Assembly (NCBI GenBank): GCA_003970805.2
Contig: CP051152.1
Location: 2,480,001 to 2,544,000 of the forward strand
Reading direction: 5' to 3'
Length of the DNA: 64,000 bases
Origin: Undibacterium piscinae
GTDB taxonomy: Bacteria > Pseudomonadota > Gammaproteobacteria > Burkholderiales > Burkholderiaceae_D
Below, in pieces: positions 1 through 64,000 of this stretch (its first letter is position 1; each line of letters begins with the position of its first letter). The notes under the pieces are model-generated. The model made no database searches, was not told the DNA's origin, and was given only the letters and a program-made list of their open reading frames with translations. A program made the translations under genes and the position numbers.

Positions 1-1
1 G

Positions 2-109
2 TTTGCTCAAGAGTTGCTAAACCATGGCTTCGAGGAGGTCGAATTCGAGCGACTATCACTTGGTATCGTCGCGATACACAGCGCGCGCAAACCACGCAAG
101 AGGCCTTAA
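2..109 (+). CDS. C-terminal end of a UbiE-like SAM methyltransferase (partial)
   Basis: The frame starting at base 2 is open from the window edge to a TAA at 107-109 and gives about 35 residues. It contains GFEEVEFERLSLGIVAIH followed by a basic ARKPRKRP tail. This resembles the last strand and tail of class I methyltransferases of the UbiE/MenG group (GF..V....L..GIVALH...KP). Only the C-terminus is visible, so the substrate cannot be judged. A REP-like repeat begins 10 bases after the stop. Confidence 0.5.
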   Translation, partial: FAQELLNHGFEEVEFERLSLGIVAIHSARKPRKRP

Positions 110-118
110 CAAAGCGCG

Positions 119-228
119 GTCGGCTGGGTTAAAGCTTCATCAACCCAGCAAGAACATGGTCACAATGAACAGCGGCAAATTGAAATTGTCGGCTAGATGT
201 GGATAGGGATACTGGGCTGACCAGCTAG
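119..228. repeat. REP-pair repeat, family 1, diverged copy
   Basis: The left end is GTCGGCTGGGTT, then AACCCAGC after a short loop; the right end is CTGGGCTGACCAGCTAG. The interior matches the copies at 646-721, 1191-1306 and 1450-1565. Each end can fold into its own hairpin and the two ends are inverted relative to each other. In intact copies the outer tetranucleotide is GTAG (CTAC at the right end). Confidence 0.75.
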
Positions 229-253
229 TGATTTATCAAGAGGAGAAATGCGT

Positions 254-628
254 ATGACACCGACAGAATTGATGAGAGAGTGGGTCGCCAGGTTCAATGC
301 AGCAGACATACAAGGCTTGGCGGAGATGTACGCGGAAGACGCTGTTAATGAGCAGGCCGTTCTTGCTGAACCTTTGGTAGGCCGCTCGGCAATCCGCAAA
401 TTGCTTGAGGTCGATTTCGCTCGAGCAAAGATGGTGTGTATCGAAGAGCGTATCTATGAGTGCGGAGATACTGCGATTCTTCAATGGCGAGACCCACTCG
501 GTTTGAAAGGTTGCGGGTTCTTCCAGTTTAGGGATGAAAAAATCTGCCATCAGAAGGGATATTTTGATCAACTATCGTTCTTTAAAGCGCAGGGTTTACC
601 GGTTCCGCATGACTATCTCAATTCCTAA
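254..628 (+). CDS. NTF2/SnoaL-like fold protein
   Basis: About 124 residues with the layout of a SnoaL-like cone-fold domain: an N-terminal helix with W.ARFNAAD, then LAEMYAEDAVN, then GRSAIR, then strands ending GCGFFQFRDEKICHQKGYFD. This family covers ester cyclases, isomerases and many proteins of unknown role, so no reaction is assigned. An ATG also exists at 248, but AGGAG at 241-245 is only 2 bases from it and 8 bases from the ATG at 254, so 254 is preferred. Repeats lie on both sides. The gene is probably expressed alone. Confidence 0.7.
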   Translation: MTPTELMREWVARFNAADIQGLAEMYAEDAVNEQAVLAEPLVGRSAIRKLLEVDFARAKMVCIEERIYECGDTAILQWRDPLGLKGCGFFQFRDEKICHQKGYFDQLSFFKAQGLPVPHDYLNS

Positions 629-645
629 GCACAACGCAACACACA

Positions 646-721
646 ACAACAAAGAGCAGCAGCAAATTAAAATTGTCGGCTAAATGTGGATAGGAATGCT
701 GGGCTTACTAGCCCAGCCTAC
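646..721. repeat. REP-pair repeat, family 1, right part only
   Basis: The interior (CAACAAAGAGCAGC...) and intact right end GCTGGGC-TTACTA-GCCCAGCCTAC are present. The left GTAG hairpin is missing. It lies between the SnoaL-like and SRPBCC genes. Confidence 0.75.
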
Positions 722-781
722 GAGTTACGCCGCACACCCATTTACTTTCAAACATAGTTGTCAACCACAAGGAGTAAGACC

Positions 782-1204
782 ATGAAAATTTCGGTAGAAA
801 CCATCGTCAAAGCGCCCATCGCCAAAGTCTGGAGCGCTTACACCACGCCGGACGACATCAAGCAATGGAATGCGGCTTCTGATGATTGGCACACGACCCA
901 AGCCAGCGTCGATTTGCGTGCCGGTGGGGCGTTTTCATCGCGCATGGAGGCCAAAGACGGTAGCTTCGGTTTTGACTTCGCAGGTACCTATACCAAGATC
1001 GTGCCTCACGAGCTAATCGAGTATACCTTCGGCGACCGTACTGGGGTAGTCGAATTCATAGAGAACGAACTTGGCGTCAAGCTACGCGTCAGCTTCGACG
1101 CCGAAACCGAGCATCTGGTGGAACAACAACGTCAAGGATGGCAAGCTATCTTAGATAATTTTGCCAGACACGTTGAAGCCAAACAACCCGGTAGGCTGGG
1201 TTAA
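782..1204 (+). CDS. SRPBCC/AHSA1-type domain protein
   Basis: About 140 residues starting MKISVETIVKAPIAKVWSAYT, with PDDIKQWNAASDDWH and GGAFSSRMEAKDGS, and a C-terminal helix QRQGWQAILDNFARHVE. This is the AHSA1-like START/Bet v1 fold, which binds hydrophobic ligands; the substrate is unknown. AAGGAG at 769-774 sits 7 bases before the ATG at 782; the frame also runs back to a TTG at 758, which has no ribosome site. The last residues (GRLG) and the stop codon lie inside the repeat that starts at 1191, so the native C-terminus may have been replaced. Confidence 0.75.
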   Translation: MKISVETIVKAPIAKVWSAYTTPDDIKQWNAASDDWHTTQASVDLRAGGAFSSRMEAKDGSFGFDFAGTYTKIVPHELIEYTFGDRTGVVEFIENELGVKLRVSFDAETEHLVEQQRQGWQAILDNFARHVEAKQPGRLG

Positions 1205-1306
1205 AGCTTCATCAACCCAGCATGCACATGGCAACAAAGAGCAGCTGCTAATTGAAATTATCGACTGAATGTGGGAAGGGATGCTGGGCTTACTAGCCCA
1301 GCCTAC
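1191..1306. repeat. REP-pair repeat, family 1, complete
   Basis: Begins GTAGGCTGGGTT with AACCCAGC closing the first hairpin, and ends GCTGGGC-TTACTA-GCCCAGCCTAC. It is nearly identical to the copy at 1450-1565. It overlaps the end of the SRPBCC gene and provides its TAA. Confidence 0.85.
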
Positions 1307-1323
1307 GAACTGCACTACAAAGC

Positions 1324-1449
1324 TTATTTATCGAAAAGTGCTTTTGCGTACGAATAGCTTGCAGCAGCATTGTCGAGGCTTGGCATTAACGACTGCCGGG
1401 TAATTCCCAGATCGAAGAGTCTGCGTAATAACTCATCAGCTTCAGCGCG
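1324..1449 (-). pseudogene. 3' fragment of a gene, possibly FRG-domain
   Basis: The minus strand between two family 1 repeats is open for about 41 codons and ends in TAA at 1324-1326. It reads AEADELLRRLFDLGITRQSL...PSLDN...FDK. The pattern 'L...LGI.R.SL.P.LD' resembles the C-terminus of FRG-domain proteins, but the match is weak. There is no start: the frame runs straight into the repeat at 1450. I read it as the tail of a gene whose 5' part was lost at the repeat. Confidence 0.35.
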
Positions 1450-1565
1450 GTAGGCTGGGTTAAAGCTTCATCAACCCAGCATGCACATGGCAACAAAGAG
1501 CAGTCGCAAATTGAAATTATCGGCTAGATGTGGAAAGGGATGCTGGGCTGAATAACCCAGCCTAC
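1450..1565. repeat. REP-pair repeat, family 1, complete
   Basis: GTAGGCTGGGTT...AACCCAGC at the left, GCTGGGCTGAATAACCCAGCCTAC at the right, same interior as the copy at 1191-1306. The two copies are in the same orientation about 145 bases apart, bracketing the gene fragment at 1324-1449. Confidence 0.85.
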
Positions 1566-1695
1566 GGGCTGTAACCGTTAGGTGTTGTCAGGCATGTGGT
1601 CGCTCTTGCCATTACACGCGTAAAACTGTCGAAATATTTTACACACGCACGCAATAAAAAAGATAAGCTATTGATTTATAACATATTTCTATGAG

Positions 1696-1711
1696 TGGCA
1701 TAATAATTGCT
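1696..1711 (+). promoter_or_regulatory. Sigma-54 (RpoN) promoter for the PEP-CTERM gene
   Basis: TGGCATA-ATAA-TTGCT matches the consensus TGGCAYR-N4-TTGCW at every defined position. The GG and GC elements are separated by the required 10 bases. The predicted start site is near 1722, about 30 bases before the ATG at 1754. RpoN and the PrsK/PrsR system have been linked to PEP-CTERM gene expression in other proteobacteria, which fits the gene downstream. Confidence 0.75.
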
Positions 1712-1753
1712 TATATTGAAACTTCTAAATCTCACTATTTTAAAGTCTCATAA

Positions 1754-2374
1754 ATGAAAAATTCCAAACTTATTTCTATCATTTTAATGGCTGCGTTATC
1801 CTCTATTTTGATGACAGCGAACGCTTCCCAAATCACCCAAGCAGAATATGATGCTGCGTCCAACTTGGTTAACTTTAATACGATTGGAGACGGTACTTTA
1901 GTATCAACACAATACACTGCTAATGGCGTTACGTTCAGTGGTCAAATCGTTGGACAGACAAGTGGTGATGGCGTTTTTTCATCGACCTCAGCGAACACTT
2001 ACTATGCACCTAACCGCACTGATACATGGGGGGCTAAATTCTCCAGCACAGTTAGCTCTGTTGGTTTCTATGCAGAATATTGGCAGCAAGATGTGATCAC
2101 TTTAGGTGTCTATAACAACAACGTACTTTTAGGCACGTACAATTTTAACAAGCCAAACGATGATATCTACTCCACCTATATGATCGGTGTCACGGATAGC
2201 AATGCGTTTGATGAAATTCGTTTCTCAATCTCAGGGAGCTCCAATCATTTCTTCAACATGGATAACTTCAAATTTCAAACAGCGACGCAACAAAATGTTC
2301 CAGAACCAACATCGATCGCAATGTTTGGCCTTGGCCTCGTTGCTTTAGCATATCTCCGTCGTAAATCTGCATAA
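1754..2374 (+). CDS. PEP-CTERM sorting domain protein
   Basis: A 206-residue exported protein. Residues 1 to about 24 are a signal peptide (MKNSKLISIILMAALSSILM then TANA). The middle is a beta-rich domain (FNTIGDGT, YTANGVTFSG, VGFYAEYWQQDVITLGVYN) of the kind found in many PEP-CTERM surface proteins. The C-terminus carries the sorting signal: VPEPTS, a hydrophobic stretch, then LRRKSA. Such proteins are processed by exosortase (EpsH/Xrt) and linked to exopolysaccharide; no exosortase gene is in this window. Its 5' leader follows a consensus sigma-54 promoter and a strong terminator follows at 2389, so it is a single-gene unit. The gene is more AT-rich than its neighbours. Confidence 0.9.
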   Translation: MKNSKLISIILMAALSSILMTANASQITQAEYDAASNLVNFNTIGDGTLVSTQYTANGVTFSGQIVGQTSGDGVFSSTSANTYYAPNRTDTWGAKFSSTVSSVGFYAEYWQQDVITLGVYNNNVLLGTYNFNKPNDDIYSTYMIGVTDSNAFDEIRFSISGSSNHFFNMDNFKFQTATQQNVPEPTSIAMFGLGLVALAYLRRKSA

Positions 2375-2388
2375 GCATACTTCTCGGT

Positions 2389-2421
2389 AAAAAAGCCACC
2401 TGTTCTAAGGTGGCTTTTTTT
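2389..2421 (+). terminator. Rho-independent terminator after the PEP-CTERM gene
   Basis: Perfect 12-base arms AAAAAAGCCACC / GGTGGCTTTTTT around an 8-base loop, followed by a T-rich run. Confidence 0.9.
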
Positions 2422-2710
2422 GTTTGTTGTTTGCGTTAGTTGAGATTTGACCTGCACTCCCAATCATGGCGAATGCAATAGACCCTTTAAGGTACATAGC
2501 AATTAGCGATAGTGCACGCCGTTTGATTATGGAACGGTGCGATTTAAAAACTATTTGCTTACCGGCGCAGTTGAATTTGATGGAGTGGCGGGGAATCGAC
2601 TCGGTCGTGGGCGCTAGGACATGAATGTCCCCTTTTTCGGCGCGCTAAAGCACGCAAAAAGCCTGGTTGCCGGGCGTAATGCCCTTCAGCAAGCGTAGCG
2701 TGCGTAAATC
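2422..2710. other. Intergenic, no supported gene
   Basis: A 52-codon open frame exists on the plus strand (ATG at 2466 to TGA at 2624), but it has no ribosome binding site and no recognisable sequence, so I do not call it. The stretch may be relic DNA. Confidence 0.4.
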
Positions 2711-2802
2711 GTAGGGTGCGCCATGCGCACCACGCACACCATTAATCGCCAATAATTTCCAGCTTTTGATTTTGAGTCATTGGTGCGCATGGCGCACCCT
2801 AC
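2711..2802. repeat. REP-pair repeat, family 2 (GTAGGGTGCGCC type)
   Basis: Left unit: GTAG then hairpin GGTGCGC-CAT-GCGCACC. Right unit: GGTGCGC-ATG-GCGCACC then CTAC. The two units are inverted and about 50 bases apart. A second copy lies at 61855-61923. Confidence 0.85.
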
Positions 2803-2882
2803 AAATGTGAACGCACTATGCCAGTAAGGCGTCATGGGCTTCGTCTATTTTGTATTTAAAATCGCAGCGCCTGCCTGCCAAT

Positions 2883-3872
2883 TCAAGCCCGGCCAGCCAG
2901 CAATCCCTGTACCAGCGCTAGTAAGGCGGCTTGTTCGGCTGCCGGGCTGAACAAGGGGGCGCGTTGCGTGCATGCCTGGACGATTTCTTGATAGTAGCCG
3001 TGCTGCAGTTCCTGGTCCTGGCGGCAGCGTTGTAGTAAGGCGGCGAGTCCGGCGGCATCGTCTAGCTCAAAATAGCCTGGGTAATTTTCGCCTAGCATGC
3101 CGAGATTGCCGGGGATGCGTGAGGCCAGTACCGGAGTGCCGCTACAGACTGCCTCCAGCACCACATGCGCGCCGCCCTCGATGCGGCTACTGTGTACCAA
3201 GACATGCGCATGCTGGATATGCCTGAGCGTGCGACTGTGCGATTGACTACCTAACCAGCGGTAATGCGGATACTGGCTGGCACAGGCTTGCGCTTGCGCG
3301 CCCAACTCTGGCTCTAGTGCCGCCCCGATATGATCAATGAAAATGTCAGACTGGGCGGCAAGTAGCGCGGCAGCGGCGAACAGGGTTTGCGGTGATTTTT
3401 CGGCGCGCAGATGGCCGACCATCAGGGCGCGTAAGTGCTGCGGCGTTTTCTGTGCCGGGGCGCGGCTGGCACTCGATTGGAAGATCACCTGGGCTTTATG
3501 GCGCAACTCTGGCGGCAAGGCATCCGGCCCGCGTTCTTGCAACACCACCAGTGCTTGCGCGTAACGCAGCGAGGCTTGCGCCGCCGGGTCGCTGAGTATG
3601 TCGCGGTATAAGTCGGTGCCGGTCAACACCAGGCCCAGGCCGGGCGCATCCGCAGTAACGCTTAGTCTGTGCGCCCACCGCGCAATCGAGCTGGCCGAAC
3701 GGCGCGCATGCAGGGCCAGCAAGACTTCGGCTGGCTCACCGTCCCATTCTTGCGCGATCTTGGTCTGATAGTAAGGGCTGAGCATCTGCGACCAGCGCCA
3801 GGCGGTCTGCCAATTGCCGTTATTCGCCGCGGCCAGGGCCGGGCTGAGTATGAGTACGCGTGGCTGTTTCAT
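2883..3872 (-). CDS. senB: SenB-like selenosugar synthase (GT4-type glycosyltransferase)
   Basis: 329 residues from the ATG at 3872 (the frame stays open to 3944). The N-terminus has RVLILSPALAAANNGNWQTA, then AQEWDGEPAEVLLALHARRS and LTGTDLYRD; these are hallmarks of the family once named TIGR04348 and now SenB of selenoneine biosynthesis. The C-terminal half is a GT-B/GT4 donor domain with the EX7E motif (IEGGAHVVLEAV) and a GTPVLAS loop. SenB joins selenophosphate to a UDP-sugar to make a selenosugar. In known sen operons senA and senC (selD-like) are adjacent; neither is visible here. The divergent neighbours are an ABC importer of the putative selenate type, which supports a selenium role. 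Assignment is from motif recall; a related sugar transferase is the alternative. Confidence 0.7.
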   Translation of the reverse strand: MKQPRVLILSPALAAANNGNWQTAWRWSQMLSPYYQTKIAQEWDGEPAEVLLALHARRSASSIARWAHRLSVTADAPGLGLVLTGTDLYRDILSDPAAQASLRYAQALVVLQERGPDALPPELRHKAQVIFQSSASRAPAQKTPQHLRALMVGHLRAEKSPQTLFAAAALLAAQSDIFIDHIGAALEPELGAQAQACASQYPHYRWLGSQSHSRTLRHIQHAHVLVHSSRIEGGAHVVLEAVCSGTPVLASRIPGNLGMLGENYPGYFELDDAAGLAALLQRCRQDQELQHGYYQEIVQACTQRAPLFSPAAEQAALLALVQGLLAGRA

Positions 3873-4033
3873 AACCAGCAGTGTAAGGCATAGGCAAAAA
3901 ATTTTGATAAATGTGTGGCCAAAGCTGTGGCAAATTCTGCGCAATAGTCTGCGCTGTCACGTGCAAATGGCGTTGATTTCGGGTCTAATATACAATTCGC
4001 CCCCCGTCATTCCCTTTTCACTGAGGATATCCC

Positions 4034-4900
4034 ATGTTTAAATTGTCTGCCACGCGTGCCCTTGCTGCCGCCCTTAGCTTTAGCTTGCTGAGTTTTACTG
4101 GTCTGTTACACGCGCAGGCGGTCTTTAAAGTCACCGCCATCCCGGATGAATCGCCAACTGAACTAGCGCGTAAAGCCGCGCCTCTGGTCAAATATCTGGA
4201 AAAGACCTTGGGCATGAAGGTCGAATTTACCCCGGTGACTGACTACGCCGCCTCGGTAGAGGCGCTGGCCAACAAGCAGGTTGATCTGGCCTGGTACGGT
4301 GGTTTTACTTTTGTGCAAGCCAGTGTGCGCTCGGGCGGCAAGGTGATCCCGCTGGTGCAGCGTGAAGAAGATGCTAAATTTCGCTCGGTCTTCATCACTA
4401 GCGACCCTGCTATCAAAACGCTGGCTGATCTGAAGGGCAAGAACGTCAGCTTCGGTTCGCAGTCCAGCACTTCCGGCCATCTGATGCCACGTAGCTTTTT
4501 ACTGCAAGCCAATATCGATCCGGATAAAGATTTTAAACGCGTGGCTTACTCCGGTGCACATGATGCGACCATCGCTGCGGTAGTGGCGGGCAAGGTCGAT
4601 GCTGGTGCTTTGAATATTTCGGTGTGGGAGAAATTTGTCGCCGACGGTAAAGTCGACACGAATAAAGTGCGCGTGTTTTACACCACGCCAGGGTTTTATG
4701 ATTACAACTGGACGGTACACGCCGACATGCCAGCGGCACAACGCGAAAAATTGACTAAGGCTTTCTTGAGCCTGGATCGCGCTAGCCCAGAAGGCAAAGA
4801 AATTTTAGAGTTGCAACGTGCCACCCGCTTCATCCCTACCAAAGCTGAAAATTACAAGGGCATAGAACAAGCGGCACATAGCGCTGGTTTGCTCAAGTAA
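4034..4900 (+). CDS. PhnD-family substrate-binding protein, putative selenate ABC transporter
   Basis: 288 residues. Signal peptide to about residue 28 (LLHAQA). The mature part begins FKVTAIPDESPTELARKAAP, followed by YLEKTLGMKVEFTPVTDYAA and DLAWYGGFTFVQA. This is the phosphonate-binding-like type 2 periplasmic fold, and closest by eye to the subgroup annotated as putative selenate-binding protein (TIGR04553 from memory) rather than classical PhnD. GGATATCCC precedes the ATG. It is first in a tight four-gene operon (gaps of 7, -10 and 2 bases) with an ATPase and two permeases, and divergent from senB. The ligand is inferred, not shown. Confidence 0.8.
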   Translation: MFKLSATRALAAALSFSLLSFTGLLHAQAVFKVTAIPDESPTELARKAAPLVKYLEKTLGMKVEFTPVTDYAASVEALANKQVDLAWYGGFTFVQASVRSGGKVIPLVQREEDAKFRSVFITSDPAIKTLADLKGKNVSFGSQSSTSGHLMPRSFLLQANIDPDKDFKRVAYSGAHDATIAAVVAGKVDAGALNISVWEKFVADGKVDTNKVRVFYTTPGFYDYNWTVHADMPAAQREKLTKAFLSLDRASPEGKEILELQRATRFIPTKAENYKGIEQAAHSAGLLK

Positions 4901-4907
4901 GCTAAGC

Positions 4908-5741
4908 ATGAAGTTAGATTTACGCGCAGTCTCGGGCCGGCATCCGGCCGCCAAGCCGGATGCCGCGCCCGCCTTGCGTGAACTCAGCCTGAGTTTGCGC
5001 TCTGGCGAACAGCTTGCCATCATCGGCCCCTCGGGGGCTGGCAAGACCACGCTCTTGCATTTGATGGCGTGTGCGCTACAGCCATCGCAGGGCAGTCTGC
5101 AACTGGACGATAGCGATCCCTGGCAACTCTCGCGCAGCGCCTTGCAAAAGCTGCGTGGCCAGCTGTTTTTAGCACCACAGGTGCCGCCCTTGCCACCGCG
5201 CCAAAGAGTGGTGACGGCGGTGCTGGCCGGGCGTCTGCCGCATGAAAATATCTGGGCGAGTCTGCGCAGTCTGTTTTATCCGCAAGACATTCCACGCGCC
5301 GAACGCGCGCTGGCCAGCTTTGATCTGAGCGATAAATTATTTGAACGGGTCGACCGACTCTCAGGCGGCGAACGTCAGCGCGTCGGCCTGGCGCGTGCGC
5401 TGCTGTCTGAAGCCACGCTGTTGCTGGTCGATGAGCCACTGTCGGCGCTCGATCCGCAGCGCGGCGAGCAGGCCATAGTTGCACTGACCGCCGCCGCCAG
5501 TGCGCGCACCGCAACACTGGTAGCCAGTCTGCATCATGTAGAGATGGCGCTGACGCATTTTCCGCGCATCGTCGGTTTGCGCGATGGTGCCTTGTTCTTT
5601 GATCTGCCTGCCGCTGAAGTCAGCCCACAAATTTTGCAGGCGCTGTATGCGCAAAAACTGCATGAACTGAGCGGCCCTGCCCTGCCCACTGACGAGCAAT
5701 TCCCAGGCGCGCCGGTACCAGTGGTGATGTTGTGCCGTTGA
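4908..5741 (+). CDS. ABC transporter ATPase, PhnC-like
   Basis: 277 residues. Walker A GPSGAGKT at 40-47, Q-loop glutamine near 91, signature LSGGERQ at 151-157, Walker B LLLVDE at 171-176 with D-loop SALD, and the switch histidine in SLHH near 209-210. It powers import through the two PhnE-like permeases that follow. It starts 7 bases after the binding-protein gene and its 3' end overlaps the next start. The C-terminal 40 residues past the switch region are longer than the core domain needs. Confidence 0.85.
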   Translation: MKLDLRAVSGRHPAAKPDAAPALRELSLSLRSGEQLAIIGPSGAGKTTLLHLMACALQPSQGSLQLDDSDPWQLSRSALQKLRGQLFLAPQVPPLPPRQRVVTAVLAGRLPHENIWASLRSLFYPQDIPRAERALASFDLSDKLFERVDRLSGGERQRVGLARALLSEATLLLVDEPLSALDPQRGEQAIVALTAAASARTATLVASLHHVEMALTHFPRIVGLRDGALFFDLPAAEVSPQILQALYAQKLHELSGPALPTDEQFPGAPVPVVMLCR

Positions 5742-6571
5742 CCTCAGCAATGCCTGAGCCAGCGCTGCGTGATCCGGCCTGGCGCGGGCGGCTGTTCTGG
5801 GCGCTGGCTAGTCTGGCGCTGTTGTGGCCAACTTTAGTCCTGACCGAATTTAAACCCTGGATCTTGCTAGAGCCGGATGCCTTGAAACCGGCCTGGAATT
5901 TTATCAGCGCGTTTTTTCCGCCACGGTCTGATCCCGAATTTTTACTCTTACTGGCGCGGGAAACCTGGCGCACCGTGGCGATGGCAACTGCTGGTATGAG
6001 CCTAGCCCTGCTGCTGGCGCTACCCTTATCACTGCTGTCGGTGCGGGTCTTGTCGCTGTCGGCACTCACTGGCCGTATGGCGCTGCTACCGGCCATACTG
6101 CGGCAATTGGTGCGCTGGACCCTGATGGTGCTGCGCAGCGTTCCTGAGCTGGTCTGGGCGCTGGTGTTTGTACGGGTGGTGGGCTTGGGGCCGACCTCGG
6201 GCGTACTGGCCATCGCACTGACCTACGGCGGCATGCTGGGCAAGGTGTACGCCGATATTCTCGAAAGCAGCGATGCGCATGCCAGCAGCAGCCTGATGCG
6301 CAATGGCGCGGGTCGCCTGCAAACTTTTTTCTATGCGCTACTGCCGCAAAATGCCGCCGAGCTGACCAGCTACACCGTGTACCGCTGGGAATGCGCGATA
6401 CGCTCCAGCGCAGTGCTGGGTTTTGTCGGCGCTGGCGGTCTGGGGCAATTGATGGATAGTTCCATGAAGATGTTTAATGGCGCGGAAGTGGCTAGCATCT
6501 TGCTGGTGTTCATGGCGCTAGTCTGGCTGGCCGACCGCATCAGCGCCGCCTTACGCAAAATTTTGGCATAA
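5732..6571 (+). CDS. phnE: PhnE-like ABC permease 1
   Basis: About 279 residues from a GTG at 5732 that overlaps the ATPase gene; an ATG at 5750 is the alternative and neither has a clear ribosome site. Several membrane segments are evident. The permease loop reads SYTVYRWECAIRSSAVLGFV followed by GAGGLGQ, the PhnE-type cytoplasmic contact motif. Family members form the channel of phosphonate-like importers. The paralogue directly downstream suggests that the channel is a heterodimer. Confidence 0.85.
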   Translation: MPLTSAMPEPALRDPAWRGRLFWALASLALLWPTLVLTEFKPWILLEPDALKPAWNFISAFFPPRSDPEFLLLLARETWRTVAMATAGMSLALLLALPLSLLSVRVLSLSALTGRMALLPAILRQLVRWTLMVLRSVPELVWALVFVRVVGLGPTSGVLAIALTYGGMLGKVYADILESSDAHASSSLMRNGAGRLQTFFYALLPQNAAELTSYTVYRWECAIRSSAVLGFVGAGGLGQLMDSSMKMFNGAEVASILLVFMALVWLADRISAALRKILA

Positions 6572-6573
6572 AC

Positions 6574-7422
6574 ATGCAAGCTCCTCAGCCACCACCGACC
6601 AAACAAGCAAGCACCCCAGCGACCACCCAATTGCCGCCCAAGCTGTTTAACGCGCGTTGTCTGTCGTGCTGGTTAGTCTTGGGCGTCGCGCTGCTGGTGC
6701 TGGCCAGCTTTACTACCCTCAATCTGCAATGGGCGCAGTTTTTCTCCTGGGATGCGATTAGCCGCATGGGACGCTTTGTGGGAGAACTAATGCATCCCGA
6801 AAGCAGCTCCGCTTTTCTGCACAAGCTAGCGCTGGCGACCCTAGAAACTCTGGCGATGTCGGCACTCGGTACCTTCATCGCGCTGATACTCGGCGTGCTG
6901 CTGGCACTACCGGCCAGCAAGGCGCATGCGCAAGACCCGGCGCGCTGGCGTGGCCCGGCGCGTTTGCTGCTGAATGCCCTACGCAGCACGCCGGAACTGG
7001 TGTGGGCTACCTTACTCTTGATTGCCGCTGGTCTCGGCCCGTTTGCCGGGACTCTGGCGCTAGGTCTGCATACGGCTGGCGTGTTGGGCCGCCTGTTTGC
7101 CGAAGCCATAGAAAATGCGCCGCCAGAACCCGGCTTTGCACTACGTCTGCGTGGCATCTCTGAAACCCGGATATTTTTGTACGCCAGCTTGCCGCAAGTT
7201 TTGCCGCAACTACTCAGTTACACCCTGTACCGCTGGGAAAATAATATCCGCGCCGCCGCCGTGCTAGGGGTGGTCGGTGCCGGCGGCCTGGGCCAGATGC
7301 TGGCCTTCCACATGGGCCTGTTCCAGATGGGCGAAACCAGCAGCGTCTTGCTGGCCATGATGCTGCTGGTAGCGCTGGTCGATGCGCTCAGCTATCTGAT
7401 ACGCAGTGCTTTATCGCGCTGA
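6574..7422 (+). CDS. phnE: PhnE-like ABC permease 2
   Basis: 282 residues, starting 2 bases after the first permease stops. It begins with a polar, Pro/Thr-rich tail before the first membrane segment (CWLVLGVALLVLASF). The contact loop SYTLYRWENNIRAAAVLGVV then GAGGLGQ matches that of its neighbour. It ends the operon and its last 12 bases overlap the convergent gene at 7411. Translation is likely coupled with the upstream permease. Confidence 0.85.
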   Translation: MQAPQPPPTKQASTPATTQLPPKLFNARCLSCWLVLGVALLVLASFTTLNLQWAQFFSWDAISRMGRFVGELMHPESSSAFLHKLALATLETLAMSALGTFIALILGVLLALPASKAHAQDPARWRGPARLLLNALRSTPELVWATLLLIAAGLGPFAGTLALGLHTAGVLGRLFAEAIENAPPEPGFALRLRGISETRIFLYASLPQVLPQLLSYTLYRWENNIRAAAVLGVVGAGGLGQMLAFHMGLFQMGETSSVLLAMMLLVALVDALSYLIRSALSR

Positions 7423-7749
7423 AACGGCCAGCTTGCCTGGCGCAGCCACTGCGGCCTCAGGCTTGGCCGAGCTACTGGACTGCGGCTTTGGGCTGCCAGG
7501 GCGTTGCGCTTCTTGCCCCAGTTGCTTCTGGCGCGCGGCATTGAGCTCTTCAATGGTAGGAGGCTTACGACTATCCGGCTGGCATGGGCCTTCCTGATAA
7601 TGCACAGCCCCTTTGACGCTGCACTTGTACACCGGAGTTGCCACGGCAGACGGCAACAGCAGCTGAGCGAGGGCGAATGCCAGGACCATTGATTTAACCA
7701 TGGGTAAAGCGAGCAGATGAGTGAAGCGCAATTTGCGATAAGCGTGCAT
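7411..7749 (-). CDS. DUF4124-like secreted protein
   Basis: A short exported protein with a hydrophobic leader (SMVLAFALAQLLLPSAVA) followed by VYKCSVKGAVHYQEGPC, the cysteine pair and 'Y.C...G...Y.D.PC' pattern of DUF4124. The C-terminal half is low-complexity (Gln, Pro, Ser, Ala). Starts at 7749 (MHAYRKL, with AGG upstream) or 7701 (MVKSMVL) both place the leader at the N-terminus; the frame stays open to 7845. It converges on and slightly overlaps permease 2. Function unknown; probably periplasmic. Confidence 0.65.
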   Translation of the reverse strand: MHAYRKLRFTHLLALPMVKSMVLAFALAQLLLPSAVATPVYKCSVKGAVHYQEGPCQPDSRKPPTIEELNAARQKQLGQEAQRPGSPKPQSSSSAKPEAAVAAPGKLAVSAR

Positions 7750-7993
7750 GAAGTAAAGCCTAAGAGATAGATCCGTCGCCGTGATCGGTATAGCGGAAGT
7801 GTGAAACAGTTTTAAGGTAAATCGCTCAAAACGCGCTTGCAGCATGGTTTTTCAAAGCCCTAGTGAAGATTTAATCGCTTAAAAAAAACCATAAAAAACC
7901 TTATTGCAATTGCTTTTCATTCTATCAATAAATTAGTTAATTTGAAATTGTTTTAATTTCTTCTTGATCTGCGCCTAGGCTTGATGACTTGCG

Positions 7994-8071
7994 ATACTCC
8001 CCCTAGTGTTTTTCTATTGCCCAATGAATATATGCGCGAATGGCAGGTTTTATTGAAAAAATAGGGGGTAT
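7994..8071. repeat. 78-bp inverted-repeat element, copy A
   Basis: Begins ATACTCCCCCTAGTG and ends TAGGGGGTAT. The interior GCCCAATGAATATATG is shared with the copies at 10790-10867 and 15068-15145, all exactly 78 bp. The right terminal repeat of this copy has lost one base of symmetry. The rest of the 7846-8195 gap is AT-rich with no gene. Confidence 0.75.
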
Positions 8072-8107
8072 ATTCTTTGGCTGGCTTTTGATGTGGGCTT
8101 TAAGCGC

Positions 8108-8140
8108 TGTAGATTGTAATAGCGCGGTGTATTGCGCACC
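8108..8140. repeat. Single REP hairpin, family 3 (half element)
   Basis: GTAGATTGTAATAGCGC-GGTGTATTGCGCACC: the left unit only of the family seen complete at 8705-8783 and 14197-14275. The family's flanking AATGCGCCTTACGG follows. Confidence 0.6.
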
Positions 8141-8195
8141 ACTTAATGCGCCTTACGGCTTTGAAGCTTAATCTGATCAGTCACGCAAGGCGCAG

Positions 8196-8648
8196 CTACT
8201 TTGATAAGAGCGTATTCTGATCGTGTATTAATCTCCAGCCGCCACGCTCCTTGTTGAATACCAAGCTGAGCAAGTAGTGCATCTTGTATTCGACTCCAGC
8301 CTCGTCCAGGTCCGCGTATTTAACATCAAGCACGGCGACGCCAGCGCTGGCATTGGATGTCGCGCTTAATATTTGATATGACCACGACCAGTCCCGATCA
8401 GCCAGCCAGGCTTGAGTTGATTTCTTGAACTCTGCGCTGGACTTCGAAAGTCGGCCATTAGGTAAGATGAAAGTCAAAGTATCAGCCTCAGTTAAGGTCG
8501 ACTCAAAAGCGACCCAATCTCTGTTTTCAATCGCTGCAAGATGTGTCCTAAGTGCCGCATCAAAGCTGCTCGTGTTGGCGACTGCAGACAGTTGCCATAA
8601 CAATGGCAGTATCAAGGCAAGGCGACGAATACTGCTTGATGTTTTCAT
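8196..8648 (-). CDS. Secreted SnoaL/NTF2-like protein
   Basis: 150 residues with a signal peptide (LALILPLLWQLSAVANT) and a SnoaL/DUF4440-like domain: FDAALRTHLAAIENRDW, then FESTLTEADTLTFILPNG, and C-terminal strands ending GGWRLIHDQNTLL. The typical C-terminal 'W.I...H.S' element is present in altered form. The role is unknown; export suggests a periplasmic ligand-binding function. REP repeats lie just past the stop and before the start, so it is a one-gene unit. Confidence 0.7.
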   Translation of the reverse strand: MKTSSSIRRLALILPLLWQLSAVANTSSFDAALRTHLAAIENRDWVAFESTLTEADTLTFILPNGRLSKSSAEFKKSTQAWLADRDWSWSYQILSATSNASAGVAVLDVKYADLDEAGVEYKMHYLLSLVFNKERGGWRLIHDQNTLLSK

Positions 8649-8704
8649 GTGATATCCGGAAAAACTGAGATGTCTGTTGATGGCTAGGAAGGTCCGTCAG
8701 CGCT

Positions 8705-8783
8705 GTAGGGTGTAATAGCGCAGCGTATTACAGCATTTTAAGCATCCCATGCGGCGCAATACGCTACGCTATTGACGCCCTAC
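8705..8783. repeat. REP-pair repeat, family 3
   Basis: Left: GTAG-GGTGTAATAGCGCAGCGTATTAC; right: GCGCAATACGCTACGCTATT...GCCCTAC. It matches the copy at 14197-14275 closely. A tail resembling the right end of family 4 (CCCCCCCTACCAGGCTT) follows at about 8806-8821, so two families abut here. Confidence 0.8.
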
Positions 8784-8881
8784 CCAATGCGCCATACGGC
8801 CTTGCCCCCCCTACCAGGCTTGTTGACAATCCGTGTTGAATGCAAGCTTAGGCATTTCGACCTTGGCTTCTTAAGATTCCT

Positions 8882-9352
8882 TTATTTGGCATTGACGGGA
8901 CCCTTGGTCTTGGCGTCGGAGTCGTACCAGTAGTCTTCACCCTTGAGGCGGCGATCTCCCTGAATGGTGTAGGTGATGAATCCTTGCTTGAACACCAGCG
9001 CGCCATCGCTGCGTTTGGCTTTCACTAGCTTGCCGTTCACCTTGACTTGTTCTTGGTTGTTGATCTGGATCTCCGCCACAGTAGCGCCAGTGGGCCCAAC
9101 CGCCACCCAATTGCCGGCATATGGTGGCAGATTGGCCTGCGCGCTCTGAACTGCGCTTGCGGCGGGAGTCTCCGTGACGACGTTCGCCTTGGCGTTTTCT
9201 GCTTTGCTCTTGTTGATGTCACAGCCTTGCATCTCGCTCATTTGGGTGCAACCGGAACGTTCAAGCTTCTGACGGTATTTTGCGTCGATTGCATGGGCGG
9301 GCGTATTTACCAACAGCAGGCTGGTAATGACGACAATGAAATTTTTCTTCAT
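8882..9352 (-). CDS. Small secreted protein of unknown function
   Basis: 156 residues from the ATG at 9352. Signal peptide FIVVITSLLLVNTPAHA, then a linker with two cysteines (SGCTQMSEMQGCDINKSK) and a C-terminal beta-rich domain (YAGNWVAVGPTGATVAEIQI, KVNGKLVKAKRSDGALVFKQ, TYTIQGDRRLKGEDYWYD). No family recognised; the strand pattern suggests a small lipocalin-like or META-like barrel. The frame runs back to 9637 but that extension translates a repeat, so the start at 9352 is preferred. Confidence 0.6.
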   Translation of the reverse strand: MKKNFIVVITSLLLVNTPAHAIDAKYRQKLERSGCTQMSEMQGCDINKSKAENAKANVVTETPAASAVQSAQANLPPYAGNWVAVGPTGATVAEIQINNQEQVKVNGKLVKAKRSDGALVFKQGFITYTIQGDRRLKGEDYWYDSDAKTKGPVNAK

Positions 9353-9486
9353 TTGTTTAGCTTTCAAAATTTTAGGCGATTCAAAGGCATCACCATGAGC
9401 CTCAACGCTGAGGTGCCGGAATTGCCGCCACCGTAAAATTAATAAGGAGAAAATCGACATTGGCGCCCCACTGATCGTCTTGTTAA

Positions 9487-9628
9487 GTCGGGTGGGCACA
9501 GCAGCATCGTGCCCACGCGTGAGGCTCAAACAACAGATCAGCTTAAGCCCATCAAAGCAAATCCTCCATGCAGAGCTGTCGGTCCATCTCTGCGTGGGCA
9601 CAAAAACCTGCCCCCCCCTACCAGGCTG
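9487..9628. repeat. REP-pair repeat, family 4 (GGTGGGCAC type), complete
   Basis: Left: GTCG-GGTGGGCACAGCAGCATCGTGCCCACGC; right: GCGTGGGCACAAAAACCTGCC then CCCTACCAGGCTGG. Copies lie at 10896-10994 (right part) and 13564-13706. The right end carries the stop codon of the gene at 9618. Confidence 0.8.
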
Positions 9629-10004
9629 GCCGCTCATTTTGATTGAGATAACCCCAAATTCTCAAATACGATTGCTCTATCGAATACGGGATATTGAACC
9701 TTGCCATGATACGAAAAATCTCTTCCGAAATATCGATCTCTTTATCTGAAATTAGATGACCTCTAAACTCTCGTCTAACAAGTTCAAAATCTACCCATTC
9801 GATTGCCGGACTTTCGTCGAACATCTCATTCCACCACACTGGACTAAAACCATAAATAACACTCGAATCAATCCGTTTATAGCGCACATTTGGATTTATT
9901 TCGTTTTCCACTTCAAATGCGTTACATAGCTCTTTCCATTTGGTGCTATTCATTACAGAAACCAATTGGCGTTCATTTCTAATTTTTAGCAACTTTGGAT
10001 TCAT
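9618..10004 (-). CDS. Hypothetical protein, possibly DUF6678
   Basis: 128 residues from MNPKLLKIRNERQLVSVMNS. Distinctive stretches are TKWKELCNAF, GFSPVWWNEMFDESPAIEWV and EEIFRIMARFNIPYSIEQ. By eye it resembles small DUF6678-type proteins, a guess from memory. An in-frame start at 10046 is possible but less likely. The last codons (...ERPAW-stop) fall in a family 4 repeat, so the natural C-terminus may be altered. No signal peptide; acidic and probably cytoplasmic. Confidence 0.5.
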   Translation of the reverse strand: MNPKLLKIRNERQLVSVMNSTKWKELCNAFEVENEINPNVRYKRIDSSVIYGFSPVWWNEMFDESPAIEWVDFELVRREFRGHLISDKEIDISEEIFRIMARFNIPYSIEQSYLRIWGYLNQNERPAW

Positions 10005-10097
10005 GGTCGAACCGTATAACGCCGATTTGAAAGGCGCGCGCGCCAATCAGTAAATTTGAAGAGAACGCATATTCGCACGTCACTTTCGAAAGTCATG

Positions 10098-10370
10098 TTA
10101 AGAGGCATGGTTACGTTCCAAGACTTTTGCAATCAAAGGCTGCGTATACAGAACCTCGAGACTTAGGCACGTATCATCACCTGAATGATGGAACTCGCCT
10201 TCGTCAAATGCTTGATAGACCGCAAATAAGATAGGGGGCACTTCATCATCGGTTACTGCCCAAAAGTCAGGCGAAGTGGCAAGTAAGAAAAGTGAGTTCA
10301 TAATGCAGTCCCCGCAATCATAGGTCATTCTTCCATCGGCATATTGGCGTGCAACGTGAAGCGCCACCAT
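10098..10370 (-). CDS. Hypothetical protein, probably 5'-truncated
   Basis: About 90 residues from the ATG at 10370 (TTG at 10388 is also possible), with CGDCIMNSLFLLATSPDFWA and DEVPPILFAVYQAFDEGE. The frame upstream stays open and looks coding (VDVLNAAENSSLRFRELRFF then AESVELS) back to a stop at 10491-10493, without any ATG, GTG or TTG further 5'. That stop coincides with the edge of a repeat block beginning at 10492. I infer that the original start was lost when the repeat arrived. No family recognised. Confidence 0.45.
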   Translation of the reverse strand: MVALHVARQYADGRMTYDCGDCIMNSLFLLATSPDFWAVTDDEVPPILFAVYQAFDEGEFHHSGDDTCLSLEVLYTQPLIAKVLERNHAS

Positions 10371-10491
10371 GTCGCAACATGCAAGCAACGACAGTTCGAC
10401 CGATTCAGCAAAGAACCTCAGCTCTCGAAATCTAAGAGAACTGTTTTCCGCCGCATTGAGAACGTCAACGAGATCGATGATTTTTGCCTCT

Positions 10492-10867
10492 TAACTAGAA
10501 ATGTCCGTCACCGTGACGGGCGAAACGGACGGGTGTCGCAATTTAAGAGCAAGCTATCAAAACCCAAGTCCAGCTTGGCTTTTCTGCGATGTACTATAAA
10601 TGCGGTGAGTACTAAAAAATCCTGAAAAGCGTGATTGCTGTTGCCTTTCATTTTATCAATAATATTGACATATTTGAAATCAATTTCAATTTTTATTGCC
10701 CAGAATGCTGGCCATGTGGGCACGCTGCCAGTTTAGTCAGAATCGCCTTTTTGCGTCTTTCCTTACGCGACTGGCTGGGCTGCTTAAATATACTCCCCCT
10801 AGTGTTTTTTAACGCCCAATGAATATATGGGCGAATCGTACGTTTCATTAAAAAATGGGGGGAGTAT
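10492..10867. repeat. Long intergenic repeat block, copy 1
   Basis: About 376 bases closely matching 14764-15145 throughout. It starts TAACTAGAAATGTCCG, contains the palindrome CCGTCACCGTGACGG, the phrase TTTAAGAGCAAGCT, an AT-rich middle, and ends with the 78-bp element. No credible gene lies inside. Confidence 0.85.
10790..10867. repeat. 78-bp inverted-repeat element, copy B
   Basis: ATACTCCCCC at the left and GGGGGAGTAT at the right form perfect 10-bp terminal inverted repeats. The interior is shared with copies A and C. It forms the right end of the long block. Confidence 0.8.
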
Positions 10868-10895
10868 GTAATTTTCTTGGGTTTTTATGGCGGCT

Positions 10896-10994
10896 AACAA
10901 CAGATCAGCTTAAGCCCATCAAAGCAACTCCTCCATGCATAGCTGTCGGTTCATCTCTGCGTGGGCACAAAAACCTGCCCACCCTAGCAAGCTG
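10896..10994. repeat. REP-pair repeat, family 4, right part
   Basis: From AACAACAGATCAGCTTAAGC to CCCTAGCAAGCTG; the left GTCG-GGTGGGCAC hairpin is absent. It ends one base before the stop codon of the phospholipase gene. Confidence 0.75.
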
Positions 10995-10995
10995 C

Positions 10996-13128
10996 TTAGC
11001 CTATGGTGAGATCTCCCATGCGTGGATCGCTGATCGTGGCGAGGCCGGTTTCCATGCGTCCGGCGAAGCGCCGGATGTAGGTCGGATATTCGCTACAGCT
11101 CACTGTGAAGTCATACCAATTGCCGCTGTTGCTGAGCTTGATGCTGATCTGCTGTTGCTGTCCGGCGGCGACTGTGGCGTTCCACTGTTGGCCAGGGAAA
11201 TAGGCGTTGGCGCTGATTTTGTAATGCAGATTGCTGTTGCCGCTATTGTGCAAATGGAAGACGATTTCACCGTTGGCGGGGTCGTAGCGCAATTCTGGTT
11301 TGGCACTGGCCTGCATGATATTGCCCCTGAAATGGCGATGGAAGCCATTCGGGCCGAGTAGCCAGATATCATATTCGCCCTTCAGTAAATCGCTGACATA
11401 CCAGCTGTCGCTGAGTTGTTGGCCGGCCGCTACGGTGTAGCGTCTGGGCATCAGCAACAGGTGTTTTTTATCGTAGACATGGAACACGGCGGCTTGTTCG
11501 CCCTGGTTGATGAAGTCGATCGTGAGGCTATGTTTTAGACGCTCGCATTGATCCTGGCAATTGAGCTGATACGGCAAGGCGCGTGATGGCCGTATGCCGC
11601 TCGCTTGCTGAGGTAAATCACCGCGGCTAAACAGTATCGGTAGTTTTCTTCCGGGCAGCGCCTGGGCGCGTTCGGCGCGTTCTTTGGTGAGTGGAAATTG
11701 CGAAAAAAAGCTAGCGTCATCCGGTTCTGCAAAATTAAAGGCGGAGCTTAAATCACCGCAAACGGCGCTGCGCCAAGGGCTGATATTCGGTTCTTCTACG
11801 CCAAAACGTTTAGCAATAAATCGCAAAATCGAGGTGTGGTCGAATACCTGAGAATTGACCCAGCCGCCCTTACTCCAGGGTGAAATCACATAGCAAGGTA
11901 CGCGTGCACCTAAGCCATACGGCCGGTGCAGATGCAAGCCGTTGTCATCTTGTGGACTCTTGTGGTGGTGGTATTCGCCCGTGGTGTCTACGCTGGATTT
12001 GCCGGCTTGCTTGCGCAAGCTGGGGTTCTCGCTCCAGAAGCTATACGAGGGTACGGCAGGGGCTGGCACGTGGTCGAAGAAGCCGTCGTTTTCATCAAAA
12101 TTGACGATGAAGACGGTTTTACTCCAGACTTCGGGATTGGCGGTCAGCGCTTCCAGCACGCGTGCGGTGTAGTCGGCACCTTGGGCCGGGCTAGATGGCC
12201 CCGGATGCTCGGAGCCTGCCGCAGTGGCGATGATCCAGCTCACTTGCGGCAAGCTGTTATTGGTGACGTCTTCCAGCAGTTTATCGAGATCGCGTTGTCC
12301 GAAGGCTTTATCCATTAAATCCGGATCAAGATTTGGATCGCGATCGGCATCGCGGTAAGTCTTAAATCCTGCCAGCGGATTGTCGGTGAAATTGTCGTTT
12401 AAATCCTGATAAATTTTCCAGCTGATACCGGCGCTTTGCAAGCGTTCGGGGTAAGTGTGCCAGGTGTAACTGTCGGCGTAATTATCCGCCCCCAGACTGT
12501 CGTGGCTATTCCCGACGGCCGGGCCGTTACCGAGCGGGGGCGCGCCGTTGCTGCCGCTCCAGTGAAAGATGCGGTTGGTATTGGTGCCGCCCATAAACGA
12601 GCAGTGGTAGGCGTCACACAAGGTAAACGCATTGGCCAGCGCAAACTGAAACGGGATGTCGCGCTCTTTAAAATATCCCATAGAGTGATTGGTTTTCGTC
12701 ACAGGCCAAAAAGACATGCGCCCATGATCCCAGGCATTTTGCGCATCTGGCCAGGTGTGGGGCGTGCCCTCGACCCGCATGTAAGAGAAATCTTGTTCAG
12801 TATTCAGATGAAAAGGCCGCACGCTCATTGGTAGCAAAGCACCCTGGGTCCATACCGAGCGACCGCTGGCCAGCGGTATCGGGAAAGGATCGGCAAAACC
12901 ACGCACCCCTGGCAGGGTGCCGAAATAATGATCAAAAGAGCGATTTTCTTGCATCAGGATCACGATGTGTTCTACATCTTCTATCGTGCCGGTACGGTAA
13001 TTGGCCGGTATCGCCAGGGCTTTTTGTATGCTCAGCGGGAGTAAGGAGGCCGCAGATAGCGCGCCTAATCCCTGGCTAGAACGGCGTAAAAAATCGCGGC
13101 GCTGGATGTTGCTGGTGGGCTTGCTCAT
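10996..13128 (-). CDS. plcN: Phosphocholine-specific phospholipase C (Tat-exported)
   Basis: 710 residues. N-terminal twin-arginine signal (RRDFLRRSSQGLGALSAASL at 10-29). The phosphoesterase domain starts with EHIVILMQENRSFDHYFGTL at about 53-72, continues through FMGGTNTNRIFHW and ends with VPCYVISPWSKGGWV and FDHTSILRFIAKRFG; this is the acid-phosphatase-like catalytic core of the PlcH/PlcN group. The C-terminal 200 residues contain two beta-sandwich repeats typical of these enzymes. The enzyme cleaves phosphatidylcholine-type lipids outside the cell and is often phosphate-regulated. PlcN versus PlcH cannot be decided by eye. It is flanked by repeats and has no operon partner. Confidence 0.9.
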   Translation of the reverse strand: MSKPTSNIQRRDFLRRSSQGLGALSAASLLPLSIQKALAIPANYRTGTIEDVEHIVILMQENRSFDHYFGTLPGVRGFADPFPIPLASGRSVWTQGALLPMSVRPFHLNTEQDFSYMRVEGTPHTWPDAQNAWDHGRMSFWPVTKTNHSMGYFKERDIPFQFALANAFTLCDAYHCSFMGGTNTNRIFHWSGSNGAPPLGNGPAVGNSHDSLGADNYADSYTWHTYPERLQSAGISWKIYQDLNDNFTDNPLAGFKTYRDADRDPNLDPDLMDKAFGQRDLDKLLEDVTNNSLPQVSWIIATAAGSEHPGPSSPAQGADYTARVLEALTANPEVWSKTVFIVNFDENDGFFDHVPAPAVPSYSFWSENPSLRKQAGKSSVDTTGEYHHHKSPQDDNGLHLHRPYGLGARVPCYVISPWSKGGWVNSQVFDHTSILRFIAKRFGVEEPNISPWRSAVCGDLSSAFNFAEPDDASFFSQFPLTKERAERAQALPGRKLPILFSRGDLPQQASGIRPSRALPYQLNCQDQCERLKHSLTIDFINQGEQAAVFHVYDKKHLLLMPRRYTVAAGQQLSDSWYVSDLLKGEYDIWLLGPNGFHRHFRGNIMQASAKPELRYDPANGEIVFHLHNSGNSNLHYKISANAYFPGQQWNATVAAGQQQQISIKLSNSGNWYDFTVSCSEYPTYIRRFAGRMETGLATISDPRMGDLTIG

Positions 13129-13563
13129 GAGCTTTCCTTAAGTTTTTGAGAGAGTGGCTGATCGATGGCTAATGCTCTGCTCGCAGGCAAGTGGCTGCGA
13201 TGCGTGTTGGCTGAGTTGGCAGAATTAACTAAATTGCCTGAATCGGCTGGAATTATTGCAAAGCAATATGGCAGGCGTATGTCGCCAACCCGCCATTTAA
13301 GTATCCGTTTGGACTATGGCGATGGTTTACGATTGGGGGTTTTGCGGCCGCGCTCTTGCGCATAAGCCATGCGCTTCTCACAGTATCTAGCCCTGAAAGC
13401 CACCTGAAAGCCGCATGGGCTATGCCTGTTGGCTGTCTGTTGGCGCTGGCTATCTGGAAACCCGCATTGGCTATGCGCTAGATCCCTTGGCCTACTGTGC
13501 TCAAGCCCGGCTCAGGTTTTATTTTTTGGAGGGAAGCCACTACTTATGAACAGGCGCTTGAAA
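13129..13563. other. Intergenic upstream of the phospholipase gene
   Basis: It presumably holds the promoter of the minus-strand phospholipase gene. A 66-codon plus-strand frame at 13165-13365 has no ribosome site or recognisable sequence and is not called. The segment around 13530-13560 (AAGCCACTACTTATGAACAGG) resembles 15217-15245, upstream of the XRE gene. Confidence 0.4.
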
Positions 13564-13706
13564 GTCGGGTGGGCACAGCAGCATCGTGCCCACGCCTAAG
13601 GCTCAAACCACGACAAATCAGCTTAAGCCCATCAAAGCAAATCCTCCATGCATAGCTAGCGGCTCATCTCTGCGTGGGCACAAAACCTGACCACCCTAGC
13701 AGGCTG
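13564..13706. repeat. REP-pair repeat, family 4, complete
   Basis: GTCG-GGTGGGCACAGCAGCATCGTGCCCACGC at the left, GCGTGGGCACAAAACC...CCACCCTAGCAGGCTG at the right, with the same interior as 9487-9628. Confidence 0.8.
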
Positions 13707-13746
13707 AAAGGCGCAAGGTTGAGCGCCATTAGGCTTTTGCAGACTA

Positions 13747-14064
13747 CTATTTCCAACTTCTAAAACAGTGAATTAGCAGGTAGATTCCAAATCCGGTTCC
13801 GATTGGAAAACCAGAAAGCATGACCACGGCGATAACTATCGACGTAACTCGCGCCCAGATGCTTTTACGAAATGCACCTTTTGCCGTGAAATAGTGAAGC
13901 GCAGCTAATCCGGCCAAAAACAAAAAGACAAGCCAGAATTCAAGAATTTGTGGAAATACTCCGAATGCTATAAGAGCCACGGATAGGGCTGTGACCACCA
14001 CATAAAGCCACGAAATGAACTTGTGGGCTTTTGCCACTTTGATGTAACTCTTTTCCTCTTCCAT
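13747..14064 (-). CDS. Small inner-membrane protein of unknown function
   Basis: 105 residues with a charged N-terminus (MEEEKSYIKVAKAHK) and three or four hydrophobic segments (FISWLYVVVTALSVALIAFG; LEFWLVFLFLAGLAALHYF; VTSIVIAVVMLSGFPIGTGF). GGAGAG lies about 12 bases before the ATG. No family recognised. It sits between a family 4 repeat (3' side) and a family 5 fragment (5' side). Confidence 0.6.
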   Translation of the reverse strand: MEEEKSYIKVAKAHKFISWLYVVVTALSVALIAFGVFPQILEFWLVFLFLAGLAALHYFTAKGAFRKSIWARVTSIVIAVVMLSGFPIGTGFGIYLLIHCFRSWK

Positions 14065-14105
14065 TTTTTGTGTAAGCTCTCCGAATGATTTTGTGTGAAA
14101 CAGCC

Positions 14106-14193
14106 TAACTCGATATGTCCGTCACCGTGACGGGCGAAACGGACGGGTGTCTTATAAACATTTAAGAGCAAGCTCTCAAAACCCGAGTTCAGC
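14106..14193. repeat. Short copy of the start of the long repeat block
   Basis: TAACTCGATATGTCCG, the palindrome CCGTCACCGTGACGG and TTTAAGAGCAAGCTCTCAAA match the first ~90 bases of the blocks at 10492 and 14764. The match stops at GTTCAGC, where a family 3 REP pair begins. Confidence 0.75.
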
Positions 14194-14196
14194 GAT

Positions 14197-14275
14197 GTAG
14201 GGTGTAATAGCGCAGCGTATTGCACCATTTTAAGCATTCCATGCGGCGCAATACGCTGCGCTATTGGCGCCCTAC
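14197..14275. repeat. REP-pair repeat, family 3
   Basis: GTAG-GGTGTAATA-GCGCAGCG-TATTGCACC at the left and GGCGCAATACGCTGCGCTATT...GGCGCCCTAC at the right. It interrupts the block fragment at 14106-14193. Confidence 0.85.
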
Positions 14276-14297
14276 CTAATGCGCCTTACGGCCTTAG

Positions 14298-14753
14298 TTA
14301 GTTCTTTCCAAGAAACTTCATCAAAGCGTCTGAGGGGAAGCTCCCAGGATCAAATTGCCTGCGCTCCAGCAATTCAATGAAACTTCGGCAGAAGGCCTCC
14401 TGACGTTCGGAATCTAGTTGAGCCAGTGCGTTGGAATAGTTCTGAGAATAGTAGCCAATATGAAGCCCGATCTGAATCTGATCCTGCCCTGAAAGAGCAT
14501 GAATGGTTTGGTCTACCTTTTCGAAGTATGGCTTTTGCCTCTCCCTAAACTCTCGGTAAGCCAGTTTCAAACTCTCTGCTGTAGCCACGTCAGTCTTTTC
14601 GTCGAATAGCTTCTTGCACAAAACGTAAAACTTTGGCGTTGTAGCCTCGGATAATAGGATCACCCCCATTTCATTTGGCGATCGCTGTTCTTCCTCTGCA
14701 TGTGCGATTACTGGCATAACTAAGAGGAAAATCAAACTCATCCATACTCTCAT
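14298..14753 (-). CDS. Secreted hypothetical protein
   Basis: 151 residues. Signal peptide MRVWMSLIFLLVMPVIAHA, then a mostly helical mature protein (YVLCKKLFDEKTDVATAESL, YREFRERQKPYFEKVDQTIH, LDSERQEAFCRSFIELLERR). Two cysteines about 90 residues apart could pair. No family recognised. The long repeat block begins 10 bases upstream of the ATG, so the promoter must lie in or beyond the repeat. Confidence 0.6.
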   Translation of the reverse strand: MRVWMSLIFLLVMPVIAHAEEEQRSPNEMGVILLSEATTPKFYVLCKKLFDEKTDVATAESLKLAYREFRERQKPYFEKVDQTIHALSGQDQIQIGLHIGYYSQNYSNALAQLDSERQEAFCRSFIELLERRQFDPGSFPSDALMKFLGKN

Positions 14754-14763
14754 CGTAATGGCC

Positions 14764-15145
14764 TAACTAGATATGTCCGTCACCGTGACGGGCGAAACGG
14801 ACGGATGACGCATAAAAATTTAAGAGCAAGCTCTCAAAACCCAAGTTCAGCTTGGCTTTCCCGAGATGTACTGTAAATGCGATTGGTACTAAAAAATCGT
14901 GAAAAGCGTGATTGCTGTTGTCTTTCATTTTATCAACAATATTGACATATTTGAAATCAATTTCAAATTTTATTGTCCAGAATGCTAGTCATGTGGGCGC
15001 GCTGCCAGTTTAGTCAGGGTCGCTTTTTTTGCGTCTTTCCTTACGCGTCTGGCTGGGCTGCCTCAACATACTCCCCCTAGTGTTTTTTTTCGCCCAATTA
15101 ATATATGCGCGAATAGCCTGTTTTATTAAAAAATGGGGGGAGTAT
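14764..15145. repeat. Long intergenic repeat block, copy 2
   Basis: About 382 bases matching 10492-10867 with small indels and scattered substitutions. It has the same order: TAACTAGATATGTCCG, palindrome, TTTAAGAGCAAGCT, AT-rich middle (ATTGACATATTTGAAATCAA) and the 78-bp element at the end. The remaining 15146-15279 gap leads to the XRE gene and shows no other feature. Confidence 0.85.
15068..15145. repeat. 78-bp inverted-repeat element, copy C
   Basis: Terminal ATACTCCCCC / GGGGGAGTAT, length identical to copies A and B, interior GCCCAATTAATATATGCGCG. Confidence 0.8.
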
Positions 15146-15279
15146 ATGTTTTTGCGCCTCATGTTGCGGGGTTTGCCGGGTGTTGCGCTGCTTCGCAGGC
15201 GGCTGCATCCTTGTGGTAAGCCGCTACTTATTGGCCGGCGCTTGACAGCTCATCCAATAAATTGGACAATCCATCCACC

Positions 15280-15891
15280 ATGACAGAAACCACTCCCCAC
15301 CCCAACAACAACGAAGACCTGAATCTGCGGATTGCCAGGCGGATTAGCGGCTTGCGGGCCGAGCGTGGTATGTCGCTTGAGGCGCTGGCGAGCAAGTGCC
15401 ATGTCAGCCGTTCTATGATTTCTTTGATAGAGCGCGGCGAGAGTAGCCCGACCGCGGTGGTCTTGGATAAGCTGGCCTTCGGCCTCGGTGTCACTTTGGC
15501 CTCTTTGTTTGAAGAGCCGCAAGACGCGGCCAGCCCTTTGGTGCGGCGCGCCGAGCAATTGCTGTGGACCGATCCGCAATCTGGCTATGTGCGCAGAAAT
15601 ATCTCGCCACCGCATTTTCGCTCGCCGCTACAGATCGTTGAAGTGCTGTTTCCGGCGGGTGCCACCGTCAGTTATCAGGCGGGCCAGCGCGACAGCGGGA
15701 TACCGCAGCAGATCTGGCTGCTCGAAGGCAGTATGGAAATCAGCTCGGGCGGTATTCACTATAGTTTGCAAGCGGGCGATTGTCTGGCCATGCAAGAACA
15801 CCATGAAATTGTCTATCACAATAGCAGCGCCTTGCCGGCGCGCTATCTGGTGGTGATCAATAGCGATTTTTCTCAGCCCACCAGGAGATAG
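15280..15891 (+). CDS. XRE-family regulator with C-terminal cupin domain
   Basis: About 203 residues. Residues roughly 15-70 are a Cro/CI-type helix-turn-helix (RIARRISGLRAERGMSLEAL, ASKCHVSRSMISLIERGE, LASLFEE); the rest is a cupin_2 sensor domain (VEVLFPAGATVSYQ, IWLLEGSMEIS, LQAGDCLAMQ). Such HTH-cupin regulators control small metabolic loci and often sit directly before a GNAT acetyltransferase gene. Here that position holds a GNAT pseudogene. The frame extends to a TTG at 15262; the ATG at 15280 is preferred, though it lacks a clear ribosome site. Confidence 0.85.
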   Translation: MTETTPHPNNNEDLNLRIARRISGLRAERGMSLEALASKCHVSRSMISLIERGESSPTAVVLDKLAFGLGVTLASLFEEPQDAASPLVRRAEQLLWTDPQSGYVRRNISPPHFRSPLQIVEVLFPAGATVSYQAGQRDSGIPQQIWLLEGSMEISSGGIHYSLQAGDCLAMQEHHEIVYHNSSALPARYLVVINSDFSQPTRR

Positions 15892-15894
15892 TCT

Positions 15895-16320
15895 TGCAGC
15901 CCATTTTTACGATCTGCACTCGCTAGGCCCGACGATCTGCCCGCCTTGAGCGAACTACTGATCGATTGTGTCGGCGGCGCGGTCAGTTTTATGCAACCTT
16001 TAGCGCCTGATATGGAAATTCACTAGCGCAGCAGCCGCGCAGCGCGTTTTGCCGAGAAATCCTGTCGGACGTATCGTTGGCACTGTGCAAGTAATTACCA
16101 GTCAGCCAGAGATCAGCCGCACCGCGCCGATATTTCTAAATTACTGGTGGTCAGGGTATCGCTGCCGCCCTGATGGATGCCGCCGATGGCGGCGCGCGCG
16201 GCAGTTTACTGGTGCTCGATACCGCCACCGGCGGTGGGGCCGAAAATCAACGCCTGGGCTGGATACAGTGCGGCATGATTCCGGATTATGCGCTGGCCGC
16301 TGGATTGTGTTCGGCCCGAA
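15895..16320 (+). pseudogene. GNAT acetyltransferase remnant
   Basis: Pieces of a GNAT protein appear in order but in different frames and with stops: ARPDDLPALSELLIDCVGG-like text near 15925-15980, VSFMQPLAPDMEIH near 15985-16022, HRADISKLLV near 16115-16150, QGIAAALMDAADG near 16155-16195, then SLLVLDTATGG and IQCGMIPDYALA near 16200-16300. These match the start, acetyl-CoA loop region and C-terminal strands of the acetyltransferase commonly paired with XRE-cupin regulators. Several indels and internal losses make it non-functional. It follows the XRE stop by a few bases. Confidence 0.7.
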
Positions 16321-16782
16321 GCTGCCCAGCGCGTTTTCTCTTTGTCTGCTAAGGGTTTTGGTGGCGACGAAAATTTCGCGCATAAAATAGATGAAGCTGC
16401 CGACCAGGGCCAGAATCCCGCTGACAAACAGGAAGGCGATTAATTTATCCAGGCCCAAGCCCATTGCATCACCGAGAAACAGGGTGGCGATGACCAGGCA
16501 AATCAATAAACCGCATGAGGTACTAAGCGTAATGGCGCGGTTGATCAGATGGGAGCGTTCATATAACTCATTGAGTTCTTGTTCCAATCCGGGCTGAAGG
16601 CTTGCGCTAGTTGCGCTATCGCGATGATGGATTAAGGCTTCCAGCACGCGTGAACGGTCTATGATGCGCGCCAGGCGATTGGTCAGTACCGTCAGGGTGG
16701 TACCGACGCCGGTGAGCAAGAATACCGGCGCAATGGCTAGCTGGATAATATGGCTGACATCGCCCAATTGCAGTGTGATCAA
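16141..16782 (-). CDS. DUF2721 membrane protein with abnormal C-terminal extension
   Basis: 213 residues as read, from a TTG at 16782 with no good ribosome site. Residues 1 to about 150 are a DUF2721 protein: IAPVFLLTGVGTTLTVLTNR, ARIIDRSRVLEAL, then membrane segments LSTSCGLLICLVIATLFLGD and IAFLFVSGILALVGSFIYFM. The last 60 residues (from about 16330 down) are basic, Arg/Pro-rich and are simply the antisense of the GNAT pseudogene, so the native stop seems to have been lost in the deletion that joined the two genes. Function of DUF2721 is unknown. Confidence 0.7.
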   Translation of the reverse strand: MITLQLGDVSHIIQLAIAPVFLLTGVGTTLTVLTNRLARIIDRSRVLEALIHHRDSATSASLQPGLEQELNELYERSHLINRAITLSTSCGLLICLVIATLFLGDAMGLGLDKLIAFLFVSGILALVGSFIYFMREIFVATKTLSRQRENALGSFGPNTIQRPAHNPESCRTVSSPGVDFRPHRRWRYRAPVNCRARRHRRHPSGRQRYPDHQ

Positions 16783-16856
16783 AGGAGTATCCCCGTATGC
16801 TGGTGTAATACCTGATTCTAGCAGTCTGCCGGGGGAAAAATCACATCGCCTCGATT

Positions 16857-18203
16857 TTATGCAGGTTTCACCGGCAATGTCAGTTGCACTTGCAGACCGC
16901 CCTCGGGCAGATTGCTCAGTTGCAGGCTGCCGCCGTGTTGCTGGGCGATGTTCTGGGCGATCGTCAGGCCCAGTCCGGTACCTCCGGTATGACGCGAGCG
17001 TGAGCTTTCCATCCGATAGAAAGGTTCGAATACCTTGCTTTGCTGATCGACCGGAATGCCGCTGCCGCCATCACGTATTCGTATCTGCACCGATTTTTTC
17101 CGGCCACTTCAGCGCTTGTCACGCTCACTCTGGCGTGATGACCGTACTTGACGGCATTGTCGATCAGGTTGTTGAGACAGCGTTGCAGCGATTGCGGCCT
17201 GGCCATCACGGTGGCGCCGGATAGTCCGTCGAGACTGACATCCTGGCCGGCATCACTGGCATCGCTGCAGACGCTGTCGAGCAGCGAGTCCAGATCCAGT
17301 GGCTTGAGAGATTCGCTACTGTCCATGCTGCGTGCCAGATCCAGGCCTTCTTTCACCATCATTTGCATGGCTGACAGATCTTCTATCAGCTTGTCGCGTA
17401 ACTCCTGATCGCTGACTTTTTCCAGCCGCAGGCGCAGGCGCGTCAGCGGTGTCTGCAAGTCATGGGTGATTGCCGCCAGCATGTGGGTGCGCTGTTGTAT
17501 GTGCTGGCGTATCCGTGATTGCATGGCATTGAAAGCCTTGGTTGCCTGCAAAATTTCGGTGCTACCTTGTTCTTCCAGTGCCGGGCGATTAATGTCTTGC
17601 CCGAGGTCGGTGGCGGCTTGCGCCAAACGGTTCAGCGGGCGCATCGTCATGCGCGAGACCAGGTAGGCGAGGGTGCCGAGGATGGATAAAAACAGCAGCA
17701 GATACAGTGGGAATTCCTTGCTCAAAGGAGGCATAGGATTGCGTGGCGGCAAAACCATCAAGCGTAAGGCGCTGCCATCATGCAAGGTAATCCCCAGCGC
17801 TTCGCAAGGGCGGCGTAATTGCGGCATCTCTTTCGCCATTTTTGGGCATTCTTCAGTATTTTGCGGTAAAGAAATGACTTTGAAATTTTTACCCAGACGC
17901 TCGCTGAGCGCCGCCGCATACGCTGAATTCGGTGCCTGATCCTGGCTCACTTCCGGCAGTGTGGTTACGCGTAAACCTAGCCGTGGTGCGGTCTGCAGAA
18001 ACGCTTCGCGATTCGCCGCCGGCAGCGCATCCATTGCCAGCACCAGTTGCTCGGCGCGTTCCACGGCATGCGAATCGCGGAATTGCGTGATGGTTTTTTT
18101 GCCTTTCGCCAAATGCCAGCCACCAGGTCAGCATGGTGGCACTGACTACACCTAGCAATAGGATAGCGAACACCCGCCCGGACATGGAATTAAAAATCTT
18201 CAT
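16857..18203 (-). pseudogene. EnvZ-type sensor histidine kinase, two frameshifts
   Basis: Three frames together give one complete kinase: MKIFNSMSGRVFAILLLGVV... (18203 down), a periplasmic domain and HAMP/DHp part (AYLVSRMTMRPLNRLAQAAT; phospho-acceptor in LAAITHDLQTPLTRLRLRLE), then the ATPase domain (QRCLNNLIDNAVKYG; IRIRDGGSGIPVDQQSKVFE; GGTGLGLTIAQNIA). The first break is a T7 run at 18094-18100 (one base too many), the second a T6 run at 17094-17099 (one base too few). Correcting both restores about 448 residues. It follows the OmpR-type gene by 16 bases as one operon. Sequencing error is as likely as true decay. Confidence 0.8.
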
Positions 18204-18219
18204 ACTTAGCCTTAGCTTT

Positions 18220-18939
18220 TTATTCGGTGCTGACGGTTACTGCCAGTACATAGCCACCGTTGCGCACGGTTTTGATGATCTGTGGCGTGCGCGCATCTTC
18301 ACGTAATTTCTGGCGCAAACGGCTGATCTGAATGTCAATCGAGCGATCAAACGGATCGGCATCACGGCCATGCATGATATTTAACAACTGGTCGCGGTTG
18401 AGTACCTGATTCGGTTGTTCCAGAAAGATATTGAGCAGGCGAAATTCCGCACCGGACAAGGCGACTACCATTTCGTCAGGACTGATCAGATGGCGTGCGG
18501 TGACGTCCAGGGTCCAGCCGGCAAACTTGAGTTTTTGCACTACGGCACCGCTGGCATCACGTTGTGATGTATTGCTGCGCCTTAGCACGCTGCGGATTCT
18601 GGCCAGCAATTCGCGCGGTTCAAACGGCTTAGGCAGGTAGTCATCCGCCCCCATTTCCAAGCCTATGATGCGATCGAGCGGTTCGCTTCTGGCCGTCAGC
18701 ATAATGACGGGCATGTTCGATTTTGCCCTCAGGTTGCGACACAGCGTTAATCCGTCATCGCCGGGCATATTTAGGTCGAGTACGATCAGATCGAATTTGT
18801 GCTGATTCAGTGCGGTCCACATGGCGCTGCCATCGGCTGCGGTCAGCGTGGCATAGCCGTTGAGTTCAAGGTAGTCTGCCAGCAGACTGCGGATGTCGCG
18901 GTCATCGTCAACGATGAGTATCTTAGTTGGAGTATCCAT
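18220..18939 (-). CDS. OmpR-family response regulator
   Basis: About 239 residues. The receiver domain has ILIVDDDRDIRSLLADYLEL, phospho-acceptor Asp in DLIVLDLNMPGDDGL, Thr in IMLTARSE and Lys in YLPKPFEPREL. The winged helix domain has GAEFRLLNIFLEQPNQVLNR and RSIDIQISRLRQKLREDA, ending TVRNGGYVLAV. Starts at 18939 (MDTPTK) or 18948 are both possible. It is first in an operon with the sensor kinase and divergent from the Spy-like gene, which is a likely target. Confidence 0.9.
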   Translation of the reverse strand: MDTPTKILIVDDDRDIRSLLADYLELNGYATLTAADGSAMWTALNQHKFDLIVLDLNMPGDDGLTLCRNLRAKSNMPVIMLTARSEPLDRIIGLEMGADDYLPKPFEPRELLARIRSVLRRSNTSQRDASGAVVQKLKFAGWTLDVTARHLISPDEMVVALSGAEFRLLNIFLEQPNQVLNRDQLLNIMHGRDADPFDRSIDIQISRLRQKLREDARTPQIIKTVRNGGYVLAVTVSTE

Positions 18940-19217
18940 GCTTCTCATTATCGGTGCGTCACTCTCTTTGTGAACCTTAGGATTTGTATCGGCTTGTTGT
19001 CAAACATCAGGTCTGAAACAGTACGCAACAATCGCCTGGGTCGCAACAGCGGCGCGATACATTGCGATACAAAGCTTTGATCTACGACACTTGTCTGCGC
19101 TGTATTTGCTGCAATATAGCTTATGTGCAGCGCACATGAGGCAAATGTGCGGGAATGATCCGTAATCGGTAATCCGTACATATTGCCTGAATCAATCCAC
19201 CAACTCAAAGGAAGATC

Positions 19218-19745
19218 ATGAAATCGTTGAAAAACAAATTTTTCATAGGCTTGACCGCTGTCGCCATGACTGCCGCAGGCGGCGTATTTGCCCAAAATGC
19301 CGGAATGGGGATGGGCGCAGGGACGGGAATGGGAATGGGCGGTCCCGGCATGCATGATTGCGAAGCTAAGGGCTCTGCCAGATCGCCGGAAAAAATGAAA
19401 GCTGTGATGGAAAAACATCAGGCGCAACTGCATGCCAAGCTGAAGTTAAGCGCAGCACAGGAGCCTGCATGGAAAACTTTTGTCGCGGCCAATACGCCTG
19501 CTGCCATGCCGACCCCGCCAGACCGCAAGGAAATGGAAAAGCTGACGACGCCTGAACGCATGGAAAAAATGATGGAGCGTTCCAAGCAGCACCAGGAAAA
19601 AATGCAGGAACGCCTGGCTGCGCTGAAAACTTTCTATGCCGTGCTGACGCCCGAGCAACAAAAGGTGTTTGATGATAGCCACGCGCACATGGGAAATCAT
19701 CCCATGCAGCGGCGAGGACAGGAAGCGGCCAAAACGGCAAAATAA
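19218..19745 (+). CDS. Spy/CpxP-like periplasmic protein with Met/Gly-rich segment
   Basis: 175 residues. Signal peptide ending GGVFAQ, then a Met/Gly-rich stretch (GMGMGAGTGMGMGGPGMHDC at about 31-50), then a helical Spy-type domain with LKLSAAQEPAWKTF, MEKMMERSKQHQEKMQERLA and the LTxxQ-like motif FYAVLTPEQQKVFDD. Spy and CpxP act as ATP-independent chaperones and envelope stress sensors. The Met, His and Cys residues could bind copper or another soft metal (inference). AAAGGAAG precedes the ATG. It is divergent from an OmpR/EnvZ-type pair, echoing the Cpx layout. Confidence 0.75.
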   Translation: MKSLKNKFFIGLTAVAMTAAGGVFAQNAGMGMGAGTGMGMGGPGMHDCEAKGSARSPEKMKAVMEKHQAQLHAKLKLSAAQEPAWKTFVAANTPAAMPTPPDRKEMEKLTTPERMEKMMERSKQHQEKMQERLAALKTFYAVLTPEQQKVFDDSHAHMGNHPMQRRGQEAAKTAK

Positions 19746-19836
19746 ATGTGTCTGAGGTTTGTATGAAGTTTGTTTGAAGTGAGCGTGGCTGCGAGTTCCG
19801 GCTGGAGCTTGCAGCGTGCGTTCGTGTGGCGTCTGG

Positions 19837-22098
19837 CTAAATATTGATGCCGGAAATATGTTGCTTGTTCCAGTTGCGTATCCAGTCTGCCAGATCTGCT
19901 TCTATCATAGGTTTGGCAATTAAAAATCCCTGACCTTCATGGCAGCCCATGTCGCGTAGCACTTGCCAGTGATGTTCGGTTTCTATGCCTTCGGCGATTA
20001 GTAGCAAGCCCAGTTTTTTACCTAGTTGGGTAATTAACTCGGCAATCCGCGGGCCCTCCGGCGTGTCTATCTGATTGACGAAAGCACGGTCAATTTTTAA
20101 GCGGTCTACCGGTAATTTATCCAGATAGCTGAGGGATGAAAATCCCGTGCCAAAGTCATCAATCGCGACCTGCACCCCCATCTGCTTAAATTTGCTCAGT
20201 GACTCTTCAAATAGTTCGGCGCCGGCCATGGTGACAGATTCGGTGATCTCCAGTTCCAGATGATGGGCTTGCAGGCCGGTATCGCGTAGGGCGGTTTCCA
20301 CAATCTTGATGAAATCGGGTTGGCGGAACTGTATTACCGAGACATTCACGCCCATTCTTTCAGGCGCCAGTCCGGCTTGTTGCAGTTGCACCATGGTATG
20401 GCAAGCGGTGCGCAAGACCCAGGCGCCGAGACTGATGATCAGCCCTGAATGCTCTGCCAGCGGAATGAAATCGTTAGGCGGTATCATCAGGCCCTCATCG
20501 GTACGCCAGCGCAACAGCGCTTCGAAGCCGATCAGGCGGTGGCTGTTCAGGTCGACTTGCGGTTGATACGCGAGGAACAGGCGATCGGCATCAAATGCCT
20601 TGTGCAGGTGTTGCATCAGGCGCGCGCGCTCGCGTATCTCTATGCCCATTTCCCGCGTGAAAATGGTGTGTGAGCCGCGCTGATGACCCTTGGTACGCTT
20701 TAAGGCGATACTGGCGTCTTTTAAGGCATCGGCACCACTGTTGGCGTAGCCGTCTAACTCAACGATGCCCATCGACATCGACACCGTGTGCGCGGTATCT
20801 TCAATCAGGAAAGTGCTGGCGAACAGTTGCTGCAATTTGTCTGGTTGCAAGGAATCGCTGTCACCGAGCAAGCCAAACACATCGCCCGAGATACGCGCCA
20901 GAAAAATATCCGATCCCAGATTTTGCTGCAGGCGATTGGCTACCGCCCTGAGCAATAAGTCACCGTAGTGGTGACCTAGTACGTCATTGATTTCGGCAAA
21001 ATCATCAATGTCTATCAACACCAGCGTTTGCTTTTCTGTGCGCTTCTGAAATGCGCCATCAATTTGCTCGATGAATTTCAGGCGGTTCGGCAGCATCAGT
21101 AACTGATCGCGGTAGGCGTGAGTCTTGAGTTGATTGACCAGGCCTAAGTTGTCCAGGCAGACGCCCAGATTCGAGCAAAATACCTCGAGTAATTGCTGGT
21201 CAATTTCGCTCAGTGCGTAAGGCAGATCGATATACGCGGCGACCGGACGGTTTCCTTGTCCGGCAAAATACAGGGTCATGTTTTTTTCGGTAAACAGCGA
21301 CACCCTATGAGTCAGCGCGTGTTTGAGCGAATCGCGTATGGCGGCGATTTCGATATCGTCGATCGGGCAATTCATCAATTTGCTGTAGTGGCCGGCTGAG
21401 GCGATAACGCTGAAGCGCGTGGTATGTCCGGTCTGGTCAGGATAGTCGCCCTGCGCGCATAGCAAGCCTTCCGGTGGCACGCCGCATAGTGCGGCGATCT
21501 GGGTAATCACACCGGCGGCGAAACCGTGTATGCCATCCTCGACCGAAAATAAGGCGCTGGAGGTAATGATCTGGTGCAGTCCGCGGCGGCTGGCATCAAT
21601 GGTGCGGATCTGATCGTAAGAACGTATCGCTGCAGTTAGTGCCGTCAGCAATTTTTTGCGCGTCAGTTCGTTCTTGGTTTTATAGTCATTGATGTCATAG
21701 TCGCGGATCGCATCTTCTTCCGGTGCATAGCCGGGCTGGCCGGTGCGCAAGATGATGCGGGTATCATGCCATTTCAGCTCATCCCTGATAAAACTGACCA
21801 GCTCCAGGCCGGCTTGCTCGGTTTCCATTACGACATCTAACAAGACTACGGCGACCTCGGTTTCGCGGGCAAAACGCTCACGTGTTTCGGCCTTTGAACT
21901 GGTATGGATAAATTCGAGTTTGCGGTTGAGGATTTGCACATCGAGCAAGGCAAATTCGGTGGCGCGGTGGACGTCTTCGTCATCATCGACAATCGCGATT
22001 TTCCAGGTGCGCTGCGTCAGGGGATTAACGGAAGCATCTAAAACATCTTCGTCGATGAATAGTGCTTCGTCATCTTGACCAAATGGAGTGTTTGACAT
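19837..22098 (-). CDS. REC-DUF3369-GGDEF-EAL signalling protein
   Basis: About 753 residues from MSNTPFG (ATG at 22098; the frame opens at 22128). Order: receiver-like domain (KIAIVDDDEDVHRATEFALL, VVLLDVVME), DUF3369 sensor (FSVEDGIHGFAAGVITQIAA), GGDEF domain and EAL domain. The GGDEF signature is degenerate (RISGDVFGLL), so cyclase activity is unlikely. The EAL domain keeps FEALLRW, NVSVIQFRQ, ELEITESV, DDFGTGFSSLSYL, KIDRAF and AEGIE, so it should be an active c-di-GMP phosphodiesterase. It stands alone between the Spy-like and Hsp70 genes, with kinase partner unknown. Confidence 0.9.
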   Translation of the reverse strand: MSNTPFGQDDEALFIDEDVLDASVNPLTQRTWKIAIVDDDEDVHRATEFALLDVQILNRKLEFIHTSSKAETRERFARETEVAVVLLDVVMETEQAGLELVSFIRDELKWHDTRIILRTGQPGYAPEEDAIRDYDINDYKTKNELTRKKLLTALTAAIRSYDQIRTIDASRRGLHQIITSSALFSVEDGIHGFAAGVITQIAALCGVPPEGLLCAQGDYPDQTGHTTRFSVIASAGHYSKLMNCPIDDIEIAAIRDSLKHALTHRVSLFTEKNMTLYFAGQGNRPVAAYIDLPYALSEIDQQLLEVFCSNLGVCLDNLGLVNQLKTHAYRDQLLMLPNRLKFIEQIDGAFQKRTEKQTLVLIDIDDFAEINDVLGHHYGDLLLRAVANRLQQNLGSDIFLARISGDVFGLLGDSDSLQPDKLQQLFASTFLIEDTAHTVSMSMGIVELDGYANSGADALKDASIALKRTKGHQRGSHTIFTREMGIEIRERARLMQHLHKAFDADRLFLAYQPQVDLNSHRLIGFEALLRWRTDEGLMIPPNDFIPLAEHSGLIISLGAWVLRTACHTMVQLQQAGLAPERMGVNVSVIQFRQPDFIKIVETALRDTGLQAHHLELEITESVTMAGAELFEESLSKFKQMGVQVAIDDFGTGFSSLSYLDKLPVDRLKIDRAFVNQIDTPEGPRIAELITQLGKKLGLLLIAEGIETEHHWQVLRDMGCHEGQGFLIAKPMIEADLADWIRNWNKQHISGINI

Positions 22099-22254
22099 GT
22101 TTTTCCCAAAAAGATAGCACGCATCCAAAGATTTTTTTTTACTGGTTTTTCCCAGTATATAGCATACCCTTTGTTGTGCAACAGGAAATTTTCTTCCCGC
22201 ATTGGTACTCGCGGGAAGAGTTTTTACATGTCCGCTTTTGATATTTCAGCTGGT

Positions 22255-23532
22255 TTAGCCAAAGCGGCGGTGTGCATCGAGTCCCAGACCCGCGCCTATG
22301 CTGCCAAACAGATCGCCTTCGACCCTCTTGGCATCCGGCACCATGGCTGCGATACGTGCGCGCAAGCCGCGTACGCCACTGGAACCACCAGTGAAAAACA
22401 CCGTGTCGATATCGGCCGCAGTCACTCCGGCATCATCCATCACTTTCTGTATCGTGATGGCGATCTGATCCATCAGGTGGCCGATGGCAGACTGGAAACC
22501 GTCCTGGTCTAGCGTCAGGACGCACTCCAATTGCGACTGAGTCTTGCTGCGCAGGCGCTCTAGCTTGAGGCTGATACTGTCTTGATCTGACAACATAATC
22601 TTGGCTTCTTCCGATTTGATCGCCAGCCAGTGACCATCGCGTTGATCGAGTAAATGCAGGAAGCGTTCCAACCGGGTGCGCAGATCGTCGTTATTGGCGT
22701 CGCGATAGATGTCTTGCATCTCGCGCGCCACTTTTTGGCTATACAGCAGATTAATCGTGTGCCAGGTCGCCAGATTGAAATAGTGCGCCGATGGCACTTC
22801 GGTGCCATTGCCCAGTTTTCCGCCTAGCCCCAGTAGTGGCATGACCTGGGTCAGGCTCAGGTATTTGTCAAAATCGGTGCCGCCTATGTGAACGCCGCCA
22901 TTGCCCAGGATGTCGTTATGGCGCTCAATCTGAGTGCTGCGCTCGGGCGACAGACGTAATAGCGAGAAATCGGAAGTACCGCCACCGATATCGGCGATCA
23001 GTACCAGTTCTTCTTTATGGATTCTGGATTCGTAATCGATCGCGGCGGCGATCGGTTCGTATTGAAACTGGATGTCCTTAAAACCTACCGAACGCGCGAT
23101 TTCTTCCAGCGTATCTTGCGCGATGCGGTCAGCCTTGCGGTCGTCATCGATGAAATGTACAGGGCGGCCAAACACCGCCTGAGTAAATGACTGGCCCGCC
23201 GATTGTTCGCCGCGCCGTTTCAATTCACCGATATAGTGCGCCAGCAACTGGCGAAATGGCAGGGCGCGGCCTTGTACTTCGGTTTGCCCGTCGATCAGGC
23301 TAGTGCCGAGCAAGCTCTTCATCGAGCGCATCAGGCGGCCTTCATAACCGGCCAGATAAGAGCTCAGCGCCGCGCGGCCATAGTTGACCTCATCTTCATC
23401 GGCATTGAAGAACACCACCGAAGGCAGGGTGAACTTGTCTTGCTCCAGCGTCAGCAAGGCTGGTTGGCCGGGCCTGTGCAAGCCTACCGTCGAATTCGAG
23501 GTGCCAAAATCTACTCCACATGCGTGCGACAT
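22255..23532 (-). CDS. yegD: YegD-like Hsp70 family protein
   Basis: 425 residues from MSHACGVDFGTSNSTVGL. The actin-like ATPase fold is complete: phosphate 1 loop (DFGTSNSTVG), PIAAAIDYESR, phosphate 2 loop ADIGGGTSDFS and adenosine motif FFTGGSSGVRGLRARIA. It lacks the substrate-binding C-terminal half of DnaK, as expected for YegD. FGRPVHFIDDD and VHIGGTDFDKYL are typical. Its precise client role is unknown. Start 23532 is chosen over 23550 because family proteins begin close to the DFGTSNS motif. Confidence 0.85.
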   Translation of the reverse strand: MSHACGVDFGTSNSTVGLHRPGQPALLTLEQDKFTLPSVVFFNADEDEVNYGRAALSSYLAGYEGRLMRSMKSLLGTSLIDGQTEVQGRALPFRQLLAHYIGELKRRGEQSAGQSFTQAVFGRPVHFIDDDRKADRIAQDTLEEIARSVGFKDIQFQYEPIAAAIDYESRIHKEELVLIADIGGGTSDFSLLRLSPERSTQIERHNDILGNGGVHIGGTDFDKYLSLTQVMPLLGLGGKLGNGTEVPSAHYFNLATWHTINLLYSQKVAREMQDIYRDANNDDLRTRLERFLHLLDQRDGHWLAIKSEEAKIMLSDQDSISLKLERLRSKTQSQLECVLTLDQDGFQSAIGHLMDQIAITIQKVMDDAGVTAADIDTVFFTGGSSGVRGLRARIAAMVPDAKRVEGDLFGSIGAGLGLDAHRRFG

Positions 23533-23590
23533 CAAATTTCCTGGATTCATATCTTAAAACGGGCGCAGATTATAGACGATATTTGCCCGC

Positions 23591-24907
23591 TTAATTAATC
23601 AGCTCACTGGCTGCCGGTGGATTGTGTCTTACCACTAACAATTGATCGATGCGGTAATGGTCAATATCGACCACTTCAAATTTGTAGTTATTAAAATAAA
23701 CACAGTCGGTGCGCTTGGGGATTTTTTTCAGCATGGTCATCATGAAACCGGCGATGGTCTCGTAATTTTCCTGATCCGGCAATTCGTCTATCGATAAGGC
23801 CTGGCATACGTCTTCTACCGTGGTAGCGCCATCGATCAGCCAGGAGTCGGCATCGCGTTGGACAATCTGGCTTTCCTGAAACGGGTGCAGCAGGTTGCCC
23901 ATCAGCGTGCTTAGTACATCATTGAGGGTAATCACGCCAACGACCATCGCATATTCGTTGAGGACCACCGCGAAATCCTCGCGCGTACCTTTGAAATGTT
24001 CGAGCACCTCAGATAAGGTCAGTGAATCCGGCACCACCAGGGCGGTACGCAGAGACAATTCCTGTACTTTCGAGAACGCCTGGTTGGTCAAGACACGTTT
24101 TAGTATGTCCTTGGATTCTACATAACCGACCACGGTATCGATCTGGCCGTCGCACACCAGAAACTTGGCGTGCGGATGCTCGGCAATTTTCTGGCGTATC
24201 ACGACATCGCTGTCTTGCAGACTGAAATACACGATATTGTCGCGCTGTGTCATGGCCGAAGGGACGGTGCGGTTTTCCAGCTCAAATACATTGCCGATTA
24301 TTCCATGTTCACGGGCTTGCAAAACGCCCGCTTCGGCCCCCGCATCGACTACCGCGTAAATGTCGTCGGAAGTGATTTGTTCGTCGCGCGTGGTCGACAT
24401 ATTAAACAATTGGAAAATCAGATTCGCCAAGCCGTTGAATACCCAGACCAGAGGTTTAAAAATACGCACGCACCACAGCATAGGGCCGACCACATTCATC
24501 GCTACCGACTCGGGCGCAATCATCGCCATCTTCTTGGGAATCAGATCGGCAAAAAGAATAAACAAAGAGGTGACAAACAGAAACGAACTTATGAAGCTGG
24601 CGGTATCGACCCAACTGGTATTGCCAAAAACGGAATGAAATACACTGGAGAAATACGGTGTCAGGGCTTGCTCGCCCAGAATGCCACCGAGTATCGCGAC
24701 GCCGTTTAAGCCGATTTGCACTACCGTAAAAAAATGTCCGGGTTGTAATTGCAGCTCCAATACTTTGGCGGCGCGTAGCTCACCCTCGGATTCGAGTACT
24801 TGCAGTTTTACCTTGCGCGCCGCGGCTAGCGAAATTTCGGACATAGAGAAAAATGCACTGATGACTACCAGCAAAGCGATGATGAGAAAATGGTCAAATA
24901 ATGCCAT
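23591..24907 (-). CDS. CNNM/CorC-HlyC family membrane protein
   Basis: 438 residues: an N-terminal CNNM (DUF21) transmembrane domain (LIIALLVVISAFFSMSEISL, GLNGVAILGGILGEQAL, FADLIPKKMAM), two CBS domains (IVYFSLQDSDVVIRQKIAEH; TLSEVLEHFKGTREDFAVVL) and a C-terminal CorC_HlyC domain (ETIAGFMMTMLKKIPKRTDC). Members are ion transport or tolerance proteins (Mg/Co) often labelled hemolysin family; E. coli YtfL is a similar protein. It ends 58 bases upstream of the YegD start, so the two may be co-transcribed. Confidence 0.85.
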   Translation of the reverse strand: MALFDHFLIIALLVVISAFFSMSEISLAAARKVKLQVLESEGELRAAKVLELQLQPGHFFTVVQIGLNGVAILGGILGEQALTPYFSSVFHSVFGNTSWVDTASFISSFLFVTSLFILFADLIPKKMAMIAPESVAMNVVGPMLWCVRIFKPLVWVFNGLANLIFQLFNMSTTRDEQITSDDIYAVVDAGAEAGVLQAREHGIIGNVFELENRTVPSAMTQRDNIVYFSLQDSDVVIRQKIAEHPHAKFLVCDGQIDTVVGYVESKDILKRVLTNQAFSKVQELSLRTALVVPDSLTLSEVLEHFKGTREDFAVVLNEYAMVVGVITLNDVLSTLMGNLLHPFQESQIVQRDADSWLIDGATTVEDVCQALSIDELPDQENYETIAGFMMTMLKKIPKRTDCVYFNNYKFEVVDIDHYRIDQLLVVRHNPPAASELIN

Positions 24908-25041
24908 GGCACTTCCTTAGGAGATCTTGTTGATCACTATCATATACCATAGGGCAAGAGGAGCTTAACGGGAAAATTGCTTTTTGAATAAAGTTGTTTG
25001 CCGGCTGTCAGCCTCAGGATGTGTTGAGCGTCTTGATCATT

Positions 25042-25076
25042 ACAAAAAAAAAGCGGGCTCTGTTTCCAGAGCCCGC
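25042..25076 (-). terminator. Rho-independent terminator of dctA
   Basis: On the minus strand the arms AGCGGGCTCTG / CAGAGCCCGCT are perfect (11 bp) with a 4-base loop, followed by a run of nine T. Confidence 0.9.
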
Positions 25077-25097
25077 TAGTTATTCCGGCAAATTTAT

Positions 25098-26420
25098 TTA
25101 CTTGACTGCCAGATGCGCATTGACCTTGTCGAGCACTAGTTCAGGTTGCTGTGCTTGCGCTACGGTTTCGTTATTCAGGCATTGCTGCAGCCTGGCCATA
25201 TCGACGTCCTTACCCCATTGACCGACTACGACAGTCGCTACGCCGTTACCGATCAGGTTAGTCAGGGCACGCGCTTCAGACATGAAACGATCGATTCCCA
25301 AAATCAGGGCCAGGCCTGCTACCGGTACGCCACCGACGGCTGACAGTGTTGCCGCCAGCACGATGAAGCCGCTGCCGGTAATGCCTGCCGCGCCTTTCGA
25401 GGTGAGCAGCAAGACCGCCAGTAAGGTCAGTTGCTGGGTCAGGCTCATCGGTGTGTTGGTCGCCTGGGCGATAAACACCGCCGCCATGGTCAGGTAAATG
25501 GAAGTGCCATCGAGATTAAACGAATAACCGGTAGGGATCACCAGACCGACCACTGATTTCTTGACGCCCAGATTTTCTAGCTTGGCCATCATGCGCGGCA
25601 GTACCGATTCCGAAGATGAAGTACCGAGTACGATCAGCAACTCTTCCTTGATGTACTTGATGAATTTCCAGATGCTGAATCCGTGTACTTTAGCGATAGT
25701 GCCGAGTACTACAAAGATGAAGAGCAGGCAGGTCAGGTAAAACGATCCCATCAGCTTACCCAGTGACAGCAGGGAACCGACACCGTATTTACCGATAGTG
25801 AAAGCCATCGCGCCGAATGCGCCTATCGGTGCCGCTTTCATGACGTAGCCGACGATCACGAACAGTACGTGTGAAAATTTTTCGATGAAATCAAAGATCA
25901 TGGTGCCGCGTCCGCCGAACTGATGCAGGGCGAAACCGAATAGCACGGAGAACATCAAAACCTGCAAAATTTCACCCTTGGCGAAAGCGTCAACCACGGT
26001 AGAAGGGATGATGGACATCAAGAACTCGGTGGTGCTCTGCATCTTGTTAGGACCGGCAAACGCCGCTACTGCCTTGGTGTCTAAGGTAGTGACGTCGATG
26101 TTCATGCCAGCGCCTGGCTGAAATACATTGACTACGACCAAACCGATGATCAATGCCAGCGTGCTGACCACTTCAAAGTACAACAATGCCAAGCCACCGG
26201 TCTTGCCGACTTTTTTCATGTCTTCCATACCGGCGATACCGATCACTACGGTACAGAAAATAATCGGGGCGATCATCATCTTAATGAGTTTGATGAAAGC
26301 GTCGCCCAGCGGCTTCATGGCGGCGCCCGATTCCGGGTTGAAATAGCCAAGCAATATGCCGATAACGATGGCGGTGATTACCTGAAAGTACAGGGATTTA
26401 TATAGCGGCTGCTTTTGCAT
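25098..26420 (-). CDS. dctA: C4-dicarboxylate:cation symporter DctA
   Basis: 440 residues, the usual DctA length. It starts [20 protein letters not shown] and has [20 protein letters not shown], the Ser-rich motif [20 protein letters not shown], and [20 protein letters not shown] with the conserved substrate/cation site of DAACS transporters. It imports succinate, fumarate and malate. GGAGACTCCGG precedes the ATG. A strong terminator follows. No DctB/DctD pair is adjacent; the neighbouring MocR gene is co-oriented but has no obvious link. Confidence 0.95.
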
Positions 26421-26676
26421 CCGGAGTCTCCATTATGTTGATGTCATGGGTGGCGTGTCGCAGACATGAAGACGGATGAGCGTTTCAATTGCTGGTAACA
26501 CGAGGACGCGAGCTTGCCGTCGGTGCGCCATTATTGAAAAATCCCGGGAATGCCGCTATTGTGGCTTTCCACACGTAGCGGCAGTTTTATTGCATTTGTT
26601 GTTTTTTCTACCGAGGCTTGCCATACCGGCAGATTCACGTCGTCGGGTTCAAGCTGTCAGATTCAAGCCTCAAGAT

Positions 26677-28134
26677 TCACGCTGCGTTAATGCCTGGTTG
26701 TTGTGCCAGGCGGTGAATGATGTTGCCCAGGGTGCGTAAGGCGGCATCGAGTTCCGGAGTGAACGGCATGCCGCAATTGAGGCGCAAGAAATGGTTGAAA
26801 CGGTTGGAGTTCGAATACAGCAGGCCGGGCGAAACCAGAATTCCATGTTCCAGTGCTGCTTCAAACACCGCCTTGGAGGAGAGTTGTCCCGGCATTTCCA
26901 CCCATACCGAAACCCCGCCGTTGGGCAGGCTTAATCGTGTACCCGGCGGGAAGTAGGCGGCAATCGCTTCGGCGGTGCGTTCGCGTTGTATGTTGAGCGT
27001 GGCGCGCAACCGCCGCAAGTGACGGTCGTAGGCGCTCGATTGCAAAAACTCCGCCGCGACCAATTGCGATAACTCTTCGTTGTAACGGGTTTGCGCGTAT
27101 TTCAGCATATTGATGCGGGCCTGCCAGCGTCCGGCCAGCATCCAGCCTACCCGCATCCCGGGTGCCAGAATTTTGTGCAGCGAGGCGCAATAGATGACAT
27201 TGCCCGATCTGTCCCAATGCTTGGCGGCGGTCGGCGGCAGCTCGGTGTTTACCAGCGCGCCATACGAGTCATCTTCTATCAGCGGCACCTGCTGCTGCTC
27301 GCATAGGGTGACCAGCCTTTGTTTGTGCTGATCGGGCATGATGCTGCCCAGCGGGTTTTGCAGATGCGGCACCACGACCACGGCCTTGATGTTGTCGTAA
27401 GTCTGCATGGCCAGTTCCAGCGCTTCTATCGAGATGCCGGTTTGCGGGCTGGTGGGAATTTCCAGCGCCTTCATGCCCAGGCTTTCCAATACCTGCAGCA
27501 GTCCATAGAAAGTCGGCGATTCCACCGCGATCACGTCACCGGCTTGCGCTACTGCACGTAACGCCAGGTTTAAGGCTTCGATACAACCATAAGTGATGAT
27601 CACCTCGTCCGGCGCGGCGCTGATGCCATAGTCGAGCGCCCGTTTGGCCAGCGCGTTTTTCAGCTCCTTGTTACCGCCGGGGGCGATGGCCTTGGTCATC
27701 AGGTGGGGTTTCTGGCGCAAGAGGCGTATCGCCAGATTTTTCAGTTCGGTTTCCGGATACAGGTCTGGCCCACCGGTGGCGCGCGCCAGATTAAATTTCA
27801 GCGGACGCTGGCCTTGCGCGATGATAGCCGAGACGCGTTCATGGATGCCCACGTATTGCGCCGGGTCAATCGGGCTGCCCGATGCCGGTTCGGCAACCGG
27901 CACCAGATGCATGCGTTTAGGATGACGGACAAAATAGCCGGAGCGCGGCCGCGCCTCCAGCCAGCCTTGCGTCTCCAGATGGCGGCACAGTTGCAAGGCG
28001 GTCGACAGGCTGACCTCATGCAAGGCCATCAGCTTGCGCACCGAAGGCATGCGATCACCGCTGGCCAATGTGCCCGACTTGATCGCGTTCAGATAATGCA
28101 GCGCCAGACGTTTGTATAGTGATTGAGTATCCAT
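26677..28134 (-). CDS. MocR-type regulator (GntR HTH + aminotransferase-like domain)
   Basis: 485 residues. Residues 1-70 are a GntR winged helix (YKRLALHYLNAIKSGTLASG, RMPSVRKLMALHEVSLSTAL, WLEARPRSGYFV). From about 110 on is a fold-type I aminotransferase domain with ITYGCIEALNLALRAVAQ, VVPHLQNPLGSIMP, IEDDSYGAL and the PLP lysine in YCASLHKILAPGMRVGW. MocR proteins sense PLP adducts or amines and usually control adjacent metabolic genes. It is divergent from the DUF2917-like gene at 28315, an arrangement often seen in Burkholderiales. Confidence 0.9.
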   Translation of the reverse strand: MDTQSLYKRLALHYLNAIKSGTLASGDRMPSVRKLMALHEVSLSTALQLCRHLETQGWLEARPRSGYFVRHPKRMHLVPVAEPASGSPIDPAQYVGIHERVSAIIAQGQRPLKFNLARATGGPDLYPETELKNLAIRLLRQKPHLMTKAIAPGGNKELKNALAKRALDYGISAAPDEVIITYGCIEALNLALRAVAQAGDVIAVESPTFYGLLQVLESLGMKALEIPTSPQTGISIEALELAMQTYDNIKAVVVVPHLQNPLGSIMPDQHKQRLVTLCEQQQVPLIEDDSYGALVNTELPPTAAKHWDRSGNVIYCASLHKILAPGMRVGWMLAGRWQARINMLKYAQTRYNEELSQLVAAEFLQSSAYDRHLRRLRATLNIQRERTAEAIAAYFPPGTRLSLPNGGVSVWVEMPGQLSSKAVFEAALEHGILVSPGLLYSNSNRFNHFLRLNCGMPFTPELDAALRTLGNIIHRLAQQPGINAA

Positions 28135-28314
28135 GTCTCGATGATCCTCTGGCTAGGGCGGGCTGAACAGATACAGTTATGGCAAAACCACACAATAACA
28201 GATGTGAGAAATCGTGTTTGATACGATGCAGATAGGGCTTTTCTGTGCCTGTTGCGGTTCGCGGCCGAAGACTATTCTGTCGTTATCCCTCCACCAGCAA
28301 ACAAGGCGCGCATC

Positions 28315-28668
28315 ATGCATATCACCACATTACGGGCACATCAGGTATTGAATTCTTATGTAAAGGCAGGCAGTCGGATACATGTGACGACAGGTCAGAT
28401 TAGCCTGAGCGAAGCGCCGGCCTGGGGTGACGCTTACGGATTTTTTCATGAAACCATGCTACATGAGGGGGCTACTTACCAGATAAAGCGTAGTGGCTGG
28501 CTGCTGATCAGCGCGAGTAAAGATACCGAATTTCTTTCGGAGTTAGCGCAGCCGGCTCAGCTAACGCCGTTAATCCGGCTAACAACGTTCTGCTATGCGG
28601 TGACGCAAGCAGCGCATCTGCGCTTAACCGGCATTGCCAAAAAACTCTTTCATCATGAAGCGCTCTAG
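28315..28668 (+). CDS. DUF2917-like small protein
   Basis: 117 residues from MHITTLRAHQ (AAGG about 9 bases upstream; the frame opens at 28252). It has the pattern GSRIHVTTGQISLSEAP, then GATYQIKRSGWLLISASKD, resembling the cupin-like DUF2917 domain (I.V..G.V.L...........G....L...G.L.I.A). Its position divergent from a MocR-type regulator supports this. The last 45 bases overlap the convergent TonB-like gene. Function unknown. Confidence 0.6.
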   Translation: MHITTLRAHQVLNSYVKAGSRIHVTTGQISLSEAPAWGDAYGFFHETMLHEGATYQIKRSGWLLISASKDTEFLSELAQPAQLTPLIRLTTFCYAVTQAAHLRLTGIAKKLFHHEAL

Positions 28669-29472
28669 GTCGGCGCTATCCTGGGGACGCGCCGACAGGC
28701 TGACCACGCGACCCAGGCGTTGCGACTCCCAACTGAAGTCGCCCTTATAGTGAGTGCGTATCAGTTCTATCATGCGGCGTACGATGGCCAGTTCGACATC
28801 GCCGCCCAAACCGGCATCGACTTCTATTACCTGACGCCAGCTATTGGTGGTATTGCCCGGATTCCAGCCGCGGAAAGAAAAGCTCGCCATGCGCGTGCTT
28901 TTGCTGATGATCTGGAACACCCCATTAGTACCCTGGCGACCATTGGCTTGCTGCATGCTGCGCTTGACGTTGGCTTCCGCGACTTCCTGCGGACTCAGGC
29001 CATGTGAGCCTTGCTGCGCTACCCGGTTTTCCTGGGCGGCACTCTCTTCAGCCAGACGGCGACGTTCACGCGCCGCATTGAGCATGCTCGACATATCCAT
29101 CCCTTGCGGTGCCACTGTTTCCGGAGCGGGGGACGGGGTGGCTGCATCGGCGATCAGCGCCCGTTTTGGCTGAGCGACTACTTTGTTTTGTTTGACGACA
29201 ACTTGGGGTTTGCTTTGGGCTTTTTGCGGTTCGGCTTTGGCAATCTTCAAGGTTTCAGCTTGATTGAGCATCAGTACGATGGGGTTTTGCTCGCCATGGG
29301 CGTTACCCTCTTTTTGCGGGGATTTCAGGTGCAGCAGGTAGTACAGCAGTAAACCATGCATCAGCAAGACGAACAATATCCCCAGCATATTCGCCGGACG
29401 GAAACGGATGTGCAGATGGATTTCGCCTGGCCTGAACTGTTCGTCTTCGGGTTGTTCGGTGTACAACTTCAT
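28624..29472 (-). CDS. TonB-like single-pass membrane protein
   Basis: About 282 residues. A short cytoplasmic segment (EIHLHIRFRPANM) precedes one membrane helix (LGILFVLLMHGLLLYYLLHL); a Lys/Pro/Gln-rich periplasmic region (AEPQKAQSKPQVVVKQNK, PSPAPETVAP) and a coiled region (NAARERRRLAEESAAQENRV) follow. The C-terminal domain (FSFRGWNPGNTTNSWRQVIE, ELAIVRRMIELIRTHYKGDF) is conserved-looking but is not a classical TonB box binder. It is probably an envelope-spanning anchor; no ExbB/ExbD genes are adjacent. It converges on and overlaps the DUF2917-like gene by 45 bases. Confidence 0.6.
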   Translation of the reverse strand: MKLYTEQPEDEQFRPGEIHLHIRFRPANMLGILFVLLMHGLLLYYLLHLKSPQKEGNAHGEQNPIVLMLNQAETLKIAKAEPQKAQSKPQVVVKQNKVVAQPKRALIADAATPSPAPETVAPQGMDMSSMLNAARERRRLAEESAAQENRVAQQGSHGLSPQEVAEANVKRSMQQANGRQGTNGVFQIISKSTRMASFSFRGWNPGNTTNSWRQVIEVDAGLGGDVELAIVRRMIELIRTHYKGDFSWESQRLGRVVSLSARPQDSADLERFMMKEFFGNAG

Positions 29473-29702
29473 GTGCAATAATTCATTGTGCGGGAATTTA
29501 AGTCGGCAAGCATACCCTAAACTACGCTAACGCCCTGTAACAAAGCTTTGCAAAAGCGATTTTGTTGGCATGAGCTTTGGCAATCAAAAGTCTTACCTGG
29601 CGCCCGGCGCGGCGTTTTTTGAATTTGCCAAACTAATCATCCGCATAGAGTTTCCCAATCTGATACAAAAAGGATTTGGCAGCGGCCGGTTTACCGGAAA
29701 GA

Positions 29703-29834
29703 ATGCAGGACAAATCCAGTCTGGTCATGAAAACCAAACAAGAAACCGTACACGTAGGTTTTAGTAAAAAATTTGAAGAGCTACATCCGGAATTAAAAAA
29801 ATTCCGACTGCTATTTGATGCCATCAATAAATAA
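29703..29834 (+). CDS. Possible 43-residue protein
   Basis: ATG at 29703 with GGAAAG immediately upstream; the product reads MQDKSSLVMKTKQETVHVGF then SKKFEELHPELKKFRLLFDA and INK. It is charged, probably helical, and has no recognised family. An internal ATG at 29727 could also serve. The stop lies inside the first copy of a 41-base direct repeat. Support is the ribosome site and amphipathic composition only. Confidence 0.35.
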   Translation: MQDKSSLVMKTKQETVHVGFSKKFEELHPELKKFRLLFDAINK

Positions 29835-29917
29835 AACGCAGGGCAGATCCGGGCAATTGCTCCCATGATGAAAAATTCAATAAATAAAACGCAGGGCAGA
29901 TCCGGGCAATTGCTCCC
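29824..29917. repeat. 41-base direct repeat pair
   Basis: TCAATAAATAAAACGCAGGG... through GGGCAATTGCTCCC occurs at 29824-29864 and again, identical, at 29877-29917, separated by 12 bases. It looks like a recent local duplication. Confidence 0.9.
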
Positions 29918-29974
29918 CTGGTCTTTGAAAAATTTTCGAGTACTAAGCCCATACACCGCTACAGGGTCATCAGG

Positions 29975-30696
29975 ATGAAGTCCATACGTCTGCGCTTGAT
30001 CGTCTTGTTTATTTTGGTCACCACCGCGACCTTAAGTGCCTTCGGCGTTTACGCCCAACTCCAGTTATCCAGAGAACTGGAAAGCCGTTTCGTACGTCAG
30101 CAACAAGAAGTACTGAATCAATTGCAGACCAATTTAGCTTATCCGGTCTGGATACTGGATCGCGACCTGATGTTAGCCAAGCTCGAAGGTGTGCTGAGTG
30201 CTCCCGAGGTGAGCGCCATCTACCTGCTCGATCCGGTCCGTAACGATGTGATCGCCGGTATCAAGCGCGATACGCGCGGGGTGCTGGAAATGTCGGCTAA
30301 GTTGAGTAATCCTAGCCCATTAATGCTGCGCAGCCAGATCTATCCGCCGCCGCATATCGACGAATCAAGAAGACGTATCAGCACCGCCCACATCGTGATC
30401 TATTTTTCGCGCGCGCAAATTGATCAAAAACTCAGACTGGCTTATCGCAACGCATAATCGAAGTGCTGACCGCTTCATTTTGCTGGTGATGCTGATACTT
30501 AGTCTGCGTATGGTGTTTATCCCTTTACGCGGTTTACGTGATGCATTGAATCGACTGGCAAACCAGGCCGAAGAAGTTGAGGAACTGTCTTACATACAAC
30601 GAGCTCATCGGTAGCGCTGTGAACATGCTAGAAGATCACGTGGCGCGTACGCTGATTTGCTTCCCACAGCGTACCGGGCGCAATTCATCGTACTGA
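29975..30696 (+). pseudogene. Membrane sensor (periplasmic domain + HAMP), truncated
   Basis: The first frame (29975-30457) encodes MKSIRLRLIVLFILVTTATL, a membrane anchor, then a periplasmic sensor-like region (LNQLQTNLAYPVWILDRDLM, VSAIYLLDPVRNDVIAG). The second membrane segment and HAMP (RSADRFILLVMLILSLRMVF, IPLRGLRDALNRLANQAEEV) are in another frame, and NELIGSAVNMLEDHVA is in a third, after which the sequence stops where alkB begins. The output domain (kinase or GGDEF) is missing. Hence a truncated and frameshifted sensor gene. Confidence 0.65.
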
Positions 30697-31855
30697 TAGT
30701 TCGCGCCGCGCCGGATCAAAATTGATGTGGCTGGCATCATGCTTGACCACTTCCAGCAGGCGTCGGTTCATTACGTAAAACCACAATGGCGGCACATAGC
30801 TGACCAGATACATGCCGAAATAGCCGCTAGGCAGACGTGGTAAGTGCTCGAAATGGCGCAGTGACTGATAGCGCCGCAACGGATGGGCATGATGATCGGA
30901 ATGACGTTGCAGGTGAAACAGCGCCCAGTTGGAAAAAAATATGATTGCTGTTCCAGGAGTGATGCGGCTGGCAAATCTCATAGCGGCCGGGTGCGCGTTC
31001 CTGGCGTAGCAAACCATAGTGTTCGATATAGTTGGCCGAGGTCAGCTGAAAATTTGCCCAGCACGATACCGCCAGCAAGAACGGCAATACCGTCACGCCC
31101 AGCCACAGCGTCAGGGCGCTCCATAGCGTGAGAGTGATTAAGGCCGGCTGGAGGATTTCATTATGCAACGACCACAGTGGCTGGCCGCACCGCTGCAGGC
31201 GGTCTTTTTCCAGTGCCCAGGCACGCTTGAAGGCGCCCGGAATCTCACGCAGCACGAAGCGGTATATGCTCTCGCCCATGCGCGACGACGCCGGGTCGGC
31301 CGGGGTTGCCACATCACGGTGATGGCCGCGGTTATGCTCGATAAAGAAGTGACCGTAGCCGCTCGGTGCCAGAATGATCTTGGCCAGCCAGCGTTCCAGC
31401 CGGGTGTTCTTGTGACCCATTTCATGGCCTAGATTAATGCAAAAACCGCCGACCATGCCGCCGGTGACGATCATCGCAAATGCTCCATGCCAGGGTAATT
31501 CATGGCGCATGAAAAACCAGGCACCGAAGATGAAAGCGCTCCAGAGTATCGGCACCAGTAAAAAGGTAATCCAGCGATAGTAAGAATCGGCATCCAGCAT
31601 GGGCACCGCACTTTCGGGTGGATTGCTGAGGTCTTCACCGAGCAAGTAGTCGAGTACCGGGGCAAGCACGTACATGAAGAAAGGCATGATCCACAACATG
31701 CGCACATCGTGGCTGAGCAGCATCAGCACCGGGCCAAAGCCTACCGCCAAAGGTACCAGCAAAGCCATTAGCCAGGCGTAACGTTTGCGGTCGCGGTAAG
31801 CCGGCGCCGGTTCTGGGATAGCGCCGCTTGGTAGCGGCTTCAGTATCTGATTCAT
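30685..31855 (-). pseudogene. alkB: Alkane 1-monooxygenase AlkB, one frameshift
   Basis: Two frames give a full-length enzyme of about 390 residues. The N-terminal frame (31855 down) has the membrane segments and histidine boxes NLGHEMGHKNTR and EHNRGHHRDVATPADPASS; the C-terminal frame (to 30685) has the third box LQRHSDHHAHPLRRYQSL. The frame changes at a run of seven A (plus strand 30933-30939); one base less gives HIFSNWALFH. All iron-ligand histidines are present, so the protein would be functional if the run is a sequencing error. AlkB hydroxylates medium-chain alkanes with rubredoxin; no rubredoxin gene is nearby. The AraC-type gene at 32032 is divergent. Confidence 0.85.
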
Positions 31856-32031
31856 TGTTATGTCTCCCGGAAAGGATGTGTGATTTCTTTTATTTGTGAG
31901 ACAGAGTGTCAGCTTTGTCGGATTTTATTAACACCGTTGCAAGTGACAATAAATCGTCATAAACTGCCAAACGCTTTGTTACTGTCGTCAAATGCTGACG
32001 AAAATTGATTAATTTCCCCACATAAACCAAC

Positions 32032-33070
32032 ATGCCACCGAATCGAGCCGCACTAACTTGTACCCTGCATCCGGCCTACGCCAGACTGCTGTATGTGCAA
32101 TTGCGCGCGAGCGCGGCGTCGATGCCGATGCGGTGCTGGCCGACGCGGGTTTGCGCTGGGCCGAGTTGGCCAGTGATCCGCGTGAACTTGATCTGGCCAC
32201 CTTTGAACGCCTGATACTGGCGACCCAACGCCGCCTCAATTGCCCCTGGCTAGGGCTGGAGCTGGGCGCGCACGGGCAAGTTTCGGTGCATGGTGCGGTA
32301 GGGCATGCGGCGATCTCCAGCGGCAGCTTGCGCCAGCTATTGCAAACTATCGGTCATTACGGCCAGTTGCGCGCCGATACCTTTGCCTTCAATTATCTGG
32401 AACGCAGTGATACCGATGCCGGTGCCACGCTCAGGGTTAGCGAGCGTCTGGAACTGGGCGCTGTGCGTCAGTTCATGTTCGAAGCGGTGTTTGCAACCCT
32501 GATGCGGGTGCTGGAAACGGCGGTGGGTAATGTGTTTGCCGGCATTCGCGTTGATCTGCCGTTTGAGCAACCTGCCTGGGCCGCTCAATACCAGCGTTTT
32601 GGCATAGGCCAAATACGTTTCGGCGGCAAGCAGTTGGCCTTTCATGTCACGCCATCGCTACTTGATTTACCCTGTTTGACGGCCGACAGTAACTCGTATG
32701 AACTGGCGCGCCGTGAGTGCGACCGCGCTTTGGACTATGCTGCGCAGGCACCGCTTTCACAACGCATTAAGGAGTTATTGCACAGCCAGGAAGGGGCTAG
32801 CGGCGGCCTACCTGAGTTAGCCATGATGGCGCAGCAATTGCATGTCTCGCCACGCACCCTGATGCGCAAACTCAAGCTCGAAGGCAGCAGCTATCAGGCG
32901 CTACTGGACGCCAATCGCAAAGAGCAGGCGATCTGGCATCTGCAGCACAGTAACGAATCCGTAGAATTGATCGCCGAAAAGCTCGGCTATCAGGATACCT
33001 CGAATTTCAGCCGTACTTTCCGGCGCTGCGGTGCAGCCCCAGCGAGTTTCGCAATTGGGTGCCCTATTGA
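32032..33070 (+). pseudogene. AraC-family regulator next to alkB, two frameshifts
   Basis: The N-terminus reads MPPNRAALTCTLHPAYARLL from the ATG at 32032, then a two-base excess in GCGCGC (32103-32108) moves to the frame ERGVDADAVLADAGLRWAEL. The arabinose-binding-like domain and the C-terminal HTH (LAMMAQQLHVSPRTLMRKLK; ELIAEKLGYQDTSNFSRTFR) follow. A second slip near 33031-33036 precedes the true end PSEFRNWVPY-stop at 33068-33070. Corrected length is about 345 residues. It is divergent from alkB, as AlkR/AlkS-like activators often are, and its 3' end touches that of fahA. The uncorrected frame continues to 33461 antisense to fahA, which is not meaningful. Confidence 0.75.
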
Positions 33071-34191
33071 CGCAAATAACGTAAATCGCCGCCGCAGATT
33101 CCAGATGCCGGCAAAGGCTGAGGGTGGGGCCGCATCACGGCTCCAGACACCGTCCAGTACGAATGACGGAAATTTGATAGCGACAGACGTTGCGCCGGCA
33201 AGCCTTCCTGGCGCATTTTTGCAGTTTGCAGCAAGACTTCCAGTTGGATGTCGAAGGCGCCGCTCTCACGTAAATCGCCTGATTCCAGATACGGCAAAGG
33301 CTGAGGGTCGGCCGCATCACGGCTCCAGGCCTTGCGATACGGTGCCAGCGCTTCTAGCGTCACCACCCATGGCGAGATGGTGGAGGCAAAATTCTTCGCC
33401 AGGAAAGGGCCTAGCGGCTGGTATTCCCAGGCCTGCATATCGCGCGCTGACCAATCGTTAAGCAGGCACAGGCCAAATACGTGCTGCTCGGCTTGCTGTA
33501 TGTCTATGCTGTCGCCAAGGGCATTGCCATTGCCGACAAAAATCCCGATTTCCATTTCATAATCCATGCGCTTGGCCGGGCCAAATACAGGAGCAGTGGC
33601 ATTCGGCGGCATGGTCTGTCCCAGCGGGCGGCGGAACTGCTGACCCGATACCGCGATCGAAGATGAGCGACCGTGGTAGCCGATCGGCACCCATTTGTAG
33701 TTAGGCAGCAGCGGATTATCCGGACGAAACAGCTTGCCGACCGCGGTAGCGTGATGCACGGAAGTGTAAAAGTCGGTGTAGTCACCGATCTGTGCCGGCA
33801 GCGCATATTCAGCCTGGCTTTGCGGCAGCAGGCAAGTTTGCAACGCAGCTTGGGCACTAGCGCCTTCGCGCAAGGCGCGTGACAACGCCAGGCGCAATTG
33901 CGACCAGACTGCATTGCCCAAGTTCATCATGCCATTGAGCTTGTCGCTGAGGATGGCGCGGTCAAACTCCTTGCTTTCCAGCCCGGCAAAAATGCCGGCC
34001 ATACGGGCCGCCGCCAGATCGAGAATCTGATCACCGATCGCCACACCCAGACGGAATTGCTCATCGCTGCCGGCACGACGAAACACACCATAGGGTAGAT
34101 TTTGTATAGGGAAATCGGTATTGCCTGTATTCGCGGAGGCGACCCAGCTGCGCAAGCCTGCATCATGGGTTTCATTGAGTTGAGTAGTCAT
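33064..34191 (-). CDS. fahA: Fumarylacetoacetase FahA, C-terminally truncated
   Basis: 375 residues as read, against about 420-435 for the family. The N-terminal domain (FPIQNLPYGVFRR) and most of the catalytic fold (DYTDFYTSVHHATAVGKLFR; PIGYHGRSSSIAVSG; EMEIGIFVGNGN; LLNDWSARDMQAWEYQPLGP; FLAKNFASTISPW) are intact. After FRHSYWTV the expected region (QM..HHTSNGC.LQPGDL.GSG) is absent and replaced by about 27 residues from a displaced copy of an internal segment. It should be inactive unless the 3' end is an assembly error. The ATG directly follows the hmgA stop codon. Confidence 0.8.
   Translation of the reverse strand: MTTQLNETHDAGLRSWVASANTGNTDFPIQNLPYGVFRRAGSDEQFRLGVAIGDQILDLAAARMAGIFAGLESKEFDRAILSDKLNGMMNLGNAVWSQLRLALSRALREGASAQAALQTCLLPQSQAEYALPAQIGDYTDFYTSVHHATAVGKLFRPDNPLLPNYKWVPIGYHGRSSSIAVSGQQFRRPLGQTMPPNATAPVFGPAKRMDYEMEIGIFVGNGNALGDSIDIQQAEQHVFGLCLLNDWSARDMQAWEYQPLGPFLAKNFASTISPWVVTLEALAPYRKAWSRDAADPQPLPYLESGDLRESGAFDIQLEVLLQTAKMRQEGLPAQRLSLSNFRHSYWTVSGAVMRPHPQPLPASGICGGDLRYLRQ
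33080..33146. repeat. Displaced copy of an internal fahA segment
   Basis: CGTAAATCGCC, ATTCCAGAT, CGGCAAAGGCTGAGGGT and GCCGCATCACGGCTCCAG match 33269-33328 in the same order with small insertions. The copy sits exactly where the true fahA 3' end should be. Confidence 0.75.
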
Positions 34192-35494
34192 TTATTTTTG
34201 CTCCGGATTAAAATTTTTCTTGATACCTTGCCAGCACTGGTAATAGTCAGCCTGCAATTGCGGCGACTCCATCGCGGCACGGGTAGGCTTGAGGATATTA
34301 CAGCTTTCTATCATGAAGGCCATGGTGTCATCGACTTTCTGCGGTGTACTGGTGTCGATCTGGCTGGCTTTTTCAAAGGTAGGCGCATCCGGGCCGTGAC
34401 CGCTCATGCAGTTATGCAGGCTGGCACCACCGGGGCGGAACCCCTTGGATTTGGCATCATACTCGCCGTGTATCAAACCCATGAATTCGCTGGCGATATT
34501 GCGGTGGAACCAGGGTGGGCGGAAGGTGTTTTCCGCCGCCAGCCAGCGCGGCGGGAAGATCACGAAATCGATGCTATCGACACCCGGCGTATTACTAGGC
34601 GATTGCAACACCAGAAAGATCGACGGATCAGGGTGATCGTAGCTGATCGAACCTATGGTATTGAAATGACGCAAATCGTATTTGTAAGGCGCAAAATTGC
34701 CATGCCATGCCACCACATCAAGCGGTGAATGACCGATCTTGGCGCGCCACAGATTGCCGCTAAATTTAGCGACCAGTTCAAACTCGCCTTCGATATCTTC
34801 ATACCAGGCATGCGGAATCTGAAAATCACGTGGATTAGCCAGACCGTTAGAACCGATGACGCCCAGATCCGGCAGTTTCAGCATGGCGCCAAAATTTTCG
34901 CAGACATAGCCACGCGCTGCGCCATCGGGCAGCGTCACCTGAAAACGTATGCCGCGCGGGATCACGGCGATTTCCTGCGGCTCTATGGCCAGCAGACCAA
35001 GCTCGGTCTTGATATGCAAACGCCCTTGCTGCGGGATGATCAAGAGCTCGGCATCGGCATTATAAAAAAAACCGCGTCGTCATGTCGCAATTGGCCGCAT
35101 ACAGATGGATCGCGCAGCCGCTTAAGGCATCGGCCGAACCATTCCCGGCCATGGTCAGCCAGCCATCAATGAAATCAGTAGCTTGGTCTGGCATTGGCAA
35201 GGGGTCCCAGCGCAACTGATTCGGCGTCGAAGGCAGCTCGTCGAATTGATTCGTCATGCCGCGATTGCCGATTTGCACAAAAGGCTGATGCATCGCTGCC
35301 GGACGTATTCTATACAGCCAGGAACGGCGGTTGGCGTGGCGCGGTGCGGTAAACGCGGTGCCTGACACCTGCTCGGCATACAGGCCATAGGCGCACTGTT
35401 GCGGTGAGTTCTGGTTCAGCGGCAATGCCCCTGGCAGCGCCTCGCTGGCGAATTCATTGGAGAAACCGGTCTGGTAGCGCAGAGTGCTCATCAT
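34192..35494 (-). pseudogene. hmgA: Homogentisate 1,2-dioxygenase HmgA, one frameshift
   Basis: The N-terminal frame (35494 to 35060) begins [20 protein letters not shown] after a single M and has [20 protein letters not shown]; the C-terminal frame (35043 to 34192) has [28 protein letters not shown], the iron-site region [19 protein letters not shown] and [20 protein letters not shown]. The break is a run of eight A (plus strand 35064-35071); seven restores [16 protein letters not shown]. Corrected length is about 433 residues. It opens the ring of homogentisate in tyrosine/phenylalanine degradation; FahA acts two steps later. The isomerase MaiA is not seen. The stop codon abuts the fahA start. 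Confidence 0.85.
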
Positions 35495-35611
35495 GCCTTC
35501 CTGTCGAGTGAAATAGGGATCCCACTAATGTAGTGCAATGCCGCGGCTTTTGCGATATAAATGCAGAAATGTAGTCCATTCATCATATCAATAATGGTCG
35601 GAAATTAAATC

Positions 35612-36517
35612 ATGATAGAACCGAAAGATATAGACCTGAACCTGCTGGTGGTGTTTCAGGAAGTGTTTCAGGAACGGCAGATTTCTGCGGTGGCAAAGAA
35701 ACTAGGCTTGTCGCAACCGGCGGTCAGCAATGCGCTGGCGCGTCTGCGCAAGAGTTTTGATGATGAACTGTTTGTGCGCACTGCGGCCGGCATGCAACCG
35801 ACGCCACTGGCACAGCAACTGGCCGATCCTATCGCTAGCGCGCTGGCCAGCATTAGCCAGGCACTCAATCAGCATGATGCGTTTGACGCGGCCACCAGCA
35901 AACGCCATTTCACGATCGCCATGACCGATGTCGGCGAACTGTACTTCATGCCCAAACTGGTACAACTATGCCGGGAGTTTGCGCCACAACTACAACTGTC
36001 TACGCAGCGCGCCAACAGCATCGATCTGAAGACCGAAATGGAAACCGGCAGGATAGACCTGGCGATAGGCGCCTTCGACAGCATGTCGGAAGCGCTGTAC
36101 CAGCGCCGCCTGTTCAAGCAAAACTATGTCTGCCTGATGCGCCGCGGCCATCCGCTGGCGGCAGCGGCGCTCTCCGCCAAGGACTTTCTGGCGGCGCAAC
36201 ACCTGATCGTTGCCTCGGCGGAAAGTCCTTACGATAAAATTAATCAACTCCTGGAAAAAGCCGGCATCACAGCCGCATCACACTTTACCGTGCCGCATTT
36301 TGTGGCAGTGCCGTATATCGTCAGCAGCAGTGATTTACTCGTCACCGTGCCTGAAAAACTGGCGGAAAGCGCCGCCCTGCCGTTTAACCTGCAGTACGTA
36401 AAGCCCCCGCTGCGCTTGCCATCGCTGCAAACCAATGTGTTCTGGCACCGCCGCTTTAATCAGGATCAAGGCAATCAATGGTTGCGGAATTTTATTGCAG
36501 AGCATTTTGCGCAATAG
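35612..36517 (+). CDS. LysR-family regulator divergent from hmgA-fahA
   Basis: 301 residues. HTH at about 9-67 (LNLLVVFQEVFQERQISAVA, KKLGLSQPAVSNALARLRKS, DDELFVRTAAGMQPTPLAQQ) and a type 2 periplasmic-binding-like effector domain (KRHFTIAMTDVGELYFMPKL; GRIDLAIGAFDSM). It is divergent from hmgA with a 117-base gap, so it probably controls the homogentisate genes. The next gene downstream, an FMN-dependent dehydrogenase at 36652, could also belong to its regulon. Confidence 0.85.
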   Translation: MIEPKDIDLNLLVVFQEVFQERQISAVAKKLGLSQPAVSNALARLRKSFDDELFVRTAAGMQPTPLAQQLADPIASALASISQALNQHDAFDAATSKRHFTIAMTDVGELYFMPKLVQLCREFAPQLQLSTQRANSIDLKTEMETGRIDLAIGAFDSMSEALYQRRLFKQNYVCLMRRGHPLAAAALSAKDFLAAQHLIVASAESPYDKINQLLEKAGITAASHFTVPHFVAVPYIVSSSDLLVTVPEKLAESAALPFNLQYVKPPLRLPSLQTNVFWHRRFNQDQGNQWLRNFIAEHFAQ

Positions 36518-36651
36518 CCCGGCGTCGCCTGAGCGGGGTGTAAAAACCACGTTGAAAAAACTTCACCTTAAGTCTGAAACGTTTTCCCCCATCGTATTTT
36601 GCTTTTGCTCTACACTTCAAACATCAAAATTCACTCTCTGGAGTAGTCGCC

Positions 36652-37789
36652 ATGCCCGTCATTACCTGTGTAGAAGATCTGCGCTTGCTTGCAAAAAAAA
36701 CGCGTACCTAAGGCTTTTTACGATTACGCAGACAGCGGCTCCTACACCGAGAGCACCTACCGTGCCAATACCGATGATCTTGCCGCTTTAAAGTTACGCC
36801 AAAGGGTAGCCATCAATGTCGATCAGCGCACTACCCGCACTACCATGGTGGGACAGGATGTGACGATGCCGGTAGCGATCGCCCCTACCGGGCTGACCGG
36901 TATGCAATGGGCCAATGGCGAGATGCTGGGCGCGATCGCGGCAGAGAAATTTGGTGTGCCGTTTACGCTCTCGACCATGAGTATCTGCTCGATTGAAGAC
37001 GTGGCCAGCGTCACTACCAAGCCATTCTGGTTTCAGTTGTACGTGATGCGTGACCGCGGCTTTGTCCGTGAATTGATACAACGCGCCAAGGCAGCGAAAT
37101 GCTCGGCATTGATGCTGACACTGGATTTGCAAATTTTAGGGCAACGTCATAAAGACATGAAAAACGGCATGTCGGTACCGCCGAAATTCACGCTTGCCAA
37201 TATGATCGATCTGGCCTGCAAACCAGGCTGGGCCTTACGCGCACTGGCGGGACGTAAAACCTTCGGCAATCTGGCCGGCCATATTAAAGGCGGCGCCAGT
37301 GGCATCGTCACGCTCAGCGAGTGGACTGCCAGCCAGTTTGACCCTACCTTGTCATGGGACGATGTCGCCTGGATCAAGCAGGAATGGGGCGGCAAGTTGA
37401 TTTTAAAGGGCATCCTAGATGTCGAAGACGCCAGGCTGGCGGTAGCCGCTGGTGCTGACGCCATCGTGGTGAGTAACCATGGCGGCCGCCAGCTCGATGG
37501 TGCCATGTCCTCGATTCAGGCCTTGCCGGCGATCGTCGATGCGGTTGGCCATCAGACCGAAGTCTGGTTCGACGGTGGCATACGCACCGGCCAGGATATC
37601 CTCAAGGCGACCGCCTTGGGTGCCAAAGGTAGCCTGGTGGGCCGCGCCTTTCTGTATGGACTAGGGGCGATGGGTGAAGCGGGTGTAACCAAGATGCTGG
37701 ACATTTTGCACAAGGAACTCGACGTCAGCATGGCCTTGACCGGCACCAAAGACATACGTGAAGTCAATTTATCCAACTTAGTGCGGTAA
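36652..37789 (+). pseudogene. lldD: FMN-dependent alpha-hydroxyacid dehydrogenase (LldD-like), one frameshift
   Basis: About 378 residues after correction. The start MPVITCVEDLRLLAKK (ATG at 36652 preceded by GGAG) is followed by a run of eight A at 36693-36700; removing one gives KRVPKAFYDYADSGSYTEST. The rest is intact: PVAIAPTGLTGMQWANGE, LSTMSICSIEDVA, FWFQLYVMRDRGF, LILKGILDVEDA, the catalytic His/Arg in VVSNHGGRQLDG and the FMN phosphate loop VWFDGGIRTGQDILKA. Family members oxidise L-lactate, glycolate or mandelate; the substrate is not decided. The in-frame TTG at 36689 only gives an N-terminally shortened product. Confidence 0.8.
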
Positions 37790-37810
37790 TGGTGAAGTAA
37801 CTTTGCTTTG

Positions 37811-37894
37811 TCGCTTAGCGCTCCCTCTAAGCGACATCAAATTCCGTTTTTCCCATTGCAGAAGGGCCATTGCATCGATCAATGGCCCTTCTGC
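37811..37894. terminator. Two hairpins between convergent lldD and hsp20
   Basis: First: TCGCTTAG / CTAAGCGA (37811-37834). Second: GCAGAAGGGCCATTG / CAATGGCCCTTCTGC, 15 bp perfect with a 7-base loop (37858-37894). The second has only weak T runs on either side, so it may act as a bidirectional terminator or stability element. Confidence 0.6.
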
Positions 37895-37919
37895 TATTCC
37901 GGCACACTCACGCTACAAA

Positions 37920-38408
37920 TTATGCGGCCTGCGGCTCTTGGCGAGGGTCTGGTTGAGATGCTGACTGAGTCTGCACCAATTGCAGGTTATCGCCATCAAT
38001 CATGATCTTGCGTGGCTTGTGGGTCTCGGGGATTTCACGTATCAACTCAATATTGAGTAAGCCGTTTTCCATTTTTGCGCCTATGACCTTAACGTGATCG
38101 GCCAGACGGAAGCTGTGCTCGAAATCTCGGGCAGCGATACCGCGATGCAGGAAAGTGCCTTGAGCATCCGCTTTCTGCCTGCGTCCGACGATCTTCAGCA
38201 CATCACGCTCACTCTCAATTTCCAGCTCAGAACGGTCAAAACCGGCCAGCGCCATGGTGATGCGATACTTATCTTCAGCGATCAATTCGATATTGTAAGG
38301 CGGGTAGCTAGGGGCCGCTTCGGCACGCTGCGCTTCGTTAAACAAATGTGCCAGGCGATCAAAGCCGATAGCGGAACGGTACAGTGGGGCGAAGTCAAAA
38401 TTACGCAT
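37920..38408 (-). CDS. Small heat-shock protein Hsp20 (IbpA-like)
   Basis: 162 residues. N-terminus MRNFDFAPLYRSAIGFDRLA, alpha-crystallin core with YNIELIAEDKYRITMALAGF, LEIESERDVLKIVGRR and the motif GLLNIELIREIPE, and a C-terminal extension. It is close to IbpA/IbpB and acts as an ATP-independent holdase. AAGGATATTATC precedes the ATG. A sigma-32-type promoter lies about 100 bases upstream and the leader can fold over the ribosome site. Confidence 0.9.
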   Translation of the reverse strand: MRNFDFAPLYRSAIGFDRLAHLFNEAQRAEAAPSYPPYNIELIAEDKYRITMALAGFDRSELEIESERDVLKIVGRRQKADAQGTFLHRGIAARDFEHSFRLADHVKVIGAKMENGLLNIELIREIPETHKPRKIMIDGDNLQLVQTQSASQPDPRQEPQAA

Positions 38409-38416
38409 GATAATAT

Positions 38417-38450
38417 CCTTTTAAATTGAAGCGATATGGAGTTTAAAAAG
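38417..38450 (-). promoter_or_regulatory. Candidate RNA thermometer over the hsp20 ribosome site
   Basis: In the transcript CUUUUUAAA (38450-38442) can pair with UUUAAAAGG (38425-38417) over 9 positions, one a G-U, with a 16-base loop. The 3' arm covers the AAGG of the ribosome site, 7 bases before AUG. The stem is almost all A-U, so it would melt easily. Structure predicted by eye only. Confidence 0.45.
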
Positions 38451-38510
38451 TATCTGGCAACATGCCCGATACCCGATTCGCAGACCTCATTTGAGCATCT
38501 GCTACTACCA

Positions 38511-38538
38511 ATATGGGATGCAAGGCAGGGCTTTCAAG
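38511..38538 (-). promoter_or_regulatory. Sigma-32 heat-shock promoter of hsp20
   Basis: On the minus strand CTTGAAA (38538-38532), 13 bases, then TCCCATAT (38518-38511), against the consensus CTTGAAA-N11-16-CCCCATNT. The start site would be near 38504. The -35 region is part of a 16-base palindrome, TTTCAAGATCTTGAAA (38532-38547), and a weaker match (CTTGAAA-N13-TCCCTATA) points the other way toward tdk. Confidence 0.7.
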
Positions 38539-38672
38539 ATCTTGAAATTTCCGGAAATCATCCCTATATCATTGTGTTTTGGCGGGATTTAGCCGTATTT
38601 AGTCGAAACATTCCGGATAGGGCGGAGAGCGGCCAATATCCGGTGAACCGATATTTTCAGCATAGGAATGAC

Positions 38673-39224
38673 ATGGCAAAACTGTATTTCAGATATTCGG
38701 CGATGAATGCCGGCAAATCCACTGCGATGCTGCAGGTGGCGCACAACTATGAAGAGCAGGGACAAAAAGTGCGCTTGTTTACCGCCGCTATCGATAACCG
38801 CTATGGCAATGGCAAAGTCACCTCACGCCTCGGGCCGCAACGCGCAGCCGAGGTATTTGATGCCGATTATGATTTCTTAAAAAAGACTGAACGCGTCAAT
38901 TGCGTACTCCTCGATGAAGCGCAATTTCTAAGCGCATCCCAGGTAAAGCAATTGCATCAACTGGCCCAAGTGCATGGCATACCAGTGATTTGCTACGGAT
39001 TGCGTAGCGATTTTATGGGTGAGCCGTTTCCCGGCTCAGCCTATTTGCTGGCACTGGCCGATGATATTGAAGAGCTCAAGAACATCTGTGCCTGCGGCAA
39101 AAAAGCCACCATGAATATCCGCATGGATGCGCACGGCAAACGCGTCACTGCTGGCGCACAAGTCGACATCGGCGGCAATGAACGTTACCAGCATGTGTGC
39201 GGCCGCTGTTTTTATTCGACCTGA
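38673..39224 (+). CDS. tdk: Thymidine kinase
   Basis: 183 residues from MAKLYFRYSAMNAGKSTAML, with AGGA just upstream; the frame opens further 5' at 38436 but that extension is not family-like. P-loop SAMNAGKST, Asp/Glu motif CVLLDEAQFLS, YGLRSDFMGEPFPGS lid and the zinc cysteines CACGKKA and CGRCF. It phosphorylates thymidine in DNA precursor salvage. It is divergent from hsp20. Confidence 0.9.
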   Translation: MAKLYFRYSAMNAGKSTAMLQVAHNYEEQGQKVRLFTAAIDNRYGNGKVTSRLGPQRAAEVFDADYDFLKKTERVNCVLLDEAQFLSASQVKQLHQLAQVHGIPVICYGLRSDFMGEPFPGSAYLLALADDIEELKNICACGKKATMNIRMDAHGKRVTAGAQVDIGGNERYQHVCGRCFYST

Positions 39225-39347
39225 AGTGCAAAAAAATTATTTCAATTATTTTGAAAATAGCTGTCAACAGGATTTCAATTGCCCGCGTTATGGCAGTACG
39301 CAGAAATTATCTGCGACATTGAAACTCACCACAGAACAGGACTACAC

Positions 39348-39677
39348 ATGAACAAGCTGATCGCCACTCTCGTTGCTGCTACCTTCGCTATGGGTACAGC
39401 GTTCGCCCAAACTTCTGCCGCACCAGCCGCTAAATCTGCGGAGAAGCCAGCAGCAAGTGCCGCCGCCAGCGCTAGCGCAGTTGCACCGGCAGCAGCCACT
39501 ACCGCAGCAGCTCCGGCAGATGCCAAAGGCGCGCCACCAGCATCAGCGAAACAGAGCAAGCATGCAGCTAAACCGGCTCCGGCCAAAAAAGCTGCGGTAA
39601 CAGAAGAGGCGAAAGCGGCAACACCAGCAGCGCCTGCAGCAGCGCCAGCGGCAGCATCAAAAACAGCGGCCAAGTAA
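39348..39677 (+). CDS. Ala/Pro/Lys-rich secreted protein
   Basis: 109 residues. Signal peptide MNKLIATLVAATFAMGTAFA, then a low-complexity tail of alanine (over half), proline and lysine (SAAPAAKSAEKPAASAA, KPAPAKKAAVTEEAKAA). Such tails resemble periplasmic or histone H1-like basic proteins but no function follows. The frame opens at 39279; the signal peptide fixes the start at 39348. A good terminator follows. Confidence 0.7.
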   Translation: MNKLIATLVAATFAMGTAFAQTSAAPAAKSAEKPAASAAASASAVAPAAATTAAAPADAKGAPPASAKQSKHAAKPAPAKKAAVTEEAKAATPAAPAAAPAAASKTAAK

Positions 39678-39728
39678 GCACGCTGGCAGTCAGGAAATTC
39701 GCGTAGAGCTTATTTCCGACATCCATCA

Positions 39729-39755
39729 AAAACGACGCCGAGTGCGTCGTTTTTG
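39729..39755 (+). terminator. Rho-independent terminator
   Basis: AAAAACGACGC / GCGTCGTTTTT, 11 bp perfect, loop CGAGT, then a T-rich run. Confidence 0.9.
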
Positions 39756-39899
39756 TTTTAGGCCGGCCAACTGACAATTCAAGCATGCCTTATTGCAGTT
39801 CATCGCAAATAGCATTCTTCTTTCGCCTATCGGCTTCATAATACCGTCTCCTTCATTGCAGTCATCCACTGCAATCCAGCTTCCATCAGGAGACCCCGT

Positions 39900-40532
39900 A
39901 TGCCGAAATTTACCCACACAGTACTTTGCGCCACCTTATTGATGGCAAGCCTAGGCGCTCACGCCGATGAGCAAAGCCGCAATTTGCCGGGCTTTAAAAC
40001 CATCAAAAGCAGAAGCGCGATGACACTGCTGGTCGAGGTGGGAAAACCCCAGTCCGTGCTGATTAAAGGTGACGAAAAATTTATCTCCGGCGTCATCACA
40101 GAAGTGGTGGGAGATGAGCTGGTGATTACCACGCGCGAAAAAAATTCTATCAAAATCTCTGACAATGCTCAGGTAATCATTACGGTTCCGGAACTCTCGC
40201 GTTTCAAGATGGAAGGCGCCGGCAGCAGCACCCTCAACAATATTAACGGAAGCAGACTCGATATTGCTTACGAAGGTGCGGGCATGTTGAAAGCCAACGG
40301 AAAAGTAAAATTCCTTTACCTTAAGGCACAGGGCGTGGGCCTGGTCGATACCAAAAACTTGATCGCCGAACAAGCCGATGTCAGCCTCGAAGGAGTCGGC
40401 GCCGTGAAGGTCTATGCCAGCGACAGGCTCAAGGCCTCGGTGCAGGGAATAGGCTCACTACACTATTACGGCAATCCGCGTTCCGTAAGTAAATCCGTTG
40501 AGGGAATCGGCAGTGTCGGTGCCGGCGACTAA
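39900..40532 (+). CDS. GIN-domain (DUF2807) exported protein
   Basis: 210 residues. Signal peptide ending LGAHA. The body is a right-handed beta-helix-like GIN/head domain with repeating motifs: SRSAMTLLVEVGKPQSVLIK, SRFKMEGAGSSTLNNI, LDIAYEGAGMLKANGKV, LKAQGVGLVDTKNL, VSLEGVGAVKVYAS, SVQGIGSLHYYGNP, SVEGIGSVGAGD. AGGAG precedes the ATG. Putative autotransporter-adhesin-like exported protein; actual role unknown. Confidence 0.85.
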   Translation: MPKFTHTVLCATLLMASLGAHADEQSRNLPGFKTIKSRSAMTLLVEVGKPQSVLIKGDEKFISGVITEVVGDELVITTREKNSIKISDNAQVIITVPELSRFKMEGAGSSTLNNINGSRLDIAYEGAGMLKANGKVKFLYLKAQGVGLVDTKNLIAEQADVSLEGVGAVKVYASDRLKASVQGIGSLHYYGNPRSVSKSVEGIGSVGAGD

Positions 40533-40594
40533 GTCACGCGAAGCCACACGTAGACAACACATAGACAACACGTAAGCGCGAACAAGTGACATTC

Positions 40595-40684
40595 ATGGTG
40601 CGCGGCCAGATTCAAAGTTTCGCGGTAAAAACCAGCGCAACAACTGCGGCGGAACCTGCAAAAACAGCGGCTCCAGCGAAATAA
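40595..40684 (+). other. Short Ala/Lys-rich open frame, possible relic
   Basis: ATG at 40595 gives 29 residues ending TSATTAAEPAKTAAPAK-stop, similar in style to the tail of the protein at 39348. No ribosome site is visible. A terminator follows at 40728. It may be the remnant 3' end of a paralogue. The rest of 40533-40905 shows nothing else. Confidence 0.3.
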
Positions 40685-40727
40685 ATTTGTCAGTAATTGG
40701 CACCTTGCCTGAGCCAACAGGCAAGCA

Positions 40728-40763
40728 AAAAATCCGGTCTCATCTGAGCCGGATTTTTGTTTT
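40728..40763 (+). terminator. Rho-independent terminator
   Basis: AAAAATCCGG / CCGGATTTTT with an inner CTCA/TGAG extension, followed by GTTTTT. It stands 44 bases after the relic frame. Confidence 0.85.
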
Positions 40764-40905
40764 TGCAGGGTGCTGATACGCTTGATGGATCCGGTAATTT
40801 GCAGTTGATCGCACAGAAATGCATCATCACGGATAGCCTTCAGTGCGGGCATCGTCAAATTCGATTACGATAGACGCCTAAATCATCATCAGCACCGAGA
40901 ATTTC

Positions 40906-41427
40906 ATGTCCGCCAACACCACTCCCCACGCCGAATTGTCCGAAGATTTTCCTGAAGACGCTCACGACCAAGTCATCCAGGAACCGCGCTTGTGGAGCGA
41001 GAAAGGCTGGACCGCCCGCGTGATCAAGAATGAAGACGACGAAGGCTGGGCAGTGGCGATGATTAAGGATGGAGAGCCGGAACCTGCACTGGTCGGCCCC
41101 TGGACCATGGGACGCGATAAAAAAAATCCTAAACCACTCGATGGCACGGCCTTTCGCACGCTGGTCAAGACCGCATCGGAAGTCTTGCGCCGACATGAAC
41201 AGGCACTTCACGCCACCCTGCATAAGACGCTCTTCATCAATATGCCTGATGCTGATTTTCGCATCAAGCTAGACATCGTGCCGGATGAAGATAATCCTTA
41301 TGCGATGCTATCGGCCTACGACGCAGACAATACCGAACTGGCCCAGGTAAAGGTATCGGCCGGTTTTAAATTCAGCAAGACTAGCGCACTTGCCTGGATA
41401 GAAAACGAGTTCCGCAATCCCGAATAA
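40906..41427 (+). CDS. Conserved-looking hypothetical cytoplasmic protein
   Basis: 173 residues, acidic, no signal peptide. It has WSEKGWTARVIKNEDDEGWA, ALVGPWTMGRDKKNPKPLDG, FRTLVKTASEVLRRHEQALH and KVSAGFKFSKTSALAWIENE. The ordered hydrophobic pattern and codon use look genuinely coding. I do not recognise the family. It stands between a terminator and the EamA gene 53 bases on. Confidence 0.6.
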   Translation: MSANTTPHAELSEDFPEDAHDQVIQEPRLWSEKGWTARVIKNEDDEGWAVAMIKDGEPEPALVGPWTMGRDKKNPKPLDGTAFRTLVKTASEVLRRHEQALHATLHKTLFINMPDADFRIKLDIVPDEDNPYAMLSAYDADNTELAQVKVSAGFKFSKTSALAWIENEFRNPE

Positions 41428-41480
41428 ACCGCCAGGAAATTTTTGTCGTTTCTCCACCGGTACCATCAACCAAGATTTTT

Positions 41481-42452
41481 ATGACGCAAAAAATATCGCC
41501 CGGCACAGCCGCATTACTGACCATTGCACCGCTGATGTGGGCCGGCAATGCGATCGTCGGGCGCCTGGTGCATCAGATGGTGCCGCCGATTACCCTGAAT
41601 TTTTTCCGCTGGGCGATCGCGTTTTTAATACTTCTACCTTTTGGCTGGAAAATTTTCCGCCCTGCTAGTGGCTTATGGGGAAATCGAAAACGCTTTGCCT
41701 TACTCGGTTTATTGGGAATCGGGCTGTATAACGCGCTGCAATATATGGCCTTGCAAACCTCCAGTCCTATCAACGTTACGCTGGTAGCGGCGGGTATGCC
41801 GGTATGGATGCTGTTGGTCGGCAGCCTGTTTTTCGGTATGCAGATATCGCGCAAACAAATTGCCGGAGCCCTGTTGTCTATCGCCGGAGTATTGCTGGTA
41901 TTGAGTCGTGGCGACCTGTCCCAACTGCTGGCATTACATCTGGTAGCCGGCGATATTTTCATGATCTTCGCGACCATCGCCTGGTCGTTTTACAGCTGGT
42001 TACTAACCCAGCCCAAAGACCCACCGGCAATACGTAATGAATGGCCGGCATTTCTGCTGGCACAAATCGCGTTTGGCCTGCTGTGGTCCGGACTATTTGC
42101 GGCAAGCGAATGGACGCTAAGTACACCGGCGATAACCTGGAACTGGTCCTTGTTGGCGGCAATCATCTTCGTCGCCGTCGGCCCCGCCATCATCGCGTTT
42201 CGCTGCTGGGGTGCGGGCGTGCAACGTGCCGGGCCTAGCGTGGCAGGGTTTTTCAGTAACCTGACGCCCTTGTTTACGGCCTTGATGTCATCGGCGTTCC
42301 TGGGTGAGTTGCCGCACCTGTATCACGCTTTCCACAGAATATTACGCCAATGTCTTATATCTCGACCAGCGCGGGTTTTAGCGACCTCATCACCTCGGCG
42401 ACATCATCGTACTGCCGCGGGCATCGCATTGCTGCCTGCACTTATTACGTAG
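41481..42452 (+). CDS. EamA/DMT-family transporter, 3' end rearranged
   Basis: Residues 1 to about 285 are a normal ten-helix EamA protein: LLTIAPLMWAGNAIVGRLVH, FFRWAIAFLILLPFGWKIF, ALQYMALQTSSPINVTLVAA, and in the second half RAGPSVAGFFSNLTPLFTAL, MSSAFLGELPHLYHA. The last helix is missing: after YHA (about 42330) the frame reads into FHRILRQCLISRP..., which belongs to no EamA protein. Family members export metabolites or drugs. The loss coincides with the 5' loss of the next gene, so one deletion probably joined them. Confidence 0.75.
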   Translation: MTQKISPGTAALLTIAPLMWAGNAIVGRLVHQMVPPITLNFFRWAIAFLILLPFGWKIFRPASGLWGNRKRFALLGLLGIGLYNALQYMALQTSSPINVTLVAAGMPVWMLLVGSLFFGMQISRKQIAGALLSIAGVLLVLSRGDLSQLLALHLVAGDIFMIFATIAWSFYSWLLTQPKDPPAIRNEWPAFLLAQIAFGLLWSGLFAASEWTLSTPAITWNWSLLAAIIFVAVGPAIIAFRCWGAGVQRAGPSVAGFFSNLTPLFTALMSSAFLGELPHLYHAFHRILRQCLISRPARVLATSSPRRHHRTAAGIALLPALIT

Positions 42453-42927
42453 CCAGTATGGATCGGAGTTAGCCACCGATGTGGCACGCCGTTTAGTGTC
42501 TTATATCTGACCATGGCCGCACTTAGGCCAGGGTGGACCGCAGGCGCAGTACATAGCTCATCCTTTGCCTGTGCTGGCCAGCGATACGCGCTTATCCAAG
42601 GTGTTGGAGTGGATGCTGGCGCATCTGAGCGAGAGCCAAAGTCTGGATCAATTGGCGCAGCGCGCTTTAATGAGCCGCCGCAGTTTTACCCGCAACTTTC
42701 AAAAACTCACAGGCAGCACGGTCGGTGACTGGCTATTACACCAAAGACTGAATTTGGCACAGCGCCAGCTCGAAACCAGCCAGCACTCGATAGAACAAAT
42801 CGCTCACGACAGCGGCTTCGCTTCGGCGCTAGTATTCAGACGCCACTTTGCGCAACAGCTGCAAACATCCCCGTCCGCCTACAGGCGCGAATTTCAAGGT
42901 GCTAAGTTTAAACGCGGGTCAGCGTAA
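42385..42927 (+). pseudogene. GlxA/FtrA-type AraC regulator, 5'-truncated
   Basis: Remnants of the DJ-1/GATase-like domain appear around 42392-42505 (LLRSQYGSELATDVARRLV), then a frame change leads to PQAQYIAHPLPVLASDTRLS and an intact C-terminal AraC HTH (LDQLAQRALMSRRSFTRNFQ; IEQIAHDSGFASALVFRRHF). Most of the N-terminal domain is gone. The phrase TGTCTTATATCT occurs at both 42350 and 42497, which may mark a duplication at the junction. The part at 42565-42927 could still yield a bare DNA-binding domain. Confidence 0.65.
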
Positions 42928-43189
42928 TTGCCCGTTCCGGGCAGGCGCTGACACAAGCACCACAGCCTAAACAGGCCTCAGCTTGTACGATCTGGGCCTG
43001 CTGCCAACCGTGTAGAAAAGCTTTCACTTTCCCCTTCCAACTCAAGGCGTGCCGCGCATCCCTGGGCAGCACGCCCATGACAAACACCTGCGCCGGACAA
43101 ATCTCTACACACGGCCCTTTTCCTTCACAGGAATTGCGATCTATCAAGGGGCGCAAAAACCCAGTACTAGGTTGATCATGAGTGTCCAT
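42908..43189 (-). CDS. Two-cluster 4Fe-4S ferredoxin-type protein
   Basis: 93 residues. First cysteine set SCEGKGPCVEICP is Cx5Cx3CP, an unusual spacing; the second, ACLGCGACVSACPE, is the classic Cx2Cx2Cx3CP. A 40-residue insert (FVMGVLPRDARHALSWKGKV, FLHGWQQAQIV) separates them. It probably carries one or two [4Fe-4S] clusters as an electron carrier. It follows the darcynin gene by 2 bases, so the two form an operon, and overlaps the end of the AraC remnant. Confidence 0.75.
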   Translation of the reverse strand: MDTHDQPSTGFLRPLIDRNSCEGKGPCVEICPAQVFVMGVLPRDARHALSWKGKVKAFLHGWQQAQIVQAEACLGCGACVSACPERAITLTRV

Positions 43190-43191
43190 AT

Positions 43192-43581
43192 TCAGGCCAG
43201 CTCAGCAAGGTCTTGGGCGCGGCTGTGCTGATAATGACTGGCGTAGCCATCTTCCACGGTAGGCAAAATATGGAGTACTTGAAAGTAATGATCCCAAAAC
43301 TCAGTTTCACGTAAGGCCTCCACCAGCGCCTGATATTCTTCACGATTACTCAGTTGCCACATCATGACATCACTACACAAGGTGGCATAAGCCTCAGCAT
43401 CGAAGAAGCGCAGTTGCACCCCGGGGTACCGCGCCAGAATAGGTTTGATGATCGCATCGACAAAGGCAAAACGGCCACCCTCACCATGCGGCGCCAAGGC
43501 CAGCCAGTGGGGCGTGGCTTTCACCAGCCAGAAAATCGTCAGGGGCGTGACTGCTGCAGGTTTATTTTTTGCACTCGGCAT
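43192..43581 (-). CDS. Darcynin-like protein
   Basis: About 129 residues from MPSAKNKPAAVTPLTIFWLV. It has KATPHWLALAPHGEGGRFAF, AIIKPILARYPGVQLRFFDA, EAYATLCSDVMMWQL and WDHYFQVLHILPTVEDGYA, which I recall as the darcynin family; its biochemical role is unknown. It is followed by a ferredoxin-type gene and divergent from a TetR regulator (gap about 130 bases), a layout typical of a small inducible redox or detoxification unit. Confidence 0.65.
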   Translation of the reverse strand: MPSAKNKPAAVTPLTIFWLVKATPHWLALAPHGEGGRFAFVDAIIKPILARYPGVQLRFFDAEAYATLCSDVMMWQLSNREEYQALVEALRETEFWDHYFQVLHILPTVEDGYASHYQHSRAQDLAELA

Positions 43582-43712
43582 AATGCTCTCTCTATGAGGG
43601 TTAAAAGTAAGAGTATGATGCGAGCAATTGCTCATTTTTACTACTCGCTATAGCCTCTGCTTTTACTCACATTTAGCGCGTTTTTATTCCCGTTTTTATT
43701 TTGGATTTTTCC

Positions 43713-44354
43713 ATGAAAAAAAAGACCGCCGGCGCTCTGTCCGCGCCAAGAAAGGCTCCGCAACAAGCGCGTGCAACGCTGACTTGTTCATCGATCTTGC
43801 AAGCGGCAGCTCACATTCTGGGGGAACATGGCTTGGCTGGATTCAACACCAATAAGGTGGCCGAGCGTGCCGGGGTCAGCATAGGCTCGCTGTATCAATA
43901 CTATCCCAACAAGCAGGCCTTGCTAGCGGCGCTAAGCGAGGCCCAGCACCAGCAACTGCTGGATCAGTTATCCGGGCAAGTCAGGCAACATGAAGCCACA
44001 CCCGATGCAGATTTGCCTAGTTTAGTCAAACGTTTGGTGGGCGTCGCCTTGGCCCATCAATTTGATCAAGCCGGTCTGGCGGCGACGCTAGACTATGCCG
44101 AACGTGATTACGCCAGCACGCCCGTTTTGCAGGCATTACGGCAGCAATTGATTAACCTTTTGATGTCCGCTCTGGCGCCGTATGCCGCCCAAATTCCCGG
44201 TAATTTACAGAGCAGCGCTATCGATCTGCAAAGCATAGTGCAAGCCTTGATCGACGGTGCCGCAGCGCGTGGCGAAGTCAACAGCCTGCAATTAAAAATG
44301 CGGGTAGAACGCGCTGCCTTGGGCTATCTACACTACCGCGACGACGCCCATTAG
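43713..44354 (+). CDS. TetR/AcrR-family regulator
   Basis: 213 residues from MKKKTAGALSAPRKA. HTH at about 25-70: SSILQAAAHILGEHGLAGFN, TNKVAERAGVSIGSLYQYYP, NKQALLAALSEAQH. The C-terminal ligand domain is helical. It is divergent from the darcynin-ferredoxin pair and is the obvious candidate repressor. The ATG lacks a clear ribosome site; the frame opens at a TTG at 43701. Confidence 0.85.
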   Translation: MKKKTAGALSAPRKAPQQARATLTCSSILQAAAHILGEHGLAGFNTNKVAERAGVSIGSLYQYYPNKQALLAALSEAQHQQLLDQLSGQVRQHEATPDADLPSLVKRLVGVALAHQFDQAGLAATLDYAERDYASTPVLQALRQQLINLLMSALAPYAAQIPGNLQSSAIDLQSIVQALIDGAAARGEVNSLQLKMRVERAALGYLHYRDDAH

Positions 44355-44369
44355 CCCTGGCCGCACACC

Positions 44370-44422
44370 CATATTCCATGCGGGCTACAGACCAGGCAGG
44401 CCTGCAGCCCGCATGGAATATG
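44370..44422. repeat. Large hairpin, REP-like
   Basis: CATATTCCATGCGGGCT / AGCCCGCATGGAATATG, 17 bp perfect with a 19-base loop. On the minus strand the left part reads GTAGCCCGCATGGAATATGG, again a GTAG-footed palindrome. It lies between the convergent TetR and M48 genes and may also terminate transcription. Confidence 0.75.
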
Positions 44423-44466
44423 CGCCTTGGGGCATGCCTTGGTTTAGATTTTTCAGCAGTCTAAAA

Positions 44467-45541
44467 TTAATCGCTGGCTTGAGCTGGCATGATTTTTTTC
44501 CACCAGGCATGCGCCGCATACTCGCCTTGATGCTTCATCAGAAAATCATAGCCGAGTTGCGCTACTTGCTCTACCAGGCGCCTATCGTTGGCGGCGGCGC
44601 TTTCCAGATGTTCTAGTCCGCGCCCATTGCCCTCATCGAGCAAGATATGGCCATAGACGAAAGCAGCCTTGGGATACGGGCCGCCCGTTTGTTTAAGTAA
44701 ATGTTCGAGTACAGGTTTGGCCGCTTGCGGGGTGTCGAACTCGCCTATCAATAATGCAAATTCTTGCAGATCGAGTAGCGCGACCTGTGCCAAGGGCACA
44801 GCCGACAATTCTTGCAGGCGCGCCTTAGAACGGAACACGTACTTGCAACGAGTCTCCCATTTTTTCGATTCTTTGCTCCACCAGTCCTGATCAAATTCGG
44901 CAATCAGAGTTTTGGTCGTGGTACCACCGAGTAAAACGTCGGCCGCACTGACCTCGATACAAGTCGGCAACGCCGCCTTTTGACCGGTTGCCGCTATCCT
45001 TTCGCTGAGGGCGGGATGGGTATCGTTGAGATTCGATTTTTCCGCCAGTGCTTCGGCCAGACGTTCGGCCGTGGCCCATTGCTCGTAACTGGCTTTAAAT
45101 GCCATACGCATCGCGCTAAACGGCATAAAGCTAGGTCGCATCGCGGTCTCTGCCTGTTGATACAGCTTGGGCCAAAAATCCTGATGCACCCAGCGCCCTA
45201 GCAAAGCATCACGCACCAAGCCATGCGCATTCGCGCTGGCACCGACGATCTGGCTGGCGGTACGATCCGCCTCATACTCATCCTGGCGCGACAAGACGAA
45301 AGTATACGCTGAGTCAAAAGCGCCTGTTTAAACGCATGGCAAATTTCTTGAAATGGCGATAGCTTTCACCCAATTGCATGACTGAGTCAAAAGCGCTGTT
45401 TAAAGAGCCGCCTTGTTCCGCAAAATTCTCTTTGAACTCGGCAAATGCTGCCTCCAGAACCAAACTTAATTGGTGATTATAGATACAACGATAGTTGTAG
45501 TGACGACGTTTGGTACGCATTTTCATGATAAATCCTTTCAT
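44467..45541 (-). pseudogene. M48-type peptidase gene, frameshifted and lacking HExxH
   Basis: The longer frame (45294 to 44467) begins SRQDEYEADRTASQIVGASA, the third zinc-ligand region of M48 peptidases, and continues with a helical tail (LLDLQEFALLIGEFDTPQAA). The frame 45541-45314 joins it if one A is removed from 45316-45319, giving NRRFDSAYTFVLSRQDEYEA. No HExxH motif is present in either part, so the N-terminal catalytic region is missing or replaced. A 24-base sequence (TGAGTCAAAAGCGC...GTTTAAA) occurs at both 45311 and 45384. Confidence 0.6.
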
Positions 45542-45844
45542 CTAGACGCGCATTATAGCCGCTTCGCCCAGAGCTGTTAAAACTAAGCGAAGCCGAACTA
45601 ACTTCCCCATGAATTGATGATGAGTGCGCTTTATTACTGGCTAATCGTCTTTAAAGCTTCAATCACTGATGTGATTACATCTCTTACATTTTTTATCTTT
45701 TGAGCACGGTATCAAAACGCTATGATACGGCTCCCAAGAATACCAGTAAGCAATAAATCTATCATTTTCCCATTTTGGAAAAATGAAACAACACTAACTG
45801 TGTGTCTTATTTATTACCGAATCATCGCTTAATTTGAGAAATGC
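45542..45844. other. Intergenic, presumed promoter region
   Basis: AT-rich, no open frame or hairpin of note. It should contain promoters for the large lipoprotein gene and, divergently, for the M48 remnant. I could not fix a convincing -10/-35 pair. Confidence 0.4.
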
Positions 45845-48800
45845 ATGAACAATAAGAAAATCGCTCCCTTCTTTTACGCACTATTGCTAGCCGCTTGCGG
45901 TGGTGGTAGCGGTAGTGACGGCGGATCGACATTATCACCAATAGGAAGCGGACTCACCCCTCCAGCAGCCATTTCTGCCGCAAGTACAGCGAACTCCTCA
46001 GAATCAACAGTAACCCTAAGTTGGCAGCCAGTAAATGGTGCGAATAGCTATGAAATTTGGCGCAGCATAGCCAATGCTAGCGGCGCAGATGCTACACCCC
46101 AATTGGTTAAACGTAGCGACCAGACCAGTTTTACCGATAGCGGTCTGATACCCGCAACAAGTTACGTGTATTCCTTAAAATCATGTATGGGCAACGCCTG
46201 TTCCGGTGGTTTTGAGATCAAAGCAAAAACCCTGGGAAAACCCTTAGCCTTGCCGGCACGCGCGAATGCGCCAATCCTGCTCAAGTCAGAGGACAGGCAA
46301 ATCAGTTTTAGCTGGGCGAATGTTAGCGGCGCTACCGGTTATCGACTGCAAAGAAATGATGGCTGGGAAATCGCCAATGGTGCGCAACTGACGCAAACAA
46401 CCTACACCGATACCGGATTGACGGCTGCGACCAGCTACATCTACCGCGTCCAGGCTTGCAACAGCAGCGGTTGCTCTGAATGGAGTGAGGCTTTCACTAC
46501 CAAAACAACAGCGTTACCTACGCCACCTGTTACCCCTCCTGTTGTAACTCCGCCGGTGCTGCCGATCCCTGCAGTGCCTGCACCCCCTACCGCCACAGTT
46601 GCAGGTGCCGACAGCATCAATGTTGCCTGGACAGCCGTCAACGGTGCCAGCCGTTATGTGCTCATGCGCAACAATCTTGCGATAGGCGGCAATACGCTAA
46701 CAGCCGTCAGATTTTTGGATAGCGGCCTGAGCGCTGCAGTCTCTTTCAGCTACACGGTACAGGCTTGCAACAACAGCGGATGTTCTGCCGCTAGTGGCGC
46801 GACCATCGTCAAAATTAACACTGCCAACAAAATTATTCTCAATGTCAGTGGCCTCGATACCAGCCTTAACGGCAATGTGGCGCTCAGCATGGATGGCTAT
46901 GAAAATGGCAGATGGGTCAGAAGAACCGAAACCATCAGCGGCAACGGTAGCGTCACCAGTAACACCACGGTAGAAACCGGCCAGCAGTATGGTGCCAGCA
47001 TCAGTGCGCAACCGGCCAATGGTCAGACCTGTAATACCTCGCCTAACGGCCGGGTGAGCACCGCCAGCGGCGGCGATGTCAGCATCGTACTCAATTGCCT
47101 GACGCCAGCGACCCTCAGTTTTGCCAGCGCCTCTCAAACCATGCTAACTGACATTACCAATGATATGGCGCAACTTGCTACGGTCAAAAACAGCGCGGCT
47201 AAGACCATTACTACCGGTGCCGTCCGCTACAGCAGCAGTAACACCACCGTCGCTCAGGTCAACGTCAATACCGGTGCCATCACGGCCCTTCAGCCCGGCA
47301 CGGCAACGATCTCGGCCAGTCTGCCCGCCAATTTATATACTGCCGGCACCGCTAGTTACACCCTGACCGTAGCGAAAAATCTGGCATCTACCCGCTTGCG
47401 TGCCATTGATATAGCTCAGGTCCTGGCACAGCGCCCCGGCAGCGCCTACCAAATCCTGGTGCCGGGTCGCGACGTGCTGGTACGTGCCTATCTGTATGCC
47501 ATCAGTGCCAGCGATAAGCGTGTGCCCCAGGTATTACTCTCGGTACGCGGCAATGCCACAGAAATAGCCATGACGTGCCCCGCCACACTGCCCCTCGACA
47601 GCGGCGCCGTGACGCCGTCCTACACGCTGGCCCAAACCTGCAATGCGACCTTGCCTGCGGCTTTGGTCAAAAACGGTATGCAAATTGACGTACGCACCTC
47701 AGACGGACAAACGCTTAACAGCGCTCCGGCCATGAATGACAGTAACACCCTCAAGCTGACCCTAATACCCCTAAAGATCAATGCGCATACGGCGCAAATG
47801 CCATCAAGCGCGGATGTCAGTATTGCTGTCAGGCGTACTATGCCATTTACCAATGTACAAATAGGCCTGCATGCCGAATGGACACCTAACGGCACCTGGG
47901 ATGATAGCCTCACCAGCAGTGGCAGCGGCAGCGATCAATGGGGCAAGGTATTGGGCTTGGTTGACGCCTTGCGCATCAGCGAAAACGCGGATGGCCACTA
48001 TTACGGTTTTGTTCCTAACATCAAGTGGAGCAGCACCGCCGGTATCGGCTATGTCGGTGGCCCCACGGCTATCGGTCTGGACATGCGCGATGATGCCGAC
48101 CTCAGTTCACTGAACCGCACCATGATTCATGAACTGGGCCACACCTTAAGCCTGTCACATGCACCGTGTGGCGGGGTCGCCCGATTTGATCCGTTTTTCA
48201 CCAGTTTGCCGCTGGCCTGGCCTAACTCTGATAGCGGGCAACTGAGCGAAGTGCCGCTCTACAACCAGGCAGCCACGACACTGGAAACACCAGGTGAACT
48301 CGGCAACCGCAATACCGACATCATGGCGTATTGCAGCGGACTATGGTTCTCCGAGTACAGCTACCATAAAATGGCACGCTACATTCAGGGTAAGAACAGC
48401 TACGGGTCCCAAGCCATCGCAAGTGCTGAGCAAATGCTGGTTACGCCGGTATCCGGCCAACGCATGATGCTGATCAGCGGCAATATCGCGACCAATGGAA
48501 GTGTTAATCTGGAACCGGTACATCTGCTAGGAACCAGGCATCAGGCCAGCGCTGCAAAAGGTGACTACCAGTTGCGCATCATTAGCCAGGACGGCAATGT
48601 CATCCTACAGAGGTTTGCCGGAATAGTGACCGATCACGACAGTGCAATACGCATTGCTGTCGTATTACCAGCCGTAGCGAATATCGCCAGCATTGATGTG
48701 TTAAAAGATGGTAAGGCCTTGCTTACACGACCCCAGACACAAGCGAGCGCATTGAAGGCTGCCGGCAATATACTGGCAACTTCCCGCTGGACCAATGGTG

Positions 48801-49033
48801 AATTCGCCACTGCCAAGCGGCAGGGTAATAAGCTTCAAATACGCTGGGATAATCATCTTTATCCGTGGATGAGCGCCGTATATATTAGCGTCGACGGCAA
48901 ACGCAGCATGCTGAGCTTAAACGCTACCGGCGGCAGCCTGGATCTGCCCGTGACGCCGGGCCTTGCCGGCGGATCTTTCGAGATATCGTTAAGCGATGGC
49001 CTCAATGCGGTGATAAAGACCATTCCTTTTTAA
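45845..49033 (+). CDS. Large FN3-domain lipoprotein with zinc metalloprotease motif
   Basis: 1062 residues. Lipobox LLAAC with the cysteine at about 18, then a Gly/Ser linker. Three FN3 domains follow (about 40-130, 132-222, 240-325; each has SWQPVNGANSYEIWR-, SWANVSGATGYRLQR- or AWTAVNGASRYVLMR-type strands), the last two split by a Pro-rich linker. Next come a beta domain, a Big2-like Ig domain (about 425-510; YSSSNTTVAQVNVNTGAITA, LQPGTATISA) and a catalytic domain with MIHELGHTLSLSH at about 760-772, a HExxHxxxxxH zincin site, with DIMAYCSG as Met-turn. The tail is beta-rich. Probably a surface or secreted protease; its substrate is unknown. M66/metzincin-like by eye. Confidence 0.8.
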   Translation: MNNKKIAPFFYALLLAACGGGSGSDGGSTLSPIGSGLTPPAAISAASTANSSESTVTLSWQPVNGANSYEIWRSIANASGADATPQLVKRSDQTSFTDSGLIPATSYVYSLKSCMGNACSGGFEIKAKTLGKPLALPARANAPILLKSEDRQISFSWANVSGATGYRLQRNDGWEIANGAQLTQTTYTDTGLTAATSYIYRVQACNSSGCSEWSEAFTTKTTALPTPPVTPPVVTPPVLPIPAVPAPPTATVAGADSINVAWTAVNGASRYVLMRNNLAIGGNTLTAVRFLDSGLSAAVSFSYTVQACNNSGCSAASGATIVKINTANKIILNVSGLDTSLNGNVALSMDGYENGRWVRRTETISGNGSVTSNTTVETGQQYGASISAQPANGQTCNTSPNGRVSTASGGDVSIVLNCLTPATLSFASASQTMLTDITNDMAQLATVKNSAAKTITTGAVRYSSSNTTVAQVNVNTGAITALQPGTATISASLPANLYTAGTASYTLTVAKNLASTRLRAIDIAQVLAQRPGSAYQILVPGRDVLVRAYLYAISASDKRVPQVLLSVRGNATEIAMTCPATLPLDSGAVTPSYTLAQTCNATLPAALVKNGMQIDVRTSDGQTLNSAPAMNDSNTLKLTLIPLKINAHTAQMPSSADVSIAVRRTMPFTNVQIGLHAEWTPNGTWDDSLTSSGSGSDQWGKVLGLVDALRISENADGHYYGFVPNIKWSSTAGIGYVGGPTAIGLDMRDDADLSSLNRTMIHELGHTLSLSHAPCGGVARFDPFFTSLPLAWPNSDSGQLSEVPLYNQAATTLETPGELGNRNTDIMAYCSGLWFSEYSYHKMARYIQGKNSYGSQAIASAEQMLVTPVSGQRMMLISGNIATNGSVNLEPVHLLGTRHQASAAKGDYQLRIISQDGNVILQRFAGIVTDHDSAIRIAVVLPAVANIASIDVLKDGKALLTRPQTQASALKAAGNILATSRWTNGEFATAKRQGNKLQIRWDNHLYPWMSAVYISVDGKRSMLSLNATGGSLDLPVTPGLAGGSFEISLSDGLNAVIKTIPF

Positions 49034-49098
49034 CGGGATAAGAACAGACCTGGCCAAAAATTTGGTCAGCACCAGCACCTAAACTGAAAAATCGGGTA

Positions 49099-49139
49099 GC
49101 CTTAAGCATGGCGGGTTTCACCATCGTCACGCTTAAGGC
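49099..49139 (+). terminator. Possible terminator hairpin after the lipoprotein gene
   Basis: GCCTTAAGC / GCTTAAGGC (9 bp) with an inner ATGG/CCAT pair, followed by GCAGCAATTTTT. A smaller hairpin CTGGCCAA / TTGGTCAG lies at 49049-49068. Confidence 0.4.
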
Positions 49140-49250
49140 GCAGCAATTTTTAAGACAGCTTTTCAGCTGATTTCAGGGGTGCACTATGCAAGTATTCAGC
49201 CATCAGTCCATACAATTTTTTAGCGCACTTTGCTGCGGAGTCTTGGGATT

Positions 49251-50210
49251 ATGACCGCTACCAGCGCTAAACTGCCAATTCCCTTCATCGCCAGTGCCGG
49301 TTACGCCAACAGCGGTCACTGGATCGCCGCTCTGCAATTGGCCATGCCACACGAGCGCATCATCGCCTTCAGTGAATTAAGCCTGGCGCAAAAACAGCAG
49401 TGCCAGTTAGCCATCGTCGCTAATCCTGATCCTGCCGAGCTACGCAGTCTGCCGCAACTGCTCTGGTTGCATAGCGTCTGGGCCGGAGTGGAGCGTCTGC
49501 TCAGCGATCTCGGCACCAGCGACTTGAAAATCGTCAGGCTGGTCGATCCGCAACTGGCCACCACTATGGCCGAAGCGGTGCTTGCCTGGGTGTTATACCT
49601 GCATAGGGATATGCCAGCCTACGCAGGTCAGCAAAGGCAAGGCCTGTGGCAGCCGCGCGATTATGTTAAGCCGCAAGACAAGACCGTCAGCCTGCTCGGT
49701 CTCGGTGCCCTGGGTGAAGCGGCCGCACTGCGTCTGCTGGCGGCTGGCTTCAAGGTCTGCGGATGGAGCCGCCATCCGAAAAATCTGGAGAATATCGATT
49801 GCTACGCCGGCATTGCGGAACTGCCGCAGATACTGGCTAAAACCGACATTCTGGTGTGCCTGCTACCACTAACGGCCGACACCAATAATCTACTCGATGC
49901 GGACATGCTCGCCGCTCTGCCTGAGGGTGCGGCACTAATCAATTTTGCGCGGGGCGCCATCGTCGATGACACCGCGCTGCTGGCTGCACTCGATAGCAAC
50001 AAACTCAAGCATGCGGTACTTGATGTGTTCCGCCAGGAACCGCTGGCAGCTGAGCATGCGTACTGGCAACACCCGCAAGTGACGGTATTGCCGCATATTT
50101 CAGCGCCGACCGATATGCACACCGCCTCGGCCATCGTCGCCGCAAATATTTTGGAGTATAGAAACAGCGGGACATTGCCGCCAACCGTCGATGCCAGGCG
50201 TGGCTATTAG
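49251..50210 (+). CDS. D-2-hydroxyacid dehydrogenase (GhrA-like)
   Basis: 319 residues from MTATSAKLPIPFI (GGAG upstream; the frame opens at 49230). Rossmann motif VSLLGLGALGEAAALRLLAA, then CGWSRHPKN; catalytic Arg in LINFARGAIVDD, Glu in FRQEPL and His in VTVLPHISAPT. The substrate domain is short, as in glyoxylate/hydroxypyruvate reductase A. It likely reduces glyoxylate or hydroxypyruvate with NAD(P)H. It stands alone. Confidence 0.85.
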   Translation: MTATSAKLPIPFIASAGYANSGHWIAALQLAMPHERIIAFSELSLAQKQQCQLAIVANPDPAELRSLPQLLWLHSVWAGVERLLSDLGTSDLKIVRLVDPQLATTMAEAVLAWVLYLHRDMPAYAGQQRQGLWQPRDYVKPQDKTVSLLGLGALGEAAALRLLAAGFKVCGWSRHPKNLENIDCYAGIAELPQILAKTDILVCLLPLTADTNNLLDADMLAALPEGAALINFARGAIVDDTALLAALDSNKLKHAVLDVFRQEPLAAEHAYWQHPQVTVLPHISAPTDMHTASAIVAANILEYRNSGTLPPTVDARRGY

Positions 50211-50304
50211 CCTGAAAATACCGCAAAGCGGATTAAAATAGCCCGATTATGCGCCTGCCGCACCAGATCAACACTCACTAGCAAACCGGAATGAAAGTGA
50301 CACC

Positions 50305-50785
50305 ATGAAACCTCTGTGGAAATCCCTGTGCGTACTCGCATTTACGCTATCAGCGACGCTGAGTCTGGCTGATGATTTTACTGATGGCGTAGAACTGTAT
50401 GCTGACCAGGAATACAGCGCCGCAGCCAAATCTTTCAAGAAAGCGGCCGACAAAGGCAATCCCGAAGCGCAGTTCAACCTAGGGCTCATGTATCTGAAAG
50501 GTGAGGGCGTGGAACAGGATTACCCCGAGGCGATGGCACTGTTTCGGCAATCGGCCGAACAGGGTAACGCGCGCGCGCAACTGAATCTGGCCAGGATGTA
50601 TGCCAAGGGACATGGGGTAGTGGCCAGCTATGCCAAGGCACTACCGTGGTTTAAAAAATCAGCAGAACAAGGGTATGCCGATGCCCAGTACACTAGGTCT
50701 GCTGTACTCACCGGCACAGGCGCGCCACGCGCGGCTTACGAACTATTTCTCTGCCAGCGCCCAATACCAGCTTGGCCTGATGTAG
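50305..50785 (+). pseudogene. Sel1-repeat exported protein, frameshifted 3' end
   Basis: Signal peptide ending TLSLA, then three Sel1-type TPR repeats: AAKSFKKAADKGNPEAQFNL, YPEAMALFRQSAEQGNARAQ, YAKALPWFKKSAEQGYADAQ. After YADAQY the called frame turns to nonsense, while the next frame continues as LGLLYSP...AQYQLGLM-stop (50783-50785), so one base change broke it and repeats may have been lost. The called frame runs on to 50967 antisense to mvaB. Sel1 proteins serve as interaction scaffolds. Confidence 0.65.
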
Positions 50786-51695
50786 CCAAGCGCTTAGCCG
50801 CTAATGCATTGCCGGCGCGGCTGACTGCCTTGCGTCCCAGATGGTTGGAGATAAACTGGCCGGCGTCGACTACCGCATCCAAATCAATTCCGGTATGTAT
50901 GCCCAGCCCTTGCAGCAGGAATAGCACGTCTTCGGTCGCGACATTCCCGGTTGCGCCCTTGGCGTAAGGGCAGCCACCCAGGCCAGCTACCGATGAGTGG
51001 AAAATTGAGATGCCCACTTCCAGGCTGGCGTAAATATTTGCCAGTGCCTGACCGTAGGTGTCGTGAAAATGGCCGGATAAGCTAGCGATAGGGAAATCTT
51101 GCGCGACCAATTGCATGACATGCTGTACTTGTCTTGCCGTACCCACGCCTATGGTGTCGGCGATATCAATCTCATCGCAACCCAGATCGCGCAGACGCTT
51201 GACCACATCGGCCACGCTGGCGGGAGCTACCTCAGCTTGATACGGGCAGCCGAAGGCGCAACTGATACTGCCGCGCAGACGAATGTTGTTGAGCTTGGCG
51301 GCGGCAGCGACTTCCTGAAAACGTTCTATCGACTCGGCGATAGAACAATTGATATTCTTCTGCGCGAACGCTTCCGAGGCCGAACTAAAAATCACCACTT
51401 CATCGGCACCGGCCGCCAGCGCGGCTTCAAAGCCCTTCATATTCGGTGTCAGCACCGAATAGATCACACCAGGCTTGCGCGTGATACCGGCCATAACTTC
51501 ACTGGAAGTGGCCATCTGCGGCACCCATTTCGGCGAAACAAACGAAGCCGCTTCGATGTTGGCAAAGCCAGCGGCGCTCAGTTTATCGACCAGGGCGATC
51601 TTGATCCCGGCAGGTATCGTTTCCTTTTCGTTTTGCAGGCCATCACGCGGCCCCACTTCAACGATTTTGACTTGTTGTGGCAATGCGCTTTGCAT
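50736..51695 (-). CDS. mvaB: Hydroxymethylglutaryl-CoA lyase
   Basis: 319 residues from MQSALPQQVKIVEVGPRDGL (AAGGAAATTCAC upstream; the frame opens at 51851). DRE-TIM barrel with PRDGLQNEKETIPAGIKIAL, FVSPKWVPQMATS, GCPYQAEVAPASV, the signature DLGCDEIDIADTIGVG, HFHDTYGQALANIYASLE and GLGGCPYAKGATGNVATED with the catalytic cysteine. It cleaves HMG-CoA to acetoacetate and acetyl-CoA, the last leucine-degradation step. The tail after ALAAKR is antisense to the Sel1 gene and likely aberrant. Confidence 0.9.
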   Translation of the reverse strand: MQSALPQQVKIVEVGPRDGLQNEKETIPAGIKIALVDKLSAAGFANIEAASFVSPKWVPQMATSSEVMAGITRKPGVIYSVLTPNMKGFEAALAAGADEVVIFSSASEAFAQKNINCSIAESIERFQEVAAAAKLNNIRLRGSISCAFGCPYQAEVAPASVADVVKRLRDLGCDEIDIADTIGVGTARQVQHVMQLVAQDFPIASLSGHFHDTYGQALANIYASLEVGISIFHSSVAGLGGCPYAKGATGNVATEDVLFLLQGLGIHTGIDLDAVVDAGQFISNHLGRKAVSRAGNALAAKRLATSGQAGIGRWQRNSS

Positions 51696-51743
51696 GTGAA
51701 TTTCCTTGGCTAATTCTTGATTGGCGATAGGCTTGATAAATAG

Positions 51744-51769
51744 CCCCTCTCCCGCCAGCGGGAGAGGGG
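51744..51769. repeat. Palindromic hairpin between mvaB and mccA
   Basis: CCCCTCTCCCGC / GCGGGAGAGGGG with a two-base centre. This is a common proteobacterial intergenic palindrome. Placed between two co-directional genes, it could tune expression of mvaB relative to mccA. Confidence 0.7.
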
Positions 51770-51780
51770 TTGCACAAAAG

Positions 51781-53778
51781 CTAGTCTTGCTTAAACGCCA
51801 GCAGCGGTGCGCCTTCGGTGACTTGATCGCCGACTGCGTACAGCACTTCATCGACCACGCCGTCGTGCGGTGCGGCTATCGTGTGCTCCATTTTCATCGC
51901 TTCCATGATCACCAGCGCATCGCCTTTTTTCACTTCCTGTCCGGCTTGTACCATTACCGCGACGATCTTACCCGGCATCGGTGCCGTCAGGCGGCCGCCT
52001 TCGGCTTCGGCTTCACCGGCATGCGCCAGTGCATCCTTGTAATGCAAAGAGCTATGCGCGCCCTGGCTAAACACATGGAAATGCTCGCCGTCACGCACTA
52101 CCGTGCCATGCACGGTCTGCTCACCTATCTTCAGCGTGATATCGCTGCCATCGACCTTGGCCAGCGTCACCAATGCGCTCGCCGCACCTGCCTGCACTTG
52201 CCAGCTGCGATCAAGATACGTCACTTGCACTTGATGCGCCTGCGCTTCTTCATCAAACTGCAGCGCACGTTGCAGATTACTATTCATGCGCCAGCCCTGA
52301 CTGTTTTGCCATGGGTCATCACCGGCTTTTTTCTCGGACAGCAATAAGGCTACGCTGGCCAGCGACAGCACTGCCAGACTCGCCGGCACTACCTCAGGGA
52401 ATAGCTGGGCTTGATTGCGCTCGATCAGCCCGGTATCGAGATCAGCGCCGGAGAATGCCGTGCTCTCGATCAGACGCTTGAGGAATGCGATATTCGATGA
52501 CAGGCCGACGATCTGATACTGCGACAAGGCTTGCGCCATACGTGCCAAAGCTTCTGTCCTGTCCTTACCCCAGACGATCATCTTGGCGATCATAGGATCG
52601 TAAAACGGTGAAATACTATCGCCTTCACGCACGCCGCTGTCGATGCGGAACGCTGCCGGATCGACACTACCACCAAGTTCAAAATTCACGGCACCTGGCG
52701 TACGCGCATGGCGCAAAGTACCTATCGATGGCAGGAAGCCTTTTTCCGGATTCTCGGCATACACGCGCGCTTCGATGGCGTGACCATGGATCTTGAGTTC
52801 TGACTGTTGCAAAGGCAATTTTTCACCGGAAGCGACGCGCAATTGCCATTCGACCAGATCAGTACCCGTGATCATTTCTGTCACCGGATGCTCAACTTGC
52901 AGGCGGGTATTCATTTCCATGAAATAGAAAGAGCCGTCCTGATTGGCGATGAACTCGACCGTACCGGCACCAACGTAACCAACTGCCTTGGCTGCCGCCA
53001 CTGCCGCTTCGCCCATGGCGGCGCGACGTTCTGCGGTCATGCCTGGTGCCGGGGCTTCTTCCAATACTTTTTGATGGCGGCGCTGTACCGAGCAATCGCG
53101 CTCGAACAGATACACGCAATCACCGTGGGTGTCGGCAAACACCTGTATCTCGATATGGCGCGGACGCTGCAGGTATTTTTCCGCCAATACCTTGTCATCG
53201 CCAAACGAGCTAATCGCTTCGCGTTTGCAAGATGCCAGCGCAGCCTTGAAATCGAGGCTATGTTCGATCACGCGCATACCCTTACCGCCACCACCGGCAC
53301 TGGCTTTGAGCAAGACCGGATAACCGATACGATCGGCTTCGTTCTGCAAGAAATCGGCATCCTGATTGTCACCATGGTAGCCTGGCACCAAAGGCACATT
53401 GGCCTTTTCCATCAGCGACTTGGCGGCAGATTTGCTGCCCATGGCGCGTATCGCCGATGCCGGTGGGCCGATGAAAACCAGCCCAGCCTTGGCGCAGGCA
53501 TCGGCAAAATCGCTGTTCTCGGATAAGAAGCCATAACCCGGATGAATCGCTTGCGCGCCAGTCGCCAGCGCCACTTCGATAATCTTGTCGGCGCGCAGAT
53601 AGCTTTCCTTGGCTGGTGCCGGACCTATCAATACCGCTTCATCACAGACCGCCACATGCTTGGCGTTGGCATCGGCTTCGGAATACACGGCGACGGTCTT
53701 GACCCCCATGCGGCGGGCGGTAGCGGCAACACGGCAAGCGATTTCGCCGCGATTGGCGATCAGGATTTTAGTAAACAT
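51781..53778 (-). CDS. mccA: Methylcrotonyl-CoA carboxylase biotin-containing subunit
   Basis: 665 residues. Biotin carboxylase domain (MFTKILIANRGEIACRVAAT, AIHPGYGFLSEN, ATP-grasp loop KASAGGGGKGMRVIE, CSVQRRHQKVLEEAPAP, MEMNTRLQVEHPVTE), a middle BT domain and a C-terminal biotin carrier with the biotinylated Lys in VIMEAMKMEHTI. Its length and its neighbours mvaB, mccB and liuC favour 3-methylcrotonyl-CoA over acetyl- or propionyl-CoA as substrate. It lies just downstream of bioB, so its cofactor genes are adjacent. Confidence 0.9.
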   Translation of the reverse strand: MFTKILIANRGEIACRVAATARRMGVKTVAVYSEADANAKHVAVCDEAVLIGPAPAKESYLRADKIIEVALATGAQAIHPGYGFLSENSDFADACAKAGLVFIGPPASAIRAMGSKSAAKSLMEKANVPLVPGYHGDNQDADFLQNEADRIGYPVLLKASAGGGGKGMRVIEHSLDFKAALASCKREAISSFGDDKVLAEKYLQRPRHIEIQVFADTHGDCVYLFERDCSVQRRHQKVLEEAPAPGMTAERRAAMGEAAVAAAKAVGYVGAGTVEFIANQDGSFYFMEMNTRLQVEHPVTEMITGTDLVEWQLRVASGEKLPLQQSELKIHGHAIEARVYAENPEKGFLPSIGTLRHARTPGAVNFELGGSVDPAAFRIDSGVREGDSISPFYDPMIAKMIVWGKDRTEALARMAQALSQYQIVGLSSNIAFLKRLIESTAFSGADLDTGLIERNQAQLFPEVVPASLAVLSLASVALLLSEKKAGDDPWQNSQGWRMNSNLQRALQFDEEAQAHQVQVTYLDRSWQVQAGAASALVTLAKVDGSDITLKIGEQTVHGTVVRDGEHFHVFSQGAHSSLHYKDALAHAGEAEAEGGRLTAPMPGKIVAVMVQAGQEVKKGDALVIMEAMKMEHTIAAPHDGVVDEVLYAVGDQVTEGAPLLAFKQD

Positions 53779-53856
53779 GAACTATCTTTCTTAAATAGAG
53801 AAAAACATCGTCCACAAAAGTCACGAAAAGCACGAAAAAAGCTCAACCATTCGCTT

Positions 53857-53883
53857 CGTCATTCCCGCTTGCGCGGGGACGAC
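53857..53883. repeat. CGTCATTCCCGC-type palindrome
   Basis: CGTCATTCCCGC-TTG-CGCGGGGACGAC, an imperfect hairpin of the widespread GTCATTCCCGC repeat type, in the mccA-bioB gap. A related segment lies within 58503-58580. Confidence 0.6.
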
Positions 53884-53939
53884 AATAGAATGATTATTTT
53901 CGTAGTTTGCGTATTTTCGTAGACCAGCCTTTACATCAA

Positions 53940-54959
53940 TTACTTGCAGCTACCGGCTTTTGCTTCGACCTTGCCGCGCGTTTTCAGACCCAGCTTAGCC
54001 AGCAAGATACGATCATCTTCGGCATCCGGGTTGCCGGTGGTGAGCAATTTATCGCCGTAAAAAATCGAGTTCGCGCCTGCCAGGAAGCACATCGCCTGCA
54101 CCGCTTCGCCCATCTGTCTGCGTCCAGCGGATAAACGTACCCGCGCTTTCGGCATGGTCAGGCGCGCTACCGCGATGGTGCGCACAAATTCCAGCGGGTC
54201 GAGCGGATCGGTGCCGTGCAAAGGCGTACCTTCAACTTGCACCAGATGATTGACCGGCACAGATTCAGGGTAAGGATTGAGGTTGGCCAACTGAGCGATC
54301 AGACCGGCGCGCTGACGACGTGATTCGCCCATGCCGACGATGCCGCCACAGCAGACTTTCAGGCCGGCGGTACGGACATGACCCAAGGTGTCGAGCCTGT
54401 CCTGATAGTCGCGCGTGGAGATCACGTTATCGTAAAATTCCGGCGCGGTATCGAGATTATGGTTGTAATAATCCAGGCCGGCATTAGCCAGACGCTGAGC
54501 TTGCTCTTCTTTCAGCATGCCCAGGGTGGCACAGGTTTCCAGCCCCATGGCCTTGACTTCACGTACCATGGTTTCGACTTTTTCCATGTCGCGCTCTTTC
54601 GGTGAACGCCAGGCGGCACCCATGCAAAAGCGCGTCGCACCGTTTTCACGGGCGGCTTTGGCGGCGTCCAGCACTTCACGTACATCCAGCATTTTTTTCG
54701 CTTCGACGCCGGTATCGTAACGCGCCGCTTGCGGGCAATAGCCGCAATCCTCTTCGCAGCCGCCGGTCTTAATCGACAGCAGGGTCGCCAACTCGACGTC
54801 GCCATCAGGGAAGTTATCGCGATGGGTTTGCTGCGCCTTGAACATCAGTTCATTGAAAGGCAAATCAAATAGCGCCAGCACATCGTCAACTGGCCAGGTT
54901 TCAGCCTCTATCGCTTTAACCGGAGTCTGAAAATTAAGTGGGGAAGCGTTCTGTTGCAT
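53940..54959 (-). CDS. bioB: Biotin synthase
   Basis: About 339 residues. The radical-SAM cluster motif is [16 protein letters not shown] (Cx3Cx2C); [41 protein letters not shown] and [15 protein letters not shown] supply the second iron-sulfur site and substrate contacts. It inserts sulfur into dethiobiotin. AAAGG lies 6 bases before the ATG at 54959, better spaced than for the ATG at 54965. Last gene of bioAFDB. Confidence 0.95.
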
Positions 54960-54982
54960 GGTCATCCTTTACTTCAAAATAT

Positions 54983-55687
54983 TTAAGGCATCAAAAAGTT
55001 CAAATTCAAACACGCGGCGGCGGCTTGCGCCCTGCGGGTTTGCGTCAATTCATTGATTCGTGGTATCCGGCCCAACAAGGGCGCCGGCAAGCGCGCCTTT
55101 AAAGCGGCCAGATTTTCATCCGGGTACAGCATGTTTTCATCGACCGTATTGGCGACCCAGCCAGCTAACTTCAGACCGCGGGCGGCAATGGCCTCGGCGC
55201 TCAGCAAGGCATGACTGATGCAACCTAGACGCATGCCCACCACCAGGATCACCGGCAAAGCCAAATCCTGCGCCATATCGGCGGTGTCCATGTCAGCGTT
55301 CAAGGGCACGCAAAAGCCGCCTACCCCTTCAACGATTACGGCCTCAGCTTGTTCCGTCAAAGCCTGGTAACAAGACAAAATATGCGCGCCGGAAATCGTT
55401 ACGTGTTCCAGTTCGGCCACGATATGCGGCGCTGCCGGAGTCTGCATTAAGTACGGCGACACCAATTCTGGCGCAGCACCTACACTCGCGGCGGCCATCA
55501 GGGCATCGACATCTTCGTTATGCAAAACCCCGTCTATCAGCTCGGCACCGGCGGCGACCGGTTTCATCCCTATCGTCGTGAAGCCTTGCTGCGCCAGCGC
55601 CAGCAACAGCGCGGAGCTGACCAGGGTCTTACCGATTTCGGTATCGGTACCGGTCACAAAAAAATCATGTGGGCGTGGGCTCGTCAT
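54983..55687 (-). CDS. bioD: Dethiobiotin synthetase
   Basis: 234 residues. P-loop [26 protein letters not shown] substrate loop, [12 protein letters not shown] and a C-terminal [18 protein letters not shown] segment, all typical of BioD. It closes the ureido ring using ATP and CO2. Its ATG overlaps the bioF stop by one base, so translation is coupled. Confidence 0.9.
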
Positions 55688-56874
55688 TAATTTAATTCCA
55701 ATTGATTCACCGCATCGAGCAGACAGGCCACATCATCATGGGTATGCGCGGCAGATAAGGTAATACGCAGTCTGGCAGTGCCATCGGCGACCGTAGGCGG
55801 GCGTATCGCCGGCACCCAGATGCCTTGCTCATACAGGCTGGCAGCGGCGCGCATAGACTCGGCGTTGTCACCGATGATGATGGGCTGAATTGCAGTGTCC
55901 GAGGGCATCAGCTTCCAGCGTTGCAGACGCAAATCACCGCGTAATTGCGCGATCAGCTGTTGCAGATGGACGCGCCGCGCATGGCCTTCTGCGCCACCGA
56001 TAATATCCAGACTAGTCAGCAAGGCGTGCGCCAACGCAGGCGGCGCAGCCGTCGTATAAATATAAGGTCGCGCCTTTTGCACCAGCCAGTCGATTACGCT
56101 GGCATGCGCAGCGACAAAAGCGCCACCGACACCGGCCGCTTTGCCCAGCGTACCCATATAGACCAGATTGGCGGAACGCAGATGAAAATGCTCAAGCACG
56201 CCACGGCCGTGTTCACCCAGGGCGCCGAAGCCGTGCGCATCATCGATCACCAACCAGGCATGGTATTTTTCACACAGAGCCAAAATTGCCGGTATCGGCG
56301 CAAGCTCGCCATCCATACTGAACACGCTGTCGGTCACGACGATTTTGGTGGCGGCGGTACTCGCTTCCAGCATCGCTTGCAAGGCTATCAGGTCAGCATG
56401 CGGATACACCTGCACGCGCGCACGCGACAGTTTGGCACCGTCGATCAGCGAAGCATGGTTCAGGCTTTCGGAGAAAATTTCGGCCTCGTTAGCGGCGATC
56501 GCAGCCAAGCCGCTTAACACCGCCAGATTAGCCATATAGCCGGTGCAAAAATACAGGGCGCGTGCCGACTCCAGATGCGGTGCCATGAAATCGGCCAAAC
56601 GCTCTTCCAGTATCGCGTGGGCGCGGCTGTGGCCGCTGATCAGATGCGAGGCACCGCTGCCTACGCCATACAGACTGGCACCTTGCTGCAGCGCTGCGAT
56701 GATGTTCGGATGTGCGGCCAGCCCCAGATAATCGTTGCTGCAAAACGCCAGCATGGGATTACCGTCTACCGTCACGCGCGGTGCACAGGCACTATCGGCG
56801 GTACGGCGGCGACGTCGCAGGCTCTTGGCATTGAGCTGCTCCAGGCCGGCGTCCAGTTGATCTAACAGGATCAT
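55687..56874 (-). CDS. bioF: 8-amino-7-oxononanoate synthase
   Basis: 395 residues, an alpha-oxoamine synthase. [72 protein letters not shown], and the PLP lysine in [15 protein letters not shown]. It condenses pimeloyl-ACP/CoA with alanine. Its start overlaps the end of bioA (ATGA) and its stop overlaps the bioD start. Confidence 0.9.
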
Positions 56875-58217
56875 GCCGCCACTCCGTCAATGACCTGATT
56901 AAACACCTCGAGAGTGACTTTGCCCAGGTCGCTAATTTCCTTGTCGTTCAAAATATACGGTGGCATCAGATACACGGTTTTGCCGATAGGACGCAACAGC
57001 AATTCGCGCTCCAGCGCCGTGCTGAAAAAGCGTCGTGAAAAATTGCTGGCAGCGGCATCGTCGAGAATCGCATCAAACGCCCAGATCATGCCCTGCTGAC
57101 GGAAATTCTCTACCTTGGCGTGCTGTGCCAGCGGCTGCAAAGCCCTGGTTATGGTGGCGGCTTTCAGGCGATTTTGTGCCAACACATCATCGGCTTCAAA
57201 AATTTCCAGTGTCGCCAGCGCGGCGCGACAGGCCAGCGGATTGCCGGTATACGAATGCGAATGCAAAAACCCGCGCCGCACATCACTATGATAAAAACCC
57301 TGATAAATTTCATCCCGCGTCATCACCAGCGAGAGCGGCAGATAGCCGCCGCTAATGCCTTTCGACAGGCAGACAAAATCTGGCCAGATCGCGGCGCTTT
57401 CGCAGGCGAAAAAAGTGCCGGTACGGCCGCAACCGACCGCGATTTCATCGGCGATCATATGCACCTGGTACTGGTCGCACAGGGCGCGCACCAGACGCAG
57501 ATATTCGGGATCATGCATCGCCATGCCGGTAGCGCATTGCACCAGCGGCTCTATGATAACGGCAGCGATTTTACCGGCGCGTTCCTGCAGGCAGCGTTCC
57601 AGATCGGCGGCAGCGTGACGCGCGACGTCAGCGGCGCTCTCGCCTTCGATGGCCTGACGTGCATCAGGCGAGGCCACTACATGCGCCTTGTTCAGCAAGG
57701 GGCCGTAAGCGTCGCGGAACAGCGCCACGTCAGTCACCGCCAAAGCGCCTATGGTTTCGCCGTGATAGCTACCCTTGAGGCAGATAAATTCTTGTTTTTC
57801 CGCCTGGCCGCTGTTGCGCCAGAAATGAAAACTCATCTTCAAAGAAATTTCGGTGGCGGAAGCGCCATCGGAAGCGTAGAAACAGTGCCCCAGCACACCA
57901 CCGGTTAAGGCTGAAAGTTTTTCCGACAGCCGCACCACGGGTTCGTGGGTAAAGCCGGCCAGCATTGCGTGCTCGAGCTTATCGAGCTGATCCTTGAGCG
58001 CCGCGTTGATGCGCGGATTGGCGTGGCCAAACAGATTCACCCACCAGGAACTGATGCCATCGAGATAGCGCTTGCCTTCGGTATCAAACAGCCAGGCACC
58101 ACGACCGTGGCTGACCGGAATCAACGGAACAGCCTCGTGGTGCTGCATTTGTGTGCAAGGGTGCCAGACGCTTTTCAGGCTACGGGCCACCCAGTCACTT
58201 TTTTGAATAGAATTCAA
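56871..58217 (-). CDS. bioA: Adenosylmethionine-8-amino-7-oxononanoate aminotransferase
   Basis: About 448 residues. [76 protein letters not shown] and the PLP lysine in [19 protein letters not shown]. The ORF is open to 58286, but the family begins near [17 protein letters not shown]; a TTG at 58217 with GGAG 5 bases before it is the best start, GTG at 58223 the alternative. First gene of bioAFDB. A TATAAT on the minus strand at 58442-58437 is a possible -10, leaving a leader of about 200 bases. Confidence 0.9.
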
Positions 58218-58460
58218 TGCCACTCCATATTTTTTGAAACAAAAACGTAATACCGATGCGGCTTCCCAGCTATTTTGCTCTGCCAAAGCGCATGAATGCT
58301 GCGTTATCCATATTGGGAATTTCTAAATACCTAACAACTTTTCTCGCCGCCAAGGCGCAAAGTTCGGATTGCGCCTCCGTGTGAACCTCACGGCGACTGA
58401 GCTTTTAGAGGTATTCCTCGGTAATCCAGAGGGCAAATTATACACAGTGGCTAAAATCGC

Positions 58461-58627
58461 CGGTATCGCACTAATACTGTTCAGTTAAACCTTGTCCTAC
58501 GTATCGTCATTCCCGCGAAGGCGGGAATCGAGCGGCGTAAAAGCCTAAAGACTCTGGATCCCTGCCTACGCAGGGATGACACCTAGACGGATTGGCGCTT
58601 AACTGAACAGCATTACCGGTATCGCAC
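58461..58627. mobile_element. Non-coding inverted-repeat element with flanking 11-bp direct repeats
   Basis: Terminal repeats CTGTTCAGTTAA (58477-58488) and TTAACTGAACAG (58599-58610) enclose about 110 bases that include TCATTCCCGCGAAGGCGGGAAT and CCCTGC...GCAGGG palindromes. The element is flanked by CGGTATCGCAC at 58461-58471 and 58617-58627, which looks like a target-site duplication. No gene inside. It lies between liuC and bioA. The rest of 58218-58460 shows only a possible bioA promoter. Confidence 0.6.
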
Positions 58628-58631
58628 CGCC

Positions 58632-59414
58632 TTATACCAGCCAATCCGGCTTACGTTTCTCTAAAAATGAGCGCACCCCTTCGCGCCCTTCTTGCGAGGC
58701 GCGGATCTGTGCAATATCGTCCACCGTGGCGGCGATCAAAGCGGCGCTGATTTCGCGGCCACCGACATCGCGCACCAATCGCTTGGCTTGCCTGACGGCG
58801 TTCGGGCTGTTATTGCCCAGCGCCTTGACCAGTTCCGCCACCTTGGCGTCAAGCGCATCGGCACTCACCACTTCATGCGCAAAACCTGTGCGTTTGGCTT
58901 CAGCGGCATCAAAACGCTCTGCCGTCAAAAAGTAGCGACGCGCGGCGTTTTCGCCCATGGCCTTGATCACATACGGAGAGATCGTCGCCGGGATCAGGCC
59001 CAACTTCACTTCACTGAGGCAAAAATTCGCCGTATCCACCGCCACCACCATATCGCAGGCCGCCACCAGGCCCATGCCGCCGGCATAGCAATCGCCCTGC
59101 ACCTTGGCCACCACCGGTTTGGGGCAGGTATAAATCGTGTGCAACATATTCGCCAGCTGCGCCGCATCGGCCAGATTCTCCTGATGCGTGTAGTCGGCCA
59201 TCTTTTTCATCCAGTTCAGGTCGGCACCCGCGCAAAAAGCCACGCCATTGGCAGCCAGCACGATCACGCGCACGTCAGGATCGGCACCGAGCGCGCTGAA
59301 CGCCGCGGTCAGTTCCGCTATCGTGGTTTCGTTGAAAGCGTTCCTGACATCGGGACGGTTTAAGCTCAACGTCGCCAGCTTGCCTTCACGGCGCAATTCC
59401 AAAGTCTGATACAT
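58632..59414 (-). CDS. liuC: Enoyl-CoA hydratase, probably methylglutaconyl-CoA hydratase
   Basis: 260 residues, crotonase fold: LATLSLNRPDVRNAFNETTI, oxyanion-hole segment GVAFCAGADLNWMKKM and VAKVQGDCYAGGMGLVAACD, LSEVKLGLIPATISPYVIKA. The two conserved acidic positions are partly present. It starts 10 bases after mccB stops and shares its strand, so the role as methylglutaconyl-CoA hydratase in leucine degradation is inferred from context. Confidence 0.8.
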   Translation of the reverse strand: MYQTLELRREGKLATLSLNRPDVRNAFNETTIAELTAAFSALGADPDVRVIVLAANGVAFCAGADLNWMKKMADYTHQENLADAAQLANMLHTIYTCPKPVVAKVQGDCYAGGMGLVAACDMVVAVDTANFCLSEVKLGLIPATISPYVIKAMGENAARRYFLTAERFDAAEAKRTGFAHEVVSADALDAKVAELVKALGNNSPNAVRQAKRLVRDVGGREISAALIAATVDDIAQIRASQEGREGVRSFLEKRKPDWLV

Positions 59415-59424
59415 GGGAGTTCCC

Positions 59425-61047
59425 TTACATTCTGAACAAACCGAACTTCACATCCGGGATCGGGGCATTCAGTGCCGCCGACAAGCCCAGCGCCAATACC
59501 ATGCGGGTATCAGCCGGATCGATCACGCCGTCGTCCCACAAACGGGCGCTGGCGTAATACGGATGGCCCTGATGCTCGTACTGATCCTTGATCGGTTGCT
59601 TGAAGGCGTCTTCCTCTTGCGCTGTCCAGCTACCGCCCTTGGCTTCGATACCGTCACGCTTGACGGTGGCCAATACGCTGGCGGCTTGCTCACCGCCCAT
59701 CACCGAGATACGCGCATTCGGCCACATCCACATGAAGCGCGGCGAAAAGGCGCGACCGCACATACCGTAGTTACCGGCACCGAAACTGCCGCCTATGATG
59801 ACGGTAAATTTCGGTACATTGGCAGTCGCCACCGCCGTCACCATCTTGGCGCCGTTACGGGCGATGCCTTCGTTTTCATACTTGCGGCCGACCATGAAGC
59901 CGGTAATGTTTTGCAGGAACACCAGCGGAATCTTGCGCTGACAGCACAGCTCGATAAAGTGCGTGCCTTTCAAGGCGGATTCGGAAAACAAGATTCCGTT
60001 GTTGGCGATGATACCCACCGGCATGCCGTGGATATGCGCAAAACCGCACACCAGGGTGGTACCGTAACGCGCCTTGAACTCGTCAAAATGGCTACCATCG
60101 ACCACACGTGCGATCACTTCGCGCACGTCAAACGGCTTACGGGTATCGAGCGGAATCACGCCATACAATTCTTGCGCCGGGAACTTCGGTTCTTCCACAG
60201 GCTTCAGTACCATCTGCTGCGGTTTCTGACGATTCAGATTCGAAACAATGGTGCGCGCCATAGCCAGCGCATGGATATCGTTTTGTGCCAGATGATCGGC
60301 CACGCCTGACATGCGCGTATGCACATCGCCGCCACCCAGATCTTCGGCGCTCACCACTTCACCGGTCGCGGCTTTGACTAACGGCGGGCCAGCCAGAAAA
60401 ATCGTACCTTGATTCTTGACGATAATCGATTCATCGCTCATCGCCGGCACATACGCGCCACCGGCAGTACACGAACCCATCACCACCGCGATTTGCGGTA
60501 TACCCTTGGAAGACATGGTGGCTTGATTAAAGAAGATGCGGCCGAAATGATCGCGGTCCGGAAACACGTCTTCCTGATTCGGCAAATTCGCGCCACCGGA
60601 GTCAACCAGATAGATACACGGCAAATTGTTTTGTTCGGCGATCTCTTGCGCACGCAGATGCTTCTTGACCGTCAGCGGATAATACGTCCCCCCTTTGACG
60701 GTGGCGTCGTTACAGACGATCACGCACTCTTGCCCGGCCACCCGACCTATGCCGGTGATCACACCGGCCGAAGGAGCGGCATCCTGCCCGCTCTTTTCCT
60801 TGTACATATCGTAGGCGGCCAGCTGGGAGAATTCCAAAAACGGGGTACCGGCATCGAGCAGGGTTTGCACACGGTCACGCGGCAATAGCTTGCCACGCGC
60901 CAGATGTTTTTCCCGCGCTGCGTCACCACCGCCGAGGGCGATTTTCGCCACTTTTTCCTTGAGGTCATCGACCACGCGCTGCATGGCAGCGGCATTGGCC
61001 TTGAAATCTTCCGAGCGGCTATTGAGTTTGGAATCCAGAGTCGTCAT
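59425..61047 (-). CDS. mccB: Methylcrotonyl-CoA carboxylase carboxyltransferase subunit
   Basis: 540 residues. Crotonase-like carboxyltransferase halves: [60 protein letters not shown] in the N-terminal half; [40 protein letters not shown] and [20 protein letters not shown] in the C-terminal half. It is longer than PccB-like partners and fits MCC beta. It transfers CO2 from carboxybiotin on MccA to methylcrotonyl-CoA. MccA is encoded 5.6 kb away, beyond the bio operon. Confidence 0.9.
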
Positions 61048-61067
61048 TTTTTTATCTCGCTGTAGCG

Positions 61068-61445
61068 TTAATTACTTTTAGGAAACGTGCCATCCACGTA
61101 TAACCATTTACCATCATGTTGTACAAAACGGCTTACTTCATGCAGGCGATGTGCGCGCCCGCCTATCTTGTAACGCGCCACAAACTCTACCGTGGCATTG
61201 CTGCCCTCAGCCACAAAGCGCTTGATTTCCAGACCCAGCCATTGGGTAGGATCATCGTGTACCAGTCGCTCGGCCGGCAGCGTGCGCTCATCCCAGGTGG
61301 CACGCAGATAAGCCTCGTCGTTCAAGCTGTAAGCGCTGTAACGCGAACGCATCAGCGCCTCAGCGTTAGGCGCGCTTGCCGCACCGCTAAGATAGCGGCC
61401 ACAGCACAAGGCAAAGGTGTTTCCTGAACAGCAAGGACATATCAT
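61068..61445 (-). CDS. YchJ-family (UPF0225) protein
   Basis: 125 residues. N-terminal SEC-C-like zinc motif [20 protein letters not shown], then the YchJ core [35 protein letters not shown] and [20 protein letters not shown] with C-terminal GKWLYVDG. Function unknown; the metal motif suggests zinc binding. It overlaps the rhodanese gene by four bases (ATGA). Confidence 0.85.
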
Positions 61446-61843
61446 GTTTTTACTTTACTTTCTTTAACCACTACCGGTGCGCCGGCAGCTTTCCAGGCGC
61501 CAAAACCGCCGTCGATATGCGCCACGTTTTCCAGTCCCATGTCTTGCACGGTCTTGGTAGTGAGCGCGCTACGCCAGCCGGCAGCACAAAACAAAATGAA
61601 TTCTTTTCTTTCGCCAAACACCGGTTTAAAGTACGGCGAATCAGGATCCACCCAAAATTCAATCATGCCACGCGGCGCATGAAAGGCCCCCGGAACCACG
61701 CCTTCACGCTCTAGTTCGCGAATATCGCGTACGTCAATGAATTGCACCTGAGGGTCATGCATTTTCGCCAGCGCTTCGGCCACGCTATAGGTTTTAATCT
61801 CTGCGCTGGCTTCGTCTACCAATTGCTTGTAGCCTTTTTTCAT
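61442..61843 (-). CDS. Rhodanese-like sulfurtransferase domain protein
   Basis: 133 residues with one rhodanese domain: VQFIDVRDIRELEREGVVPG, AFHAPRGMIEFWVDP, active-site loop LFCAAGWRSALTTKTVQDMG with catalytic Cys, and HIDGGFGAWKAAGAPVV. Probably a sulfur carrier or thiosulfate sulfurtransferase. Coupled to the ychJ-like gene. A family 2 REP pair lies just upstream, separating it from the acyl-CoA dehydrogenase gene. Confidence 0.85.
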   Translation of the reverse strand: MKKGYKQLVDEASAEIKTYSVAEALAKMHDPQVQFIDVRDIRELEREGVVPGAFHAPRGMIEFWVDPDSPYFKPVFGERKEFILFCAAGWRSALTTKTVQDMGLENVAHIDGGFGAWKAAGAPVVVKESKVKT

Positions 61844-61854
61844 TTTCGTTCTCC

Positions 61855-61923
61855 GTAGGGTGCGCCATGCGCAGCAATTTATTTTCAGTGGTTAGCAAAC
61901 ATGGTGCGCATAGCGCACCCTAC
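61855..61923. repeat. REP-pair repeat, family 2
   Basis: GTAG-GGTGCGCCATGCGCAGC at the left and TGGTGCGCATAGCGCACCCTAC at the right, the same type as 2711-2802 with a shorter spacer. It occupies the gap between the rhodanese start and the acyl-CoA dehydrogenase stop. Confidence 0.85.
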
Positions 61924-61930
61924 GCGTTGC

Positions 61931-63060
61931 TTAAGCCAGTGCGCGGCCTATCAAAATTTTCTGGATGTCCGAGGTGCCTTCATAGATCTGGCAAACCCGC
62001 ACATCGCGGTAGATACGCTCGACCGGAAAATCGCTGACATAGCCGTAACCGCCGTGTATCTGTATCGCATCCGAGCACACTTTTTCCGCCATTTCCGAAG
62101 CGAACAGTTTCGCCATTGCGGCTTCTTTCAGGCAAGGCTTGCCGGCGTCTTTCATGCTGGCGGCGTGCCAGATCAGTTGGCGTGCCGCCTCAATCTGGGT
62201 CGCCATATCCGCCAATTTAAATTGCACAGACTGATGTTCAAAAATCGCCTTACCAAAGCTGGTACGGTCTTTAGCGTAGGCCAATGCCGCCTCGAAAGCG
62301 GCGCGCGCCATGCCGACGGACTGCGAGGCAATACCGATGCGTCCGCCTTCCAGGCCGGACAAGGCGATCTTGTAACCTGGCCTTCTGCACCGATCAGGTT
62401 TTCGGCAGGAATACGGCAATTTTCAAACAGGATTTGTGCCGTATCTGAGGAATGCTGACCCATCTTTTGCTCGATACCGGCGACGATATAACCCGGCGTC
62501 TTGGTATCTACCCAAAACGCGCTAATGCCTTTTTTACCGGCTTCCTTATCGGTCACCGCCATCACGATGGCAACGTCGGCATTCTTGCCGCTGGTGATAA
62601 ATTGCTTGACGCCGTTGAGCACGTACTCATTGCCTTCACGCCTTGCGGTAGTGCGCAATTCAGAGGCATCGCTGCCGGCATGCGGTTCGGTCAGGCAAAA
62701 GGCGCCGAGCATCTCGCCCTGCGCCAGCGGAGTCAGCCATTGCTGTTTCTGCGCTTCGTTGGCATACATCATCGCGATACTGCACACCGGACAATTATTC
62801 ACCGAGATCACGGTGGAAGTGCCACCGTCACCGGCCGCGATTTCTTCCAACACCAGCGCCAGCGACAGGTAATCCATACCGGCACCGCCATACTGTTCCG
62901 GCACCGCCACACCATAGGCACCCATTTGCGCCAGCTCTTTTAATTCCGCTGCCGGAAAGTGATGTTCCTTATCCCAACGGGCGGCATTCGGAACCAGTTT
63001 TTCCTGGGAAAAAGCGCGCACGGCGTCGCGTATCATTTCGTGTTCTGCTGTGAGTAACAT
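61931..63060 (-). pseudogene. Acyl-CoA dehydrogenase, one frameshift
   Basis: The 5' frame (63060 down) covers residues 1 to about 228: MLLTAEHEMIRDAVRAFSQE, VPEQYGGAGMDYLSLALVLE, AFCLTEPHAGSDASELRTTA, VLNGVKQFITSGKNADV. The 3' frame (to 61931) continues [59 protein letters not shown] and the catalytic Glu in [17 protein letters not shown]. One G is missing at plus-strand 62376-62377 (AEGQGYK expected). Corrected length is about 376 residues. The sequence looks short/branched-chain-specific; isovaleryl-CoA dehydrogenase is possible from context. Confidence 0.8.
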
Positions 63061-63125
63061 GTGAGCTTTTGATTAGAGTGCTGCGATGAATAAAAAATAA
63101 ATGAGCTTAGCGCAATGGAAAAATA

Positions 63126-63794
63126 TCACCAGGCGATAGGCTCACCCGTGTAATTTAGAAATTTCCCATTGTCGTCAAACGTTACCGCGGCCAGCGTAGC
63201 GCGCATCCCGGCAACACTCTGCTCTACGCTAATTTCGGCACCGGCTCCGCCCATTTCGGTTTGCACCCAACCCGGATGGAACGCGATACAGGTCGATTTT
63301 TTGCTAGTCAGTGAAATGTCTTTCAATACCGAATTTAAGGCGGCCTTGCTGGCGCGATACAACCAGCCGTCTGCATTGGTGCGCATGCCGATAGCGCCCA
63401 TACGTGAAGAGATCACCGCCAGTTTGCCGGCGGCATTCTCGACCAGCGGCAACACCATAGGCAGCAGGCGCATCGCGGCCAGCACATTGGTATGCATGAC
63501 CTGATCGAAGTGATCCTGTTGCGGTGACACCAGGCCAGCAGTACGCGGGCCAAAAACGCCGGCATTAAGTACCGCGATCTCGATTTTTTCGTCATCGAGC
63601 AACCAGCCCAAGCCAGCGCAATCATTAATATCATTGACATCGAGCGGCATAGGTTCGCACCCAAGCGCACGTAGTTCGGCTAAACCTTGTTCGGTTCTGG
63701 CGGTGGCGATCACGCGCCATCCCGCTGCGCGATACTGTCTTGCAAATTCGTGGCCGATACCACGTGAAGCGCCGATGATAAGTGCCGTTGGCAT
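63126..63794 (-). CDS. Short-chain dehydrogenase/reductase
   Basis: 222 residues from MPTALIIGASRGIGHEFARQ (ATG at 63794; the frame opens at 63806). Cofactor loop GASRGIG, VLNAGVFGP, catalytic Ser in VISSRMGAIG, YxxxK in LYRASKAALNS, and HPGWVQTEMGG. This is the CsgA/YciK-like subgroup often called SDR family oxidoreductase; the substrate is unknown. It lies between the acyl-CoA dehydrogenase and thiolase genes on the same strand. Confidence 0.85.
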   Translation of the reverse strand: MPTALIIGASRGIGHEFARQYRAAGWRVIATARTEQGLAELRALGCEPMPLDVNDINDCAGLGWLLDDEKIEIAVLNAGVFGPRTAGLVSPQQDHFDQVMHTNVLAAMRLLPMVLPLVENAAGKLAVISSRMGAIGMRTNADGWLYRASKAALNSVLKDISLTSKKSTCIAFHPGWVQTEMGGAGAEISVEQSVAGMRATLAAVTFDDNGKFLNYTGEPIAW

Positions 63795-63884
63795 GTGTTC
63801 TTTCAACTGTATTGAATCAGACTAATTGATGACGCGGTGCCTGAACTTAGCTCAGTGCGCCGCGTATTTCTTACTTGGACAAGC

Positions 63885-64000
63885 TTAGATCAGCTCGATC
63901 GCCATCGCAGTACCTTCGCCGCCACCGATACACAGTGAAGCGACGCCGCGCTTCTTGCCTTGTTTTTTCAAGGCACCGATCAGGGTGATGATGATACGGG
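63885..64000 (-). CDS. Acetyl-CoA acetyltransferase (thiolase), C-terminus only
   Basis: 38 residues up to the TAA at 63885-63887: [20 protein letters not shown] then [17 protein letters not shown]. The catalytic CxG-type loop of thiolases ([10 protein letters not shown]) is clear. The 5' part lies outside the window. Together with mvaB it would complete leucine to acetyl-CoA. Confidence 0.85.

Follow-up and report, generated by a model that had tools for sequence, protein, structure and literature searches.

A senB gene divergent from an importer operon

The window analysed here, a 64-kb stretch of the Undibacterium piscinae chromosome, contains a minus-strand glycosyltransferase gene and, divergent from it, a four-gene importer operon (4034-7422). 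The following features were assigned:

2883..3872, minus strand: senB, selenosugar synthase (Se-glycosyltransferase), from TIGR04348, solved SenB-type sequences and catalytic residues
3983..3989, plus strand: GTCTAAT, a -10-like element and predicted promoter part, about 45 bases upstream of the binding-protein start within 3873-4033
4034..4900, plus strand: periplasmic binding protein (SBP) of the TIGR04553 type, predicted ligand selenite, from TIGR04553 and pocket residues
4908..5741, plus strand: ABC ATPase, PhnC-like (TIGR02315, 185.1 bits, under the cut-off of 266.1)
5732..6571, plus strand: permease 1, PhnE-like (TIGR01097, 201.7 bits, under the cut-off of 216.7)
6574..7422, plus strand: permease 2, PhnE-like (TIGR01097, 256.7 bits, above the cut-off of 216.7)

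The minus-strand gene starts with ATG at 3872 and stops at 2883, with a longer TTG start possible at 3944. Its product had originally been predicted to be SenB, and both the coordinates and the motifs given for it proved right: in a profile search, it scored 427.1 bits against TIGR04348 (cut-off 300), compared with 92.7 bits for the next model, and GT4 models lay far below, ruling out the ordinary GT4 enzyme that had been named as the competing identity. Additionally, the protein matches the solved SenB-type sequences 8jjn, 8jjq, 8fbx and 8k5u (E 9e-105 to 1e-107), contains the EGGAHV motif at 232-237 and keeps N20, T23, K159 and E232, equivalent to N20, T23, K158 and E231 of Variovorax paradoxus SenB; roles of K158, N20, T23, E231 and EGGAHV are given in PMC10891094. 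By these sequence features the gene is SenB, and it is predicted to synthesize a selenosugar from selenophosphate and a UDP-sugar.

The SBP passes TIGR04553 (418.9 bits, cut-off 250), an NCBIfam model of kind hypoth_equivalog named "putative selenate", as had been anticipated. It fails the PhnD model TIGR03431 (170.4 bits, cut-off 261.1), which rules out a canonical PhnD phosphonate importer. PhnD1 proteins of Prochlorococcus and Synechococcus, which bind phosphite, also pass TIGR04553 (300.8 and 337.6 bits over the aligned stretches), and therefore the name of the model alone is no proof of selenium. The concern that the SBP might belong to phosphonate or phosphite clades was thus half true, holding for the PhnD1 phosphite binders and failing for PhnD.

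Between senB and the operon, GTCTAAT is invariant in six of six aligned intergenic regions (the window, L014 and L016-L019; L045, also head-to-head, was left out of the alignment), and we infer a promoter function for it. A sigma-70 scan of 2700-7700 returned 2 sites (1.2 expected), none of them in the divergent region, and an Rfam search of window positions 1-9000 gave no match above the gathering score.

Importer, senB and selD across genomes

The association of importer and senB was examined in a survey of the organism's own family. Among 75 SenB genomes, 54 have the importer, on the same contig in 43 of these 54 and within 20 kb in 39, whereas the exact head-to-head arrangement occurs in only 6 of 80 relative loci. 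Conservation in relatives, which the original prediction had set as a check on the pair, holds for the association and not for the layout. As 21 of the 75 SenB genomes have no importer, it is not needed everywhere. In the organism's own genus, no sen or sel gene lies in the 17 kb around the importer in the 8 genomes that have it.

The importer is found almost only in genomes that have selD. In the family survey (195 genomes), 103 genomes have the importer above cut-off and all 103 have selD, while the importer is above cut-off in none of the 20 selD-negative genomes, one of which (G092) has a sub-cut-off SBP match of 238 bits. Across a phylum survey of 397 genomes, selD is found in 41/42 importer genomes compared to 110/355 others (Fisher p 4e-18) and, counted by genus, in 24/24 importer genera compared to 74/208 others (p 2e-10), although these Fisher values overstate independence because the genomes are related. 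Two exceptions are an importer-like SBP without selD (G331, 326.6 bits) and a SenB without selD (G146). Of the 40 importer genomes from outside the organism's own family, 16 have selD no more than 20 kb from the importer and the other 24 do not; for own-family importer genomes without SenB, the selD distances cover the 33 of 49 genomes with a listed position.

Neighbouring genes show the same linkage. The labelled recurrent non-ABC neighbours in 48 SBP-centred loci are SelD, SelU, EgtD and SenB. Neighbourhoods examined for 28 of the 42 importer genomes of the phylum survey place the importer beside selD and selU-like genes (L154, L161, L162), beside sen genes and egtD (L145, L146, L147, L160, L163) or beside senB and a SelD fusion (L144); four distant SenBs tested from these neighbourhoods all pass TIGR04348 (375-389 bits). 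The selenium case for the importer rests on this linkage to selD, sen and selU, which supports the selenium-linked importer of the original prediction and makes the link stronger than the sequence of the window alone could show.

Binding pocket and predicted ligand

At the 11 pocket positions compared, the SBP has I36, D38, Y71, F116, S145, T146, S147, H176, N194, D223 and Y224. After removal of rows with stops or fewer than 215 residues, 99 sequences remained, and this signature, IDYFSTSHNDY, occurs in 83 of them, among which are the window SBP and both PhnD1. Its nearest relatives with solved structures are binders of phosphite and, with lower affinity, of phosphate (PMC5700983, PMC10284923). 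In Prochlorococcus PhnD, phosphite is bound at 0.051 uM and phosphate at 182 uM, about 3500-fold worse (PMC5700983). A tyrosine-capped pocket for three oxygens suggests selenite over selenate as the ligand and, judged by its gene partners together with this pocket, the importer probably brings selenite into the cell.

To our knowledge, no bacterium has so far been shown to have a dedicated selenium transporter of this kind, and we know of no measured ligand for any selenium-linked member of this SBP family. Import of selenate would agree with the name of the NCBI model and with selenate being a natural form of selenium. We consider it unlikely, since the pocket matches PhnD1 at 11/11 positions and its tyrosine caps the fourth ligand position, so that a four-oxygen anion should fit badly, as phosphate does in Prochlorococcus PhnD. 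This argument is tempered by PhnD1 of Synechococcus MITS9220, whose affinity for phosphate (7.4 uM) is just 11-fold below that for phosphite (PMC10284923).

The same pocket raises the question of a PhnD1-like importer of phosphite or phosphate that lies near selenium genes by chance: both PhnD1 pass TIGR04553, and the values considered for their phosphite binding span 0.05-2.8 uM. Such a coincidence is improbable given the confinement of the importer to selD genomes and the identity of its recurrent neighbours. Moreover, PhnD1 itself presents a paradox, as this core transporter binds phosphite, yet several tested picocyanobacteria that have it cannot grow on phosphite (PMC10284923).

The remaining selenoneine genes and known systems

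The original prediction had noted that senA and a selD-like senC are absent from the 64 kb, and indeed neither SenA nor SelD nor the SelD fusion had a match in the window (tblastn, E 1e-8, matches of at least 60 bits). Extended to the genome, the absence of SenA is incorrect. The genome, a single contig (C1), encodes an intact senA at C1:2912621-2913859 (472 bits, cut-off 420), selD above cut-off at C1:1428118-1429170, egtB-egtD at C1:3072550-3074897 with EgtB and EgtD above cut-off, and SelU, also above cut-off. The partners are thus elsewhere on the chromosome, as had been offered as one alternative; of senA, selD and selA, which were to be sought genome-wide, the first two were found and SelA had no match in the genome at E 0.001. 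Instead of a single senABC cluster, senA lies at 2.91, senB at 2.48 and selD at 1.43 Mb; among survey genomes with both genes, senA is not within 3 kb of senB in 8/71 (Undibacterium piscinae included; 4 on a different contig). The SenA is 62-65% identical to SenA of five relative loci (L013-L017). A second SenA-like gene, beside selD, is frame-broken in this assembly and was ruled out as the SenA of the pathway, the intact SenA being a different gene. With SenA, SenB, selenophosphate synthase and EgtD all encoded, the selenoneine gene set is complete, and given selD, the intact senA and egtBD at other sites of the chromosome, selenoneine is the expected product.

We propose, with a probability of roughly 80%, that the genes for selenoneine are dispersed and that this locus provides one half of the pathway, namely uptake and selenosugar formation. 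The SBP would pick up a selenium oxyanion, most likely selenite, in the periplasm, and the ATPase and two permeases would import it for reduction to selenide in the cell. From their family functions, SelD, encoded 1.05 Mb away, would make selenophosphate, and SenB, with its catalytic residues kept, would join selenium to a UDP-sugar to give the selenosugar. EgtD would make hercynine, to which SenA, encoded 0.43 Mb away, would by family function transfer selenium to yield selenoneine, while SelU could draw on the same selenophosphate for tRNA 2-selenouridine.

That SenB instead feeds another selenium end product, as the original prediction had suggested, is very improbable. Such a product would be consistent with senA lying outside the cluster, with the frame-broken SenA-like gene beside selD, and with four of 75 SenB genomes without a listed SenA above cut-off (G004, G084, G088, G134; SenA was above cut-off in 93 family-survey genomes, 92 of them in the list used for counts). 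However, a SenA-like gene lies near senB in G004 and G084, leaving two, and the intact SenA, with its resemblance to SenA of related loci, is accompanied by EgtD and SelD in this genome. Transport of arsenite, arsenate or sulfite is the least likely reading: the arsenic-binding proteins ArrX and Aio are distant SBP relatives, but at 71 and 45 bits they score far below the two PhnD1 (200 and 165 bits), and no arsenic gene is among the recurrent neighbour families as labelled by a short query set.

The linkage described here supplies a specific bacterial selenium-importer candidate that is open to a simple binding test, which would also bear on the paradox that PhnD1 poses in marine picocyanobacteria. 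The published role of PhnD1 is a matter of dispute, and the shared pocket suggests that it may import selenite. More tentatively, and at somewhat less than even odds, the whole TIGR04553/PhnD1 family could be a dedicated selenite importer with a phosphite-shaped pocket, where the selenite lone pair, beneath the capping tyrosine, stands in for the P-H bond, making PhnD1CE the selenium importer of marine Prochlorococcus and Synechococcus. A selD fusion and ybbB have been reported in these cyanobacteria (PMC1273633). PhnD1CE is described as not influenced by phosphate concentration and, citing an earlier study, as induced in WH8102 (PMC10284923); the main text of that paper does not mention selenium (0 occurrences of "selen").

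The senABC cluster of Variovorax paradoxus was reportedly described in Kayrouz 2022. A commentary on it is available (PMC9814287). The present system resembles that cluster in its SenB family, genomic SenA, selenophosphate synthase and EgtD, and differs in that the genes are dispersed and senB has an importer operon as its partner in place of senA and senC. Relative to the TIGR04553 family, the SBP passes the model, but its pocket argues for selenite, and the model also takes phosphite binders. With the PtxB phosphite importer it shares a common binding-protein family, the STS-H motif and the capping tyrosine, whereas the PtxB pocket differs at 4/11 positions (LDYYSTSHSQY vs IDYFSTSHNDY) and, on a tree of 81 of the 99 sequences, a branch with 100/100 support separates the two PtxB from the remaining 79 rows. 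The window SBP groups there with Polaromonas and Rhodoferax relatives and not with its own genus. PhnD1CE (5LQ5, 7S6G) falls together with the window SBP opposite the PtxB branch, with all 11 compared pocket positions identical; it has been called a phosphite or phosphate transporter, whereas the operon in the window includes two permease genes and shows linkage to senB.

SenB, the importer and their partners in the genome

The window encodes SenB and, divergent from it across 161 bases, a four-gene ABC importer, while pathway partners lie elsewhere in the genome, a single contig (C1) of 4.19 Mb on which the window spans 2,480,001-2,544,000.

Features in the window (nucleotide positions) and elsewhere in the genome (Mb)
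2883-3872, minus strand: senB; 427.1 bits on the SenB model TIGR04348 (cut-off 300), next model 92.7
4034-7422, divergent from senB: ABC importer, four genes; binding protein (4034-4900, plus strand) over the TIGR04553 cut-off
0.45 Mb: selU
1.43 Mb: selD, 440 bits
2.91 Mb: senA, intact, 412 residues; 472 bits (cut-off 420), TIGR04373 signature present
3.07 Mb: egtB and egtD, together; 514 and 384 bits

The window SenB matched four SenB-type sequences in the PDB (E 9e-105 to 1e-107), and its N20, T23, K159 and E232 are the counterparts of N20, T23, K158 and E231, to which the SenB paper assigns donor choice and catalysis (PMC10891094). SenB and the selenoneine pathway are already known, and the importer model, TIGR04553 ("putative selenate" binding protein), is an NCBI hypothesis. 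The window binding protein scores 418.9 bits on this model (cut-off 250) and does not pass the PhnD model TIGR03431 (profile score 170.4 bits, cut-off 261.1). The original prediction was of a possible locus without SenA, its partners perhaps elsewhere; an intact senA lies at 2.91 Mb. Because the genome provides for hercynine, selenophosphate, the selenosugar and SenA, selenoneine is the expected product; SelA had no match in this genome.

A second SenA-like gene (L093:9263-10300; C1:1429263-1430300) is divergent from selD and frame-broken near L093:10240, its typical C-terminus going on in another frame to about 10457; the break is either genuine or an artefact of the assembly. A 66% identical relative that is intact adjoins selD in another Undibacterium genome, G107 (L143:8129-9295; 381 bits over the tested stretch, 397 bits otherwise, cut-off 420), in which the family survey found neither SenB nor the importer; it is a putative orphan selD-linked enzyme. 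SenA passed its cut-off without SenB in 21 family-survey genomes, so a SenA-like enzyme may draw on a different selenium donor or act on a different substrate. The genome's intact senA has a divergent neighbour, a fused binding-protein/permease gene (L095:5816-7432), whose binding part matched ProX and chains of the ergothioneine transporter EgtUC about equally. Relatives occur in six of 80 sen loci (the best 80 of 557; L042, L052, L058, L071, L078 and L092), and the fusion is possibly a selenoneine or ergothioneine importer.

Association of the importer with SenB and selD

Among 195 Burkholderiaceae_D genomes, with presence called over model cut-offs, 75 have SenB, 103 the importer and 54 both, compared with importers in 49 of the 120 SenB-negative genomes (Fisher p 3e-5). 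The two share a contig in 43 of the 54, at most 20 kb apart in 39 and at most 10 kb in 27. Around the best 80 of 557 SenB loci, taken from named genomes, the DNA examined contained a TIGR04553-like binding protein (at least 55% identity) at 32 of 80, and at 16 of the 34 for which at least 20 kb was examined. The two thus often go together (54 of 75 SenB genomes in the survey), though not commonly in this exact arrangement: six of these 80 loci share the head-to-head layout, five of them Comamonadaceae by name.

The importer is also linked to selD apart from SenB. All 103 importer genomes of the family have selD, and none of the 20 selD-negative family genomes has an importer over the cut-off (one, G092, has a match of 238 bits, below it). 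In a draw of 397 genomes across Pseudomonadota, selD was present in 41 of 42 importer genomes versus 110 of 355 importer-free ones (Fisher p 4e-18) and, by genus, in 24 of 24 versus 74 of 208 (p 2e-10); kinship among the genomes makes these values too strong, and the pattern covers 24 genera. The sole exception, G331 (L166), has an altered cap residue in its binding protein. G414, of the same genus (which belongs to a different class of the phylum), carries a tandem pair of binding proteins next to selD (L165), one with its cap residue changed.

Where selD could be located outside the family, it lies at most 20 kb from the importer in 16 of 40 genomes and farther in 24; among 33 SenB-negative importer genomes of the family with its position listed, it is at most 20 kb away in 17, in 11 of these about one gene away. 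Across 48 neighbourhoods centred on the binding protein (20 SenB-negative family genomes and 28 of the 42 phylum-survey importer genomes), the labelled non-ABC families among the 22 largest were, by number of loci, SelD or the SelD fusion (11), SelU (7), EgtD (6) and SenB (4); the unlabelled ones were mostly confined to Undibacterium, or look like overlapping frames, or were present in four to five loci. Loci such as L161 and L162 (importer with selU and selD) and L160 (senA-like, selD, importer, egtD and senB) show the importer adjoining two selenium uses. Four distant SenBs that were checked all passed TIGR04348 (375-389 bits).

Likely horizontal origin of the locus

The window locus was likely acquired horizontally. 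Its binding protein falls in a 17-row clade (support 100/98). Of the other 16 rows, eight bear Comamonadaceae names, and its four closest neighbours come from Polaromonas or Rhodoferax; eight other Undibacterium binding proteins are placed apart, and SenB was found in none of 12 sampled Undibacterium genomes. The locus has 58.9% G+C against 53.2% in the rest of the window, a value reached by one of 238 equal-length sliding windows, which may itself overlap the locus. The genome's SenA is 62-65% identical to those of five loci (L013-L017). A 95% identical binding protein carries the name Undibacterium sp. Ren11W, which points to the genus, and the closest SenB other than the window's own, among 120 matches listed, is 71% identical, so the local histories of the two proteins may differ. 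A native importer occurs in eight of the 12 Undibacterium genomes (L109-L116) with no sen or sel genes nearby; in seven of the eight, the same stretch holds a gene that we take, from its motif, to be diguanylate cyclase-like.

The ligand pocket and picocyanobacterial PhnD1

The closest solved relatives of the window binding protein are the phosphite-binding PhnD1 proteins of Synechococcus (7S6G) and Prochlorococcus (5LQ5), followed by PtxB of a phosphite importer. Aligned stretches of both PhnD1 proteins pass TIGR04553 (337.6 and 300.8 bits, respectively; cut-off 250), and therefore the NCBI name cannot split selenium-linked from phosphite-binding proteins. According to the structure paper, the PhnD1 pocket holds three oxygens while a tyrosine caps the fourth position, and the Prochlorococcus protein prefers phosphite (0.051 uM) over phosphate (182 uM) (PMC5700983); a Synechococcus PhnD1 takes phosphate too (7.4 uM), as given in PMC10284923. 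At the eleven pocket positions drawn from the structure paper, the window protein equals both PhnD1 proteins (11/11). The signature IDYFSTSHNDY is present in 83 of 99 sequences, five differ singly or otherwise, and both PtxB proteins read LDYYSTSHSQY; a coordinated three-position swap (D-N-D to E-D-N) in nine of the 99 (L045, L047, L059, L061, L062, L083, L087, L089 and L163) is a possible specificity variant. With its three oxygens and lone pair, against the four oxygens of selenate, selenite would be the best-fitting selenium anion and, from the identity of pocket residues, is the predicted ligand of the importer. As far as a literature search covering few subscription journals shows, the selenite reading, the reach of the selenate model to PhnD1 and the quantified dependence of the importer on selD are new.

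In the tree, PhnD1 groups (100/96) with importers from outside the window's own family, both within its class and elsewhere in the phylum, including the selenium-linked L144, L145 and L165, and PtxB stands apart, in a part of the tree where long branches were flagged. An ISME J 2023 paper terms PhnDCE paradoxical: it is phosphite-binding and encoded in all picocyanobacteria; phosphate concentration is reported to have no influence on its expression and abundance, WH8102 showed induction in an earlier study cited there, and growth on phosphite is not possible for several strains (PMC10284923). Its main text contains no word starting with "selen". Prochlorococcus and Synechococcus carry ybbB and a homologue of selD that is extended by an NADH-dehydrogenase-like part, according to PMC1273633; a fusion of SelD to a pyridine nucleotide-disulfide oxidoreductase occurs in 32 of 80 sen loci (the best 80 of 557), its oxidoreductase part being TIGR03169 in the one fusion tested. 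We put somewhat less than even odds, roughly 40%, on PhnD1 being a selenite importer; selenite import would, if true, explain the PhnDCE paradox.
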